This document shows positions 1 to 64,000 of a stretch of 64,000 nucleotides of DNA, piece by piece. Where the stretch lies: the NCBI RefSeq assembly GCF_000740895.1, contig NC_025261.1:868001-932000 (forward strand). Reading direction: 5' to 3'. Under the pieces are notes generated by a model. That model saw only the letters and a list, made by a program, of their open reading frames with translations. It had not been told where the DNA came from and ran no database searches. This DNA is from Theileria orientalis strain Shintoku. Lineage: Eukaryota; Apicomplexa; Aconoidasida; Piroplasmida; Theileriidae. Position 1 is the stretch's first letter. The number at the start of each line of letters is the position of its first letter. A program made the position numbers and the translations under genes.

Positions 1-858
1 TTCGGCAGGACCCACAGCAGTGCCACGAACAACTCGAGGGTCTTTGTCCCCAAGGTGTACACCACTGACGTCTACCCCGTTAAGTTTCCAGTGCAGGCCA
101 AGGGGAAGCAGAACGACGTGAAGCTGGCCTTCGGCACTCCTTTCAGCAACGCCTCCACCATAGTTTCCAGGAACAACACCTTGAATAGGCATTACAGCGA
201 CCTCAGCGGCTACGGTTCCGAGGTCAGCTATGCTATGCGTCCAAGAGCCTCGAGGAGGAACCCTAACTTCGTAAAGGTACGTTTTTAACAGTAGTCGTCG
301 CATTGCACTGTGCTACTACCTATTGTGGTTGCCCAGCTATTCCATTCATTAACATTTTTCAGAGCTCTCCTCTCGATAAGGCGTTCAGGAGCTTCAAAAG
401 GGACTTCGAGCTCCCTAAGGTCGATCCCAAGGATGCTGTGGAGTTCATTGAGGGCCTCGTTCTCGCTGCATTGGGCATCGTCAGGGCTATTCTCAAGGAA
501 CTGAGGGCTGACATAATTGCCGGCATGTTCATTTCCGATGACCCTGACTATGACGCCGCCAGGTCGTACTATTACACCAGCAATGGCCAGGATTACCGCC
601 ACTCCGGCTTCACTGAGAGGATAGACTACATTCAGGCCATTGAGAACGAGAAAAAGACCGTGTTGGCTGAGAAGAAGGAAAGCGTTCGCATTGAGACGAT
701 GCGCGAGTATTCCAGCTTCAGAAACAAGGACTTCATGGACATGACTGAGAGGGAGTTCGAGGAGTTCCTCCTCAGGCAGGCCTACCCTAACGCACCTCAA
801 TTCGTAAGTTAACTTACACACCCCGGTTTTAATGGAATTTCAGGCCCCTGAACTCTGA
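1..858 (+). CDS. Hypothetical protein, 5'-partial
   Basis: The coding frame is already open at base 1, so the start lies outside the window. Exon 1 runs to 276, an intron covers 277-362, exon 2 runs from 363 to about 806, and a short last exon after the AG at 843 encodes APEL and a stop ending at 858. The visible product is about 235 residues. It has a basic, Ser/Asn/Arg-rich first half, then a hydrophobic, helix-prone stretch (EGLVLAALGIVRAILKEL), and an acidic, charged C-terminal third (DMTEREFEEFLLRQAYP). I see no catalytic motif and do not recognise the family. A cytoskeletal or pellicle-associated apicomplexan protein is possible but is only a guess. The gene is followed by about 350 bp of AT-rich spacer before the UBA5-like gene. 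Confidence 0.75.
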
Positions 859-1212
859 ATGATTTAAACACACCACGTGTTGCCCAAAACGTCCTGAAGC
901 TCACAGGGTTGTGGTCAGTTTTAAAATTTTCATGGGATTCTACAAAAGATTTAACGATTTAATGCAGTTTTAACCAAAGATACTAGTAGTTTTAAAATTC
1001 TGTTTCTAAAATTTTAATTTCAATCTGATTCGATGACAATTTTCGTTTTTATATTTTATTCAAGTTGGATTCCTGTGCTGTGTCACCCTATGATTCATTG
1101 TGATGTTAAATTCAGTTATTTACACTCTTCATAAATTTTTATTATTGTATTATATTTTTAATCGTATTTTGTTTCTTTAATAGTATTTTTAGATTTAGTT
1201 TAACCATCGCAA

Positions 1213-2298
1213 ATGTCAATGTTAAAGGACGACCCGTCTTCAAGGCTCAAAGCTCTTGAAAAGATGGGAGTCGTCGAAAATTACGACCATATTCGCACCT
1301 GCACTGTTGCCATCGTAGGTGTTGGAGGAGTTGGGGCTGTGGTCGCCGAAATGCTGACCAGATGTGGAGTAGGAAAGCTTATTCTTTTCGACTACGACGA
1401 AATAGAGTTGGCAAACATGAATAGACTGTTTTACAGGCCCGACCAGCGGGGCTTGCCGAAAGTTCAGGTAAACACACATTCACATATAAACAAGTATGTT
1501 GCTAACTATTAGCTGTAGGCTGCCAAGGACACCCTAAATGTAATTAACCCTCACGTCATAATAGAGCCCGTTAACTGTAATATTACCAGAGAATACGAGC
1601 TGTTCTACGAAAAGATTGTCCACGGGAGCATGAACAACTCCCAAGTAGACTTGGTGCTCAGCTGTGTGGACAACTATGCGGCCAGAGTGACCATAAATAA
1701 GGCCTGCTGCAAGGCGGACCAGGTGTGGATGAACTCGGGAGTGTCGGAAAACGCCACCAGCGGACAGATACAGACCTGCATCCCGGGAATTACCGCCTGC
1801 TTCCTGTGCGCGCCGCCGTACGTCATCGCCACAAACGGCGACGAGAGCAAGATAAAGCGGGCCGACGTCTGCACTGCAAGCCTGCCCACGACGATGGGCG
1901 TGGTCGCAGGCCTGCTTGCACACAACGCGCTCAAGTACCTGCTGAAATTCGGGAACGTCACGAGGTTCTTGGCCTACAACTCGCTGCAGGACTATATGCC
2001 GTCGTACTCAATAGAGTGCACGCCGGAATGTTCGGAACAGTACTGTCTTCAGAGGCAGAAGGAGAAGGAGCACATTCTGAAGGAAATGGAGCAGGTGAAG
2101 GAGAAGCCGGATGAGGAGGTGGGAGATTTGCACCCGGAAAACGAGTTTGAAATTGAGGTCGTGGAGGAGGAGGCTGTGGAAGAGCCGCAGGCCCCGCCGA
2201 AGCAGGTTCAGGATGCTGTGCCGAGCAAGGCCGCAACAAAACTTTCACTGAGCGAGCTGAGAAAACAACTCATGAACGCATCGATATCTAAAAGTTAA
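1213..2298 (+). CDS. UBA5: UBA5-like E1 enzyme (UFM1-activating)
   Basis: Two exons (1213-1467 and 1519-2298, intron 51 nt) give a 344-residue protein. It is a ThiF/MoeB-fold E1. The nucleotide loop is [12 protein letters not shown] near residue 36, followed by [16 protein letters not shown], which supplies the acidic and Arg residues for adenylate formation. The catalytic Cys is about C203 in [16 protein letters not shown], the signature of UBA5. Zinc-type Cys pairs occur in CFLCAPP and in [11 protein letters not shown]. The C-terminal tail keeps a UFM1-interacting-like motif (EFEIEVV, about 293-299, with Phe in place of the usual Trp) and ends in an amphipathic segment ([14 protein letters not shown]) placed where UBA5 binds its E2, UFC1. 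The length is slightly below the roughly 400 residues of human UBA5. In the known pathway it adenylates UFM1 and passes it to UFC1, in the cytosol and at the ER surface. Confidence 0.9.
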
Positions 2299-2538
2299 TG
2301 TTTTGTAAGTTTAAGGATAATTTATTTATTTTCGAAGCCTCCTTAAATTTTTTTCTGATTTCTAGCGGTTCCCACATTGAGGATGTTGTAGTAAAAAACA
2401 ACATCTTATCAAGATAATTTGATATGTATATTTATTTAGGGTTTAAAATTGTGTAATTGGCTGAAGTCGCAGTTTTCGTTCTCTTTATTTATTTAGTAGT
2501 TGCACAAACATGATATTCTGAGTTTACATCGGTTTAAG

Positions 2539-3652
2539 ATGGTTATACTATACAATGTATTATATTATTTGATTCTATTCCTAGTTCGAATAAACATCAG
2601 TAGTTCTTCCAACGTTGTGTCCCCCGAGTACTCATATATGAGTGAGAAGATCAGCACGAAGTTCCCAAAATATGTTCCGACAGATACGTAAGTAGATTGC
2701 CAAGCGGTTTAATAAATTACCATTTAGGGACATTGAAACGTGTATTTACAACAATTGGTGGGATTTGGCGAAGAAGATCGTGATGCTTTCTCACGAACAA
2801 GGTACGGAATGGAACGAAGATGAATAAATAAAACACAGTTACTGAAAAATGGTTATTTATAAACTATCTTATGGTACAAAAACAGCTCTGGTTAAACATT
2901 AATTTAAATTTCATGGAAACCTACAATGATGAATAATTTGCAGACATTGACTTGACTTCTTCTGTTCATTCTGCCATTGAAACGGTTCAGAAGAACTCTA
3001 AGGAACTTTTAAATTTATTGAGTAAACACTATAACGAGTTGGATGTGTAAGTTTATTAGTGAATTATTGTAATGGTAACAATGATGATTGTAATAATGAC
3101 TACGATTTTAGTTATAATTACGATGATGGTGTGTGTTCTCATTTATTTTTAGAGTTAACGCGGCCTTGCAGTGGGCAGAATCACCTAATGAAGTGTTTTT
3201 AGCCATCAAATTCTCGGCAAGATGGAGTAGTCCGGGTACGCTTTACACATAGTTGGCCATGTAGTTTATAAAATCGGTAGTCTATGTAGTTGGCAGTTGG
3301 TTATGTAGTTGACATTCATGTCCGTGCAGGTGCCCTGCAAGTTGAAGACGAGGTTTTGAACGTGGACAAGGACAGGCTCCAGTACAGTGGAATCGGAACG
3401 CACTCGGGTAAGAGGAAGAAGTACCAGGTTGACCTGCACCTGTTCAACAAGGTCATCGGCAACGAAACCAAGGTGACGCCAGTGTCCATGGGCAGGTTCT
3501 CAATCACGCTGAAGAAGGAGAACCCGGGCGTCTGGAACAGCCTAAACAAATCGCAAGAGAAGCTGCCCAATCAGCAGATATGGTGGGAGATGAAGGAAAA
3601 GTACCAGGACGAGTGCGACAAGTTCCTCGAGGAACTGGAAGAGGAGCTGTAA
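2539..3652 (+). CDS. Secretory CS (p23/HACD3-like) domain protein
   Basis: Five exons were traced: 2539-2687, 2728-2801, 2944-3046, 3153-3235 and 3330-3652. I chose the ATG at 2539 because it opens a hydrophobic signal peptide (MVILYNVLYYLILFLVRI). The C-terminal part is a CS/p23-like beta sandwich: it begins around ALQWAESPNEVFLAIKF, contains a KYQVDLHLFNKV strand pair and SMGRFSITLKKENPGVWNSL, and ends in a charged helix with QQIWWEMKEKYQDECDKFL. The wording of the motifs is closest to the CS domain of HACD3/PTPLAD1, but there is no multi-pass dehydratase part. CS domains usually act as co-chaperone or protein-interaction modules; with a signal peptide this one would work in the ER or beyond. 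Its partner is unknown. Confidence 0.75.
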
Positions 3653-3793
3653 ACAATGAACACACACACTGCTCAATTGTGAATGGAGCCATTTTAATGT
3701 AAATATTGCGCACATGACTTTTAGCTAGTGTCTTTTGAATACCGTGTAGCTGTGTGACTTGTAATAAGTGTGTAATTACCGTGATTACAGGTG

Positions 3794-6110
3794 CTATTTT
3801 ACATTCAGTTTCTTTATTCGAGTTAACACGCGCTCGTACAATGATGGGTCGTCGACGCCGAAGTACTCCTGAACGGTTACGTGATTTGAGCGTGAGCTAA
3901 CCTGAGTTCTGAGGTGAAGGTTCTTCAGCATCACCATTGGCTTCCCATCAAGAGTAACTGGCATCAGAAAGAATGGCACCGCCCACTTCTCGGCGAATCG
4001 CAGCGCCCTCTTCAACTAAAAACACTGTTAGTGGTGTGAAATGGCACCTTTGGAGTCTTGTAGTAGTGGTAAACGGACAAGTCGTTGTGCCTCAAAATCT
4101 CCATGAGGTTGAGTAAACACTTCCTCTGCTCAAGGATGTGTTTTTTTTCAGCGCTGTTGACTCCGACAGTTTCACTGTTAGTGTCACTCATGGGTCCCAT
4201 GGCATCTTCACTCCCGTGGCCGCCAATGTTGCGAGTGTACTCCTGTTCAACTTCGCCACCTTTGTCGTCAGCTGAAAGTACGCTTACATTCTCAAGAAAA
4301 ACCAGTACGTCAGCCAGACTAGGTGGCTCAGGTATCAAGTTCCTAAATTAGCGCTATTAGTCGAGACCTATTTGGGTATCTATCCATGTGTGTATAAGAG
4401 GGTGTAAGCACAGCTGTGTGTATAAGTGGGTGTAAGCGTGTGCGTATATTTGTTAAAACGGTTATCTGTGGTGTAAATAACGTGTGACTGGAGTAATACT
4501 TGTGTTTCAACAGATTCGTGAGTGCTACGTTGCCCATACCAAATCCAGCCGAGTACCGCAATACTGGATCAGAATCTACATAAGTGGCTTTAGTGTAACC
4601 GTGTTTTTACGTGTGTGTAATATATGTTTATATCTAAGTGTGTGCTTTTATGTGTGCGTTTATCTACGTGGGAGTAGATGTGCACGTGTGAGCTTGTGCA
4701 TATGCATCCATGTTTAAAATCTTACCGTCAAAATAGTTATCATATCTTCCTCCCCCCGCCAATGACCTTGGCAGTATATTTGCTCTGTCAAAACACTCAA
4801 AGACTATCCCTGTATAATACTCGTTTCCTCGAACCTGTTTGACATTGCATTAACAATGACAACGAAAATAAGTGTAAACTAACTATTGTTAGGTCAAAAT
4901 CAATCCAGTTTAAGTATCCTCTATCCCTTAGCCCTTTAGTTAAACTCCTACAATTATCTGACTCTAATTAAACTTTACCTTAATTGAAACAAGCTTTCTG
5001 ATTTAATGAATTTTTCCAAATCCCTTAGTGTTTTGGACGATTCTATTACTCTGTGGAGCTCCTTGCATTGAGAAGGGCTCATACCTAACTCACTCAGCAT
5101 TGCGTTGAGCTCATTTTTTGCAGTCTTCTTATACTTATCTAGTGTTTTAGAGAATTTATAAAACCATTCCGGCGAATATTCTTTAAATCCCAAGTGCTTC
5201 AAGAGCTCCCCTGTGAAGTCTCTGTGATTTATTGATATTTTAACGTCGTGTTCTGTGATTCCGACCTGCGTAATTAGTGTGTAGCCGATATTTTGTACTA
5301 ATAGCCCATGTGTGATTCTGTATAAAGGGCCTGTGTTCTTACCGATTTAAAGAAGTGTATTAGTAGCGATATTATGTCAAGCTCCACGTCCAAACTGTCG
5401 ATTCCTGTACACATTGTGCTCAGGTGGCCGCTAACCTATTACGTCTGCGTTCCACTGAATGTGATTCCTTCTTCTACAATAACTCGGGCGCTCGTAGCGC
5501 CAGCAATCTGCGATGGTGTACCATTTGAGCGTCCTCAACTGCAGCGTCGAGTCCCTGGACCTCAGCGACTTGAGCATGTTCATGAACTGAGGCGTTACGT
5601 CGCCTCTCAAAGACACATTTCTCCCCTTTTTGTCTCTAAACTTGTACAGCTCCTTAAAGTGCTCATCATCCTGCGTGTTTCTCCGTTTTCTCCAACTTAC
5701 CGTCCGTGTGCTCGCGTTCTCGAACACCGTCGTATGTGTCAGCACCGGCATCGAATACTCCTGGAATCCGAACTTTTTGGAGGCCTCCTCCCACTAAAAA
5801 CACGTTTTGCGCCTTTTTGGCCACTGACTCTACCTTATCTTGTATCCAGCGCTGGATTCTCTGCTCTGGCGGAAGGTAACACTGCGCTCCCCGAACCGTC
5901 TCGGCGTTTGTCCTTTTGAGCGCTCCAAGCTCCTCTGAGTGCGAATACAGGTCATTAGGCCCAAATTTGTGTGCGTGTGTCTGAAAAAACGTTTAGAGCT
6001 AACGGTCGAATCCTCACCCGGCCCGCGACCTGGAATGACAACGTGTACGAGTTTAATACGAATACAAATACTAGTAGTGTGTTTTGTGAAGAAGAAAGAT
6101 TAAAAATCAT
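3794..6110 (-). CDS. Histidyl-tRNA synthetase, probably organelle-targeted
   Basis: This is a minus-strand gene with many short introns. Class II HisRS signatures are spread over the exons: [20 protein letters not shown] (motif 2 region, around 5430-5520), a [16 protein letters not shown] stretch around 4735-4790, and a [15 protein letters not shown] stretch (motif 3, around 4500-4555). The anticodon-binding domain ends in [15 protein letters not shown] near 3850-3900. It charges tRNA-His for translation. The best start is the ATG at 6110: exon 1 encodes about 31 residues with a hydrophobic core (LLVFVFVL), then splices in frame to [13 protein letters not shown]. That leader looks like a signal peptide, which in apicomplexans often begins a bipartite apicoplast-targeting signal; organelle location is inference. 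Introns around 4380-4720 carry GTGTATAAG-type repeats. The start lies only 30 bp beyond the stop of eIF2A. Confidence 0.85.
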
Positions 6111-6140
6111 TTAAGTAAAATAAAATGGCCCTTCTCCGAG

Positions 6141-8660
6141 TCAGTTGGGCTTCGACCTTATCTTTGCCTCGAGCAGCAGCCTCAGCAGCTGTCCCTCGTC
6201 CATGATCGAGTGGTTCTGCGTCTTCGCCTTGTCCGAGTGCAACTGATTCTTCAGTCTTATGAACATTGAGTTCTGCTTCGACTCGTCTATGGTGTTCTTG
6301 CGTTGTCCGTTTCCGTTTCCGTTTCCGTTTCCGTTCCCTCCGTATCCTAGCCCTTGGCGTGCTTCGTTCGAGGCCTGCCTCTGTCCCTCGTGGAAGTTAA
6401 GTCTTTCCTGGAGGCTCGCTCTGCTGCTTTCAGAGTAGCTGCTTCGCCCGTTATCACCGTAAATTTTTCCGTTGTCACCGTAAATTTTTCCGTTGTCACC
6501 GTAGCTTCTTCCATTATCACCGTAGCTTCTTCCATTATCACCGTAGCTTCTTCCATTATCACCGTAGCTTCCTCTCAAATAGCTGCTCGAGCTCAATGCT
6601 CCCAGGGAGCCGTGTCCGTTGTTTCCGCTGAGCGTTCCGCTGTTACCCGTGTAGTTCTGGCGCACGTTATCTCCGTACTTCTGGCGATTAACGCTGTTGA
6701 TCATATTGCTCAGATTGTTCAAATTGTTCATATTACCCATATTACTCATATTAACCATATTGTTCATGTTGCTAGTTCCGGCTCCGCTGTTTGTTCCAAT
6801 CCTTTGATCGTTGAAGCCTTCGTACTGGCGGTAGTTCTGCTGATCTCTTACGTTCGCCTGTCTTTCCATCATCTGGTTCTGCTCCCTCATGAACGACAGT
6901 GAGAATATGTGCTTGAATGACTGTATCAGGTCCGTCGAAGGGTCGCATTTGTTTCCGTGTTCGTTTGAGAAGACTGACTTGCTCATCTTTTCCTTCGCTG
7001 CTCCTGCGTCATGGCTCTTCACGTTAGGCGGACTGTAGAGCAGCGGATTTTCTCCCGTGCTCTTCAGCGTTGTGAATATCGGCGATCCTGGTGCCTTCGA
7101 GAACCTCGTGTTCGTCAGACTAGTCGTCGGGGGCACGCTCACTGACTGCTTCGTCGTCTTCTGCAGCATCTTCGGTCTGTACACTGCTTTTCTTACCAGC
7201 GACTTTCTCACTCTCGGCCTTATGAAATCCTTTTCGTCCTGGTTTCCGCAGAACCACGAGACGTCGTAGCACTCATCTACGCTCTCGCTCGCGATCAGGT
7301 ACCCTTCGCAGTTAAATATTTTATAAAAATTGTCCACCTTCATTCTCGGGAACGTCGATGCTGTCATGAAGTACTTCGAGTCCAGTGACCACTCTGAAAT
7401 CACTGTACATGGCTCCTTGAATTGCACTATTTGTTCCATTTCATCGCTTTCCTCCTTCTTGTACCAGAAACATATCTCTCCTGCTAGGTTTCCAAAGCCT
7501 CCTAGGGCTACCATGTTTCCCATCGGGTTCCACTTAATCGTGTTTCTGTACATGTTCGGGAACTCGAACAGTGTTTCCAGTTCCGCGTTGTAGAGCGTGA
7601 TTTTGCACGGCATGTTTCCTTGCATCAGGATGAACTCGTCCTTCTTCGGGTTCCACCTAACGTCGTGCGTCGTCGCTGTGTTTACTTTGCTCACGAGTCT
7701 TCCTGTGTTCGAGTATAGCAGGCAGTTTGCTGTTGAGCCGTACTTTTCTCCTGCCATGTCCACTGTCGACTGCGCCACTGCTATCAGGTTCTGCCCTGAG
7801 GGCGACCAGAGCAGCTCTGCTGAGTCTGTGAACCTCAGCTCGTGGTTTTCGCACTGCACCTCCTTCAGCGCCTCTCCGGTCCACTCCAGCGTCGAGATGC
7901 GCAGGTTTCCCGGCGTGTTGTTCGCGTCCGTCGGGGAGAAGCACGCCAGGTACGCCTTGTCTCCTTCGCTCAGGCATCCGTTCTTCTGCGGTTTGTGGAA
8001 CACTTCCACGCTGAACACCATTGGCACTGCTATTGAGAGCAGGCAGCGCACGGTCTTCAGCGACGAGGGCTCCGACGCTATCGAGTACACGTTAACCTGG
8101 TGGTTGTGGCACAGTGCGAAGTTGTCCGAGTCTCCCAGCCACTTGATCACTGGCCACTGCTCCGGCGACAGCCTTCTCGTGCTGAAGGTCGCCACTATGT
8201 TTTTCTTCGAGATGTCCCATATGTGCAGGTTGTCGTCCAGGCACAGTCCTGCCTCCGAGTAGTTTGGCAGGTTAAAGTACACTGCCAAATAAATTCCGTT
8301 GTTCGACCACTGCAGGTGCTTAATGTTCTTGCATCCGAGCGGCGTGTACATGTTCTTAAACTTCCCCACTCCTCTCAGTGTGTCTATTGCCAGGTCCGAG
8401 CTCACTCCGTTTTTCATGTATATGATTGACAGTCCTGAGCGGTCGTCCAGCACTGCCAGGTTGTTGTTGTATGAACACACGCACTGTCTCGCGAACCTGT
8501 CCTGTGACCATATGCAATCCGGCTTAAAGTTGTTGATTAGCTCCGTGGGCTCCTCCTCTGAGGAATTCCCATTTTTTGCTGTGTCGTTTTGCAATGTGTT
8601 GATGGGTATACATCTGTATATGTAAAACCCATTTTTCGTGTGTAACGTGAACAAATTCAT
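6141..8660 (-). CDS. EIF2A: Eukaryotic translation initiation factor 2A
   Basis: A single exon encodes about 839 residues. The start is the ATG at 8660 (MNLFTLHTKNGFYIY); the frame is open a few codons further but has only a TTG there. Residues about 1-560 form an eIF2A-type WD40 beta propeller, with characteristic stretches such as DVRWNPKKDEFILMQGNMPC and NTIKWNPMGNMVALGGFGNL. The family delivers initiator tRNA to 40S subunits independently of GTP in some settings; it is cytosolic. The C-terminal 280 residues are low complexity: an Asn/Met-rich tract (NMNNMVNMSNMGNMNNLNN), about six heptads of SYGDNGR/IYGDNGK (around residues 700-741), an NG-dipeptide run, and a final conserved-looking helix (DEGQLLRLLLEAKIRSK). 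That tail is longer and more repetitive than in animal eIF2A. A spacer of about 1 kb lies upstream. Confidence 0.92.
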   Translation of the reverse strand: MNLFTLHTKNGFYIYRCIPINTLQNDTAKNGNSSEEEPTELINNFKPDCIWSQDRFARQCVCSYNNNLAVLDDRSGLSIIYMKNGVSSDLAIDTLRGVGKFKNMYTPLGCKNIKHLQWSNNGIYLAVYFNLPNYSEAGLCLDDNLHIWDISKKNIVATFSTRRLSPEQWPVIKWLGDSDNFALCHNHQVNVYSIASEPSSLKTVRCLLSIAVPMVFSVEVFHKPQKNGCLSEGDKAYLACFSPTDANNTPGNLRISTLEWTGEALKEVQCENHELRFTDSAELLWSPSGQNLIAVAQSTVDMAGEKYGSTANCLLYSNTGRLVSKVNTATTHDVRWNPKKDEFILMQGNMPCKITLYNAELETLFEFPNMYRNTIKWNPMGNMVALGGFGNLAGEICFWYKKEESDEMEQIVQFKEPCTVISEWSLDSKYFMTASTFPRMKVDNFYKIFNCEGYLIASESVDECYDVSWFCGNQDEKDFIRPRVRKSLVRKAVYRPKMLQKTTKQSVSVPPTTSLTNTRFSKAPGSPIFTTLKSTGENPLLYSPPNVKSHDAGAAKEKMSKSVFSNEHGNKCDPSTDLIQSFKHIFSLSFMREQNQMMERQANVRDQQNYRQYEGFNDQRIGTNSGAGTSNMNNMVNMSNMGNMNNLNNLSNMINSVNRQKYGDNVRQNYTGNSGTLSGNNGHGSLGALSSSSYLRGSYGDNGRSYGDNGRSYGDNGRSYGDNGKIYGDNGKIYGDNGRSSYSESSRASLQERLNFHEGQRQASNEARQGLGYGGNGNGNGNGNGQRKNTIDESKQNSMFIRLKNQLHSDKAKTQNHSIMDEGQLLRLLLEAKIRSKPN
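6450..6575 (-). repeat. 21-bp coding minisatellite in eIF2A
   Basis: About six tandem 21-bp units encode the heptad SYGDNGR with IYGDNGK variants. Two unit types are visible at DNA level: the unit read on the plus strand as accgtagcttcttccattat and the one read as accgtaaatttttccgttgtc. A short hexanucleotide run (ccgttt, about four copies at 6310-6335) encodes the following NG repeats. The copy number is likely to vary between isolates. Confidence 0.85.
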
Positions 8661-9656
8661 GTTTTTACCCAATTTTACTTGAGAAGTTTCTTCGTCGAGG
8701 GTGTTGTGAAATGTTTTCGTGAAAACTTGGTGAAGTGTGAAATCGTGTGAAATGTTAAATAGGTTTAATAACCAATCTACTAAACCTTTACAAATTTACT
8801 TCCTTAACAAATTATACTGTCAAAACAAATCTCTGCTTGTTTTGTTAGATTTATGCGATGAACTATAATTGCTTTATTCTCAAATCGTTTAGAATCATAG
8901 GATCTAAACACTGCTTAACAACTAATGTTTTGTTTCAAAAACTAAGACAAACTACACTGTTACTTTATATAAAAACCATTCATCCCTACGGGTTTGAAAT
9001 CTCAGCGGTTAATATTACGTGAAATAATTCAAGTTACAATCTAAATAATATCTATAATCATGGTTGGTGTTTGCAGTCTTTTAAAATTTCAATAATTTAA
9101 TTGGGACGTTATTTTTCGTTAAAAATTATTAGTTTGACATGTTAGTGGCGAATGATAAACTGTTATTTTATATGATACAATGTGACAGATATGAAATGGT
9201 CTCTTAATTAAAATCTGGCTAAAAAGGTGTACGTATGGAATGTGAGAACGTTGATTTTATGTATATTTACGACTTAGAGTACTTTAAACTTTTTAAATTG
9301 AAATGTAACAAAATTTTTTATATAATTGTGAGTCTGATACTGTGGCCCCAGCTTCTGGCGTGTATCTCCAATTTTAGCTTATCAATTGTTACTAATATCA
9401 AAATTATTTGTTATTGTATTGTTTTAATTTATGGCGCATAATTTATGTCTATGATTTCACTATAATAATTTGACACACATCACCATATTTATGGCTGTTG
9501 CCTAGTCATGTGATTCTTCACTTAATACATGAATCACTTTCGGATTTCAGACAACTCATTTTAATACGCATTTGGTGTGGTTAAAATTTGTGATAAATAT
9601 ATTTAAACCAGATTAATCGCTATGATTGCTACATTTTGAAGTTACACAGATCTGTC
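8661..9656. other. Intergenic spacer upstream of eIF2A
   Basis: This AT-rich spacer of about 1 kb lies between the 5' end of eIF2A and the 3' end of the PNP gene. It should contain the eIF2A promoter and 5' UTR and the PNP 3' UTR. A small open frame at 9235-9441 is Phe/Ile/Leu-rich and has no convincing coding character. I see no RNA gene. Confidence 0.6.
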
Positions 9657-10421
9657 TTAAAACTTTTTATTTATTTCTGCCGCAGCTTTCAAGGCTACTC
9701 GTGCCATTTTGTCTACGCCCTCGTTGACTACTTCTTTTCCTGCGTGATAGTTTCCACTCCACCATTCCCTTGGGCATCCGTCCACGGTCAGAATTGCTCC
9801 TGCCTTTGCTCCGTACAACGAAGAGACAACAAACAGGGTTGCCAACTCTAGATCCTCGGTGTCAACTAATCCGTAGTCTGAGAACAGGTCTCTGTGGTCG
9901 TACTTGCAGGTCCTTCTGTAGAATAGATCCGATGTGTAGTCGATGCCGACAAAGGTCTGTATTTCGAGCTCCTTTGAGGAATCCATCAGGGCGTCGATAA
10001 CGTCATAATCGGCAACGGCTGGGTATCTCACATTGATTTCTGATATTGAGGTCGTATCGTCTCGAATGGAGGCGTAACATATGAAGATGTCGCCTGCCTT
10101 GTGTATTTTAGGTTTGTACGTTCCACACGTTCCACCCCTGATTATGTTCTTGACGCCCATTTCTATCAGTTCTCTTAAAATTGGACCCATGGAACTTGCC
10201 GAGACTCCGTGGCAGACAATCAGTATCATTTGTCCTTCCACTTCCAACTCGGCGGCGCCGTAGGAGGAGAACTTCTTGTACTCCTTGTATTTGGTTCCAT
10301 ATCTGGCAAAAACTTTAAAGCGGCCTAGGTTTCCACATATCACTGCCGTTTTGTGGATCCTATCCTCTGGGATGCCAATGTTCCTCAGAATTGAGCAGTC
10401 CTTGTATTCCATTTTAGTCAT
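9657..10421 (-). CDS. PNP: Purine nucleoside/uridine phosphorylase family enzyme
   Basis: A single exon encodes about 254 residues (start ATG at 10421, MTKMEYKDC; the frame extends a little upstream from a TTG). It belongs to the PNP_UDP_1 fold, like Plasmodium PNP. The phosphate- and nucleoside-binding motifs are present: CGNLGR near the N-terminus, FARYGTKY, NIIRGGTCGTYKP (Arg and Thr of the phosphate site), the VDTEDLELATLF helix that contacts the ribose, and TVDGCP with the catalytic-type Asp. The length is normal for the hexameric class. It splits purine nucleosides such as inosine with phosphate, feeding purine salvage, which apicomplexans depend on because they cannot make purines de novo. 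It is divergently arranged with the degenerate paralogue at 10658, which shares the 236-bp spacer between them. Confidence 0.9.
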   Translation of the reverse strand: MTKMEYKDCSILRNIGIPEDRIHKTAVICGNLGRFKVFARYGTKYKEYKKFSSYGAAELEVEGQMILIVCHGVSASSMGPILRELIEMGVKNIIRGGTCGTYKPKIHKAGDIFICYASIRDDTTSISEINVRYPAVADYDVIDALMDSSKELEIQTFVGIDYTSDLFYRRTCKYDHRDLFSDYGLVDTEDLELATLFVVSSLYGAKAGAILTVDGCPREWWSGNYHAGKEVVNEGVDKMARVALKAAAEINKKF

Positions 10422-10657
10422 TGTGCTCAATCTGAAAATATTAAAACAAAACAGTCTAATTTATATCTTGGGCATTAATTTAGTTCATCTGTAGCTAATT
10501 GAGGGTGTGTCCCTTGTATGTACAGAGGGATTTCCAATTTCATTCCCCATCGTGTGATAAAATTCCTGTTACAGCCATAGAATCAAATGTGTTTTTTTCT
10601 TTTCTATCAGTTTAAATAACAGACTTAAGTGGTTTTTGGTTTTGTGTTTTTTTCCAA
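10422..10657. promoter_or_regulatory. Divergent promoter region between PNP and its paralogue
   Basis: A 236-bp AT-rich spacer separates two head-to-head genes, so both promoters must lie here or inside the flanking 5' ends. No defined element can be named. The assignment rests on gene orientation alone. Confidence 0.5.
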
Positions 10658-11422
10658 ATGGAAGACTTTTCGAAATACTTTTTTAATAAAACGAAGATTC
10701 CTGAGAGGTTCGGTTACTTCAAAACCGCCTTCGTTTTCGGCCATGAGTCCTGGTTTGATATATTTTTAACATTGGCCGATAGCCATGTCGAGTTTGGTAC
10801 CTACAAGACCATGAAATCTGTTGAAATAAATTACAAGGGCCACAACATCCTTCTGTGTAATTTTTGCTACGGGTTCGTTAACTTAAACAGGGTGGTTGCC
10901 GAGGCCGCCGTTTTGGGAGTCAAAAACATCATGTATTTAAACTTTTCTCTTCCCCTGAAGCCGAATTCCACCATTAAGGACAAGGACGTGTACGTTATTT
11001 ACGCCTCTTGCAGGAACGAGGAGGCCACCGTCATAGAGGTCGACGACAGCTACCCTGCCGCCGCGCACCCCTGCGTTGTTAGGTCCCTGAGGGAGGCCGC
11101 CAGTGCGCTTGGGACCACTCTCAAGCCTCTCAAGTCGATCGTCATTGACAGTTTCTATGAGAAGAAGATTAAGAGGTTCACTCTCATCGACGAGGCTATT
11201 CAGGCCGACGTCGAATTGAAGGACTGGGACTCCGCTCCCATGTTGGTTTTCGCCTCTGCGCGTGACGTCAGAAGTGCCATTTTGACCTGCGTTGGTTTAA
11301 AACCAAACTTGACTGACATGAACGGCGAGCTTTCAGACTTTTCTCACTACAATGAGCAGATGACGCTCATGGCCAAAACTGCCCTCGACGCCTGCGTACT
11401 GGTAGAGGAAAAATATATCTGA
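10658..11422 (+). CDS. PNP-fold paralogue lacking active-site residues
   Basis: A single exon encodes 254 residues, co-linear with the PNP gene next door. Shared landmarks include AAVLGVKNI (PNP: LIEMGVKNI), VYVIYASCRNEEATVIEVDDSYPA (PNP: IFICYASIRDDTT...NVRYPA) and the C-terminal Ala-rich helix. The residues needed for catalysis are gone: the loop RGGTCG is YLNFSL, the N-terminal GNLGR is GHESWF, and TVDGCP is TCVGLKP, so the phosphate site and the catalytic Asp are missing. The frame is intact and codon use is normal, so this is not an ordinary decaying pseudogene; it is better read as a pseudoenzyme kept for another role such as binding or hetero-oligomer formation. It probably arose by inverted duplication of PNP. 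Confidence 0.8.
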   Translation: MEDFSKYFFNKTKIPERFGYFKTAFVFGHESWFDIFLTLADSHVEFGTYKTMKSVEINYKGHNILLCNFCYGFVNLNRVVAEAAVLGVKNIMYLNFSLPLKPNSTIKDKDVYVIYASCRNEEATVIEVDDSYPAAAHPCVVRSLREAASALGTTLKPLKSIVIDSFYEKKIKRFTLIDEAIQADVELKDWDSAPMLVFASARDVRSAILTCVGLKPNLTDMNGELSDFSHYNEQMTLMAKTALDACVLVEEKYI

Positions 11423-11746
11423 TTGCTATTTCACATGTGTGTATAAATGTAGTAATATGTTAAATCATACTATGCTCAATTTTGCTTTATACTTGTTCTA
11501 TTCTGTATACATGTGTAGATACACCCTTATGTGTATTAGTGTATATGTGTGTGTATTAGTGTATATGTGTGTGTATGAATGTGTAATATATGTACATGGT
11601 TGTGTTTATGAATGTGTATATGTATTCACATACAGCAGTAAAATGAGTTAATTACAGACACTAGCCTATTTGTACACACATACATACTAACATAAATACG
11701 TATGCATATAAATATAGATACGTATATAATAGCCGCTACATTATAT
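11423..11746. repeat. Convergent spacer with GTGTAT-rich microsatellite
   Basis: The spacer between two convergent genes holds degenerate tandem repeats, clearest at 11520-11625, where a 22-bp unit containing gtgtattagtgtatatgtgt is repeated and then decays. A run of catacatac-type repeats follows at 11680-11735. I see nothing else in it. Confidence 0.7.
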
Positions 11747-13160
11747 TTAGTCATTCTTTTTGGACTCTTCAACGTGCCCATCATGGTCATCTCCATTATC
11801 ATCGTTGTCCTTCTTTGATTCAAGTTTACCATCATTTGACTTATTAGATTTCTTTGCATACTTTTGATATATTTTTAACACGCGTTCCGACTCAAGCTTC
11901 CTTTTATTTATGATTGTGGGTTCTAACTTTTTATTCTCTTCCAGCTCCTCCTGTGATTTACTCACAAACTTGTGGTACTTCACTGAGCAATGTTATTAAA
12001 TCAGAAAAATAGTGGGAAATAGCATTAGCTTACACATGTAATTGATTAAACTAACCTGATCCTGTAAACGTATCATCTTGTACTTTGACCAATGTCAGCG
12101 ACAGTCTTGGTCCAATCTCAACGAGTCTAAACAACAGTGACTATTATTTTTATGAAGTTACTCTTACCTTATTCCGATTTTGTTCGTAGTTTCTCCCATT
12201 TCACTAGGGTCCAACTCGACTCCGTATTTGTTTTTTGCGATAAGGTTTTGTGGGAACATGTTGTCCAACTCCACCACTTCGTCCGTATCGCTATTGAAGC
12301 CGGATCTCCCACTTTCATCTTGATCTTCTCTATGTTCCGTGTTAACTATGTTTTCAAAATCCGTTTCCTTGTTAATTAAGTTTTTAATGCTTTTCCTACT
12401 AATCAGATCCTTCACTTGCGATGACGTGTTACAATCAATCAAGTTTATTGAGTAGTGTCTCAACATAATATGGTTCGTTTCCTTTTCTTTATAAAACAAT
12501 ATCGCTCTTTTACAGTTTTGTATCTAAATATTTTAAGTGATCAACATTAATCTTTAATTTCCATATATGTATACGTATAATATACTTGTGCCGTATAGTG
12601 TGCATTGATACCTTAGTTGTTGTTAGGTCGAGCGGCGCAATCATTTTATTTAAAGTGTCAGTTACGTAGCCCATTGCCTTATCTACATTTGAGTATCCAT
12701 TTTCCGCGTCTGAATCATCGGTCTTCGACTTGTAAAAACTGCTTCCAAATCCATTCAGGATCAGCAACGGAGGATTGTTTGACGAATCAAACGAGTGCGG
12801 ATTGTTCAGGTGATTTGATACGTCTGACATCAGTGACAGCTTATTGACCAGGAATGTGAGTGTGTGTCCGTGCGGAAGGTTTGCTATTTTCAGATACGTG
12901 CCATTCGAGCTCTGCGATAACACTATCAAGTGCGTCAACCCTAATACGTCTGCTACTGATGTGAAATCTCTCAACTTCTGCTTCGACCCTTCCTTCAAAC
13001 GTGTTGCACAGTTGGGTGAGAGCATCAGTCTCAGGTTATGGGCCAGCTGCTTAACTTCATAGTTCACAATACCTCTTCTTATAACTATTATACGAGGTGA
13101 TCCAGTATCTACTGATTTTTCATTTAATGTTTTGCGCCTTTTTTTACGTGATTTAACCAT
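11747..13160 (-). CDS. PPAN: PPAN/SSF1-type Brix-domain ribosome biogenesis protein
   Basis: Multi-exon minus-strand gene starting at 13160 (MVKSRKKRRKTLNEK, a basic nucleolar-type start). The Brix domain is clear: PRIIVIRRGIVNYEVKQLAH, LMLSPNCATRL, KLRDFTSVADVLGLTHLIVL and GHTLTFLV. Exon 1 ends at LTTTK near 12608, where a phase-0 intron joins it to IQNCKRAILFYKEKE...LRHYSI; this matches the RHYSI block of PPAN much better than reading through. Later exons give EIGPRLSLTLVKVQDDTF and GEVKYHKFVSKSQEELEEN, the diagnostic PPAN C-terminal block, followed by a Lys/Asp-rich tail. Family members work in the nucleolus on 27S/32S pre-rRNA processing for the large subunit. The exon at 11747-11983 ends in the acidic tail and stop. 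Confidence 0.9.
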
Positions 13161-13526
13161 TTTATATAAATTTTTATTTTTCTAATAAAAAAAGTATAAT
13201 AAATAATATTTATCTATTTAAATATACCCAATAGTATTGTATATGGAAGATTATAATATTTTATTCGTTATCTATTTATTTTTCTTCATTATGATTTAAA
13301 ATACATTAATACTTTCTCATAAAGTGTGTTTTATTATTTTTAGTGCCAATAAAATACCAATCATTTCGATTCCACACTTTCTTTTCATACACAGCAGTAA
13401 CCACATTACTCCCGTTTATAATATATATTTTCTATATATATAATTGTATATATGATTATTTATATGTGTGCATTATAAATTAATATAAATTAAATCAAAT
13501 TAGGAGTTAAAAACAAATTTTATTTG
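13161..13526. other. AT-rich spacer
   Basis: This 366-bp region of very AT-rich DNA lies between two genes on the minus strand, with poly-T tracts and TATATA runs near 13425-13450. It presumably carries the PPAN promoter. No coding sequence or RNA gene is seen. Confidence 0.5.
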
Positions 13527-14308
13527 TTACTCTGTTGGCCATCCAACTCGTTTCAAGTTTAAGTTATCTGTGTCAATTCCGTGTGTATATGAGTGTGTTC
13601 CTGCTTTAGACTTGATGGACGATACTTTCTTCCCATTATATGAACTAAATTTTTTAATGGCTTTAACAACTGAGTTGTAAAAATTCATGGGTAACACACA
13701 AGCATTATTTTCTGGATTTTCCTTTTCAAAATGAGTAAACGACCAATTGTAATAGCTTCTTAAGTTCGGATTAAATCCTGATTCTTCAGAAACCAAATCC
13801 CTGTACAAATCACCTCCGTAGGATAGCAAAGCTGATGGAAAATGCTGCACATCAGCGTCATAAGCGGACCTCGGGACCATGTCAGAATCAACCAATAGAA
13901 ACTTATTTGAAGGGAAGGCTGACGATAGTTCATTTACCGAATCCAACACTGATAAAGATGCTGTGCTTTGTTTGTTAAAAAATACAGAAACAACCAAATC
14001 ATTCAAATTCACGGTGTCAGTATCTAAAAATAAATTAAAATGAAAAACTAACCTAAAGGTTTGTATATGTGACGATGATATTCATCATAATTGGTTAATT
14101 TTAAAACATTGTCGTTAAATGGTCTGGATAGTAAATCTGAATTATCAGAAAGGTCATGATAGAATGCTCTTGAAATATAATTTGTATGCTTGTTGCGAAA
14201 TTTCAGGTTACTAGATAGGTTAATGTGAGAAACGGATCGACAGAAGAATGATCTGTTTCTGAGTAAAGAAAAGGCCGATTTACATATTATATCAGAATAA
14301 CACTTCAT
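13527..14308 (-). CDS. Mitochondrial thioredoxin-like protein without CxxC
   Basis: Two exons joined by a short intron near 14020-14052 encode roughly 245 residues. The start is the ATG at 14308 (MKCYSDIICKSAFSLLRNRS); upstream codons in frame have no ATG. The N-terminus is rich in Ser, Arg and hydrophobic residues with no acidic residue in the first part beyond one Asp, typical of a mitochondrial presequence. The middle (LVVSVFFNKQSTASLSVLDSV, FLLVDSDMVPRSAYDADVQHFPSALLSYGGD) reads like a thioredoxin fold: beta strand, helix, a strand ending in VDSD, and a cis-Pro-like FPSALL. The site where CxxC would be is NKQS, so it should lack redox activity. Specific function is unknown. Confidence 0.65.
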
Positions 14309-14689
14309 TTTATAATAATAATAATGGACAAACAAGGAAGTTGTTTGCTGAACACCAATGGAATAGATTTTATGAGTGTTACGTTTATTATAGTGCTATT
14401 ATTTTATAATAACTGGTTTATAAATTTTATTTATTGGAATCTCTCTTTCTACTTAGAAATACTGTTTATATATTGTTTAATGCTACTGTAAATGTGATAA
14501 AACTGGATTGTTATATGTACACACCGTAGTGTGTTTAATGGTATTATCCAATAATTGAGTTATCAGAACAATTAAGTCTCAATATTTTAAACCAGGATTT
14601 AAAAAATCGATAAAATTTGTTTATATGTACTCATTTGTTACACCTCTTCCGATTACTATTGTCGTTATTGAATGTTAATTTAAATCATT
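14309..14689. promoter_or_regulatory. Divergent spacer, Trx-like gene and RPA1
   Basis: A 381-bp AT-rich spacer between head-to-head genes. It must contain both promoters, but I see no named element or RNA. Confidence 0.45.
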
Positions 14690-16467
14690 ATGGCTCCGTA
14701 TTTTCCTATTAAAGATATAACCACGTACATTAATAATTGGACCATTCTGGGCAAGGTCGTTGATAAATCGAAGCTCAGGTCAATAAAAGGAGACAACTCG
14801 CTGTTTCACATCGACATAGTCGACAAGAATGTAAGTTGAGGGTTTAAATTAATGGTTAGGGTGACACGATTAGAGCTAAATTTTGGGGTGTCGCAGCTAA
14901 CAAATGGAACGAAATTTTGCAAAAAGGATCGGTAGAGTTGCGACAGTGTTAATCAGAGTTTAGGTGTACACATTTTCGAAGGGAACGGTTAACCTGTCGA
15001 ATAAAAAATTTAATACTCTTCCTCATAAATATGAAATCACGTTCAACACGGACAGCTTAATAGAGCCTTCTGACGAAGTAAACGAGATCAATGTCGAAAG
15101 AAAGTAAGTTCGGAGGAACACAGAGTTTTATAGTTACGATTTTGTATCTCTGCGTGACATTAAGTCGACATCGAGGGATCCACCGTTCGTAGTGGATTTA
15201 CTTTGCTTTGCAAAGTCATTGACACCGATTTCTGTGGTAAGTAATGGAATTGATAAATTATGTCTCAGACGAACACGAAATATAATAAGGAGACAAAAAG
15301 AAGATCGTTGTTCGTGGTAGATGATACCAGCTATGAGTTGGAAGTGACGGTTTGGGGAGACATGGTAAGTTTAATTAATAATCACAATTAATCGGCAATA
15401 AACAATTTTAGACCGAGTCGTCAATATTTGATAACATATTGGACAAACCGGTAATAATTTCACAAGTAACCATCAAGGAATGGAACGGTGGAAGGATAGG
15501 ACACACCGGATACTCGAGTGACATCAAGTTGGCCAGCGCCAATTCAGTTAGAAATAAGGATAGGCTTGCAACACTGGAATCGTGGTATCAGCAGGTATTG
15601 TTTAACTCCCTGGAAATTTATAATAACTTTAGGCCTTGCAGCAAAACGAAGGCTTTAAGAGCATGAAGGCACAAGGTGGACTCTCAGGAAGAGAAACATA
15701 CGAGTTCTCAACAATCGAAAACGTGGTTACCAAGGGCAAGGGGTACTTTACATTCAACTGTAAGCTGAGGAAGCTGTTCTGGAAAAACAAAGACGGAAGT
15801 GCCCGTCTGTGGTACAAGGCCTGCCCCAACTGCCACAAGAAGGCAATAAACGAGCAGGACTCAAACGTTTATAGGTGCATCAGCTGTGACGACTCAATAG
15901 TTCAGCCGGAGCCAAGGTAGAGTTGAGCCGGAAAAAACAAATGTGTAGATATTCGTTCTCTTGTGTCCTCATAGACTTCAGTGGCCAGATAGTAACAACA
16001 GTGTATGGAGACATGGGTAAGCATTAGAATTTAAATTCTTTACAGTGAAGAGTTATAGGTAGTACCGGTAGTTTAACTAGTGCTTTAGATAGTATTAGTA
16101 GTGCTGATACAGTTTTGTTGACAATATTTAGGTAAAAAACTACTTGGCCTGAGTGAAAGGGAACTGGACGGAATGGACAGTGAACAGTTGAGAAACACAC
16201 TAGATTTTGATGTGTTACACAAGGTGTGTGAAGTGGGAAATAGCATCGGTGTAGGACCTGAAGGTTTCAGGGTTTTTTAAATCGAGAGTATACAACGGCG
16301 AGTCTAGGACAGTGTTTAACATAACTGCCTTGGAGGAAGTAAACTACGCGAAAGAAGCAGAAAACCTACTGGAGAAGATGGAATTAACGTACGACGCAGT
16401 GGAAAACTTTCTCGCACTAAGTAAGTCGGAAACTGAAAGGAGTGCGAAGAGACAGAAAACGGAGTAG
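14690..16467 (+). CDS. RPA1: Replication protein A large subunit (short form)
   Basis: Multi-exon gene starting at 14690 (MAPYFPIKDITTYINNWTIL). The start falls directly at DNA-binding domain A: PIKDITTYINNWTILGKV matches the PI-x-L-PY-x-x-WTI opening of that OB fold, so the N-terminal protein-interaction OB fold (70N) of animal and fungal RPA1 is absent. Domain B is represented by SLRDIKSTSRDPPFVVDLL, SYELEVTVWGDM and the WNGGRIGHTGYSSDIKL stretch. Domain C includes WYKACPNCHKKAI...YRCISCDDS, a four-Cys zinc site (CPNC and CISC), then DFSGQIVTTVYGD. The C-terminus is basic (SAKRQKTE). It coats single-stranded DNA during replication and repair in the nucleus. Short RPA1 forms are known in other apicomplexans. 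Confidence 0.9.
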
Positions 16468-16671
16468 TCCCACTTCCAGAATTAATTTCGGTGAAATAGC
16501 ATGATTTTCAACTTCATTTTAATATAATTTTATTCACAGTTGGGTTCATAATTAAATAGGTATTGTGAGATGTTTGGTGTGTGTAAATGGCTTATTGGAT
16601 GAAGTTGAGTTAATTTTATAAAAACTGTTAAAACATAGTGCCTTTTAATATTTATCTGCAAATATGTAAAT

Positions 16672-17642
16672 ATGAAGTTGTTTTCACTGATTTCTGGTGG
16701 AAAGGATAGCATATATAGCATACTTTGTGCTAGAAGGCTGGGCCATGAAGTCGTACTGTTGGGACACATGATTCCCAAGGATTCTAATACACATGAGCTC
16801 GACAGCTACATGTTTCAGACCATAGGACATAATGCAATCAAATCGATAAGCGAGTGTCTGGAAATTCCACTGATTGAAAGGACAATTTCGGGTAAATTTA
16901 GTGGCGTTATTTGTTTTTACCGACAATTCTTTTAACATAAATACAGGGTTTCCATCATCTACACAGTCACTAACATATACACCTGACAGCCTTGACGAGG
17001 TTGAAGATTTGTATTCTTTAGTAGAAGAAGCCTTGGTTTGTGGTCAGATAAAAAATATATGCTAATAGAAAGTAAATGATGGAATTGAGGGAGTTTTGAC
17101 GGGAGCCATATGCTCAAGATATCAACTGGAAAGAGTTAAAAACGTGTATGAAGATGTGCAAATTTAAGTACTGTAGGTGTTCTAGACATAGGCTGGAATC
17201 AGTCAGTCCCCTATGGGAAAGGAACCAGAGTGAATTACTGGCAGATATGATCAAGGACAAAATGGAGGCAATTATAATCAAAACCTGCTCATTGGGTAAT
17301 AGTTGATAAATTTAGATTACAATCAATAGGACTCAACGAAAGCCACCTTGGCAAAACAATATCGGAACTGTATGAGGAATTCATTAAAATGGTATAAATA
17401 GATGTGAAATCTAATAACAATGTAGAAGGATAAATTTGGTTTCAATGTGTGCGGAGAAGGAGGAGAGTACGAATCCTTGGTTCTCGACTGCACAATGTAT
17501 AAAAAGAGGATAGTGATGTGAGTGTACCCCTTTTAAATGGGCTTGTAGAGAGGAACATGAAAAAATATACCATTCTAAGGACCCATATGCTCCAACAATA
17601 CTCTACGTTCCAAAGAAATGGAGGTTGGAATCCAAAGAATGA
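16672..17642 (+). CDS. DPH6: Diphthine--ammonia ligase
   Basis: A gene of several short exons starting at 16672 (MKLFSLISGGKDSIYSILCA). SGGKDS at about residues 8-13 is the PP-loop of N-type ATP pyrophosphatases. The rest follows DPH6: EGVLTGAICSRYQLERVKNV, a C-terminal block with LWERNQSELLADMI, AIIIKTCSLGLNESHLGKTI, and GFNVCGEGGEYESLVLDCTM, the family signature. It amidates diphthine to diphthamide on eEF2, the last step of that modification, in the cytosol. The stop is at 17642 after WRLESKE. The protein lacks the extra YjgF/Rid domains fused at the C-terminus in yeast and plants. Introns are about 30-60 nt. Confidence 0.9.
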
Positions 17643-18357
17643 GTGTATACATAGTAATATTAACAAGAATTAAATAATTGTTTAATAGTCCCTAATTTAA
17701 TATAATTAAAAGTATATGGTATTTTCGTGTGAAATGTAATTAAAAATTGATCCTATTCAGAAAAAATTGAAGGATTCTGTAGGGATGGGGGAAGCCAAAG
17801 ATCTAAAAAATGGCGTTATAAGTTCAGTCTTCATAACCCGAGGACTGCAACATAAATATACTGTCTATTACCAGCGCTGATGATTAGGCTTTATGGTTAT
17901 TATTAGTGACCTTATGCCACAGATATCTGAGCTGGAACCCAGAAATCATTGATATTAAAAATTATTTTAAAAAACTCAGTAAATAAGCTACCTCGGGTAT
18001 TATTTATACATAAAATGATATTTATATATAGTATATATTGATGATTTAAATTTATAAGAGAATTGTAGCTTGATTGATACGTGTTTAAATCCATGTATAT
18101 ATTAATTACATAAACACAGTTTATATTTTTATTTTACATACAAACCATGTGTTAATATAGCAATTTCATATAAGTACCTAATTTTATGGGCTGATTTGTG
18201 TCATTTTACATGTTTCCACCTTCACATTGCTGATCGACATCACAAGCCATTTCATAATTTATTACTATTCACATTTATAAAATTATTTTATTTTTGCATT
18301 ATAATGATTTATATTTGTGATATTTGATTCTTGAATATATAACTTTTTATCCGAATT
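17643..18357. other. Spacer with a GC-richer island at 17760-17945
   Basis: A 715-bp spacer between two plus-strand genes. Most is AT-rich, but 17760-17945 is clearly richer in G and C and has no open frame. It contains a candidate C/D snoRNA (listed separately) and, before it, a hairpin-forming stretch (cagtctt...ggactg at 17825-17847) followed by acataa, which could be a second small RNA. The promoter of the V-ATPase subunit gene must lie in the 3' part. Confidence 0.5.
17871..17935 (+). ncRNA. Candidate box C/D snoRNA
   Basis: A 65-nt stretch has the layout of a C/D snoRNA: a 5-bp terminal stem (ccagc at 17871-17875 with gctgg at 17931-17935), a box C core tgatga at 17878-17883, and a box D ctga at 17927-17930 directly inside the stem. 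The base before box C is C rather than a purine. The sequence upstream of box D (accttatgccacagatat) would be the guide. The rRNA target has not been checked. It sits in a gene-free island with higher GC than its surroundings. Confidence 0.45.
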
Positions 18358-18825
18358 ATGGATAGAATTAAGAAACTTGTTAGTTGTAAAATATACATTA
18401 TCGGTGACGAGGTTCGTGTTATTATTGATTTGTACATACGGCTCATTTGATTGCAATGTTATAATTCTGTGTATTAGGATACTGTGGTGGGATTCCTTCT
18501 GGCAGGAGTAGGAAGCAAGGATGGCCTCGGGAGGACCAATTATACCATCGTAACGCCAAGTAATTGCATAAAACTCATTGTAAATGTAATTTTAGAGTTC
18601 ACGAAGGCCCAGATCGAAGAAATTTTTAAATTATACGTCGAACGTGACGACTGCGGCATAATAATAATAAACCAACACATAGCAGAAATGATAAGGCCAT
18701 TGCTGGACCTACACGATAAATTTGTGCCGACAATACTGGAGATACCCAGCAAGGAGCAGCCGTATGACCCAAGCAAGGACTCGGTGATGCAAAAAATTAA
18801 GTTATTCTTCGGGGAGAATAACTAG
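18358..18825 (+). CDS. V-type ATPase subunit F
   Basis: Two exons (18358-18411 and 18478-18825) give 133 residues. The motif order is that of Vma7/subunit F: IYIIGDEDTVVGFLLAGVG at the start (the intron falls exactly between GDE and DTV), then VERDDCGIIIINQHIAEMI and PTILEIPSKEQPYDPSKDSV. Subunit F sits in the central stalk of the V1 sector and couples ATP hydrolysis to rotation; V-ATPase acidifies vacuolar and secretory compartments. Length is normal (about 120 residues in yeast), with a short N-terminal extension. Confidence 0.93.
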
Positions 18826-18888
18826 CGATTAATGTGAATAGTGGTACCAGTACATTATAACTATTGCGATGATTCACCCAGGGGATAT

Positions 18889-20247
18889 TTAGGGGCTCTC
18901 TTCCCCAATTTCAGGGTCGAATTGCCTCGAGTCTCTGGCAATTTTCATGAACACAGAGTTCTCAGTGGCCACGGTCTGGTCAGAATCGTCAATTGACTCC
19001 CTGCCCTTTTCACCCTTTCTGAATGAAATGCCATCACCCTCACGATCATCTGAAAATAAAGGTTAGCAATTATAAGATGGTGTTTGGTAGGTGATATTTT
19101 AGCGACTATAGAATGTGGTTGCCGATAAGGTAGTCGTGGAAATGATTTTGATGATCCAACTAGTATTAGGTGCAATATAAGTTGAGAGAACTTACCGTAA
19201 GGTATTAGCCACAGTAGCGGATTCTTGCCGAGAACAGATTTCAAGTTCCCGTAGAGACCATCGGACCAGATCGAGACTTCCATCTGCATCATCTTGCCGG
19301 AATACTTCTCGCAGAACTCAATGGTGGTGAAGTTCTCGCAAATCAGCCAGGTGTGGAACAGAAGGAAGCAGGTGAGGACGACCGAGAGGAAAATCGATAT
19401 CACCTCAGTTGCAAGGATCAGCATGACCTCGTCAAAGGACATCTGAAAGAGCGATTAGGAGGGGTGAACTTACCGTTGAGTTGCTTAAAACGTGCCTCAT
19501 CGTAGGAAAGAGAAGCACTGCGATATAAACTGAAAACACATCTGAGTACAGGATCGTTAGGTAGAAGTACTTGTGGTTCCTCCACCCTATGCAGTTGTTG
19601 GCCCACGGGCAGTGATGGTCCATCTTCAGAACGCAGCGACCGCAGGTTCGGCAGTGGTGAGTTCGGTCCGGTTTGAACATTGAGCACCACTTGCAGACCC
19701 TTCGGGCCCCCGATTTCTTCGTCTCGTAAAGCACACACGTGGTGTTGATATCCCGGTTCGACAGGCTCCATTCGAGCGTGTCGGGGATCCCCCCGGGGTT
19801 TTTGATGATGCAAAGCACGTAGCTTGTGATCAGCAGGAGAAGGATGAGGTGCGTGACGAAGTTCTGAATGATCACGCCGTCACTTAGAACGCCATAGTGG
19901 GCGAGGTCCTGGTTTATTTCAGGCTTCAAGTGGTACATGAAGAACGTGCCATACATAACACTGTACAGGAAAGTCACAAAGACCACGGGGAAGTACTGCA
20001 GCACCGACCTCTTGTTGCCAGATACATTTTTAGAATGCGGCGACCTGAAACAAGTTTTAGAAGAAGATTTCCTATCTTTGTTAGTCAATAGGGGATCTGT
20101 GTCCTTTTCTCCGCCAATGATACGATTTGGCACGTACGATGAGTAGCTTTCTGTTCTTCTAGTTTGAATTCTATATGAATCCAGGTCATTTTTCTCAGTG
20201 TCCACGAATTGTTCATCTATTATTATATTATCGGTTTCTGAGTCCAT
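18889..20247 (-). CDS. DHHC-type protein S-acyltransferase
   Basis: Minus-strand gene of at least three main exons, starting at 20247 (MDSETDNIIIDEQF) and ending in FDPEIGEESP. After an acidic cytosolic N-terminus of about 75 residues come two membrane spans (YFPVVFVTFLYSVMYGTFF; FVTHLILLLLITSYVLCII), then the Cys-rich domain CKWCSMFKPDRTHHCRTCGR and the catalytic DHHCPWANNCIG, then two more spans (YFYLTILYSDVFSVYIAVLL and the exon with VISIFLSVVLTCFLLF). It transfers palmitate to Cys of substrate proteins at a membrane; substrates are unknown. The catalytic residues are intact. The last exon is hydrophilic and acidic. The 3' end faces the V-ATPase subunit F gene convergently, 63 bp away. Confidence 0.92.
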
Positions 20248-20491
20248 TTTGGTGTATTTTGCATTTTAAATTGATGAATTTGTGTCTAATTCTACATTAT
20301 AACTCCAATATAGCCGGTAAGACACACATAGGCTATGGTATACTATCATACATCCATTTACAATCAGCTAATTTATGTTGTTTTACTTATTTATAAAGGA
20401 TATATTTGTTTATTATATATTTATGGCACTTTATTGCATTTCTGTGATACAATTGTCTAATGTGTAGCACCGATGTGCACTTGAGGAAGAC

Positions 20492-22066
20492 TTATATAGA
20501 CAACAGGTATTCTCGTACAACTTTAACGACATACTCCAGATCGCCTTTATTTAAAAGTTCTTGCCATGATTCCTTGTTGAAACTCGTGTTCTGGGCAGTT
20601 ATTAGAGCAATTATGCTAACCTGTTGTGCCATCATGCAATAAATAGTGTACAATGCAGTTAAACACTGGATTCTATCCTCAAACTTCAATGAAAAATAAT
20701 ATTTTACTTTATCCTCCTCGTAGATTCCAAATAAAATCTCCGTATCTGAATGGTGAGACTCCTGCACCTAAAGTAGTGTGTGTATGGTATCATGTCTATA
20801 AACTTACCAAAATTTCACTAAAATCTAATTCAAACAATATTTTTTCTTCTAATTCCTCTGAATTCTTCGTTTTATTTTCGAATTTTTCAAGGGAAAATAT
20901 TTTGTGTTTCTGACGATCATGGCTTGTGAATTCAACAACGATTTTGGATGAGATGTGTAAGGTTATTCCCACTGTTTGGTTCAGTAAACTCGATTTTTCA
21001 TATGTTACTGAACCCGAATAATCCTTATTGTAGCATAATGTGCAATCTTCTGAACGCTCTTGGCTTAAATTTTCCAGGAGTCTGAGCGCGAGTTCATTTG
21101 ATATGTCAACTGGCCCAGTAGTGCATAGCGTTGATACATTCTACAAATTTATGTTCACCTTTTTAGTATATGTGTCTTACGTGGAACCTCTTTTGGTTTG
21201 GGTACATGTTTTGGTACACGTTGATGTGCGGGTCGTACGTTCCCGTGTTCAGAAACAGATTTTGCGAATTCATCTGTGGCTCCACTAGCCTGTGGGCTCT
21301 GCAAAATATATACTTCCCAATTGCTTGCGATGGTATTTTAAAACTCTTTCCTGTTGCTACCGGCTCCGGCGAATACCGTTCTATTGAGTTGTATCCGGTA
21401 CTGATGAACCTTAATATTGAAATATACGATTGTAAACTAACCATTCGTACAAAATTACCGGAAACTGCTGTGAGTATGGCGATGCGTCAATACATTCTAC
21501 CACGTTTCCTTGTACCGATACACCTAACGACAACAACGATTATTGGAGTGGGCATACCCTTTATATATACTTGATAGACTTCGGGACCGGGGATGTCTGT
21601 ACCTACCCCCTTTTGTAAATCGTGTAAATATACTCCTCGCACATCGTTTTCCTCTACATCGGACTCGCTTAGTAACTCAAATTCGTCTGACTCGTATGAC
21701 GACACAGTTCCCTCGGTAATCGACTTTGATACAAAACTCAGTAAACTGTATGAGTATGAGAGCGTAACGTCCTCAATCTCTTCCTTTTCTGGAGAGACCT
21801 CCGTTTCCCTCTCCCATATTGGAATGATATGATCCTCAACATCTACACGACTCATATACTGAAAGTTAATAAAAGAAGATATACAAATACTTCATCAGTC
21901 TCCAATTTTTTCGTTAATGGAGCCAAAGTTCTCCGATTTGAAGTGTTTTCTCCCTATACAAAAATGTAATTTTGTCTAAAGGTGTGTATTATTTACTAAC
22001 ATTATTCTGAGAATCATTCTTCTTTTTGATTCCTAAATAAGAAAGATACTGACTAATATTATCCAT
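20492..22066 (-). CDS. Hypothetical multi-exon protein
   Basis: A minus-strand gene of several exons that I do not recognise. The best start is the ATG at 22066 (MDNISQYLSYLGIKKKNDS); a stop follows REYLLSI at 20492. The N-terminal third is acidic and Ser-rich (SSYESDEFELLSESDVEEND). The middle holds a more conserved-looking block, RFISTGYNSIERYSPEPVAT and KIPSQAIGKYIFCRAHRLVE. The C-terminus is alpha-helical (KFEDRIQCLTALYTIYCMMA; WQELLNKGDLEYVVKVVREY). A short intron may also remove the IIVVVV stretch near 21525. No catalytic motif, signal peptide or clear membrane span is seen, and exon borders in 20770-21490 are uncertain. Confidence 0.6.
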
Positions 22067-22465
22067 TGTTAAATTTATTTCATTTATATATAGCTACAGT
22101 TGCGTTAATTTCATAATATAAATTAGTCATATGTATTTCGCTATTATTAATAATTTTAGTATTTAAATTCAATTAACTATGAAGATTTGTCATTGTAAAC
22201 ATTCCTTTTAACATTATTTATAGTTTTTTTACAAATGTGTACCTAAATTTATGTTTATGATATCACCTTTACCATCATTATTGTTGCCCTAGAATCATAC
22301 ACATATTTATCATTCTTACACCTTAATTAATTAAATATATTATAAATTATATGTTTTTATTTTTTAATTTTATTTTATCAGTTGATCTTCTAATAGACTA
22401 ATTACCAATGTGTATAGAGGTGACTCATATTAAAATATGCTTGTATTCTCGATAATTATTCAAAT
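22067..22465. other. AT-rich spacer
   Basis: About 400 bp of very AT-rich sequence between two minus-strand genes, with poly-T and TAATTAATTAAAT-type tracts. It should hold the promoter of the upstream unknown gene and the La 3' UTR. Nothing else is seen. Confidence 0.5.
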
Positions 22466-23905
22466 TTAACAATAAGACAGTGATTTAACGTATTCTGTGC
22501 CTTCTGGCTTTGGGAAATTATGGATAAAGTGCTTCATTTCCTCTAAACACTTTGTGATTGACACGTCCTACAACATTGTTAAGGTTGGACATGTGTACCT
22601 CTACTTTAAGGTCGTCTCCTTCCAAACTCTTCGTAACGACGCAGAAACACTTTTTGTTCTTCCTCTCCTTGATTCCCGACTGTCCCACCTCGAACCCGTG
22701 TACCTTTCTGGAATCTCCACCCTTCTTTTGCTTTGAATTTGGGTGGTATTCCAGCAGGAATGATATCTGAGGGCTATTTGTTTTTGATTTAACATACCAA
22801 TTTTCCTGCTTGTGAATCCAGTGTTATTTTGGTGCCTACTTCCAAATCGTTCAGCATGGAGGTGAGCATCGTTTTAATCGACCCGAAGTTCCTTACGACA
22901 AAGTCGTCTAAATTGTTTAATTGTTAGGCTCTACTAGTACCTATTTGAATTGGCGTTGCCATTGAGGACGACTTTATCCTCTGGAGGTCCTTTGAACGGG
23001 AGTTTAGTGTGCTCAAGCTCATTGCCTTAAAGGTACATTTGGTTGCTCATTCACTTACCGATATAAACTTCTTGTACTGGGACTCATTGTCTATCAACTT
23101 CAGTTTGATTTCGGCATCGTTAATGAGTATCTTTTCATTTTCAATGTCTGAGAAGTTTGATGTTTTTGACAACCAGGCGAAACATGATCCCTCAGATATT
23201 GGAGATATAAATCTCACCTTAACCTAAGAGTGGTATTAACAGGGGCATGGATACCTTGTTGGTGTCATTTATGGCCTGCTTTATTACACCCCAGTCCGTT
23301 GTTTCCGGGGGTATGTTTGTAATAACTACCATCGGCCCTGCAACGTGGAATGTTTCCGGGGTCTCTCCAAACTTCTTCTTCTTCGCCAACGGCTTCCTTC
23401 CAATGTATTTTGGCAGTGGCCCCTTCAACTTAATGTAGAAATTTCCATCGTGGTCTTCAAAGGATAAGTTGGGAATTGCGTTTTCTGATAGAATCTTCTT
23501 TATGTCCTCGACCGTTGCTTTTATCTCGGTCATGCGCTTGGCGCTCAGTATGTATTTTACATCGATAACGTTCTAAGAATTGTTAAACGTGGTTTATTTA
23601 CCTCTAGTCCAGTGCTCGCTGAGTCTTCTGTGAATTTGGTATGATAAAAATGGTCGATTGACAAATTATCGGAGGATAGGTAAAATGAGAGCTGCCTGGT
23701 GATAAAATCAAACCTTTGCTTCTCAGATCCATATAAAACGATAATGTTAAAATCGTCATTGTTTATTCTCTCTTTCTTCAATATTAAATCAATTTCGGAA
23801 AAATCAGGGTGACGCTTGGCAGGATGAACTAAATAAATAAATTATAAATATATATAAAATACCAGGAGTTGAATCGGCTTTTCTCTTATTATTATGTGAA
23901 TCCAT
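22466..23905 (-). CDS. La (Lupus antigen)-type RNA-binding protein
   Basis: Minus-strand, about seven exons, start at 23905 (MDSHNNKRKADSTP, basic). A La motif is visible as RFDFITRQLSFYLSSDNLSI followed by DHFYHTKF, with the second half in the next exon (DIKKILSENAIPNLSFEDHD). An RRM follows (GPMVVITNIPPETTDWGVIK), then EGSCFAWLSK and a late RRM-like part with KVRNFGSIKTMLTSMLNDLE. La protects the 3' UUU-OH ends of RNA polymerase III transcripts and helps them fold, in the nucleus. The 3' end is the least sure part: reading through gives a stop at 22518, but a 31-32-nt intron near 22574-22605 would join to DVSITKCLEEMKHF and end at 22466, which I prefer. The start is only 14 bp from the edge of the duplicated block. 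Confidence 0.75.
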
Positions 23906-24171
23906 TGTAGTTTTTAATATAATTATATTTAATTTTAAATTGTTTTGTGTTTATTGTGTCGTTGTCGTATACCCAATGATTCCTCTTGTGATAATTATGT
24001 TTATTGTTTATTTTTAAATTTTGAATATATTTTACATTGTTTTATTAATAATTGTTTTGATTAATCGTTATTTGTTTATAATTATTTAAGTCATTTGTTG
24101 TTATTGATGTGTTGTTATATGATGTTAATAACTGTTAATTGTTTTAATTTTTGAATATTGATGATTTAAAT

Positions 24172-26106
24172 ATGAAATTGAATATATCATCTGATGATAT
24201 TAATTTACTTGTTTATCGATATTTGATTGAGAACGGGTTTGTTTTTACATTATAACATTTAGTTATTATGTATACATTTTTACCATGTTACTTATACACA
24301 TACATATTAATAACTACATAAATATTTGATATATGAGATTTGTCATTATGTTTAGATATTGTCATACTGCTTTTTGTTTTAATAAGGAAGCTAGTATTAA
24401 CACTAATCCTTTTTATGGTAACCATGCTGATAAGATTCCTCCTAATGCTCTGGTTTCATTTATGCAGAAGGCTATGATTTATATATATCTTGAATATCAT
24501 ACTGATGATATAACTGGAGAGCAGATTTTATGTGATGAATCATTTTCATTTTTTCGTAAACACAACTGTTTTCGAAAGTTAGGTCAGACTCATGGATTAC
24601 CTCTATCGCAATCAAACTTTACTCACACTGAGGATAAAGATCAACTCGATAAATCTAATGTTAATAATAACTCTTCTGCTGTTAAACCTGAATTCGGTAC
24701 GTTATTATATACATAGTTATTATTGTGTGTATTTACTTACATACATAGTTATTATTGTGTGTAGTTATTTACATAGTTGACACTACTCATAATTAACACA
24801 CTTTTATTAATAATTAGATTTGACTAATACTGGATTCACACCTGATGATATATTGGAGAGCAACAGTAGTTTATTTCAACTTAATCATCCAGTTTATGTG
24901 GGACCTCCTCAGAGACGTTTATCAGACAAATGGCAACTATACGGTTACCACAAATTATTCGAATACAAATGTTCTAACTTATCTACAACTTGTCATTTTA
25001 ACCCAGCGTATCCCGGATATGTTTTAAAAATGTACGTTCAACTATTAATAATTATAATAATAACAATGTTTAGAGTTGTGGATGCTCCATCTAGTTTATA
25101 TAAATTAAACGACAATGGCAAGGCATCGATATGTGAGATACTATTACCACATGCTAAACTATCATCGAATAAATATGATCCAGGTGTTACCACGTCGTCG
25201 AAATGGAGACCAGATGGAGTTGCAGTATGTACAGGTCACTCGGATGGCAATGTTAATTTGTGGTCAATGGAGGGACATTATATGACGTCAGTGCGTGTGG
25301 AAGCAGCAGTGACAGCAGTGGCCTTTTCTGGAAGTAGAGCATATTGGAACGAGGTTGATGCAGCAGATGTGCCATACTACGTAGCAGTGGGATGTGCAAC
25401 AGGACAAGTGCTGGTATACAAGGTGGACAAAAATAAATTTAAACTGTTTAAACAGTATAGCCATACCACATGTGTAACAGATGTCGAATGGAAGTCACCC
25501 ACTGTAGTATCCTCAACCAGTATGGGAGGAAATCTAGTCTTGTACGATGTTACCAGTGATTCAAGTAAGGAACTCATGTTGTCATCAGTAAACAATGTGC
25601 CATTCATGGAGTGGGACTACTACGGTAGGTACCTAGCAATGGTGGATGATACGGAAATATTCAAGGTGTATAAGCCAAAAGAAAATGAAGTAGATGGCGA
25701 ACTGGTACTGCTAAGTGGACACAAAGCTAAACTTATAGGAGCTTCCTGGTATTCAGGAATATTCGAAAAGTCATCCTGTAGAATATGTACAATAGCCATG
25801 GATAAGCAGATGATAGTCTGGGACGTAGCTGCAGAGTGCTTAGTCATGTCCCTTGCATTGGATCAAATGCCAACCACGGTATCAGTCTCACCAAACGACA
25901 GCCTGGTGGCGATAGGATCATACGGAAACAGCATTAAAATGTACGCGCTCCCAAACCTTACACTCGTATGCTCATTCTACGATCAAACGGTACCAACTAA
26001 TGTTAGTTGGTCTGCAGATAGACAACACCTCCTGTACAACGTGTTTAATCTGCAGAGAACACTCATAGTGCCTCTCAATACACTCTCCTCAATTCAATCT
26101 GATTAA
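24172..26106 (+). CDS. TBL1-like LisH/WD40 corepressor protein, copy A
   Basis: Four exons (24172-24236, 24356-24696, 24818-25031, 25074-26106) give 550 residues. Exon 1 is a LisH motif (SSDDINLLVYRYLIENG) that continues in exon 2 as YCHTAFCFNKEASI, followed by PPNALVSFMQKAMIYIYLEY, the F-box-like helix order of TBL1/TBLR1. Exons 3-4 give a WD40 propeller: CTGHSDGNVNLWS, TDVEWKSPTVVSSTSMGGNL, LSGHKAKLIGASWY and MDKQMIVWD. In animals this protein is a core part of NCoR/SMRT-HDAC3 complexes, linking chromatin and ubiquitin-dependent exchange of cofactors in the nucleus. The 42-nt intron at 25032-25073 is a multiple of three, so a careless reading adds a false hydrophobic stretch (LLIIIIITMF). 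The protein is identical in copy B. Confidence 0.88.
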
Positions 26107-26545
26107 ATCACTTTACACATTTATAACTTGGTAACGCTGTGGTAGGCCTCTAAAAGTATATACCTTAGATTTATCTAAAATTTGTATATTTTGTTAGTAT
26201 GCAATGGATGTGTATATTTATGTGTAGATTTGAGTGTTGTCTATTTTGTTTAGTTATAATAACGTTGTATCTATGGGGTCATAATTGATATATGTGTAAC
26301 AAGTATACATATTTACATAGAATCAAATATATAAATACTAAATTTGTTGATGTATTTTAGTTTTGATTGAATTAATAACATGTTTGAGTACTTTGAATAT
26401 TGTTAGCGTAACTGGTTACGTTTGCTGTTGTTTGATATGTGTGTTATGTATATTATTTAATGTAATATATTTTGAATATAACTTATGATTTGATTGTAAC
26501 ATAGCTGTGTTTGTATTTTTTGATTTGTATTATATTAATTTAGCG

Positions 26546-29026
26546 ATGGAATGTCTTTTACCTAGTACTGCTTTTGACAAAGATAAATCAGAAGCTGTTG
26601 ATGAGTCTGGTGATTCTACCAAATGTGTAGAGTCAAATCAGCTTAACTCGAGTTGTGGTAGCATTTGTGATATTTCGACTCCGATTTGTAACAACGATGA
26701 TGATAAGCCAGCTAGTTTTGGGAATAAGATATCTTCAGTTACTACTGACTGCACTAGTTTGAAGAAGGCTGAGAATGATTCTGGTTCATCGGAGGTGAAG
26801 AATGATGTTGTTGATATTGGTTCTAAATCGCCTGGTTTGAATGAGAGTTTGAAAAAGTTGAAGAAGCAGGGTGGTAGTTTCGCTTTGGATGATTCTTTGT
26901 CTAGTGTTTCGTTCATGGATAGTGACTTTGCTGCTTGTGTGGATCCCCTTGAATCTATGGACTACGTGGAAAGTGAGGCTAAAGCTAATGAGACCCGTAC
27001 TCCCATTAAGTCTCTTACGTCACCAGGTAGAGAGTTAGAGCTGTTCCGTGAAGACTACACTCATTTTGAGCGTCCTCATGTAAAAATTAGTGACATTGAG
27101 TTTAAGAAGCCGGTTGTTGACAACTCAGTTGCTAGTTTTGCAGAAAGTGATTTGGATGTCCCACCTGAAATTTTGAGTGTTCCTCGTTGCTGGACTGACC
27201 GCTTTGAGAACGAAGTATTTGAGGATTCAATTTCGGCCTCTCAGAGTCCCGTTAGAAGTTTGGCTAGTTTAATAAACTCATCTCAAAACGACATTTCTGG
27301 TTCATCAGTGAGACGTTTTAACTACGGTGTGGACGTCACTCCGATTAGATCTTATAGCAGGAGCATCAGTCGTGTTGGTAAAAATTTGCACAACTTTGAG
27401 AGTTTCGACAACTTTGCCTCGGACAACATAGAAGACATGTGCAAGATGGCATCGAATCCCATGTATAATGTCAGCTTGTCTTATGAAGAGATTGGTCGAA
27501 TAAAATTGCCTGATGTGTTTAACATTATGTACAAACAATTCAAGAACATGTGCACTATTGTTCAAAGATCAACCATCCGGAACGAGAAGTCTTACTTTCG
27601 TGTAGTAAAGATGTATCTTCAACGCATTACCCGGAGGACTTTCAAAATGGACAATTTACTTCAAATGGTCTGGTTGGCTCCCAACTTGGTGAACATCAAA
27701 TGGGTTACCATAACTGGCGAGACTTTAAAGAAATACTCTTTTGAGTATAAGGATTCTACCACCAAGGCCTATGACCTAAGCATAAAGATTCTCAGACCTG
27801 ATCTCGTAAGTTGTTCCACCACTGCTGATTATGAAGTAGCATGCTTCATGTTCAAAAATATTCTTTGCACCTGGACACTAAAGTGTGAGTGTGATAGGAT
27901 GGATAAGATCCCAGTACCCATTGCCAAGCTTCCACCCAGGAACACTCGATCAAACTCATCGACACCCCTAAGACTTGGCAGTTCATTTTCAACACCAAGA
28001 AAATTTATTGACTCTTTGGGCACTCCACACAGACTTAGTAACTCACAGTTATCATCTATGCTACTGGATGATTCACAGATTACTCCTATAAGGCCACTGT
28101 TACAACGTACTCCTACGAGGTCACTGTTGTCTCAACGTTATTCTAGTAGACCACTAGTTTCAGAACGTTATTCGAGTAGGTCATTATCACAACTCACTCC
28201 CATGAAGCTCGATGGTACAACACCAGTGAGACCTAATGATAAGACTGAAGAAGAGATGAACAAGACACCTGTTCGCAGTTTGCTGAGAAGTGTTATGTAC
28301 GACTTTTTGGATGATACTCCTAACAAGTCATACAAGATTACAGGTGCCAACTCAGTGACCCGTTCATCTAAACGAGCCAAGACTATGGACATGGTGTCAC
28401 CTATGTGTCCTGACTTGTTGGAAACTCCTGGTATGCGACGCATTCGTGAGAACGCAAAGCAACGCGAGATTCAAAAGAAGACTAACATGGAACGTGATAA
28501 AGATTTAGCTTTCTGGAATGATATGAAATGGTTCATTAAGGTTTTACTCGAAATAATCGTTGGTGACATGTCACCTGATATTAAAATCGAGTTTTTTGTA
28601 GACTTCATGAAAAAGTATGGAACTCGCAAGCCAACACAAGGTATTCATTATTTATATACACTGATGTTACTATTGATAATTACACACTGATGTTACTTTT
28701 GTTACTAATTACACACTGATGTTACTATTGTTACTAATTACACACTGATGTTACAATTGTTACTAATTACACACTGATGTTACTATTGCCAGTTACTTAT
28801 TACCAACTACACACTGTTATTAGTTACTAATACAATTACTAATCAATATATAGACCAAGTATCAAAGTGGATAGACGCACTAATCGAAATCGACCCCGTT
28901 ATCATATCTAAGTCAGTTTCTAAACTGGACAATAATACTACAATTGTTACCATCAATAAATCAGCATCGCTCGATAAAGCCATAGACTACGTTGATCAAA
29001 AAATTAACACATTCAAAACAGCTTGA
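26546..29026 (+). CDS. CDT1: CDT1-like replication licensing factor, copy A
   Basis: Two exons (26546-28640, 28854-29026) give 755 residues. The start is the ATG at 26546 (MECLLPSTAFDKDKSE). Residues 1-260 are Ser/Asp-rich and disordered, with SP/TP sites. The middle holds the Cdt1 fold: LPDVFNIMYKQFKNMCTIVQ, then RITRRTFKMDNLLQMVWLAP and VNIKWVTITGETLKKYSFEY, as in the geminin-binding region. A long linker rich in TPxR motifs (STPLRLGSSFSTPRKF, ITPIRPLLQRTPTRSLLSQR) suggests CDK phosphorylation. The C-terminus (VLLEIIVGDMSPDIKIEFFV, VSKWIDALIEIDPVIISKSV) fits the winged helix that contacts MCM. CDT1 loads MCM2-7 at origins. Its TGA ends one base before the complement of the TFIIA-gamma stop on the other strand. 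Confidence 0.78.
28641..28853 (+). repeat. Minisatellite in CDT1 intron, copy A
   Basis: The 213-nt intron is built of tandem copies of a unit of about 29 bp around acacactgatgttactattg followed by ttactaatt. Copy B has the same intron at 220 nt with the units in a different order, so this tract has changed since duplication. Confidence 0.85.
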
Positions 29027-29027
29027 A

Positions 29028-29575
29028 TTAATTAAAATCCTTTATCCCATTTATTTTCATTGAATTTGTTGTCATTTTTATTTTATCTATTGTTATCTTT
29101 GGCGATTGTATATAAAAGACCCACTTCCGGTCCTCGTTTTTATAGTTTATGATTTTACCCTTAATCTTTATTGGAGATTTTCTCTTTTTTGAGAATTGTA
29201 GCTTCCTTATATCATTGATTGTCTCGTACAGTGCCTACAAAATTGTGTGAATTATGAGTTTACCTGTCTATGAAACTCAACGATCTCATAGAAAACCTGA
29301 GGAGAAATAACATTTTTTGTGATAAAATCCTGTAAAGTATGCTGTAAAGAAACTCCACAGTGAAGTCTCAGATGAGATTTATCGTAAATTAAAGAAGAAG
29401 AAGAAAGAGAACAGCCGTATTTTATACAACTCAAGGGCAACGTATATATCTTTTGCTTCTTCTTTTGAGGCTCATTGGCAGTACATTCCTCAGAATGTTT
29501 AACCTTAGGAGGAGGTAATAATCCCTCATCAAGGTAGGTGGCAATATCAGAATCAAATAACCTGTAACTGCTCAT
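29028..29575 (-). CDS. TFIIA gamma-like small subunit
   Basis: Two exons (29575-29264 and 29234-29028) with a 29-nt intron give 172 residues. An N-terminal extension of about 75 residues (MSSYRLFDSDIATYLDEGLL, then KKKQK) precedes the family core. The core reads YDKSHLRLHCGVSLQHTLQD, then ITKNVISPQVFYEIVEFHRQ, which parallels the YRxSTxGxxLxxTLDE and ITPQLAxKVLxxFD helices of TFIIA gamma/TOA2. The second exon gives INDIRKLQFSKK, KIKGKIINYKNEDRKWVFYI, matching the KxKxTFKGxLxTYRFCDNVWTFI beta barrel. TFIIA stabilises TBP on promoters in the nucleus. The match is by motif order, not by identity, so other small basal factors remain possible. The stop (29028-29030) lies inside the duplicated block. 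Confidence 0.65.
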
Positions 29576-29921
29576 ATTTATGATACGACAAAAATTGAAT
29601 TAGAAAATAAATTACCATTAAGGAAGATGTGTTAATAAAAAAACATTTTTAATGAAAAATAAGTTTGTAAAATTATGTAAAGTCTAATTTTAAAAAAATT
29701 GCGTAAAATATAAACAATGAACAACAATCTGTGATGTTATGTGTAAGGCAGAAAATTCATATTTTATTTATTTCTATAAATATTTTTCATTTTATACTAA
29801 TAATTTTTTGTAACATAGATTTATATATTATTTTTCAATATCAGTATTATTTGTTATTGCAATTCATCGCAAACGTTTAAAAATCAATAAACAAATGTTT
29901 TAATTATCTTATTTAGAATTT
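29576..29921. promoter_or_regulatory. Divergent spacer, TFIIA-gamma and DCC1-like
   Basis: A 346-bp very AT-rich spacer between head-to-head genes; it must hold both promoters. No RNA or defined site is visible. Confidence 0.45.
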
Positions 29922-32279
29922 ATGTTTTCTGATTCTTCTGGTTCTTTTTGTAGAAGTCAGGAATTACCATATAATTATGGGCACACTGACTTCTCGAATT
30001 CTTCAGTCGAGAATGTACACACACGTTACAAGATTCTATTGTACAAAAAGGGATTGAACCATGTGAAAGATAGAAGTTCGCTCAATTGGATTAAAATACT
30101 TGATTTGAGCGGAGACGTTGATCAATTGTCGGAAGAACAAAAATCAGAAGATGCGACCTCTGTAAATAACGATTCGGGTGTAAAGGGCAACGGGTCGAAT
30201 CATAAGAGTAATGGAAAGGAAAATGATTCATTGGATTCAAAGTGCATTCAAAACTGTTTTAAGAAGAAGGATGGGACGGTGGCAGATAACGTAGCTGAAA
30301 ACGGAGAAGAAAACGCTAGAATTTGGGGGAAGTTGTTAGGGAATATAAAAGGGTCTTGGCCAAATAAGCCGGAAAAGGAGGAGTTATATCTGACGGTGGG
30401 ACCCTACGTCCTAAAGGGTAATCAAGCGAATTTTAGAGAAGGGGAGTATTATGTAATTCTGAGAAAGGTGCCTGACCACTGTTCCTGCGTCTGCACAGAC
30501 GCAAGCCTCCCAGGCGAAACGCACACCAGCCACTCGGCCTACTACGAAATATGCGGGATCGTAAACGAAAAGATAGATTTCAAGCACCGCCCGAACTTCT
30601 ACAGCAGCACAGACGAGTCGCATCTAGAGGAGTACTACCTGTACCTGTCAGATTGTAAGAACAGCAACTGGTTCATGCTCAAAGTGGACGACGAAATATT
30701 GGATAAAATACTGCAGGAAGAGGCGTACTTTAAGATCGTGAAGACCGGAGAAAACGATGAAAGCAAGAAGGCAGTGCTGTGCATACTCAACAGTACGTAC
30801 TACATAGAAAGAATTGAGCTCGCAGGGACGCTGATGCTGATCTTCTCGCCACATGACCTCGGAGGAGGGGCAGACGAGGAAAACCTGCTGGTGATAGCAG
30901 GGTCATCAAAGTACGCGTACGGCCTGGTGAAGTCGAATCCAATATTCGAGAGCCTGCCGAAGCTAAAGAGCATTGAGACTGCATCGCTGTTGAAGCAAAC
31001 GCCGATTTCAGACCTGGAAATCGTGGACTTCATCCTGGGAAAGTACGAGGAGTACCCGTGCTACTACCTGTACCAGACGGATGGAACGATAAGGTACGTG
31101 GGCCAGTACCTCTTCGGAGAGTTCGCGGTGAGGGTGATACAGGTGATACCGATGTATTTTTCAAACAACCCGGGGGAGAAGAAGAGGATATCGGAGTTGA
31201 CGGTCGGGGACGTGTGGAAGATGATGAACCTGTACAGCGACGTCTTCGAGTTCGTGCCGACCGACGTGTTCAACGTGGCGACCGTGTTCCAAATGCTGCT
31301 CCAAGTCTCAGACCTGACTGAGACGTTTGCAACGATGGAGGGGTACCTGGGCATGATGATGAGCGACGCTGTCTACAGCTGCAACGTCAAGCTGAACCTG
31401 TTCAAGATTCAGAAGCTGGTGAGCTGGTGCCTGGTCTCCTCCAACTACCACAAGGACATGGACTACCAAAGCTACGTGTACCACATCGACGACATCCTGT
31501 TCAACAGGGCAGTGCCCTCGTACGTGTTCGAGGAGCTTCTGGAGTACGTGGTTAACATGGAGCCGGAACACGCGAACCAGCGGCTGTTGGACTACAGGAG
31601 CTGCATACAGTTCTACTACAAGAACCTCACGTTCTCAGAAGTGGCGGCTCTGCTGAGTGAGTCGGGCAGCAGGGACGGCTACGAAGTTAAAGCAGCTACC
31701 ATTTTCGACAGGACGGGACCGAGCCTGTTTGCGATGGAGGAGTTGAACTTCAGCGGCGGAGGGCCGCTTAGCAAACTCCCGTGCCTGAACTACAACGTTT
31801 ACAGAACTAACACGAAGGGTCTGACGAACCTGAGGTTCGGAAACTCGATGAACTCGCTTCTGGGGATTTGCAGGTGCCCGCTGGCGCTGCACATAGCCCA
31901 TCTCTCTGAAAAAATGGTAAGCGTCACGGAGGGAGGCCGGTGTGTGCTCAAGATATATCCAAAGGTAAAGCACGAAAGCCTGAGAGAAACGCTCTCGGAG
32001 ATGTTTAAGCTTAAGAACTCGTGGCACTTGGAGGTGCTGGAGAATAAGCTGAGACCTTTTTTCAGGGAGAAACCGGCAATTGACATCCTCACGGGTGCTC
32101 CGGACTACCATGGGAGGCTTTTGATCACGAAAGAGGTTAACAGCAAAAATTATAGGAACAGAAACGAAATCGCTGAGTTTAAGCACGAAACTGTCGATGA
32201 GTGGAGGAGAACAAAAGTGGAGTTGAAACCAATCAAGGAGGAGTCGTACATGATAATAAACTGGAATGTTCCAGTGTAA
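29922..32279 (+). CDS. DCC1-like sister chromatid cohesion protein
   Basis: A single exon of 785 residues. Residues 1-150 are a disordered Ser/Asn/Lys-rich extension. From about 280 the DCC1 order appears: SKKAVLCILNSTYYIERIEL and GTLMLIFSPHDLGG (first barrel), YAYGLVKSNPIFESLPKLKS, then SDLEIVDFILGKYEEYPCYY. Helical and winged-helix parts follow: ELTVGDVWKMMNLYSDVFEF, LTFSEVAALLSESGS and the end block GGRCVLKIYPKVKHESLRET with LSEMFKLKNSWHLEVLENKL and RPFF, which parallels the FLLKVEDLP...FNSLFSLREKW...I..YI C-terminus of DCC1. In other eukaryotes DCC1 with CTF8 and CTF18 forms an alternative PCNA loader for cohesion at forks. At twice the usual length (about 390) and with low identity, the call is moderate. 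It is flanked by the two copies of the CDT1 block. Confidence 0.6.
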   Translation: MFSDSSGSFCRSQELPYNYGHTDFSNSSVENVHTRYKILLYKKGLNHVKDRSSLNWIKILDLSGDVDQLSEEQKSEDATSVNNDSGVKGNGSNHKSNGKENDSLDSKCIQNCFKKKDGTVADNVAENGEENARIWGKLLGNIKGSWPNKPEKEELYLTVGPYVLKGNQANFREGEYYVILRKVPDHCSCVCTDASLPGETHTSHSAYYEICGIVNEKIDFKHRPNFYSSTDESHLEEYYLYLSDCKNSNWFMLKVDDEILDKILQEEAYFKIVKTGENDESKKAVLCILNSTYYIERIELAGTLMLIFSPHDLGGGADEENLLVIAGSSKYAYGLVKSNPIFESLPKLKSIETASLLKQTPISDLEIVDFILGKYEEYPCYYLYQTDGTIRYVGQYLFGEFAVRVIQVIPMYFSNNPGEKKRISELTVGDVWKMMNLYSDVFEFVPTDVFNVATVFQMLLQVSDLTETFATMEGYLGMMMSDAVYSCNVKLNLFKIQKLVSWCLVSSNYHKDMDYQSYVYHIDDILFNRAVPSYVFEELLEYVVNMEPEHANQRLLDYRSCIQFYYKNLTFSEVAALLSESGSRDGYEVKAATIFDRTGPSLFAMEELNFSGGGPLSKLPCLNYNVYRTNTKGLTNLRFGNSMNSLLGICRCPLALHIAHLSEKMVSVTEGGRCVLKIYPKVKHESLRETLSEMFKLKNSWHLEVLENKLRPFFREKPAIDILTGAPDYHGRLLITKEVNSKNYRNRNEIAEFKHETVDEWRRTKVELKPIKEESYMIINWNVPV

Positions 32280-32587
32280 AAAGTCGTAAATAATGTAAAT
32301 TTAAGTAAATCGAGCAGACGGTGAACATTTTAAAATAATTATATTTAATTTTAAATTGTTTTGTGTTTATTGTGTCGTTGTCGTATACCCAATGATTCCT
32401 CTTGTGATAATTATGTTTATTGTTTATTTTTAAATTTTTAATATATTTTACATTGTTTTATTGATAATTGTTTTGATTAATCGTTATTTGTTTATAATTA
32501 TTTAAGTCATTTGTTGTTATTGATGTGTTGTTATATGATGTTAATAACTGTTAATTGTTTTAATTTTTGAATATTGATGATTTAAAT

Positions 32588-34522
32588 ATGAAATTGAATA
32601 TATCATCTGATGATATTAATTTACTTGTTTATCGATATTTGATTGAGAACGGGTTTGTTTTTACATTATAACATTTAGTTATTATGTATACATTTTTACC
32701 ATGTTACTTATACACATACATATTAATAACTACATAAATATTTGATATATGAGATTTGTCATTATGTTTAGATATTGTCATACTGCTTTTTGTTTTAATA
32801 AGGAAGCTAGTATTAACACTAATCCTTTTTATGGTAACCATGCTGATAAGATTCCTCCTAATGCTCTGGTTTCATTTATGCAGAAGGCTATGATTTATAT
32901 ATATCTTGAATATCATACTGATGATATAACTGGAGAGCAGATTTTATGTGATGAATCATTTTCATTTTTTCGTAAACACAACTGTTTTCGAAAGTTAGGT
33001 CAGACTCATGGATTACCTCTATCGCAATCAAACTTTACTCACACTGAGGATAAAGATCAACTCGATAAATCTAATGTTAATAATAACTCTTCTGCTGTTA
33101 AACCTGAATTCGGTACGTTATTATATACATAGTTATTATTGTGTGTATTTACTTACATACATAGTTATTATTGTGTGTAGTTATTTACATAGTTGACACT
33201 ACTCATAATTAACACACTTTTATTAATAATTAGATTTGACTAATACTGGATTCACACCTGATGATATATTGGAGAGCAACAGTAGTTTATTTCAACTTAA
33301 TCATCCAGTTTATGTGGGACCTCCTCAGAGACGTTTATCAGACAAATGGCAACTATACGGTTACCACAAATTATTCGAATACAAATGTTCTAACTTATCT
33401 ACAACTTGTCATTTTAACCCAGCGTATCCCGGATATGTTTTAAAAATGTACGTTCAACTATTAATAATTATAATAATAACAATGTTTAGAGTTGTGGATG
33501 CTCCATCTAGTTTATATAAATTAAACGACAATGGCAAGGCATCGATATGTGAGATACTATTACCACATGCTAAACTATCATCGAATAAATATGATCCAGG
33601 TGTTACCACATCGTCGAAATGGAGACCAGATGGAGTTGCAGTATGTACAGGTCACTCGGATGGCAATGTTAATTTGTGGTCAATGGAGGGACATTATATG
33701 ACGTCAGTGCGTGTGGAAGCAGCAGTGACAGCAGTGGCCTTTTCTGGAAGTAGAGCATATTGGAACGAGGTTGATGCAGCAGATGTGCCATACTACGTAG
33801 CAGTGGGATGTGCAACAGGACAAGTGCTGGTATACAAGGTGGACAAAAATAAATTTAAACTGTTTAAACAGTATAGCCATACCACATGTGTAACAGATGT
33901 CGAATGGAAGTCACCCACTGTAGTATCCTCAACCAGTATGGGAGGAAATCTAGTCTTGTACGATGTTACCAGTGATTCAAGTAAGGAACTCATGTTGTCA
34001 TCAGTAAACAATGTGCCATTCATGGAGTGGGACTACTACGGTAGGTACCTAGCAATGGTGGATGATACGGAAATATTCAAGGTGTATAAGCCAAAAGAAA
34101 ATGAAGTAGATGGCGAACTGGTACTGCTAAGTGGACACAAAGCTAAACTTATAGGAGCTTCCTGGTATTCAGGAATATTCGAAAAGTCATCCTGTAGAAT
34201 ATGTACAATAGCCATGGATAAGCAGATGATAGTCTGGGACGTAGCTGCAGAGTGCTTAGTCATGTCCCTTGCATTGGATCAAATGCCAACCACGGTATCA
34301 GTCTCACCAAACGACAGCCTGGTGGCGATAGGATCATACGGAAACAGCATTAAAATGTACGCGCTCCCAAACCTTACACTCGTATGCTCATTCTACGATC
34401 AAACGGTACCAACTAATGTTAGTTGGTCTGCAGATAGACAACACCTCCTGTACAACGTGTTTAATCTGCAGAGAACACTCATAGTGCCTCTCAATACACT
34501 CTCCTCAATTCAATCTGATTAA
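32588..34522 (+). CDS. TBL1-like LisH/WD40 corepressor protein, copy B
   Basis: The exons are those of copy A shifted by 8,416 bp (32588-32652, 32772-33112, 33234-33447, 33490-34522) and again give 550 residues. The only coding change I found is 33610 (ACA for ACG, both Thr), so the two proteins are identical. The LisH start, F-box-like segment and WD40 repeats are all intact, as are the splice signals, including the in-frame 42-nt intron. Because about 250 bp upstream of the ATG is also duplicated, the proximal promoter may have been copied, but the sequence beyond it (DCC1 3' end) differs from copy A (La 5' end). Confidence 0.88.
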
Positions 34523-34961
34523 ATCACTTTACACATTTATAACTTGGTAACGCTGTGGTAGGCCTCTAAAAGTATATACCTTAGATTTATCTAAAATTTG
34601 TATATTTTGTTAGTATGCAATGGATGTGTATATTTATGTGTAGATTTGAGTGTTGTCTATTTTGTTTAGTTATAATAACGTTGTATCTATGGGGTCATAA
34701 TTGATATATGTGTAACAAGTATACATATTTACATAGAATCAAATATATAAATACTAAATTTGTTGATGTATTTTAGTTTTGATTGAATTAATAACATGTT
34801 TGAGTACTTTGAATATTGTTAGCGTAACTGGTTACGTTTGCTGTTGTTTGATATGTGTGTTATGTATATTATTTAATGTAATATATTTTGAATATAACTT
34901 ATGATTTGATTGTAACATAGCTGTGTTTGTATTTTTTGATTTGTATTATATTAATTTAGCG

Positions 34962-37539
34962 ATGGAATGTCTTTTACCTAGTACTGCTTTTGACAAAGAT
35001 AAATCAGAAGCTGTTGATGAGTCTGGTGATTCTACCAAATGTGTAGAGTCAAATCAGCTTAACTCGAGTTGTGGTAGCATTTGTGATATTTCGACTCCGA
35101 TTTGTAACAACGATGATGATAAGCCAGCTAGTTTTGGGAATAAGATATCTTCAGTTACTACTGACTGCACTAGTTTGAAGAAGGCTGAGAATGATTCTGG
35201 TTCATCGGAGGTGAAGAATGATGTTGTTGATATTGGTTCTAAATCGCCTGGTTTGAATGAGAGTTTGAAAAAGTTGAAGAAGCAGGGTGGTAGTTTCGCT
35301 TTGGATGATTCTTTGTCTAGTGTTTCGTTCATGGATAGTGACTTTGCTGCTTGTGTGGATCCCCTTGAATCTATGGACTACGTGGAAAGTGAGGCTAAAG
35401 CTAATGAGACCCGTACTCCCATTAAGTCTCTTACGTCACCAGGTAGAGAGTTAGAGCTGTTCCGTGAAGACTACACTCATTTTGAGCGTCCTCATGTAAA
35501 AATTAGTGACATTGAGTTTAAGAAGCCGGTTGTTGACAACTCAGTTGCTAGTTTTGCAGAAAGTGATTTGGATGTCCCACCTGAAATTTTGAGTGTTCCT
35601 CGTTGCTGGACTGACCGCTTTGAGAACGAAGTATTTGAGGATTCAATTTCGGCCTCTCAGAGTCCCGTTAGAAGTTTGGCTAGTTTAATAAACTCATCTC
35701 AAAACGACATTTCTGGTTCATCAGTGAGACGTTTTAACTACGGTGTGGACGTCACTCCGATTAGATCTTATAGCAGGAGCATCAGTCGTGTTGGTAAAAA
35801 TTTGCACAACTTTGAGAGTTTCGACAACTTTGCCTCGGACAACATAGAAGACATGTGCAAGATGGCATCGAATCCCATGTATAATGTCAGCTTGTCTTAT
35901 GAAGAGATTGGTCGAATAAAATTGCCTGATGTGTTTAACATTATGTACAAACAATTCAAGAACATGTGCACTATTGTTCAAAGATCAACCATCCGGAACG
36001 AGAAGTCTTACTTTCGTGTAGTAAAGATGTATCTTCAACGCATTACCCGGAGGACTTTCAAAATGGACAATTTACTTCAAATGGTCTGGTTGGCTCCCAA
36101 CTTGGTGAACATCAAATGGGTTACCATAACTGGCGAGACTTTAAAGAAATACTCTTTTGAGTATAAGGATTCTACCACCAAGGCCTATGACCTAAGCATA
36201 AAGATTCTCAGACCTGATCTCGTAAGTTGTTCCACCACTGCTGATTATGAAGTAGCATGCTTCATGTTCAAAAATATTCTTTGCACCTGGACACTAAAGT
36301 GTGAGTGTGATAGGATGGATAAGATCCCAGTACCCATTGCCAAGCTTCCACCCAGGAACACTCGATCAAACTCATCGACACCCCTAAGACTTGGCAGTTC
36401 ATTTTCAACACCAAGAAAATTTATTGACTCTTTGGGCACTCCACACAGACTTAGTAACTCACAGTTATCATCTATGCTACTGGATGATTCACAGATTACT
36501 CCTATAAGGCCACTGTTACAACGTACTCCTACGAGGTCACTGTTGTCTCAACGTTATTCTAGTAGACCACTAGTTTCAGAACGTTCCTCGAGTAGACCAC
36601 TAGTTTCAGAACGTTCCTCGAGTAGACCACTAGTTTCAGAACGTTCCTCGAGTAGACCACTAGTTTCAGAACGTTATTCGAGTAGGTCATTATCACAACT
36701 CACTCCCATGAAGCTCGATGGTACAACACCAGTGAGACCTAATGATAAGACTGAAGAAGAGATGAACAAGACACCTGTTCGCAGTTTGCTGAGAAGTGTT
36801 ATGTACGACTTTTTGGATGATACTCCTAACAAGTCATACAAGATTACAGGTGCCAACTCAGTGACCCGTTCATCTAAACGAGCCAAGACTATGGACATGG
36901 TGTCACCTATGTGTCCTGACTTGTTGGAAACTCCTGGTATGCGACGCATTCGTGAGAACGCAAAGCAACGCGAGATTCAAAAGAAGACTAACATGGAACG
37001 TGATAAAGATTTAGCTTTCTGGAATGATATGAAATGGTTCATTAAGGTTTTACTCGAAATAATCGTTGGTGACATGTCACCTGATATTAAAATCGAGTTT
37101 TTTGTAGACTTCATGAAAAAGTATGGAACTCGCAAGCCAACACAAGGTATTCATTATTTATATACACTGATGTTACTATTGATAATTACACACTGATGTT
37201 ACTTTTGTTACTAATTACACACTGATGTTACTATTGCCAGTTACTTATTACCAACTACACACTGATGTTACTATTGTTACTAATTACACACTGATGTTAC
37301 TATTGTTACTAATTACCAACTACACACTGTTATTAGTTACTAATACAATTACTAATCAATATATAGACCAAGTATCAAAGTGGATAGACGCACTAATCGA
37401 AATCGACCCCGTTATCATATCTAAGTCAGTTTCTAAACTGGACAATAATACTACAATTGTTACCATCAATAAATCAGCATCGCTCGATAAAGCCATAGAC
37501 TACGTTGATCAAAAAATTAACACATTCAAAACAGCTTGA
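34962..37539 (+). CDS. CDT1: CDT1-like replication licensing factor, copy B
   Basis: Two exons (34962-37146, 37367-37539) give 785 residues, 30 more than copy A. The extra residues are three additional decapeptides of the type SSSRPLVSER in the linker before the SP/TP-rich region, from an expanded 30-bp repeat at about 36553-36687. All else, including the Cdt1-fold centre and the C-terminal MCM-contact region, matches copy A. Both copies have intact frames and splice sites, so two functional genes are expected unless one is silenced. As CDT1 level limits origin firing in other eukaryotes, two copies would raise dosage unless controlled; that is inference. After the stop the sequence becomes an AT-rich spacer rather than the TFIIA-gamma gene. 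Confidence 0.78.
36553..36687 (+). repeat. Expanded 30-bp coding repeat in CDT1 copy B
   Basis: Four complete copies of a 30-bp unit containing tagtagaccactagtttcag (or gagtagaccac...) followed by aacgttcctc or aacgttattc encode SSRPLVSER plus Ser or Tyr. Copy A has one such unit at the same place. The middle three units in copy B share the cctcga variant, which points to slippage or unequal exchange after the block was duplicated. Confidence 0.92.
37147..37366 (+). repeat. Minisatellite in CDT1 intron, copy B
   Basis: A 220-nt intron of tandem acacactgatgttactattg-type units, with a different unit order and one extra partial unit relative to the 213-nt intron in copy A. Confidence 0.85.
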
Positions 37540-37547
37540 ATTAATTA

Positions 37548-38098
37548 TTATAATTATTATTCCAATTTTCTTTTTTTCATCTTGGATTGTTTACATTGTT
37601 TTTTCTTTAATAAATTAAATTATATTAATCTTTTTATTCCTTTAGTACATATTTATTTTTATCAACGCTTGATAAATATGTAGATGTTTATAAAATGTTG
37701 ACTTGAGTCTTGCAAAATTAAAAGATTTTTTATTGATAATACTTAATCTTTTCAAAATAAGATCAAATTGACTTAAATGTTCAGAACAAAATAACATATC
37801 AAAGAATCTAATTATGGAAATGTGTTAATGGAAATTCAGACTTAAATTAAAATCTATTTGAATAAATATAAATTTGGACTTGTGTTTAAGTTTATTTTGC
37901 TAAAAGTATAATAAAAAATTAGTTTGAAATATATTTTTAGATTGATGATAATTACACCATAAAATAAATGGAATTTTGGTTGAATTCTATGAAATCATTT
38001 TATTTCTCAACTATTTATCATAATTTTTGATTTCCTCATTCATATAATTTGATATTTTTAATAGTGTACTTTTCATATCGGATATTCTCTCTTCAACA
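37548..38098. other. AT-rich spacer
   Basis: 551 bp of very AT-rich DNA between CDT1 copy B and the carrier gene, both on the plus strand. It should contain the carrier promoter. No RNA gene or open frame of note is seen. Confidence 0.5.
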
Positions 38099-39076
38099 AT
38101 GTCGGACTACAACTTGACCTTCCTTCCTCCAAAAGCTAGGAAGTACGTCAATCCTTACGTACCCTTCGTCCTCGGAGGCCTCTCTGGCTGCACTTCTACC
38201 ATGATAATTCAACCGATAGATATGGTTAAGGTTAGAATCCAGGTGTATGCTGCAACACAGCGAGGCTCAGTTTCACCGTTTACCATGATTTCCATGATAT
38301 TTAAAAACGAAGGGATGCTCTCGTTCTATAAGGGCCTGGACGCAGCCTGTGCGCGTCAGCTTCTATATACAACAACGAGGTTGGGACTCTTCAGGTCACT
38401 GTCAGACCACATCAAGGCCAAAAATAAAACAAAAACGATACCTTTTTATCAAAAGTGCGCGCTGAGCATGTTCTGCGGAGCTGTGGGAGCGATGGTTGGG
38501 AATCCCGCAGACCTGGCTCTGGTGAGGATGCAATCGGATGCTACAGTGAGCGCAGACCAGAGGAAAAACTACACAAGCCTCTTCAACACCATTTACAGGA
38601 TCGTCAAGGAGGAGGGGATCCTGAACCTGTGGAGGGGCTCCCTGCCAACAGTGGTTCGCGCAGTGAGCCTGAACCTGGGCATGCTCTCGTCTTTCGACCA
38701 GAGCAAGGAGGTGCTGGCGAAGTACATCAAGGAGGGGACACTGCTGCACACCTGCCTGTCGAGCGCAGTCGCAGGCTTCTTTGCAGTCACCTTCAGCCTC
38801 CCCTTCGACTACGTGAAGACGTGTATGCAGAAGCAGAACCAGAAGGGCACCGCGTACAAGGGCATCATGGACTGCATCATCCGGAACTACTCGGAGGGCG
38901 GCATTTTGCGCTTCTACTCCTCGTACGCAACCTACTACGTGAGGGTGGCCCCGCACGCGATGCTGACCCTCATTCTCATGGACACGTTCACGAAGTTTTT
39001 GAAGGGAGGCAAGCCGGGGTCGAAGCCGAAGCTTCCGCCCAAGCTCCAGGCGAAGGTCGAACAAGTGGCCGAGTAA
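38099..39076 (+). CDS. Mitochondrial carrier, oxoglutarate/malate type
   Basis: A single exon of 325 residues with the three-fold SLC25 repeat. Each repeat shows a PxD/ExxK-type signature at the end of its first helix: IIQPIDMVKVRIQV, GNPADLALVRMQSD and FSLPFDYVKTCMQKQ. The second-repeat signature ALVRMQSD together with RKNYTSLFNTIYRIVKEEGI and GSLPTVVRAVSLNLGMLSSF is that of the oxoglutarate/malate and dicarboxylate-tricarboxylate carrier group. It exchanges dicarboxylates (and perhaps tricarboxylates) across the inner mitochondrial membrane, linking the TCA cycle with the cytosol. Length and residues are normal. Coding sequence is GC-rich compared with the spacers on both sides. Confidence 0.92.
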   Translation: MSDYNLTFLPPKARKYVNPYVPFVLGGLSGCTSTMIIQPIDMVKVRIQVYAATQRGSVSPFTMISMIFKNEGMLSFYKGLDAACARQLLYTTTRLGLFRSLSDHIKAKNKTKTIPFYQKCALSMFCGAVGAMVGNPADLALVRMQSDATVSADQRKNYTSLFNTIYRIVKEEGILNLWRGSLPTVVRAVSLNLGMLSSFDQSKEVLAKYIKEGTLLHTCLSSAVAGFFAVTFSLPFDYVKTCMQKQNQKGTAYKGIMDCIIRNYSEGGILRFYSSYATYYVRVAPHAMLTLILMDTFTKFLKGGKPGSKPKLPPKLQAKVEQVAE

Positions 39077-39272
39077 CACGCGTATAAGCGCCAGTTGCAG
39101 ACAGCGCCTGATGAATTAGGGCCAGTGGTTGGAAAGTGTGCACAATAATCAACCTATATTTTAAACTTGCCCTTTGTTAAGCCAAAGCAGATCATAGCAC
39201 AATTACAAGTCACAAGACTGGCCGGCTTTAACACAAATCACTGGTTATAAGGGGTAAGAAAGGTTTAAAATA

Positions 39273-40542
39273 TTAGTTAGCAGTCAAAAGCTTAATTTCG
39301 TAACTTTCAACAACTTCTCGCCTACTGTATGTTACATGTCTAGGGTGTACCAGGTCCCGCATGGTGTTCACGCACCTCTCAAGGCCGAGTCGGTGCGTGG
39401 CGGAGGTGGCGACTATTTGCAGGTGCGGCAGCGAGTCCAGCAGCTTGTAGTACAGGCTGTCCAGATTGAACAGCACGTTCCTGTGAATCTTGTCGCACAT
39501 GGTCATTATCACCATCTCGGCCCTGGACTCGTCAAAGGTCTTCGCGTCCCTGACGAGCTGCCGGAGCGAGGCCAGCGTCTCGAAGTGGTCGCAGTCGTCG
39601 GAGGCGTTGATGACGTAGGCCACTGCCTTCGACCTGTAGAGGTGCCTGGTGATTTTGTTCGCCATGCTCCGCTCGGTGTCTGCGGAGAGCGGCGGCAGGT
39701 CCATCACGCGGATCTCAACGCCGTCGATGAACCTGACGACGGCCACGTGAGGCCGCGTCGTGGAGCCCTCCTCGGGCCCTATCCTCGTCATGTACGAGGT
39801 CAGCGAGCTGATGAGCGACGTTTTTCCGCTGTTCGGGAGTCCGACGAAGGCTATGTCGTTGAAAAGCCGCAGTTCCAGCTCCACTTTTATCGACTCTCCG
39901 ACCTCCGCAAGCCTGTTGTCGTGCTTCTTGAAGCTCGAAGGTCCCAGGCCGCCTCTGCCGCCGCGGGCGACTAGCAGTTTTTCATCCTGCTTGAGGAACT
40001 GGTGCCTACGTTACTATTGCAAGTGTGATAATTATGGAACGACAATACAACAACACGCAGTGTAACCGTGTGTAATGTAGTATAGTACAGCTAGCTAGTT
40101 CAATATTGTTGCGGCCTTACTACACTTCGTAAAATAATTCCTACCAAAATATGCATCTCGTTCTGTCGTCGACCCTCACTCTTTTCCGCAAGATCGTGCC
40201 CAGCGGCACGTTGATTATTGTGTCGGACGAGTGGAGGCCTCTGCTGGTCCCAAAGGCATCTCCTCCGTCCTTTCCGCGTATTTTACAGTCGATGTGCAGG
40301 AAGTCGTGGACCAGATGTGTCGATTTGAAGTATATGCTGCCTCCGTGTCCTCCATAACCGGGCCCGTTCAACTTCTTCGACCTGTTCGTGTTCTCAAGTG
40401 GAGATCCGCCGCTTCCAGCTACACACTTTACTCTCAAGTAGTCCACAAACGGGGTCTGATATCTGGGAAACGACTCTGCGTTCTTAATCGATACTAGTTC
40501 AGAAATTGTTTTAGCAACATCTTTCGTGATCTTCACGTTCAT
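39273..40542 (-). CDS. Obg-like GTPase with degenerate G3/G4 motifs
   Basis: Two exons (about 40542-40148 and 40003-39273). The start is the ATG at 40542 (MNVKITKDVAK); upstream codons in frame have only TTG. The glycine-rich Obg fold is clear: DYLRVKCVAGSGGSP, NGPGYGGHGGSIYF, IRGKDGGDAFGTSRGLHS and VARGGRGGLG. The G domain has a good P-loop (GLPNSGKTSL) and a G5-like TSATHRLGL. The switch II motif, normally DxPG, is DLPPL, and the base-specificity motif NKxD is replaced by MTMCDKIH, so GTP binding or hydrolysis may be weakened. Obg proteins assist large-subunit assembly; in this setting a mitochondrial or apicoplast ribosome is likely because the N-terminal 40 residues precede the fold. There is no C-terminal OCT domain. 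Confidence 0.85.
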
Positions 40543-40740
40543 TACATACTTGCAACATTGGTATTTCAAATAATTTTAAGAGATAAACAACGGCTCTTCT
40601 ATTTATTTACATTAAAGTGAGAGTGAATTGCATTGTTTCATTTAAAAAAATTAAATAAGTGTGGCCACTTTACATAATAAAAACTAACACCACCAAGATT
40701 CCACCTGTGTGTTAAAATTTAAATCACTTCGCTTAATACC

Positions 40741-42630
40741 ATGAATTCTGTAAAATATTTAAGTGTTTTTAGAGATTTAAATTTTATAAAGCCTGATATC
40801 ATCAATTGCTCCATTTGTCGGCCGATTTGGCCTAAAACCATTGGCATCAACAATCATCGCAATTATACCAAGCCCAAGGCTACCTTCCACTTCAAAACAC
40901 GTGATTGTAACACATCATCACACTACCACTTCTATTCCACTGATTCTATCAAGTTAAAGTCTGAGACGCAGTCTTCAGAACCAGGTACTTTCCCTTCTTC
41001 ACCTACTCCTTCTTCAGAGCCCAAGCTTTCTCGGCCTGTGGACCCATCGGAGCATCCTCTAAACTTTTTCGACACTTACTCTCTTTCTTTCGACCCTGAG
41101 GATGCTCTCGAGTATTCAAATCACATTTTGGACGACCCTATCAGCGACATTTCTGTCCAGGAGTCTTCCAAGTTCCTCATCCCTTTTCCCAACCCTGATC
41201 CTCCAACTCTCTTTGAGAGGCTAACTAAGCATTTTGGGTTTGTTTTTTCTTTATTTTTATTGTTTTTCTTTATTTTTTCTCTATTTTACTTTGTTTGTAG
41301 CGACGGTTACCTTTACGAACCTGCTTCTACTATGGTCCACCTTTGTGTTGAGCGCCTTGAAAATGAGGAGCTTACAAAAGGTATTTATCTACACTCACTT
41401 ATACAGTTACCTTATATATACACATAGCATACAGTTACCTTATTTATACACATAGCATACACTTTTACCGTATATCTACACTCACTTATACACAGTTAAC
41501 TCATATATACACATATCATACAGCTAACTTGTTAATCATTTTATACTCAGTTTACTCAGGTAATGCTATCTACTTCTATTTTTTCTTTTTTTTTATCTCC
41601 TAATCTGTTTATCTCTCTTTTTCTAGTGTTCGATATTGGTGAGGGGTTTAACAAGAGGGCCTACTTTTTAACTTTGCACGTCTGGCTTCTTTATCGTCGT
41701 GTTGAGAGGGAGATTCCTGAGGGCGTTCTCTTGAACCGTTACCTTTTAAAGATTTTTTACAAGTTAATCAAGGACTGGCTTGGCCTCAGACAGGTACCTT
41801 ACGTTGCTATGCTACATTTGTACTTAGACTTGTATTTTACGATTCTATGCTACATCAATCTCAATATCTCATTTTACCTCATCATACCATTCAATTATTC
41901 AACATATCAATCACTGATCACACCTTTGTTTACCTCTCTCTTATTTTCCTTTAGACTCCTGAGTTCCGATTTAGGGCTGAGTTTGAGAACACTCAGAACC
42001 ACATGGTTAAGTTTATTGCTGAGTTACAAAAGTGTACTGAGGACGGATACTTGTACCCTTACAAGATGTCCGTTTGCTTCAAGAAGTATGTTTTTATCTT
42101 CTAGTTGTTATATTCATTGTTTCTGTTCTCATTGATTTTGTTTTATCTATAGTTTTGTCGTTCTAGTTTTCCTACTTGTTCTAATTATCTTATCACTCTA
42201 TTTGTTTTGTTATACTCATTAATCTATCCTCTTCTCATATCTCTTTAGGGTAATGTATGAGGACGATGTTTCTGACGAGGTCGTTGACCTCCTCGTGAAG
42301 TACACCATTCGTCAGTTCATGCATCTGCACAATATCGACACTCACCATCTGATGAACGCCATGTTTTTATGGTTCGTTTTCCTCTTCTCACTACTCTTAG
42401 GGGCGACACTGAGGAATTCTGTAAGCCTGCCAGGCTCCTCAAGCGACCAATGATGCAGCTGATTAAATATGGAGGTACGCACCAGTTTTATTCTGTGCAT
42501 CTGCTATTTCCACTGTATACTCACCACACCCTTATCACACTCCCAACTAGACAACTCTCACCCACTCCTAGGTTACCGAGTAAACAAAGTGGACCAGTTA
42601 GAGGGCAGCGACGCCAAGAAGCTAAAATAA
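40741..42630 (+). CDS. CBP3-like ubiquinol-cytochrome c chaperone
   Basis: About seven exons, start at 40741, stop at 42630 (EGSDAKKLK). The N-terminal 100 residues (basic, Ser/Thr/Asn-rich) look like a mitochondrial presequence plus linker. The core has the order of the Ubiq_cyt_C_chap family: FNKRAYFLTLHVWLLYRRVE, EGVLLNRYLLKIFYKLIKDW, HMVKFIAELQKCTEDGYLY and a late helical part. Such proteins (CBP3/UQCC1) bind newly made cytochrome b and pass it into complex III. The intron at 41238-41300 (63 nt, pyrimidine-rich) keeps the frame open; translating it would add a false membrane span (FSLFLLFFFIFSLFYF). The intron at about 41382-41625 holds degenerate 35-bp repeats around tatacacatagcatacagtt. 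The final introns are 29-110 nt. Confidence 0.65.
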
Positions 42631-42680
42631 TTTAGCATTCGCTTACATATCTATCTAGAAAGACTTGAACTTTTTGTCTG

Positions 42681-42893
42681 TTAGCCCCGAAGGGCTGGTT
42701 AGGGTGCACCGCGCATCCCGGAGGTGTAAGGGGAAGGCAACGCAAGAAGAGGAAGACGAGCAAGCTCGAGAAACCTCTTCACCCAACGAAAAATAGTCGT
42801 GATAATACAGAGTCCAGTTGGACCCGTATCAGCTATCACGCTGATAAGAACAGGTACTACAAATTGATCTTAGCCAAGAGGCCGAGAAGGTAT
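42681..42893 (-). ncRNA. U2: U2 spliceosomal snRNA
   Basis: On the minus strand the 5' end reads ataccttctcggcctcttgg and continues ctaagatcaa, a near-exact match to the conserved 5' stem-loop I of U2. The branch-site recognition sequence gtagta is at 42855-42860 (complement of tactac). A stem IIa region (ttatcagcgtgatagctgat) follows, then an Sm-type site gactatttttcg (42787-42798). The 3' end closes with a strong hairpin, agcccttcggggct. Total length is about 213 nt, normal for U2. It pairs with intron branch points during splicing. The minus-strand upstream region 42900-42960 is unusually GC-rich. Confidence 0.95.
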
Positions 42894-43832
42894 GAACTTC
42901 TGTCCCCCAAGCATTTACCCACTATGGCCCCGCACGGAGGCCGGGTGTCTCTTTATTTACCCCATGAACCTTTAATAAATTGAGTTTAAAAACTCATGTA
43001 TCATTATTAGAAATTATTGAATATAAGTTCAAATATTATAAAGCTGTGTTATATATTTAAATTTAGTAAAGAATCCAAAATGTGTTAGGTCCATTTGCAT
43101 ATATCATTAGTGAAGCAAGTGATCATTATAATTTGATCACAATGAATATATTTTATATTAGTATTATTACCTTATATTAAATACACAGTAAATTATTGTA
43201 TTAGCTATAACGTTTATAGCTTGAGAAAGATTTTATTTGTGAGAATAATTCCAAAATAGCATCTGGTTAGACTTTAAAGGATTTCAGGTCTAATTTGTAT
43301 ATATAAAGAGTATTCAGGTACAATATGTGTATATGGGATGATTCTATCCTTGATTCAGGGGCTGTACTAAAAAGTGTAAGCAAAAGAAAATATACTGATA
43401 TGTGTAAATTAAATATTCATATTTTCAAGACAAATTTTAGTCAGTAAATTAATTTAAATTAATTAAGATGATTGTTGAGGTTAATGTGTAGATAGTCGTT
43501 TAATTCTTATTAATTCACATTCACATTTTAATACCCAATATGATCATCAGTACGTCAATGATAAAAAATAAACAAACAAATAAAAATCACAGATGTAACA
43601 TATTTATTTTTAGTAATGTAGATGTGACATAATATAGACTATTTTACTGATTGAGTACGCTAGTTTATTGTGTTAGTTTGTACCATAGTTGTCAAAGTCA
43701 ATAATTTTAAGCAGTTTTGTCCTAAATTTGAATCTGTACAGTATTAGTGCGTTTAAAAGACGTAAATTTATGTTAATCTATTCTCATTTGGTAGATTTTA
43801 TATGCTGCAGTTCGAAAAACTAAGGTAAAGCA
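42894..43832. other. Spacer upstream of U2 and of a membrane-protein gene
   Basis: This 940-bp spacer holds the divergent promoters of U2 (minus) and the membrane protein (plus). The first 60 bp are GC-rich with an inverted repeat (ggccccgcacggaggcc at 42926-42942) and probably contain the U2 promoter element. The rest is AT-rich. I see no other RNA gene. Confidence 0.5.
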
Positions 43833-45904
43833 ATGGCTGTGTATGATGTGCTAAACGCTCCTTTGCTGGAGGAAGACAGTTCCTCGTACGGCAACTCAAG
43901 CTCATTTGGATCGAGCAGCCTATCGCATAACGAAAACATACTTTTGCCAGTCGAGGGCACCTACGACTCAATGTTCGACGGGAACACGGCGAGCACGCGC
44001 AACGGAGTGGACAACACGAGTATCTGCAAAAGCTACTTCTACGGGCAGCTGGCGAACGTGACGAAGTCGGCAGTCTGGTGGAGCATGATAGGAGTGCTGG
44101 TGAACAACTTTACGAGCTCGTACTACGGACTGGCAGTTACACGCTGCGCGTTCAACGTCGCGCTGATCCTAGGGTCGTTCGTGGCAAATTTGATAGCAGA
44201 GGTATTTTACGTGATAATAGGTAGTCGCTGAGAATACTAGTGGGCGTGCCCAAAATCGTGTGCAGGTCGTGAACATCAGGAAACTTCTGTGCGTCACCAC
44301 AATGTGTAGACTGGTGATATGGTCAGTCTTCATACCGCTGTTCTACTCAGCGTCGCGTAAGTTGTATAGGTACCCAGCCGAGACGAAAACTAATCTGAAT
44401 GCAGAAACGTACTCGATGGAGAGGCCGTTCTGGGTGCTGTTTGTGATTTTGATGGTGGTGGACGGGTTCCAGGTCTCCCTGTCAAACACGGTGGACCTTG
44501 ACTACGAGGGAGTGGACAGGATATCGCACCAGTATGACATAATTGTGCCGGACAGCCTGCACCAGCACATGAACAACGTGTACCAGATGGTCTTTGACTT
44601 CTCCTTCATCTTCGTCTCAGTGCCACTGGGACTCCTCATCATGCTGCTGGATCGTAATACTGACCTTGGAGGTACGTTTATTAACGCACGCAAAAACGCA
44701 CATTGACTGCCTATGCGGCTGCGGGTGTGCGCGTGTATTGCTATTTGGCCATAGTATGAATATGAGCAGTTGCACCCGTATTCAATGAACTAATGAATCC
44801 TTGTAGACCAGTTCATACTGATTGGGGTGTTTGACCTCGTGTTCTTCCTGCTGTCGATGGTCTCGCTGACCTTCTACGTCTTTGGGATGCCAGTGATAAA
44901 GTCGTCGCAGTACTTGGCGTACGCCAGGAACCTGAGCCTGTCGCTGTTCTCAGTGCTGAGCGAGTTCTTCAGTAAGCTGAAGGACAACAGGGACGGGTTC
45001 AAGATAATGCTCATGAAGCCGCACCTGATGAGGAAGTTGCTATATTTTTCATTCGAAACAGCATATGAAAACTCGATTTACCTGCTGATAATACCACAAT
45101 TGGGTATGTTTGGATGGTTGTGTACACACTTAGCTAGAATTGGGGGCAGATCCATGAATTGGTGCCGTGACTTAGATAATAGTGTTCATCGCACGCCGAC
45201 TAATGATACTGCAGCGTATAACAACAAGTGGTTTCCGAACATGGGCACGAGTGGAGTTAACCTGTTCTGCGTGTGTCTCATATCACTCAGTAAGCTGGGT
45301 ACGAGCATCTACGGCATTTACATAACGAACAAGATAAAAAACGACTCGAGTGACAATTTGTACCGCTCGAAGCCAGGCACCATCATTAAGTGTCTCCTCT
45401 TCAGCTCGTTCGCAGTGCTGCTCCTCCCAGTGTCTCTCATGTTCGAGGACCTGCCGTATTTTAAATGGCTGTCGCTGACACTGCTCTCAGTGTCGCTTTT
45501 TCTGTTTTTCATGTTCACGACGCTGCCGAAGATCACGTAAGTCATACTTAACCACTTCTGATCGTTATGAACACTGATGATAGTACCCGTAGTCTGTATC
45601 ATCTTAGTCCCATTTACTAACACTTGTCTACAGGTACTCTTCAATACTTCAGTATAACATTTCTAACCATCCTCTCTCATACAAGCTCTTTGATTTCGTG
45701 GGCACCTTCATCACACTGGTCGACGCGTTCGTCATATTTGGGCTCAGTTTCCTCTTGAGGTTCCCCGGCGGTGAAATAACCACTGAGAAGATACTTATCT
45801 ACACGTCTGTGTCGTACGTCGTGTACGCCATAGTTCAAATTGTAATGGGTGAGTTTAGAATTTATTAATTGATTTCAGAGGTCATGAGGCCCTCGAACTT
45901 ATGA
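43833..45904 (+). CDS. Polytopic membrane protein, possible transporter
   Basis: At least six exons, start at 43833 (MAVYDVLNAPLLEEDSSSYG). An acidic Ser/Asn-rich cytosolic N-terminus of about 75 residues is followed by ten or so membrane spans, including SAVWWSMIGVLVNNF, FNVALILGSFVANLIAEV, RPFWVLFVILMVVDGFQVSL, MVFDFSFIFVSVPLGLLIML, FDLVFFLLSMVSLTFYVFGM, CLLFSSFAVLLLPVSLMF and LTLLSVSLFLFFMFTTL. The loop GVDRISHQYDIIVPDSLH is hydrophilic. The layout suits a solute transporter of the major-facilitator type, but I see no diagnostic motif, so substrate and family are left open. The intron around 45106-45213 is only a guess, as that stretch stays open in frame but is less hydrophobic. A last 30-nt intron (45850-45879) leads to EVMRPSNL and stop at 45904. 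Confidence 0.7.
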
Positions 45905-46249
45905 TCAGTTTAGCAACTCACTAATCTGACTTCAAAATGGAACGTATGTGTTAGACCTCATTCTATTGTTTGTGGACTTTGTTCGTATCTGAGTGTTTGC
46001 ATTTTGTTTTCGTGCGTGTGAATTTACATATATGTATTAATATATATATGTGTGTGAATTTATATATGTGTATGTGTGCGTTGTAAGCACGTGAATTTTT
46101 ATGTTTGACATTGCGAGTACGGCTGATTATAGGCTAATTCATTTACATACCATGGGCAATAGGCTAAAATAAACACATAATGCGGACAATGTGTAATAAA
46201 ATCTACTGAATGCATTGCTGTGGAATTGACATACACAGGTCCGTTGAGG

Positions 46250-49200
46250 CTACTTCAACGTCCAGTTAGTCTGATATCCAATCTCATAGAGTTTGTTGAT
46301 CACGACATCCAGCTTCTTGTTGAGCTTATAGTTGATGTACATCCTACAGTGGCTGTTAGTGGAGGCACTAATATATTTATACTGTAACTGCACAAATATT
46401 GGCGGTGCTGACGTAATTGAATACACTGCTGCCACCGGTGGTAGCAACTACTCTAGTGCACGCTAACTATACTATTGCTATCAATAAAGCTTATCTGTAA
46501 ATTACTTGTACAGTTGCAATGCTGTTTTTGCGTCCTCCACTGAGTCATGCTCGTACTCCTGTATCTTTCTGTTCAGCACGTAGTATGCCAAAAACTGAAG
46601 CGACAGGTACCTTTTTCCCGGTATCCAAAACAACTCCACTGTGTCTATGATGTTCTCCTTCGGCACGCAGATGTTGAGGATCCTGAAGTCCTGCTCCAGT
46701 CCGTGTCCTATGACCTTACAGCCATTGTCTATCAAGTATCTCAGCTTCAGGTATATAATCTTCTGGGTGGTCAACCAGTGCATTGACGACTTCAGAGCGA
46801 GGTCTCCCGAGTGTATGCCAGAAAATCTACAAATGGTCAGTGTGTGTTGTCGTAACTAGTTATCTATTAAGATATATAGTGCATTGGTCAACACTACTAT
46901 CATAGGTGTAACTATAACTAGCATAGTGTGTAACCGTAGCTGGTGTACTATTGTGCGTACCTTGTCATGTAGTCCTTTGGGGGCTTACTGTTGAGTATGT
47001 AGTGGTCCAGGAACGGCACCCCGTAGCTGATGTCGTTGCCTCGAATAGCACTTACCCTGAAAGTAAGTTAATTTTTGTCGATGGCTTCTAATACTGTGCA
47101 CTTGTGACCCGTGTGCCGTCATTGCCAACATGGCGTTGTCGTTACTACTACTCACCTTGCCAGAGTGTATATGTACTTGTCGTCCTCATCTGACACGATG
47201 AACGAGCCTTTGTTTTCCGGCGTCTTGGTCGGCGATGCGCCGTGGAATGGCGACGTGTTCTTCATATCCGACTTGACGTACTCGATGTCCAAGGCCATTA
47301 TGAAGCTCGAATTCTGTATCAGTTTCAGCTCATCTACGCTTATTGGCGTGAACGTCTGCACCTTATTGTGCGCAAGTGGGTTGTGCGCTATGTTGTGCTC
47401 CGACATGAAGATGTACGAGGGCACTGGTGCTTTCGGCGTAGGGTACGGCAGTGGAACCAGTCTCCCCTTTACTGACGTTATGTTCTCCTTCTCATCTATG
47501 CAGGGCACTATTTCCTCGATGCTTTCAATGTCTTCTGGCTTACTTCTGCTTGAACTTGCTTCATTAAAACTGTTCGACGACTCTTCTGTGATTTCACCTT
47601 TTCTATCTTTCGTTTCTTTAGCTGACTCTACTATATATATTCCAAACAGCAGTATCTTCCAATTTTTCGTAAAGTCAAAGATATTTTCATTTTCAGTGTC
47701 ATACATTACTATGCCGTCGTTTATCAGTATCCATTCATGTTCATTGGTCTAATAATCAATATTATCTTTTGCCTATCTTTACAGTAGGTACATTATTTTA
47801 CCTATGCCTTATTATCTGCAGTAATTATGTACTCCATAACTATCCTAAAAACTTAAATATGTATGTACTCTAATACAAACTACGGGTCGTTACCTTGTAT
47901 TCTTGTGGCAGCTTTACGTACGCCAGGGGTCTATAGTACATTTTTTCCAGGGGAAAGGTGAAGAAAAAACTTGAAAGGTTGTACTTGCGCTCGTTTACCA
48001 CCAGTTCCTGCTCAATCGTGTCCACAGTGGCATTAGCGAAATCCACTATCATCACATTTGGCGTGTTTATGAATTCAAATGCTATCGCACTCTCCACGAT
48101 TCTGTTACAGTATGCGCAATACTCCATTACCACGTTGTCGTTAATACCATTTTTACTTGTGCTATTCGAAACGTCCGCAACCTCCCTTTCAACGCTTCTA
48201 TCGTTAGAACCGTTAACATTGTCTTTATTGTTAAAACCGTTAACATTGTCTGTATTGTTAGAACCGTTAACATTGTTGGCGTTGCCGGTACCAGTACTTG
48301 AGGATGTCTTTAGTTTCTCGTATGTCACATAGAAGTTGTTGACGGTGGTCTTCGTGTTCACGTGGCCGTACTCGGCGCAGCGCGACGTCTTCTTCTCCGA
48401 GTACGAGAAGAGGTCCCTCACCAGCTCCGTCGTCACGCTCAGGTTATTCTTGCTGTAGTAGTTGTGCATCTCCGTGTTCAGCTTCTCTATGAGCCAGAGC
48501 AGCAGGTTCAGCGGCGTCCTCAGACTCTGCTCGCCCTCCTCGCGCATCAGCCTCTGCAGCTGCGTCACGAACATCGTGTTGTTTGAGTACTTCCCTCGGT
48601 GCGTCTCCTTCACCGCCTTACCTCTGTTTTCCGCGGCCGCCTCCACGCTATTGTCGTAGTGCACCTGGAGCGAGTGTATTCCGAATCCCACCTGGCACGT
48701 TATGCAGTAGTCGTTTTCGCACACGTGGTACTTTATTGAGGGCATTTTCGGCAGGAAGAAGAAGAGTTGCACGAACATGTGCGCCACGTCTCCGTCGTAC
48801 GTGCCCACCAGCGACCCGAAGGGCGTGTGGTTGCGGTTCATGCTCTCCGACTTCGGGATCGCCTTCAGGTTACTCGGGAGCTTACTGCTGCTGTAGTCCA
48901 GGTACCTGCTCAGCTTGTTCTCCAGCTTCAGCGTGCTCGGCGAGTACGTGGCGTCGCTCACGAAGACCTCGACGCTCGCGCCCTCCGCGTGCGCGCACAC
49001 CTCCAGGTCCTGGTAGCTGGTGCCCTGGTTTTCCTTAACTGTGCACGTTTTGTACTCCAGGGTGCTTATTGTGCAGTCGAATATGTACCCTTCCTGGCAG
49101 AGTGCGAACAGCCTGTCGCTCTTCGGCACTATGCTCAGCTTCGACACTGGGTTCGGCAGTATCAGCGACGTGCTCTTCATCATCCTGATGTCGTGCAGGT

Positions 49201-50497
49201 AAATTACCGGCTCGAAGAGCCTGATGAGGCTGTACGTGCTGTTGTACGGGTACGCTCCGTACTGGTACCCGTACGTGTTTGTCTGGAAGAGTGTGCACGA
49301 GGTCGTTGCGATCGTGTTATTATATGCAGAGATTGAATATACTGGGCTGTTGTTGCACTTTATTGAGGACACTATCTTGCTCGTCCTGTTGTCGACCACG
49401 TGTAAAAGGCCTGACGCCGTTCCCACGCAGGTCGTCTCGACGAACTCGCCCTGAAGTGTTCTCGGCGACGTCAGCTCCTTCAGGCAGCACTCCAAACTCA
49501 TCGACCCTATTGTTCTTTCCATATATCTACTGCTTGACACGCTCATGTCACTTGCGTGTGACTGCTGGTGCATAAGCATGTCGCTTGCTCGTGAGTTCTG
49601 CTTTGCTTCAAAGCCGCCAATCGATCCTGCTCCGTAACTCTGCATGTTATCTCTCTTTTCGTAACTGTTCAGCATTGCTGCTGAACTTGATGCTGAGTAA
49701 CTGCCTGGCACAAACTCCGGTATTGACTCCACGCTTCCGTACTTTTCTGCGATGCTTTGAAAGCTGGTTCCTGTCTTTTTCAACTCCCTTTTCTCTTCAA
49801 TCGACTGACCAGGTGGTTCCTCGCTCTTTCCACTCAGCTGCTGGCTGTAGTTGAAATCGGTGTGAGTGAACTCACTTGTCGCCTGGTTTGACCCTTGAGA
49901 GTTGTGGGTTTCCAGCTGATATGACTGTGAACACGAACTTGTGCACTGGTTCGACATAAAGTCTGCGATGCAGGATATTTTATCGCCAGTGTACACCAGT
50001 CCTGAGGACTCTATCACTGCTGATAACCTCGACTCCACCTGGCCTGTGTACACGTCCACGAAATACAACTCGTTTGAGTTACTGGAAAGAACGATTTTTG
50101 AGCTGCTCGGAGTCGATGGTGGTATGGTACAGCAAATGTGCCTGGTCCCTCCTGCGCACAGCTCGTACTGGGCCGACGCACTCAGGAAGTTGAGGCTCCT
50201 GCTTCCGTCTTTCGTGGCCACTAACAGGTCATTTCCCTGGGTCAGCAGTAGATTTTCAGGGTAAACTCCCATGCCGTATATTGAGTTGTCATTGCAGCCG
50301 CAGTAGGCGTTGTACGAGCCTGCGATGTGGTACGGGTTTTTGTTCCCTCCCAAGAAATGTGTGTATTTTATGGACTCGTCATCGCATCTGACTCCGATGA
50401 GTGAGCCCGTTAGCGACGTTCTGGGAGAAGTATCAATGGAATTATATATCCAAATCAACTCTTCCCATTCGTCGTACTTCAATATACCGTATTGCAT
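46250..50497 (-). CDS. PAN2: PAN2 poly(A)-nuclease catalytic subunit
   Basis: One gene spans what looks like three frames. The long first exon (50497 to about 47893) holds an N-terminal WD40 region (GSLIGVRCDDESIKYTHFLG; CVGTASGLLHVVDNRTSKIV) and the catalytically dead ubiquitin-hydrolase-like domain (TPLNLLLWLIEKLNTEMHNY). An intron joins QEYK to TNEHEWILINDG, then the DEDDh exonuclease: MALDIEYVK, GHGLEQDFRILNIC, DTVELFWIPGKRYLSLQFLA and HDSVEDAKTALQLY, giving all acidic residues and the His. A final exon encodes KLDVVINKLYEIGYQTNW and stops at 46250, matching the PAN2 C-terminus. With PAN3 it starts trimming of poly(A) tails in the cytosol. The linker has Asn-rich repeats (NVNGSNNTDNVNGFNNKD). 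Start is the ATG at 50497. Confidence 0.9.
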
Positions 50498-50852
50498 CTT
50501 CAAATTAGAATACGCTCGTAATTTGATCACACATGGTATTAAAATTAAAATTTTAGAAAAAAGATATTGTACAGCTGTGTGTTAATATATGTTAAATGAT
50601 ACCTTTTGCAAAATATAACATTTAAATGTATACTTTGCATCAGATTCATTTTTAAATTTGGATGAAGAGGAGTCAAAAACTGATTAAATCATGGTTATAT
50701 AAAATGTAGAGTGATTATGGTACAAGATCGTAATGTGAGTAGTTGAAATTGTGATAAATGTTCAATAGAAAAATTGAATAAGTATATATGCCATTAATAT
50801 AAGCTATGTGAAAGAATTTATATTTCTTTAATAATGTTTAAAAATATTTGAA
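50498..50852. promoter_or_regulatory. Divergent spacer, PAN2 and MON1
   Basis: About 355 bp of AT-rich sequence between the PAN2 start and the first likely MON1 exon. Promoters of both are expected here. No RNA gene is seen. Confidence 0.4.
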
Positions 50853-52865
50853 ATGAAAAGAGGCTATTCTTATCTAGGTAAACTTATATTATGTATTCTT
50901 TCTACACAGTCGATTCCCCATCCGTGGTAGATAATTTAACGAAATTGGTGAGTTCATATAATTTTTAGTAAATATTTTGTTGTAATGTTAACGGACGTTT
51001 AATTTGTGTAAAATAATCTTACATCGTTGCCTTAGATTACATGATGTGTATCACGTACACCGATGTGAGATTCTGTAAAATAATATAGGTAAATATGGTT
51101 TTCGAGGTGTACGGACTTACCTTTGCAGGTAAACCCCTGTTTTCGAGGTACGTTTAGCCTGAATTTCTAGTGTATAGCCAGTTTATGAGTTATTGTGTCA
51201 AATACAAGTGAATTAATGTTTTCTTTTTAGTCGAAAGGATTCGGAAGTTTCACTAGCATTTTATGGTATGTGTAAGTCTTCATAGAGATTTTTGCAGGAA
51301 CTATATCCGCAGTGGCCTCCAAAGTCGCCAGTTTGCTCTCAGACTACGCCGAGCAGGACTGTCTGAGATACATAACAGTCGGTTCACTACAATTTACCTA
51401 CTTGGAGCGAGGACCGTTGTGCTATTTCGCAATATCCGATAATGGCTACTCGCCTCTGATGGTGTACAAGATTCTGTGCGTGATACACCTACAGGTAAGC
51501 ATGGCGGTAATTTAAAACTATTAGGTGGTTTCCATATTAACCAGAGGTGTGGAACGGATTTTAATAAAGAGGCCCTCGTACGACGTGCAAAACCTCTTGG
51601 GAGGCACCCAGAGCATTATAGACAAGTTAATGGACAACATGAGCGGCTGCTTGGGGCTGATAGACGATTACGCCTACGAGGCTCTGCCGCTCTCTCAAAC
51701 CACTCGCACACTGCTCACTTCATACTTCACTAAATTCAGAACCGACAACATACTGTATGAGCTATTTAGAAGACGTAGATAGAAACTAATCGTACGCCGA
51801 CTGACTATTTGCAGATGCTGTTTCATTGTTGTGTCGAATAAAGTTGCAATGGTCACCATGTCAAAGTCGGTATCTCTGAAACCAACAGGTAAGTGTACAC
51901 AAAGACGCTAGATACTTGGTTGATTGCGGCATGAATTTCGCAATGATGTTTAGACATTTCCGCTGTTATTAACACTGTTATCGCATCTCAATCGCTCCAG
52001 CAACAGGAGAGTTGGACTCCAATATGCTTACCATCATTCAACGACCAGTAAGTTAAATTGGCTATTTATCTTCAAAAATGCATATGCATTTATGTAAGTG
52101 TTTGTGCAAACATGTAAATATATACTGGTGTGTATACTAATTATGGAAACATGTAAATATATACTGGTGTGTATACTAATTATGCCTTGAACTTGTTGTT
52201 CTTTTAACTTAATTTAGTTTTTTTTACCTTAATGCACTCTTAGGGCGTTCACCTACGGGTACATAAATTACGTTTCTCCCGAAATAGGAATTGTGTGTAT
52301 ATCCAGTTCCGGTGACCAGGAGCAGTTTTATAACATTTCTGGCCACATTGAAGAGTCGAAGAGGATGATGGTTGAGTCGAAGTGTTTGGACGACTTACGT
52401 TCGTCTCTCCTGGCCACTCCCCTGGAGTTCCCGTCGGGAGGGGTACCTTCCTGTGAAATTTTACACCTGATGTTTTACGATCGCAATCTTGGACAGTTCT
52501 TCTCGTCCGCCTTCAAGAGCTCAACCTGCGGCAACTTGAACAGGAACATCCTGTCCTCCTATCGCTCTGCAGTCGAATTTTTACACAACTCCGGCTACAG
52601 GAGATCCGCCTTGTTTTCTTTCGAGGTTGCCCATTTACCTATTTATTTACCTCCTGTAGTTACCCTGATTATTTATTTCATATTAACGCCCTTTTAGTAC
52701 TTGAACGTGTATGTTGAGTACAATAATGACTATAACATATACCTGGCCACTGCCCCTTGGACTGATATCACCACGGATTTAATCAATAAGATATACTCGT
52801 ATGTTACTAGGCATTATAACTTCCTCTTCATTACTAAAATCCCTTCAATTGCCAAAAGAAAATAA
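50853..52865 (+). CDS. MON1: Vacuolar fusion protein MON1
   Basis: About ten exons. The clear part begins at VYGLTFAGKPLFSS (51107 on), the first longin domain, followed by GTISAVASKVASLLSDYAEQ and LQFTYLERGPLCYFAISD. Then come RPSYDVQNLLGGTQSIIDKL, CCFIVVSNKVAMVTM and ESWTPICLPSFNDQAFTYGY, all in the order and wording of MON1 longin domains 1-3, ending in YLATAPWTDITTDLINKIYS. With CCZ1, MON1 is the exchange factor that activates Rab7 on late endosomes. An ATG at 51095 could start the protein, but two upstream mini-exons from an ATG at 50853 (MKRGYSYL, then VDSPSVVDNLTKL) splice in frame to VNMVFEVYGLTF, so I give 50853; this is the least certain point. The protein lacks the long acidic N-terminus of animal MON1. 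Confidence 0.82.
52109..52186 (+). repeat. 39-bp tandem duplication in a MON1 intron
   Basis: Two adjacent copies of a 39-bp unit beginning aacatgtaaatatatactgg lie in the intron between the exons encoding SFNDQ and AFTYGY. The copies are almost identical, so the tract probably varies between isolates. Confidence 0.85.
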
Positions 52866-53242
52866 TGTGATCGATTTTGTACTAGCTTTTAAATATAGAT
52901 ACCCATACCTGTAATTATTATATTACCTGTTTACATACTTAAACATCTATACTCATACTTATGTGTGCATTACTCACATGTATATGGGTTGTATATATAC
53001 TTAACTATGTTGTTGCGGGTATAAATACATACATATATCCATACATACAATATACTGTATGATTGTACATACATATGTCCATACACTATATTGTATAATA
53101 TACTGTATAATGTACTGTATGAATGTACTCATACCACTGCATATACATATGTTTACACGTAATATAAATATATGTACACGTGTGTAAAAGTGCATCGTAT
53201 TAAAATCATAATCAACTTGTCCTTCAGAGTTTAAAATGTTTA
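52866..53242. other. Convergent spacer with TATGTAC/ATACAT repeats
   Basis: A 377-bp spacer between two convergent genes is made largely of degenerate catacatatgtcc-, tatactgtat- and gtgtac-type repeats (clearest at 53025-53180). It should contain both 3' UTRs. No gene is seen. Confidence 0.6.
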
Positions 53243-55862
53243 CTATAATGACAAGTCTTCTGTTCTCGACCTCAGGTTTATTGAGTTGACCACCTGTCTA
53301 AAGTATCCCTTCTTATTCCTAAACAGTTCAGATGGTGATCCCATTTCCACCACTCTCCCTCCGCGGAATACTACTATCTCGTCTGCTATGAGCATCGATG
53401 ACAGTCTGTGTGCGATCATAATTGTGCTCTTGGTGGTACCCATTTCCTTAAAGGTCTAAATTAATTGTATTAGTTTTTGGGTATTAGTTTTCGGTGTTTG
53501 GTGTTTGGTGCTTGCTAAATAGTTTACATCTTGTATGTGTAAATATACGTGTATCCAAATTGTTTCATATCTACTAGTCAGTATGTGTATACAGATCTGT
53601 GTATACATATGGCACGTATACACCTTGTATACCGGTGTTTATACTGTTGCTTTTAAACTGGCGACTTACTTGTATTATTTGCGATTCCGCCTTAAAATCC
53701 AGCGAACTCGTCGCTTCGTCAAATATTAGTATCTGTGGGTCCTTTAGGAAACATCTTGCTATCCCTATTCTCTGCTTCTCCCCTCCACTCAGCTTCATTC
53801 CTCGTTCTCCCACCATTGTGTCGTATCCTTCTGGGAAGCTCATGATTGTGTCATGGATTCCAGCTAGTCTCGCTGCTTCCTACGGTGGATGTGTTATTTT
53901 TAATCTTAATTAAGCTAATGAACTTCAATGTACAATACAGGTGTGTGTAAATATTTCACTATACTGAAAAGTGTAATTACTCTGAATACTGCAAACATAT
54001 TTGTATATACCTATTGCTTACCATTATTTCGTCGAAAGTTGCCCCTGGCTTCCCGTATGAAATGTTAAACTTTATCGACTCGTTGAACAGTACCACATCC
54101 TGTGGAACAATTCCCAGTGAATCTCTACGGCGTTAAAATTAGTTTGAGTTATGTTGCTGTCAATGACCCTTATGATACTACTATCGCAATAAGTCACTAA
54201 ATATTGTCAGTCTCACCTCAGTGACCTCAGCGTTACGTTCTTTATGTCCTGGCCGTCGATCAGTATTGTTCCTGAGGTCGGGTCGTAGAAGCGGAAGAGC
54301 AGCTTCGATATTGTGCTCTTTCCTGAACCAGAGTCGCCCACGATCGCCACTGTCTTGCCCGGCCTAACCAGGAGCGAGAAGTCGTCCAGTATCATGTGCG
54401 GCTCCGAGTCCGAACTCGGGTACGAGTAGCTCACGTTCCTGAACTCGATGGCCCCGTGGTCTATCACCAGGTCCTTTGCGTCCTGCAGCTCGTGCACCTT
54501 CGGCGCTATGCTCACGAGGTCAAGGAACTTCTGCAGGTCTACGAAGCTCAGCTTCACTTCTCTGTACATCGTGCCGATCATGTTCAGCGGCACTCCGATT
54601 TGGAAGAGCAGCGTGTTCACGATGATGAAGTTGTTGATCTCCGTGGCTCCGCTGATTGCGCTTTTCAGTGTCAGCAGCAGCGAGACGAAGAGCCCTGAGT
54701 TGAAGATCAGCTGCTGTCCGAAGTTCAAGAATGCCAGGCTCTTCTGCACGTCGACTGCGTTCTTTTCGTACTCCTTCTGGTGCTTCGCGTACCTCTGGAG
54801 CTCGGTCATCTGCGAGTTGTAGTACCTCACTGCCTCCGCGTTCGTGATCGAGTCCAGAAACAAGCCTGATGCTTTTCTGTCCGCGTCCGCCATGTCCTTC
54901 CTGATCACCATCCTCCTCTTCGTCACGAGCGTCGTGAACAGCAGGTACAGACACACTGTCGCCGCTGAGATTGCTGCTATCGAAGGTCCCACCTTGTAGC
55001 ACAGCAGCCCCGTCACCAGCGAGAACTCCAGGATCACCGGCACCACCTGGAACACTGTGATCCGAAGTATCTGCGATATTGCCTTGATTCCTCGAGAGAA
55101 CACTGCCGACACCTCTCCTGACTTCGACTGTATCAGGAAGTCTATGTCCAGGTTGTGTATGTTCATGAACATGTTGGACGCGTTGATTCGCGCTGAGCGC
55201 TCCGTCACTGCGCTGAACACCGAGTTTCTCAGCTCGTTGAACAGTGACGTGCTCACTCTCGACAGGAAATACCCAAACAGGTACGCGAACGGGAGCAAGA
55301 ACTCCGGCGAGTCCATTCCCAGCACCTCGAGCTTCGGAACTAGCCCGAATGGGTCGTGAGGTGGCTTCAGGACTGCGCTGATTAGTTGAGATAGGAACAG
55401 TGGGACTGAGATCAGCGACAACTTCGCAGATACCAGAAAGACCATGCTAACCAGGATCTTTCTCTTGGATGCGTTATCTGTTGGCCACAGGAGCTTAAAT
55501 ATTTTAGAGATTCCATGCTTCTGGACCGGGATCTTATCTAGTTTAGAGGAAAAAAATCTATATAGGTTCCTGTTCAGGTGCAAGGTGGTCGATGGCAGCA
55601 ACAGGCTCGAATAATCCGAGCTGTAACCATTGAAACGCGATCCAATGGTCTTAGTATCACTGTAAAAAATAAGCAAACGGCTTGGTCTAAGTCTGTGTTC
55701 TACATTACTCTGGATTCCATTGTTTTTAAATGCAATATGTACATAATTACTTAAAAATCTTCTTGAGTCAAGAAACCTTCTTGAGCGGCTCGCGTTTGAG
55801 AAAACTGACAATTTATTACCATTATAACGTACAATGTTTATTAATGGATTTAATCTATACAT
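53243..55862 (-). CDS. ATM1: Mitochondrial ABC half-transporter ATM1/ABCB7
   Basis: Four exons on the minus strand, start at 55862 ([17 protein letters not shown]). A basic mitochondrial presequence-like region of over 100 residues precedes six membrane spans ([74 protein letters not shown]). The ATPase domain has Walker [11 protein letters not shown]-loop IVPQDVVLF, signature LSGGEKQR, Walker [13 protein letters not shown] and H-loop MIAHRLSS, all intact. The [18 protein letters not shown] stretch in span 6 and the [10 protein letters not shown] matrix part fit ATM1. It exports a glutathione-linked sulfur compound from mitochondria for cytosolic Fe-S cluster assembly. Three introns lie in the ATPase part. 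Confidence 0.93.
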
Positions 55863-56389
55863 ACTAAAATATATTACACTAAATCTGCTAAGTGAACTTT
55901 GTAAAAACCAGACAGTAAGCCAAGTGGCTCATTAATAAATATAAATCCATTTATACTAAAAATTATATCTTATTTATACAATTGCTACATGATTTAAATG
56001 TAAAATATTAAAATAAACAATTAATTCCCGAGAATATAAGGATTATGGGAATGTGATGTACCGAAGTTAGAATAACTAGTTTGTTGACATACAATAAGAC
56101 TTATCACAATTGAACAGGTAATGTGTGACCGTTTAAAGAAAATGTTGTGAAAGTTTATGGAAATTGAGGGTAATAAGGCAGTAAACTATGCAACTTCAAT
56201 AACAAGAGAATAATGGAGTAGATTCAGGCAATTCGTATGTGGATCTAGAGTGTTTATAATAGTTTGATGGCTAGATTGCAATGGTATGAGGAAAAAATGC
56301 CGCTTCACAAATACACATACTCCCTGATGCCCAATAGCTCGCTCCCACCACATGTGTAAATTTTTCATTATCAATCTTTTATATTTGTC
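55863..56389. other. AT-rich spacer upstream of ATM1
   Basis: This spacer of about 530 bp holds the ATM1 promoter and the upstream region of the structured RNA locus. A TATA-like tttatattt at 56379-56387 lies just before that locus. A small minus-strand open frame at 56186-56374 has no coding character. Confidence 0.45.
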
Positions 56390-56655
56390 ATCACAGCGAC
56401 GCGTGGTGACTTATAACCCTAAACCGGGTGGGTGGTTAGGACCTGTACTCAGTACTAGGCCTGGCGTTCCACTTATCGCTCCGCGAGACCTAAACGTGGA
56501 GTTGCGCGTTCTCGCGGACCCGCGAGCACAAATGCAGCGCTGCGTTTACCCAGCAGTATGCTTCGCTTCCAAACACGGTGTCAAAAGGTAGAAGAGTATA
56601 CTTATACTTTTCGCCAGTGAGTTCGGCTCGGCCGTAAGAAGCATACACCCTTTTT
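56390..56655 (+). ncRNA. GC-rich structured ncRNA candidate, possibly telomerase RNA
   Basis: This 265-bp island is far richer in G and C than its surroundings and has no conserved frame. It contains several self-complementary parts: ccgcgag (56481-56487) with ctcgcgg (56511-56517); a hairpin around gtactcagtac near 56444; and a long-range 9-bp match, gtatgcttc (about 56557) with gaagcatac (about 56638). A T5 run at 56651-56655 could end an RNA polymerase III transcript, and agttcggctcg near 56619 resembles a B box. At 56415-56425 it carries aaccctaaacc, the right form for a template of TTTAGGG telomere repeats. SRP, RNase P, RNase MRP, U1, U3, U4 and U5 hallmarks were looked for and not found. 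Strand is assigned from the T run and template. Confidence 0.4.
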
Positions 56656-56683
56656 CGCTAAGACGTAGTGGACGTGCAGCACA

Positions 56684-57990
56684 TTAAAGTTGCTTTGCTC
56701 CGCTGAGAATTTCGACGATGTTGTTGTAGTCGCTACTGCCTAGCGCAGTCAGCGCCTCCAGCTGCTCGTCGAGCCGCCGCACCGCGTCCTCGACCTCCTC
56801 GCGGGTGAGTATGTCCCTGAGCGTTTGTAGGATTGCGCGCACGTACCTGTGTTTTTGCAGCAGTAAGCTCACCAGGGTCGACGACAGTTCACAGAACTGT
56901 ATGCCTACGTGCAGTTGCGTTAGATGGCCTGCTTACCTTTGTTCACCGGGTCCACGGGGAGGAGCGCCTTGACGATCCCGTACGGGTCGAGCTTGGCGAG
57001 TATCAGCTTTCCCACCCTGTCCAGGGACAGGAAGTGGTTGAACAGGAGCACTGCGCGCTCTCGGGTCTTCAGGTTACTCCTGCCCAGGCACTCCTTCAGG
57101 TAGCTCAGGCCGTCGAGCGTTATGAAGACGACCTCGGCCCTCCTGCAGTTCCTGACCGACGATGACAGGGCTGAGATCAGCTTCGGCTCCAAGGCGCTGT
57201 CCTTGAGTCGATCCTTGAGTTTTATGAGATTTGGGAGCAGCTTCGTCTTCGAGGCGTCCTCCAAGATCGACTCGTTGTTGGAGAAGGCGCAGGAGATTAT
57301 CTAAAGGAGAAACGATTAGTTTACAGTCTATTGCGTAGGGCGTGCTGTGTAAACAAACTGGTCCACAGCACTGCACTGTGCGCAGAGTATAGAATACAGG
57401 ACTGTATAACTGGACTAGGCACGGCAGTTTCTGGCGTTTACGTACCGATAGAGTTGCTGAGAGCACTTGGTCGTCGTCGCTGTGCAGCAGCAGTGTGAAT
57501 GAGTCTAGCAGCCCCAAGCGAATTAGACTGGAAGAGTTGCTAGGGTGGTCCTCGAAATGCTCCTCCAGCATCTCGAGGCTCTCCAGAAGTATCTTGACCT
57601 CCTCCTCAGAGAGGTCGCGAGGCCCTTCGGAGAACAACTTAGCTATTCTGTTGATCTCGGAAACTGAGTTTGCAATCTCCTTCTCGTGGGTCTGGAGGCT
57701 CGCCATGGCCCCCTCCAGAAACTTCTTGTCCTCCTCAGACATGGGTTTCGTCTCCTCTATAGTTTACGTTAGACTAAGTTAACAGTAGAAATACTGGTTA
57801 GCTGGTGCAGATAGGTAGTTAGATAAATAACATAGTTTATATTGAGTGTGTGTGCAAGCGTATATGTATAACGGGTGTATGTGTAAGTGTGTGTATACTA
57901 GTCATAAAGTGTATATTTACCTTCCTTCTTCTCAGGGTCGGTCTTTGAGAGGCTCCACTTTAGTAGTCCTTTCCAGTGAGGGAGAGACAT
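56684..57990 (-). CDS. Fes1/HspBP1-type Hsp70 nucleotide exchange factor
   Basis: Four exons, start at 57990. The first exon encodes HWKGLLKWSLSKTDPEKKE, the LLKWS-type opening of Fes1/HspBP1, and splices to ETKPMSEEDKKFLEGAM. Later exons give armadillo-like helical repeats: SSSLIRLGLLDSFTLLLHSD, ILEDASKTKLLPNLIKLKD, RRAEVVFITLDGLSYLKECL and LKTRERAVLLFNHFLSLDRV, ending in a coiled segment (REEVEDAVRRLDEQLEAL). The family binds the Hsp70 nucleotide-binding domain and speeds ADP release in the cytosol. Length (about 330 residues) is close to human HspBP1. An Obg-like or unrelated ARM protein is less likely because of the first-exon motif. The start is only 20 bp from the stop of the next gene upstream on the same strand. 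Confidence 0.85.
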
Positions 57991-58010
57991 GGTGATAAAG
58001 TGTAGCTAGT

Positions 58011-58870
58011 TTAGTGTAAGGTGTTTATGTAGTCTTGTAAGTCTGAAAAATAGCTGAAAGTTTAGAGTCGTACCCTTGTTAACTCGAGACTTTAGGACGC
58101 CCAGGGGGATATAAGTGTTAGCCTCAGAGTACTTTTGAGGCCTATCTACGTAAAATTGTTATTTGAATGAGCTATTGACGAAGTTAATAAACATGAGAGT
58201 CTGCTGGTGTGTAGGTAGAATATCCGTAAACGTGTGCGACTGCTTACCGAAATCTGATGAACGATTCACCAATTCTTGTAACAAATCGTTGTGCAGCTCA
58301 ACCGAGCTGGTGTAGCGCTCAATGCCTTCCAAGTTAATCCCGGAGTCAATGTATCTCCTGGTTAGTTGCTTCCAGTCGGATAAAATCTGTTCCGACTTTG
58401 AAATATTTAAAAAATCGGCAACTAAAGAATATCATAAGTCGATCATAATGGAAAATAATGAGCAAATATCAGTAAATAAGTAAAAAATTATAGAATAAAT
58501 AAGGTAAGTATGGCATCGCTACATAAGCCAAACAGGAACGGGAGGAATAAAAATTGCATATTTATTCAAAGTACCTGTTAATTTATTAAAATGTGAGACG
58601 AAATCCTGTGGATTTAATAAATTTTTAGGTCCAATTACAAAGGAATCTAACAATGGTACAAATGATGAGAAGAAGTTGCCAAGATTTATGCAGATGCCGC
58701 GCATATCATTGACAAATTTGGAGCTAAATAATTTTAAAATAGGTAGAAAAGTACTATGGTAACAAATACTGCAGACGAAAAATGTCGTCCAGTTGTTCTC
58801 CGGAGCTAATATACAAACATGAAACGTGATGACCTAAATCGTTGAGAGAACTGTTTAAGGAATCACCCAT
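58011..58870 (-). CDS. Small helical hypothetical protein
   Basis: A minus-strand gene of about five short exons, start at 58870 (MGDSLNSSLNDLGHHVSCLY). Exon 1 joins through a 45-50-nt intron to KFVNDMRGICINLGNFFSSF and VPLLDSFVIGPKNLLNP; a third exon gives KSEQILSDWKQLTRRYIDSG and VELHNDLLQELVNRSSDF; the last exons give EANTYIPLGVLKSRVNK and DLQDYINTLH with the stop at 58011. The product is helical and coiled-coil-like, with no catalytic motif, signal peptide or membrane span. It could be a subunit of a larger assembly such as Mediator or a tethering complex, but I cannot assign it. Exon borders in 58160-58500 are tentative. Confidence 0.6.
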
Positions 58871-59021
58871 CAATTAAAATAAATCTACGTGTAAAATGCG
58901 TGTATAAATAAAATAAATACGATAACGGGTATAATGGTACGAATTATTTGTGTACGGACAGGTCAGGTATCAGTATATATATATATATATGTGTAACATA
59001 TAAACTCAGGGGTTAGGTTGG

Positions 59022-59077
59022 AAAAAAAATGGGTTTTACACTTCTCGATTTGAGCGTGTCATCCTTGCGCAGGGGCC

Positions 59078-59108
<31 letters not shown>

Positions 59109-59135
59109 TTCTGATGGCACTCCGAAGAGGCCAAC
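59022..59135 (-). ncRNA. U6: U6 spliceosomal snRNA
   Basis: The minus strand from 59135 begins with a 5' stem-loop (gttggcctcttcggagtgcc). It continues through aattggaacgatacagagaa and gattagcatggcccctgcgc aaggatgacacgc, the nearly invariant U6 core. The ACAGAGA box (complement of 59088-59094) pairs with 5' splice sites and the AGC triad with U2. The transcript ends in a T8 run (59029-59022), the RNA polymerase III terminator. Length is about 114 nt. It lies about 16 kb from U2, also on the minus strand. Confidence 0.97.
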
Positions 59136-60423
59136 CTCAATAGGCTGATAAATGGCTGGAGTGATACATTGAGGGAAAAAGGAGAAAAATGGGGGTGTAA
59201 ATAAAATGGATGCTATGATAGATATTGATAATATAATCAATTTAATTTTTGTTCTATATGATGTCAAATGATTGTTTATAATGAAATTTGCGATTTTAGA
59301 AATTGTATGTTATAGTTTAATCTTGATACTAAAAACACAAATAATAGATATAAATAGAATTGAAATTTAGATTTAAATATATGTAAGCATGATGAAAATT
59401 AAAAATTGAAGTTGAAAATCTATATGATGTGACTCTCTAATGATTATAATGTAAATTTAAAGTTCATTATCATATAGTGTTTATTATTAGTAAAAGTTAG
59501 TAAAATTAATAGAATCCATATATATTGATCTAAAAATCTAATTATTTGTCAGAAGATATCTGTTTGGTGATGAGAAGATAAATTGTACCACTGATTCTAA
59601 ATTTATCTTCTAATTTGTGAGAAACAAGAATTCATACTGCTGTAGAAAGTTTTTTCATATCGTTGATTGTTTATTTTATATTAAATTTAAATTATAAATG
59701 ATTGTTATAGTATATATATAATTTTTAACAAAAGTATTATGAGATATTATGAATTTAATTGACCGATACTAAAGTCTAGCAAAATAATGTTTCTTAGGTA
59801 TAAACTTTATTTCCTATAAATAAGATTTGTTTTATAATTGCCTGTCAATTTTTTGAACAATAAATGTGTAAATAAATAGTGGTGTAGCAGTAGGTTTGTA
59901 AGGTCTAAAAACGCAATTATCCAGTCAAATCTGTTAAATTTTAATTTAAAATTATTTATTATCGTTTACAATGTTGTAATACTAGTATTTTTATTTTATA
60001 ATCACTACTTGTTCCAGGTGCACAAACTATGCCTATGTCATTGTGCCATGTGAATGTGTGCTATCTGTGTAATGAATTTTTGGTATAATAATAAAAGAAC
60101 TTCCAGTATTTTGAAGACACAAATGATATTTTTATCTGGAAGTGCATAAAAATTCTGATTTAGTTTGTAAACGCATTAATTGTGGAGAATTCTTGCGAGT
60201 TTACAGCTTTGTATAGATTTAATCTTGATTCAAGCTGAAAGTGGATTTTATCTCTTTTTAAACAAAAGCATGAGATTTATCACAAAATGAATCGTACAGA
60301 TTTTAAAAAATTGGAAATAAATGTTTTAATTTGTAATATAATTTGAATGTAGTTTTTAAACATGTTTTAACGGATTAAAAGTGAGATTTTAACGATTTCT
60401 TGTTTAATGAATGTAGTTTTATA
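59136..60423. other. Long AT-rich spacer
   Basis: This spacer of about 1.29 kb, the longest in the window, separates U6 (minus) from the kinase gene (plus). It should contain the U6 promoter, near 59150-59210, and the kinase promoter. It is AT-rich with no frame of note and no RNA gene that I can recognise. Confidence 0.5.
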
Positions 60424-62717
60424 ATGGTTCATTCCCTTGATGATTCTGAGGACTTTAAACTTGCTACAGCGCCGGGCGAGGATGCTGTAGACGGAGGTTC
60501 GAGGTCGTTGGTCAAAAGAAGAGGCAGTGGTCGAAGAGCAATGTCAGAGAGGTTCAAATATCGTAACACCCTGAACATATGCAGGCTGAAAAAAACGCCA
60601 AAGTATTGGAATCACCACGAACACTTTAACAACCTGACCAAGGATATTAACCAGGCGCTTAACACACTAAACCCAGACCACTACGAAGATATCAACAAGG
60701 ACCTGAAGGAGGTATCAGGAGAGTTGACCGACGAGACGGACGTACCAATCGATCAGAATGACATCGAAATGAGCTATGATACAATAGACCATAATGCAGT
60801 AAAACCAAGAGCGTATTCAAGTTCCGCAGTAGATTCAGCGGCAACAGTACAAAATATAAGTAGCTTAAACATGAGTAACATACAAAGCGTAAACGATGTG
60901 GCCGACAAAAACAACGAGGACACAGTAAACAAAAGCGCAGCGAGCGAATTAAACGAAGCAAAAAGTGACTTAATAAATGCAGTTAATCAAACATCGCCAG
61001 TGAGTAGTGCCGGAGGAGGCACGAGACTGGTGAAAAAGGATATCACGAGGCTGGGAAAGCTCGAGCTGATGGAGAACATAGAAAATTATGTTCAAGTCAA
61101 CTTCTCGAACTACCGCCAGTTCTACGAAAAGGTGGGCCCGATCAGACTGAACGGGCCGCTGGCGGAGGGGCTCAAGAGCAACCACGTGGACATAAGTCTG
61201 TGGGACGACCCGGCGACGCAGCTGATATCACAGAACTCCTCCAAGAGAAAGGTGTACAACATATACTGGATCCCTAAAATCTTCTCGAACATTTCCCTGA
61301 GGGCCGCGATTAAGTTCGTGGAGGACTGCAACGTCAGAGACGGGAGGAGCATCAAGAGGGAGATCGAGTGCCACCTGTACATGTACCAGCGCTTCCAGGC
61401 AATATTTAAGAGCAACAACGCGTCTTCGCTGATACTGCAAGACGACTGGCCGACCGTGGAAGTGCTAGGCTACTACCTGGACAAAAAGGACCCCGGAAAG
61501 TCAGTACTAATATCGCGAAAATTGACAGGTAGGAGAAAGTGTCTGTATGGAGAAATGTGTTATGTTCAACACGGCGTAGTTAGATAGTTTGTTACTTGCT
61601 TAGATCCTAGTTGGTTTTTAGCTAGTTTTGTATCGTTGAATTGCGTATTTTTGTTATTTTTATTGGTAAAATAGTGTGCTTGGGTAAAATAATTTTAATC
61701 GGACACATTGTTAATTAATTTTACTCAATGACTAAAAATTCATGTTTAGGCCCGGATTTCTTTTACATCATACGATCGGAGAACAACAGCAGCTTTGTGA
61801 AGAGGATAACGCCGATTTACGAGTTTAACAAGTTGGACTGGTGTATCACGGCACTGAACAGAATATCACAGTTCGGGTCAGTAGGGATACGCCACAACGA
61901 CATAAAGCCAGACAACATAGTGCTGGACGTGTATTTCGACCAGGGCGTGAAGAAGGTGGACGTGAAGATCATAGACCTGGGAGCGGCGAGCATGGAGTAC
62001 ACGAAGGAGTTCACGGGAGGGACGCCCTGGTACGAGTCGCCGGAGCAGAAGCTGCTCGAGTACTACACGAAAAAGAACAGGAACTGCGAAATGGCGAGGA
62101 AAGTCAACATCGACATAAGCAGCGACGCCTGGGGAGCAGGACTCTCGATCGTGGAGGTGCTGATGGGCAGGCGAGTGGTGGACTACATCAAGCAGCCGTA
62201 CGGCATCGGCCTGCTCAACTTCACAGGAATACCGCCCTACGGAAAGAGCAGCGTGACCTCCCCGAACCTCGAAGACTACCTCTGGTGGAACAGAGAAGAG
62301 TACTGGGAAATCAATCCAGAGGCGTGGGTGCACGAGGCAAAGAAGGTGCTCGGCCTGACGTGTGAGAACTGCGCAATGGTGGACCCGGAGACCATGAGCT
62401 ACAAGGACAACTACCCTGAGGACCTGGAGTACACAGACAAGGTCGAGTACACGAACTACTCGGACGCCATGGAGAACAGCTACATGGAGGGGGGCAGTTA
62501 CGTTGAAAGCGTGGACAACGAGTTCGAGGACTTCTACACCTGCAGCGTCTGCAGCTACAGGTACAACGAAACGGTCAAGGAGAACATCTGCAAAATCGTG
62601 GCCAGATACGTCTTCAACAGCCTAATAGTGGTGGACCCGAGAAAGAGGAGGAACGTACAGGAGGTGGCCAACCACCTCAGGTCGTTCGTGACACAGGCAA
62701 TATCATACTACTTGTAA
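60424..62717 (+). CDS. Atypical protein kinase
   Basis: Two exons joined by an unusually long intron (about 61529-61749). The start is the ATG at 60424 (MVHSLDDSEDFKLATAP); upstream codons in frame have no ATG. Residues 1-200 are disordered and basic, then acidic. The kinase domain keeps the key residues: AIKF (Lys), REIECHLY (helix C Glu), HNDIKPDNIVLD (the HRD motif as HND, with Lys and Asn), IDLGA (DFG as DLG), SPEQK (APE as SPE) and DAWGAGLSIVEVL. No glycine-rich loop is visible ahead of the Lys. Two CxxC pairs (CENC, CSVC) sit in a long insert before the last helix. Loss of the Gly loop recalls apicomplexan FIKK kinases, but I cannot assign the family. Substrate is unknown. Confidence 0.8.
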
Positions 62718-63021
62718 ATTTTAATTTTTTAATTTATACGACTATATGAGCGGATTATTAGCGGTATGTGAATAAACTATAAAGTGTTTAACTCAATAAG
62801 GGCAGGGAGAGCGGGAGATGCCGGTATGCCACGGGGGCACAGATAGGAAGGAAAAACAAATAAAAGCGAGGAGGCAGGTGGGAGAGTCAAATAAAATACG
62901 CGTACAAGCAAATGTGTTGATAAACTGCGAGGAGGCAGTGAGAGGAGAAAGTCCGTATGGGATATCGGGTGTGATTCTCCACCAGTATATATATAGTTCC
63001 CTGTAATATTTATTTCAGAAA
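62718..63021. other. Spacer with purine-rich GC island
   Basis: Between the kinase and CNOT9 genes, 62795-62965 is rich in G and A on the plus strand, unlike any other spacer here. A 12-bp direct repeat, gcgaggaggcag, occurs at 62866-62877 and 62927-62938. A 62-codon open frame at 62818-63006 crosses it but shows no conserved features. It may be a 5' UTR, a decayed exon or an unannotated RNA. Confidence 0.5.
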
Positions 63022-63784
63022 ATGACCATTGGCAACTTCAGCTATTTACCTGAATCCAGTGAGTCGATAAACTCAATTCATACGGATTCGCAACTGCTGA
63101 ACCACCAACTTTCCATAGTTTCAACCTCCAGGCCAGTATCGTCGCAAATACAGCAGACCAGCGACAAGATACTGCCGCACTTGCTGCATCAGCTCATCCT
63201 GGACCTGTCGGTGCCCGAGAAGAGGGAGTACGCGCTGATCGAGCTGAGCAAGCAGCGCGAGAATTACCCGGACCTGGCAATTTTGCTGTGGCACTCATTC
63301 GGGACAGTGGCGACGCTGCTGTACGAGATCGTTTCGGTCTAGTAAGTTACCAGCCTCATCTTTATTACGCAGTCACTACCTGTACCCGCTGACGATTTCG
63401 ATGGCTGACTCCACCAAGGCGTCCAACTCACTATCGCTCCTACAATGTATCGCATCGCACCCGCACACCAGGCACCACTTCCTCAGCGGTATCCCACTGC
63501 CCTCACACCAATGTTTAGCGCACATTCCGCTGTTCCTGTACCCGTTTCTCAACACCGCCTCGAAGAGCCGGAGGATCGAGTACCTCAAGCTCACCTGTCT
63601 CGGCGTGATTGGAGCCCTCGTTAAGGTTTGGCGCAATCAATTTACCCTTTTTTAGAGCGACGACGAGGAGGTTATTGTATTTTTACTTGAAACTGAGATT
63701 ATACCGCTGTGTCTTCGAATAATGGAAACTGGATCAGACATTTCCAAAACAGTATCTTTTCTGCCTTATTTATCAGTCGCATAG
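63022..63784 (+). CDS. CNOT9: CNOT9/CAF40 subunit of CCR4-NOT, apparently C-terminally truncated
   Basis: Four exons: 63022-63341, 63373-63488, 63519-63625 and 63656-63784, with introns of 30-31 nt. The match is strong: [77 protein letters not shown] and [20 protein letters not shown] with GSDISKTV. These are armadillo repeats 1-4 of CNOT9, a scaffold that binds CNOT1 and tryptophan-containing partners in cytosolic deadenylation. The 30-nt intron at 63489-63518 is in frame; translated, it would insert [10 protein letters not shown]. After SKTV the frame stops at 63784 and I cannot find the usual last 90 or so residues (ATFILQKI onward) in any frame up to 64000. The end may lie in exons I could not trace. 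Confidence 0.85.
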
Positions 63785-64000
63785 ACGCCTTGTTTTTATA
63801 TTATGGACGGCTTTACTCTATATACACTCAGACAATAACTAAATTGATATATACTTATTCAACAATTGTACAAATATAAGTTAATACGTCTTTATATAGC
63901 TCCTTAACAAGTCACCTACATATACCAGTAGCGTCGCTGTCCACATTTACCTGTGTATAAGTACCATGTATATGTGTAATTTATTGATATTAGGTCTCGA

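What the first reader, a model, noticed from the sequence alone, without database searches (positions are those of the whole stretch)
23919..37547. Near-identical 5.1-kb direct duplication of a TBL1-like/CDT1-like gene pair
Blocks 23919-29034 and 32335-37547 match almost base for base (three substitutions found) and include complete promoters, introns and two genes. The 3.3 kb between them is unique and carries TFIIA-gamma-like and DCC1-like genes. Such identity means a very recent duplication, gene conversion, or a mis-assembly; the differing repeat lengths and different flanks argue against a simple assembly error. Two copies of a replication licensing factor and a chromatin corepressor next to each other would be a notable dosage change.
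Basis: seen in the sequence. Interest (0 to 1): 0.85.

Follow-up and report, generated by a model that had tools for sequence, protein, structure and literature searches.

The report
Young duplicated gene pair in Theileria
A 5.1-kb stretch carrying two whole genes, one like a gene-silencing cofactor and one like a DNA-replication control factor, appears to have been copied very recently into a second place 3.3 kb away in a cattle parasite's chromosome; it looks real but is an ordinary kind of event whose effect is unknown.

Summary
Blocks 23919-29034 and 32335-37547 are direct copies with three substitutions in 4,927 aligned bases. They also differ in two minisatellites: 90 bp in frame in the CDT1-like gene, and a reshuffled array in its intron. 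The genome matches Theileria orientalis Shintoku. Each block carries complete TBL1-like and CDT1-like frames. The block has two places in this genome, the middle one.

New here is a direction. At copy 1 the stop codon and last codon of the neighbouring TFIIA-gamma-like gene lie inside the block. With copy 1 removed, that gene would read in frame through the next gene's ATG. So copy 1 is probably the original, and copy 2 was inserted between the DCC1-like and carrier genes. The copies are about four times more alike than two Ikeda isolates (0.61 against 2.68 differences per kb, PMC5921998). The duplication, or the last gene conversion, is therefore probably strain-level young. Assembly error is unlikely but was not excluded with reads. 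A dosage effect is untested. The Toxoplasma CDT1-related protein restrains reduplication (PMC11148040), so 'extra licensing factor' is not a safe reading.

The parts
23919..29034 (+). copy 1 of the duplicated block; inferred original location
32335..37547 (+). copy 2 of the duplicated block; inferred insertion between the DCC1-like and mitochondrial carrier genes
24172..26106 (+). TBL1-like gene, copy 1; exons 24172-24236, 24356-24696, 24818-25031, 25074-26106; 550 aa, identical to P0008 (Shintoku 'transducin beta-like protein 1')
26546..29026 (+). CDT1-like gene, copy 1; exons 26546-28640 and 28854-29026; 755 aa, identical to P0001 (TOT_020000436)
32588..34522 (+). TBL1-like gene, copy 2; same protein as copy 1, one synonymous base difference (33610)
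34962..37539 (+). CDT1-like gene, copy 2; exons 34962-37146 and 37367-37539; 785 aa with three more 10-residue units
28139..28177 (+). coding minisatellite of copy 1 (short state: one full unit and the start of a diverged one)
36555..36683 (+). coding minisatellite of copy 2 (three more 30-bp units, 36585-36674, in frame)
28641..28853 (+). CDT1-like intron of copy 1 with minisatellite, 213 bp
37147..37366 (+). CDT1-like intron of copy 2 with minisatellite, 220 bp, units in another order
29028..29575 (-). TFIIA-gamma-like gene, single copy; its stop codon (29028-29030) and last codon (29031-29033) lie inside the block end
29922..32279 (+). DCC1-like gene, 785 aa, single copy
23903..23905 (-). 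start codon of the upstream divergent La-domain-like gene, 13 bp outside the block
38099..39076 (+). mitochondrial carrier gene downstream of copy 2, with 551 bp of its own upstream sequence

Best explanation
This is a young, DNA-level segmental duplication. A 5.1-kb segment holding a TBL1-like and a CDT1-like gene, with introns and 253 of the 266 bp between the upstream La-like ATG and the TBL1-like ATG, was copied from its original place (copy 1). It was inserted in the same orientation 55 bp after the DCC1-like gene (copy 2), in the Shintoku (Ikeda) lineage or shortly before it. The likely route is replication-based template switching, or an 8.4-kb tandem duplication followed by loss of the second 3.3-kb middle. 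AT-rich microhomology at the borders would have served either route. Since then the copies have gained three point changes and minisatellite changes. Shown: the two copies in the assembly, intact frames, borders, differences and the sequence behind the direction argument. Inferred: the direction itself, the mechanism, the age, that both copies are expressed, and that the duplication is real in the parasite rather than only in the assembly. The most likely functional outcome is near-neutral redundancy or a modest dosage increase.
For: Sharp borders and 3 substitutions in 4,927 bp. Introns are retained, so it was not copied through spliced RNA. The block has 2 places and the middle 1 place in the genome. 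The TFIIA-gamma-like stop codon and last codon lie inside the end of copy 1. Without copy 1 that frame meets no stop before the La-like ATG, passes it in frame and ends 33 codons later. Without copy 2 a 606-bp DCC1-carrier spacer remains; the mean intergenic length of this genome is 407 bp (PMC9323827 Table 3). The sub-threshold TFIIA_gamma_C match ends seven residues before that stop codon, as expected for a natural protein end. Left flanks share six bases next to one mismatch, seen in 0.15% of random AT-rich pairs (post hoc). Copy difference 0.61/kb (95% CI 0.13-1.78) against 2.68/kb between the Ikeda isolates Shintoku and Robertson, P = 0.0009 if rates are equal (figure from PMC5921998).
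Against: No reads were available, so copy number in the organism is untested. No syntenic DNA from Chitose, Buffeli, T. annulata or T. parva could be fetched. The age assumes a clock and compares one locus with a genome average. Gene conversion could make an older duplication look young, and two of three substitutions lie within 129 bp of the left border (P = 0.008 for either border, post hoc, n = 3). The TFIIA-gamma-like label, on which 'natural protein end' leans, is below Pfam cut-offs. The microhomology is short, and ATAATTAT occurs 12 times in the window, so the mechanism is only inferred.
Confidence: 0.74

Rival explanations
1. An older duplication shared by more T. orientalis lineages, kept alike by gene conversion between the two copies.
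For: Two of the three substitutions lie within 129 bp of a border, as conversion tracts that seldom reach the ends would leave them. The copies are near each other in direct orientation.
Against: n = 3, and the two are in non-coding DNA. No stretch of lower identity outside the minisatellites is seen in the blocks. The minisatellites have not been homogenised.
Confidence: 0.15
2. Assembly artefact or a mixture of clones: one parasite has only one copy, and the reference joined two versions of the locus.
For: No read depth could be checked. Isolates of this species can hold several haplotypes (PMC5921998 passages).
Against: An error would have to make two new base-precise junctions around copy 2 that join the block to unique sequence on both sides. 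The middle has one place, there is no N in the window, and the copies differ at five separate places: three substitutions and two minisatellites.
Confidence: 0.07
3. The reverse direction: copy 2 is the original place and copy 1 is the insert.
For: The longer coding array of copy 2 holds bases absent from copy 1, so copy 1's array looks like the shortened one. This bears on the array, not on the place.
Against: Without copy 1 the TFIIA-gamma-like gene has no stop before the La-like ATG and would run into that gene. The La-like ATG would stand 13 bp from the junction with no promoter space.
Confidence: 0.04

Closest known systems
Recent tandem or proximal gene duplicates of piroplasms (two-copy paralogues surveyed in twelve apicomplexans, PMC4053351; 12 of 37 matching passages read)
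   Same: Proximal and direct, and would count as 'tandem' in that survey (at most 5 genes between, at most 1% of the chromosome). Most piroplasm duplicates there are of that kind, and the rarity of intron-less copies fits the retained introns.
   Different: Two adjacent genes copied as one block at 99.9% identity, at 0.89 of 2.22 Mb of chromosome 2. The survey calls segmental duplications rare and nearly all at chromosome ends. T. orientalis was not named in the passages that I read.
Toxoplasma TgiRD1, a CDT1-related protein (PMC11148040; passages read)
   Same: A CDT1-related apicomplexan protein with cyclin-binding (Cy) motifs. The window's gene is also CDT1-like and has RxL-like patterns.
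   Different: [quoted passage not shown] The window's protein passes the Pfam CDT1 model over positions 1-87 of 170. Orthology was not tested.
TBL1/TBL1X corepressor subunit
   Same: N-terminal LisH domain and WD-repeat propeller; best PDB match to the TBL1X N-terminus, E 3.6e-11. Relatives in T. annulata, T. parva, T. equi and Babesia.
   Different: No HDAC3 partner or corepressor role was tested.

Membership tests
recent DNA-level segmental duplication | high identity over coding and non-coding DNA, introns kept | tested here: met
   3 substitutions in 4,927 bp, introns present in both copies
recent DNA-level segmental duplication | sharp borders with unique flanks | tested here: met
recent DNA-level segmental duplication | two copies present in the organism (read depth, spanning reads) | not testable with these tools
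   no reads held
simple tandem duplication | copies abut head to tail | tested here: not met
   3,300 bp of single-copy DNA lie between
CDT1 family | Pfam CDT1 domain PF08839 | tested here: met
   41.4 bits against cut-off 22.6; no PDB chain at E 0.01
CDT1 family | loads MCM and licenses origins | not testable with these tools
   the Toxoplasma relative acts otherwise (PMC11148040)
TBL1 family | LisH plus WD40 propeller | tested here: met
   LisH 38.2 bits against 21.6; ANAPC4_WD40 30.2 against 22.9; the other propeller models and WD40 (26.6 against 27) match below their cut-offs; TBL1X best in PDB
TFIIA gamma | N and C domains in order | tested here: inconclusive
   both match in order but below cut-off: 16.3/33 and 17.1/27 bits; PDB TFIIA subunit 2 only at E 1.6, behind geminin at 0.27
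DCC1 | Pfam Dcc1 PF09724 | tested here: inconclusive
   21.3 bits against cut-off 22.9; relatives below cut-off too, P0007 carries PF09724, and UniRef names the T. annulata relative Ctf8

The most novel reading that the evidence does not exclude
The duplication is a strain-level copy-number change private to Ikeda-type T. orientalis that has already begun to separate two CDT1-like forms. The copy-2 linker carries three more RPLV (RxL-like cyclin-docking) units (11 against 8 RxL-like matches in the whole protein), so it would be held differently by the cyclin-kinase that restrains re-replication. The parasite would thus have gained a second, differently regulated cell-cycle brake beside an extra corepressor subunit.
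Probability: 0.07. Interest if true: 0.65.

Novelty: new member of a known kind. Interest (0 to 1): 0.36.

Why it matters
If real in the organism, the reference strain of the pathogenic Ikeda type has two complete copies of a CDT1-like cell-cycle gene and of a TBL1-like chromatin gene that arose within about the time that separates Ikeda isolates. That gives a roughly dated natural copy-number change to look for in existing reads. It also affects read mapping at this locus, where most short reads from a 5-kb block cannot be placed uniquely, and it counts as two genes in orthologue tables. The border at the TFIIA-gamma-like stop codon is a clean way of telling donor from target in a duplication without an outgroup.

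Tried and rejected
Reading copy 2 as the longer and therefore derived array was rejected. Copy 1 equals copy 2 minus one run of 90 bp (26 equivalent offsets). The extra units hold bases that copy 1 lacks (GTTCCTCG 0 times in copy 1, 3 times in copy 2), so one shortening in copy 1 is simpler than change plus triplication in copy 2. The Chitose protein has a Ser there and a short array, which fits either view of the length.

Target-site duplication by a mobile element was rejected as unsupported: ATAATTAT stands at both borders of copy 2 but occurs 12 times in the window. The two genes described are the only ones recognised in the block; no dedicated search for mobile elements was made.

Retroposition was rejected, since introns are kept.

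Gene order in Chitose and Buffeli from locus tags was tried and failed. The CDT1-like relative was named MACJ_003628 on a contig of 2,233,854 bp, and the DCC1-like one MACK_001405 on a contig of 2,153,779 bp. These lengths equal chromosome 2 of Fish Creek (Chitose) and of Goon Nure (Buffeli) in Table 2 of PMC9323827, so the tags come from different genomes. The TBL1-like cluster showed no such tag. Whether Chitose or Buffeli have one or two pairs could not be told from the cluster tables. A viral-contig scan with the TBL1-like protein matched 5 stretches, none a relative. The original Shintoku genome paper is not held. The terms TOT_020000435, 436, 439, 440 and MACJ_003628 occur in none of the held papers (435, 439 and 440 are my guesses at the neighbours' tags). 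NCBIfam gave no family for the three proteins tried. A proteome paper (PMC9610513) has no 'transducin' or 'WD40' in its main text.

A weak geminin match of the TFIIA-gamma-like protein in the PDB (E 0.27) was not pursued as a geminin claim, because it is not significant and both TFIIA-gamma domains match in order. RxL-like motif counts against shuffles (P 0.06 for copy 1, 0.005 for copy 2, 0.33 for Chitose, 0.14 for P0003) are inflated by the repeat itself and are not evidence of docking.
Full report
Observation. The window lies in contig 2 of a genome of 9,010,364 bases in 6 contigs, at 868001-932000. That total equals the length given for Theileria orientalis Shintoku in Table 3 of PMC9323827. 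The CDT1-like protein of copy 1 is identical to TOT_020000436 of that strain, on a contig of 2,216,979 bp, the length of Shintoku chromosome 2. The TBL1-like protein is identical to that strain's 'transducin beta-like protein 1'. Self-comparison of the 64 kb shows one large repeat, 23919-29034 against 32335-37547 in direct orientation. Global alignment gives three substitutions in 4,927 bases outside the minisatellites: two upstream of the TBL1-like gene and one synonymous inside it. Two minisatellites also differ. Copy 2 has 90 bp more in the CDT1-like frame (755 against 785 aa). The CDT1-like intron has 213 or 220 bp with units in a different order. There are no N in the window. The block occurs at two places in the whole genome and the middle at one.

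Genes. TBL1-like: LisH above its Pfam cut-off, WD40-type propeller matches, and TBL1X as best solved-structure match. CDT1-like: PF08839 at 41.4 bits against a cut-off of 22.6, with no PDB chain at E 0.01. DCC1-like (21.3 against 22.9; its T. annulata relative is named Ctf8 by UniRef) and TFIIA-gamma-like (both domains in order, below cut-off) are weaker calls. Upstream is a divergent gene with a weak La-domain match, 24.4 bits against a cut-off of 37.1. Downstream is a mitochondrial carrier gene (188.4 bits against 22.3).

Which copy is original. CDT1-like copy 1 and the TFIIA-gamma-like gene are convergent, and their stop codons are one base apart (29024-29026 and 29028-29030). The block ends at 29034, so the stop codon and the last codon of the TFIIA-gamma-like gene are part of the block. 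If copy 1 is taken away and the flanks are put together, the TFIIA-gamma-like frame meets no stop before the ATG of the La-like gene, passes that ATG in frame, and ends 33 codons later. If copy 2 is taken away, a 606-bp spacer between DCC1-like and carrier remains, not far from the genome's mean intergenic length of 407 bp (PMC9323827 Table 3). Copy 1 therefore probably sits at the original place, and copy 2 carries a useless tail end of the TFIIA-gamma-like gene. This argument is from sequence alone; gene order in a relative was not available.

Mechanism and age. Introns are kept, so the copy was made from DNA. The two left flanks share six bases next to one mismatch (0.15% of random AT-rich pairs from the window, post hoc). 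This fits a microhomology-guided template switch, or an 8.4-kb tandem duplication with later loss of the second middle; I cannot tell these apart. The difference of 0.61 per kb (95% CI 0.13-1.78) is below the 2.68 per kb between the two Ikeda isolates Shintoku and Robertson (PMC5921998, passages). At equal rates, three or fewer changes would be seen with P = 0.0009. It is far below the Ikeda-Chitose/Buffeli distance (ANI 81.7-82.0%, PMC9323827, section 2.5 read). So the duplication or the last gene conversion is probably strain-level young. Two of three substitutions lie within 129 bp of a border (P = 0.008, post hoc), a hint of conversion that rests on three changes.

Minisatellites. Copy 1 is copy 2 minus one run of 90 bp. 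Because the extra units carry bases not present in copy 1, a single shortening in copy 1 is the simpler history. In the intron, with units named by type, copy 1 reads A B C D E and copy 2 reads A B E C G, where G looks like a fusion of a C-type and an E-type unit (my reading). Both copies have thus probably changed since the duplication. That speaks against an assembler having split one locus.

Function. Both copies have intact frames and nearly the whole upstream spacer (253 of 266 bp), so both can be expected to be expressed; this was not tested. In Toxoplasma the CDT1-related TgiRD1 was found in the nucleus in S, G2 and mitosis, and its depletion did not block licensing in G1; its main role is tied to DNA and centrosome reduplication, and no geminin was found (PMC11148040, passages). 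The added units of copy 2 each bring an RPLV, an RxL-like cyclin-docking pattern (pattern recalled from memory; counts); this is a speculation only.

Known or new. Proximal two-copy genes are the common kind in piroplasms. Segmental duplications are described as rare in apicomplexans and nearly all at chromosome ends (PMC4053351, passages). The main text of the 2022 paper on complete T. orientalis genomes does not contain 'duplicat', 'copy number', 'tandem' or 'collapsed', and no held paper holds the gene identifiers searched. Searches for T. orientalis with CDT1 (0 papers), with duplication (5 papers), for Theileria with segmental duplication (15 papers), and for T. orientalis copy number or gene duplication (15 of 414 listed) showed no title or abstract opening that reports this locus. 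The Shintoku genome paper itself is not held and supplementary tables were not read, so I cannot say that the duplication is unreported.

Verdict. A real-looking, young segmental duplication with a probable direction: a new member of a known kind, moderate interest, effect unknown.

Noticed in passing
window 29028-29575 (-): The gene convergent with CDT1-like copy 1, labelled TFIIA-gamma-like, has a weak, non-significant PDB match to geminin, the CDT1 inhibitor in animals (E 0.27), over its helical part; TFIIA-gamma fits better.
   Followed up: partly
window 6441-6571: A short tandem repeat with copies 81-87% alike, outside the finding.
   Followed up: no
window 28139-28177 and 36555-36683: The CDT1-like linker holds a coding minisatellite of 10-residue units that also differs in the Chitose relative P0002; it could serve as a strain marker.
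   Followed up: partly
P0003 (CDT1-like) and P0007 (DCC1-like): Unnamed relatives from short public contigs (4,951 and 2,558 bp) at 42-44% identity, perhaps of another piroplasm; origin not traced.
   Followed up: no
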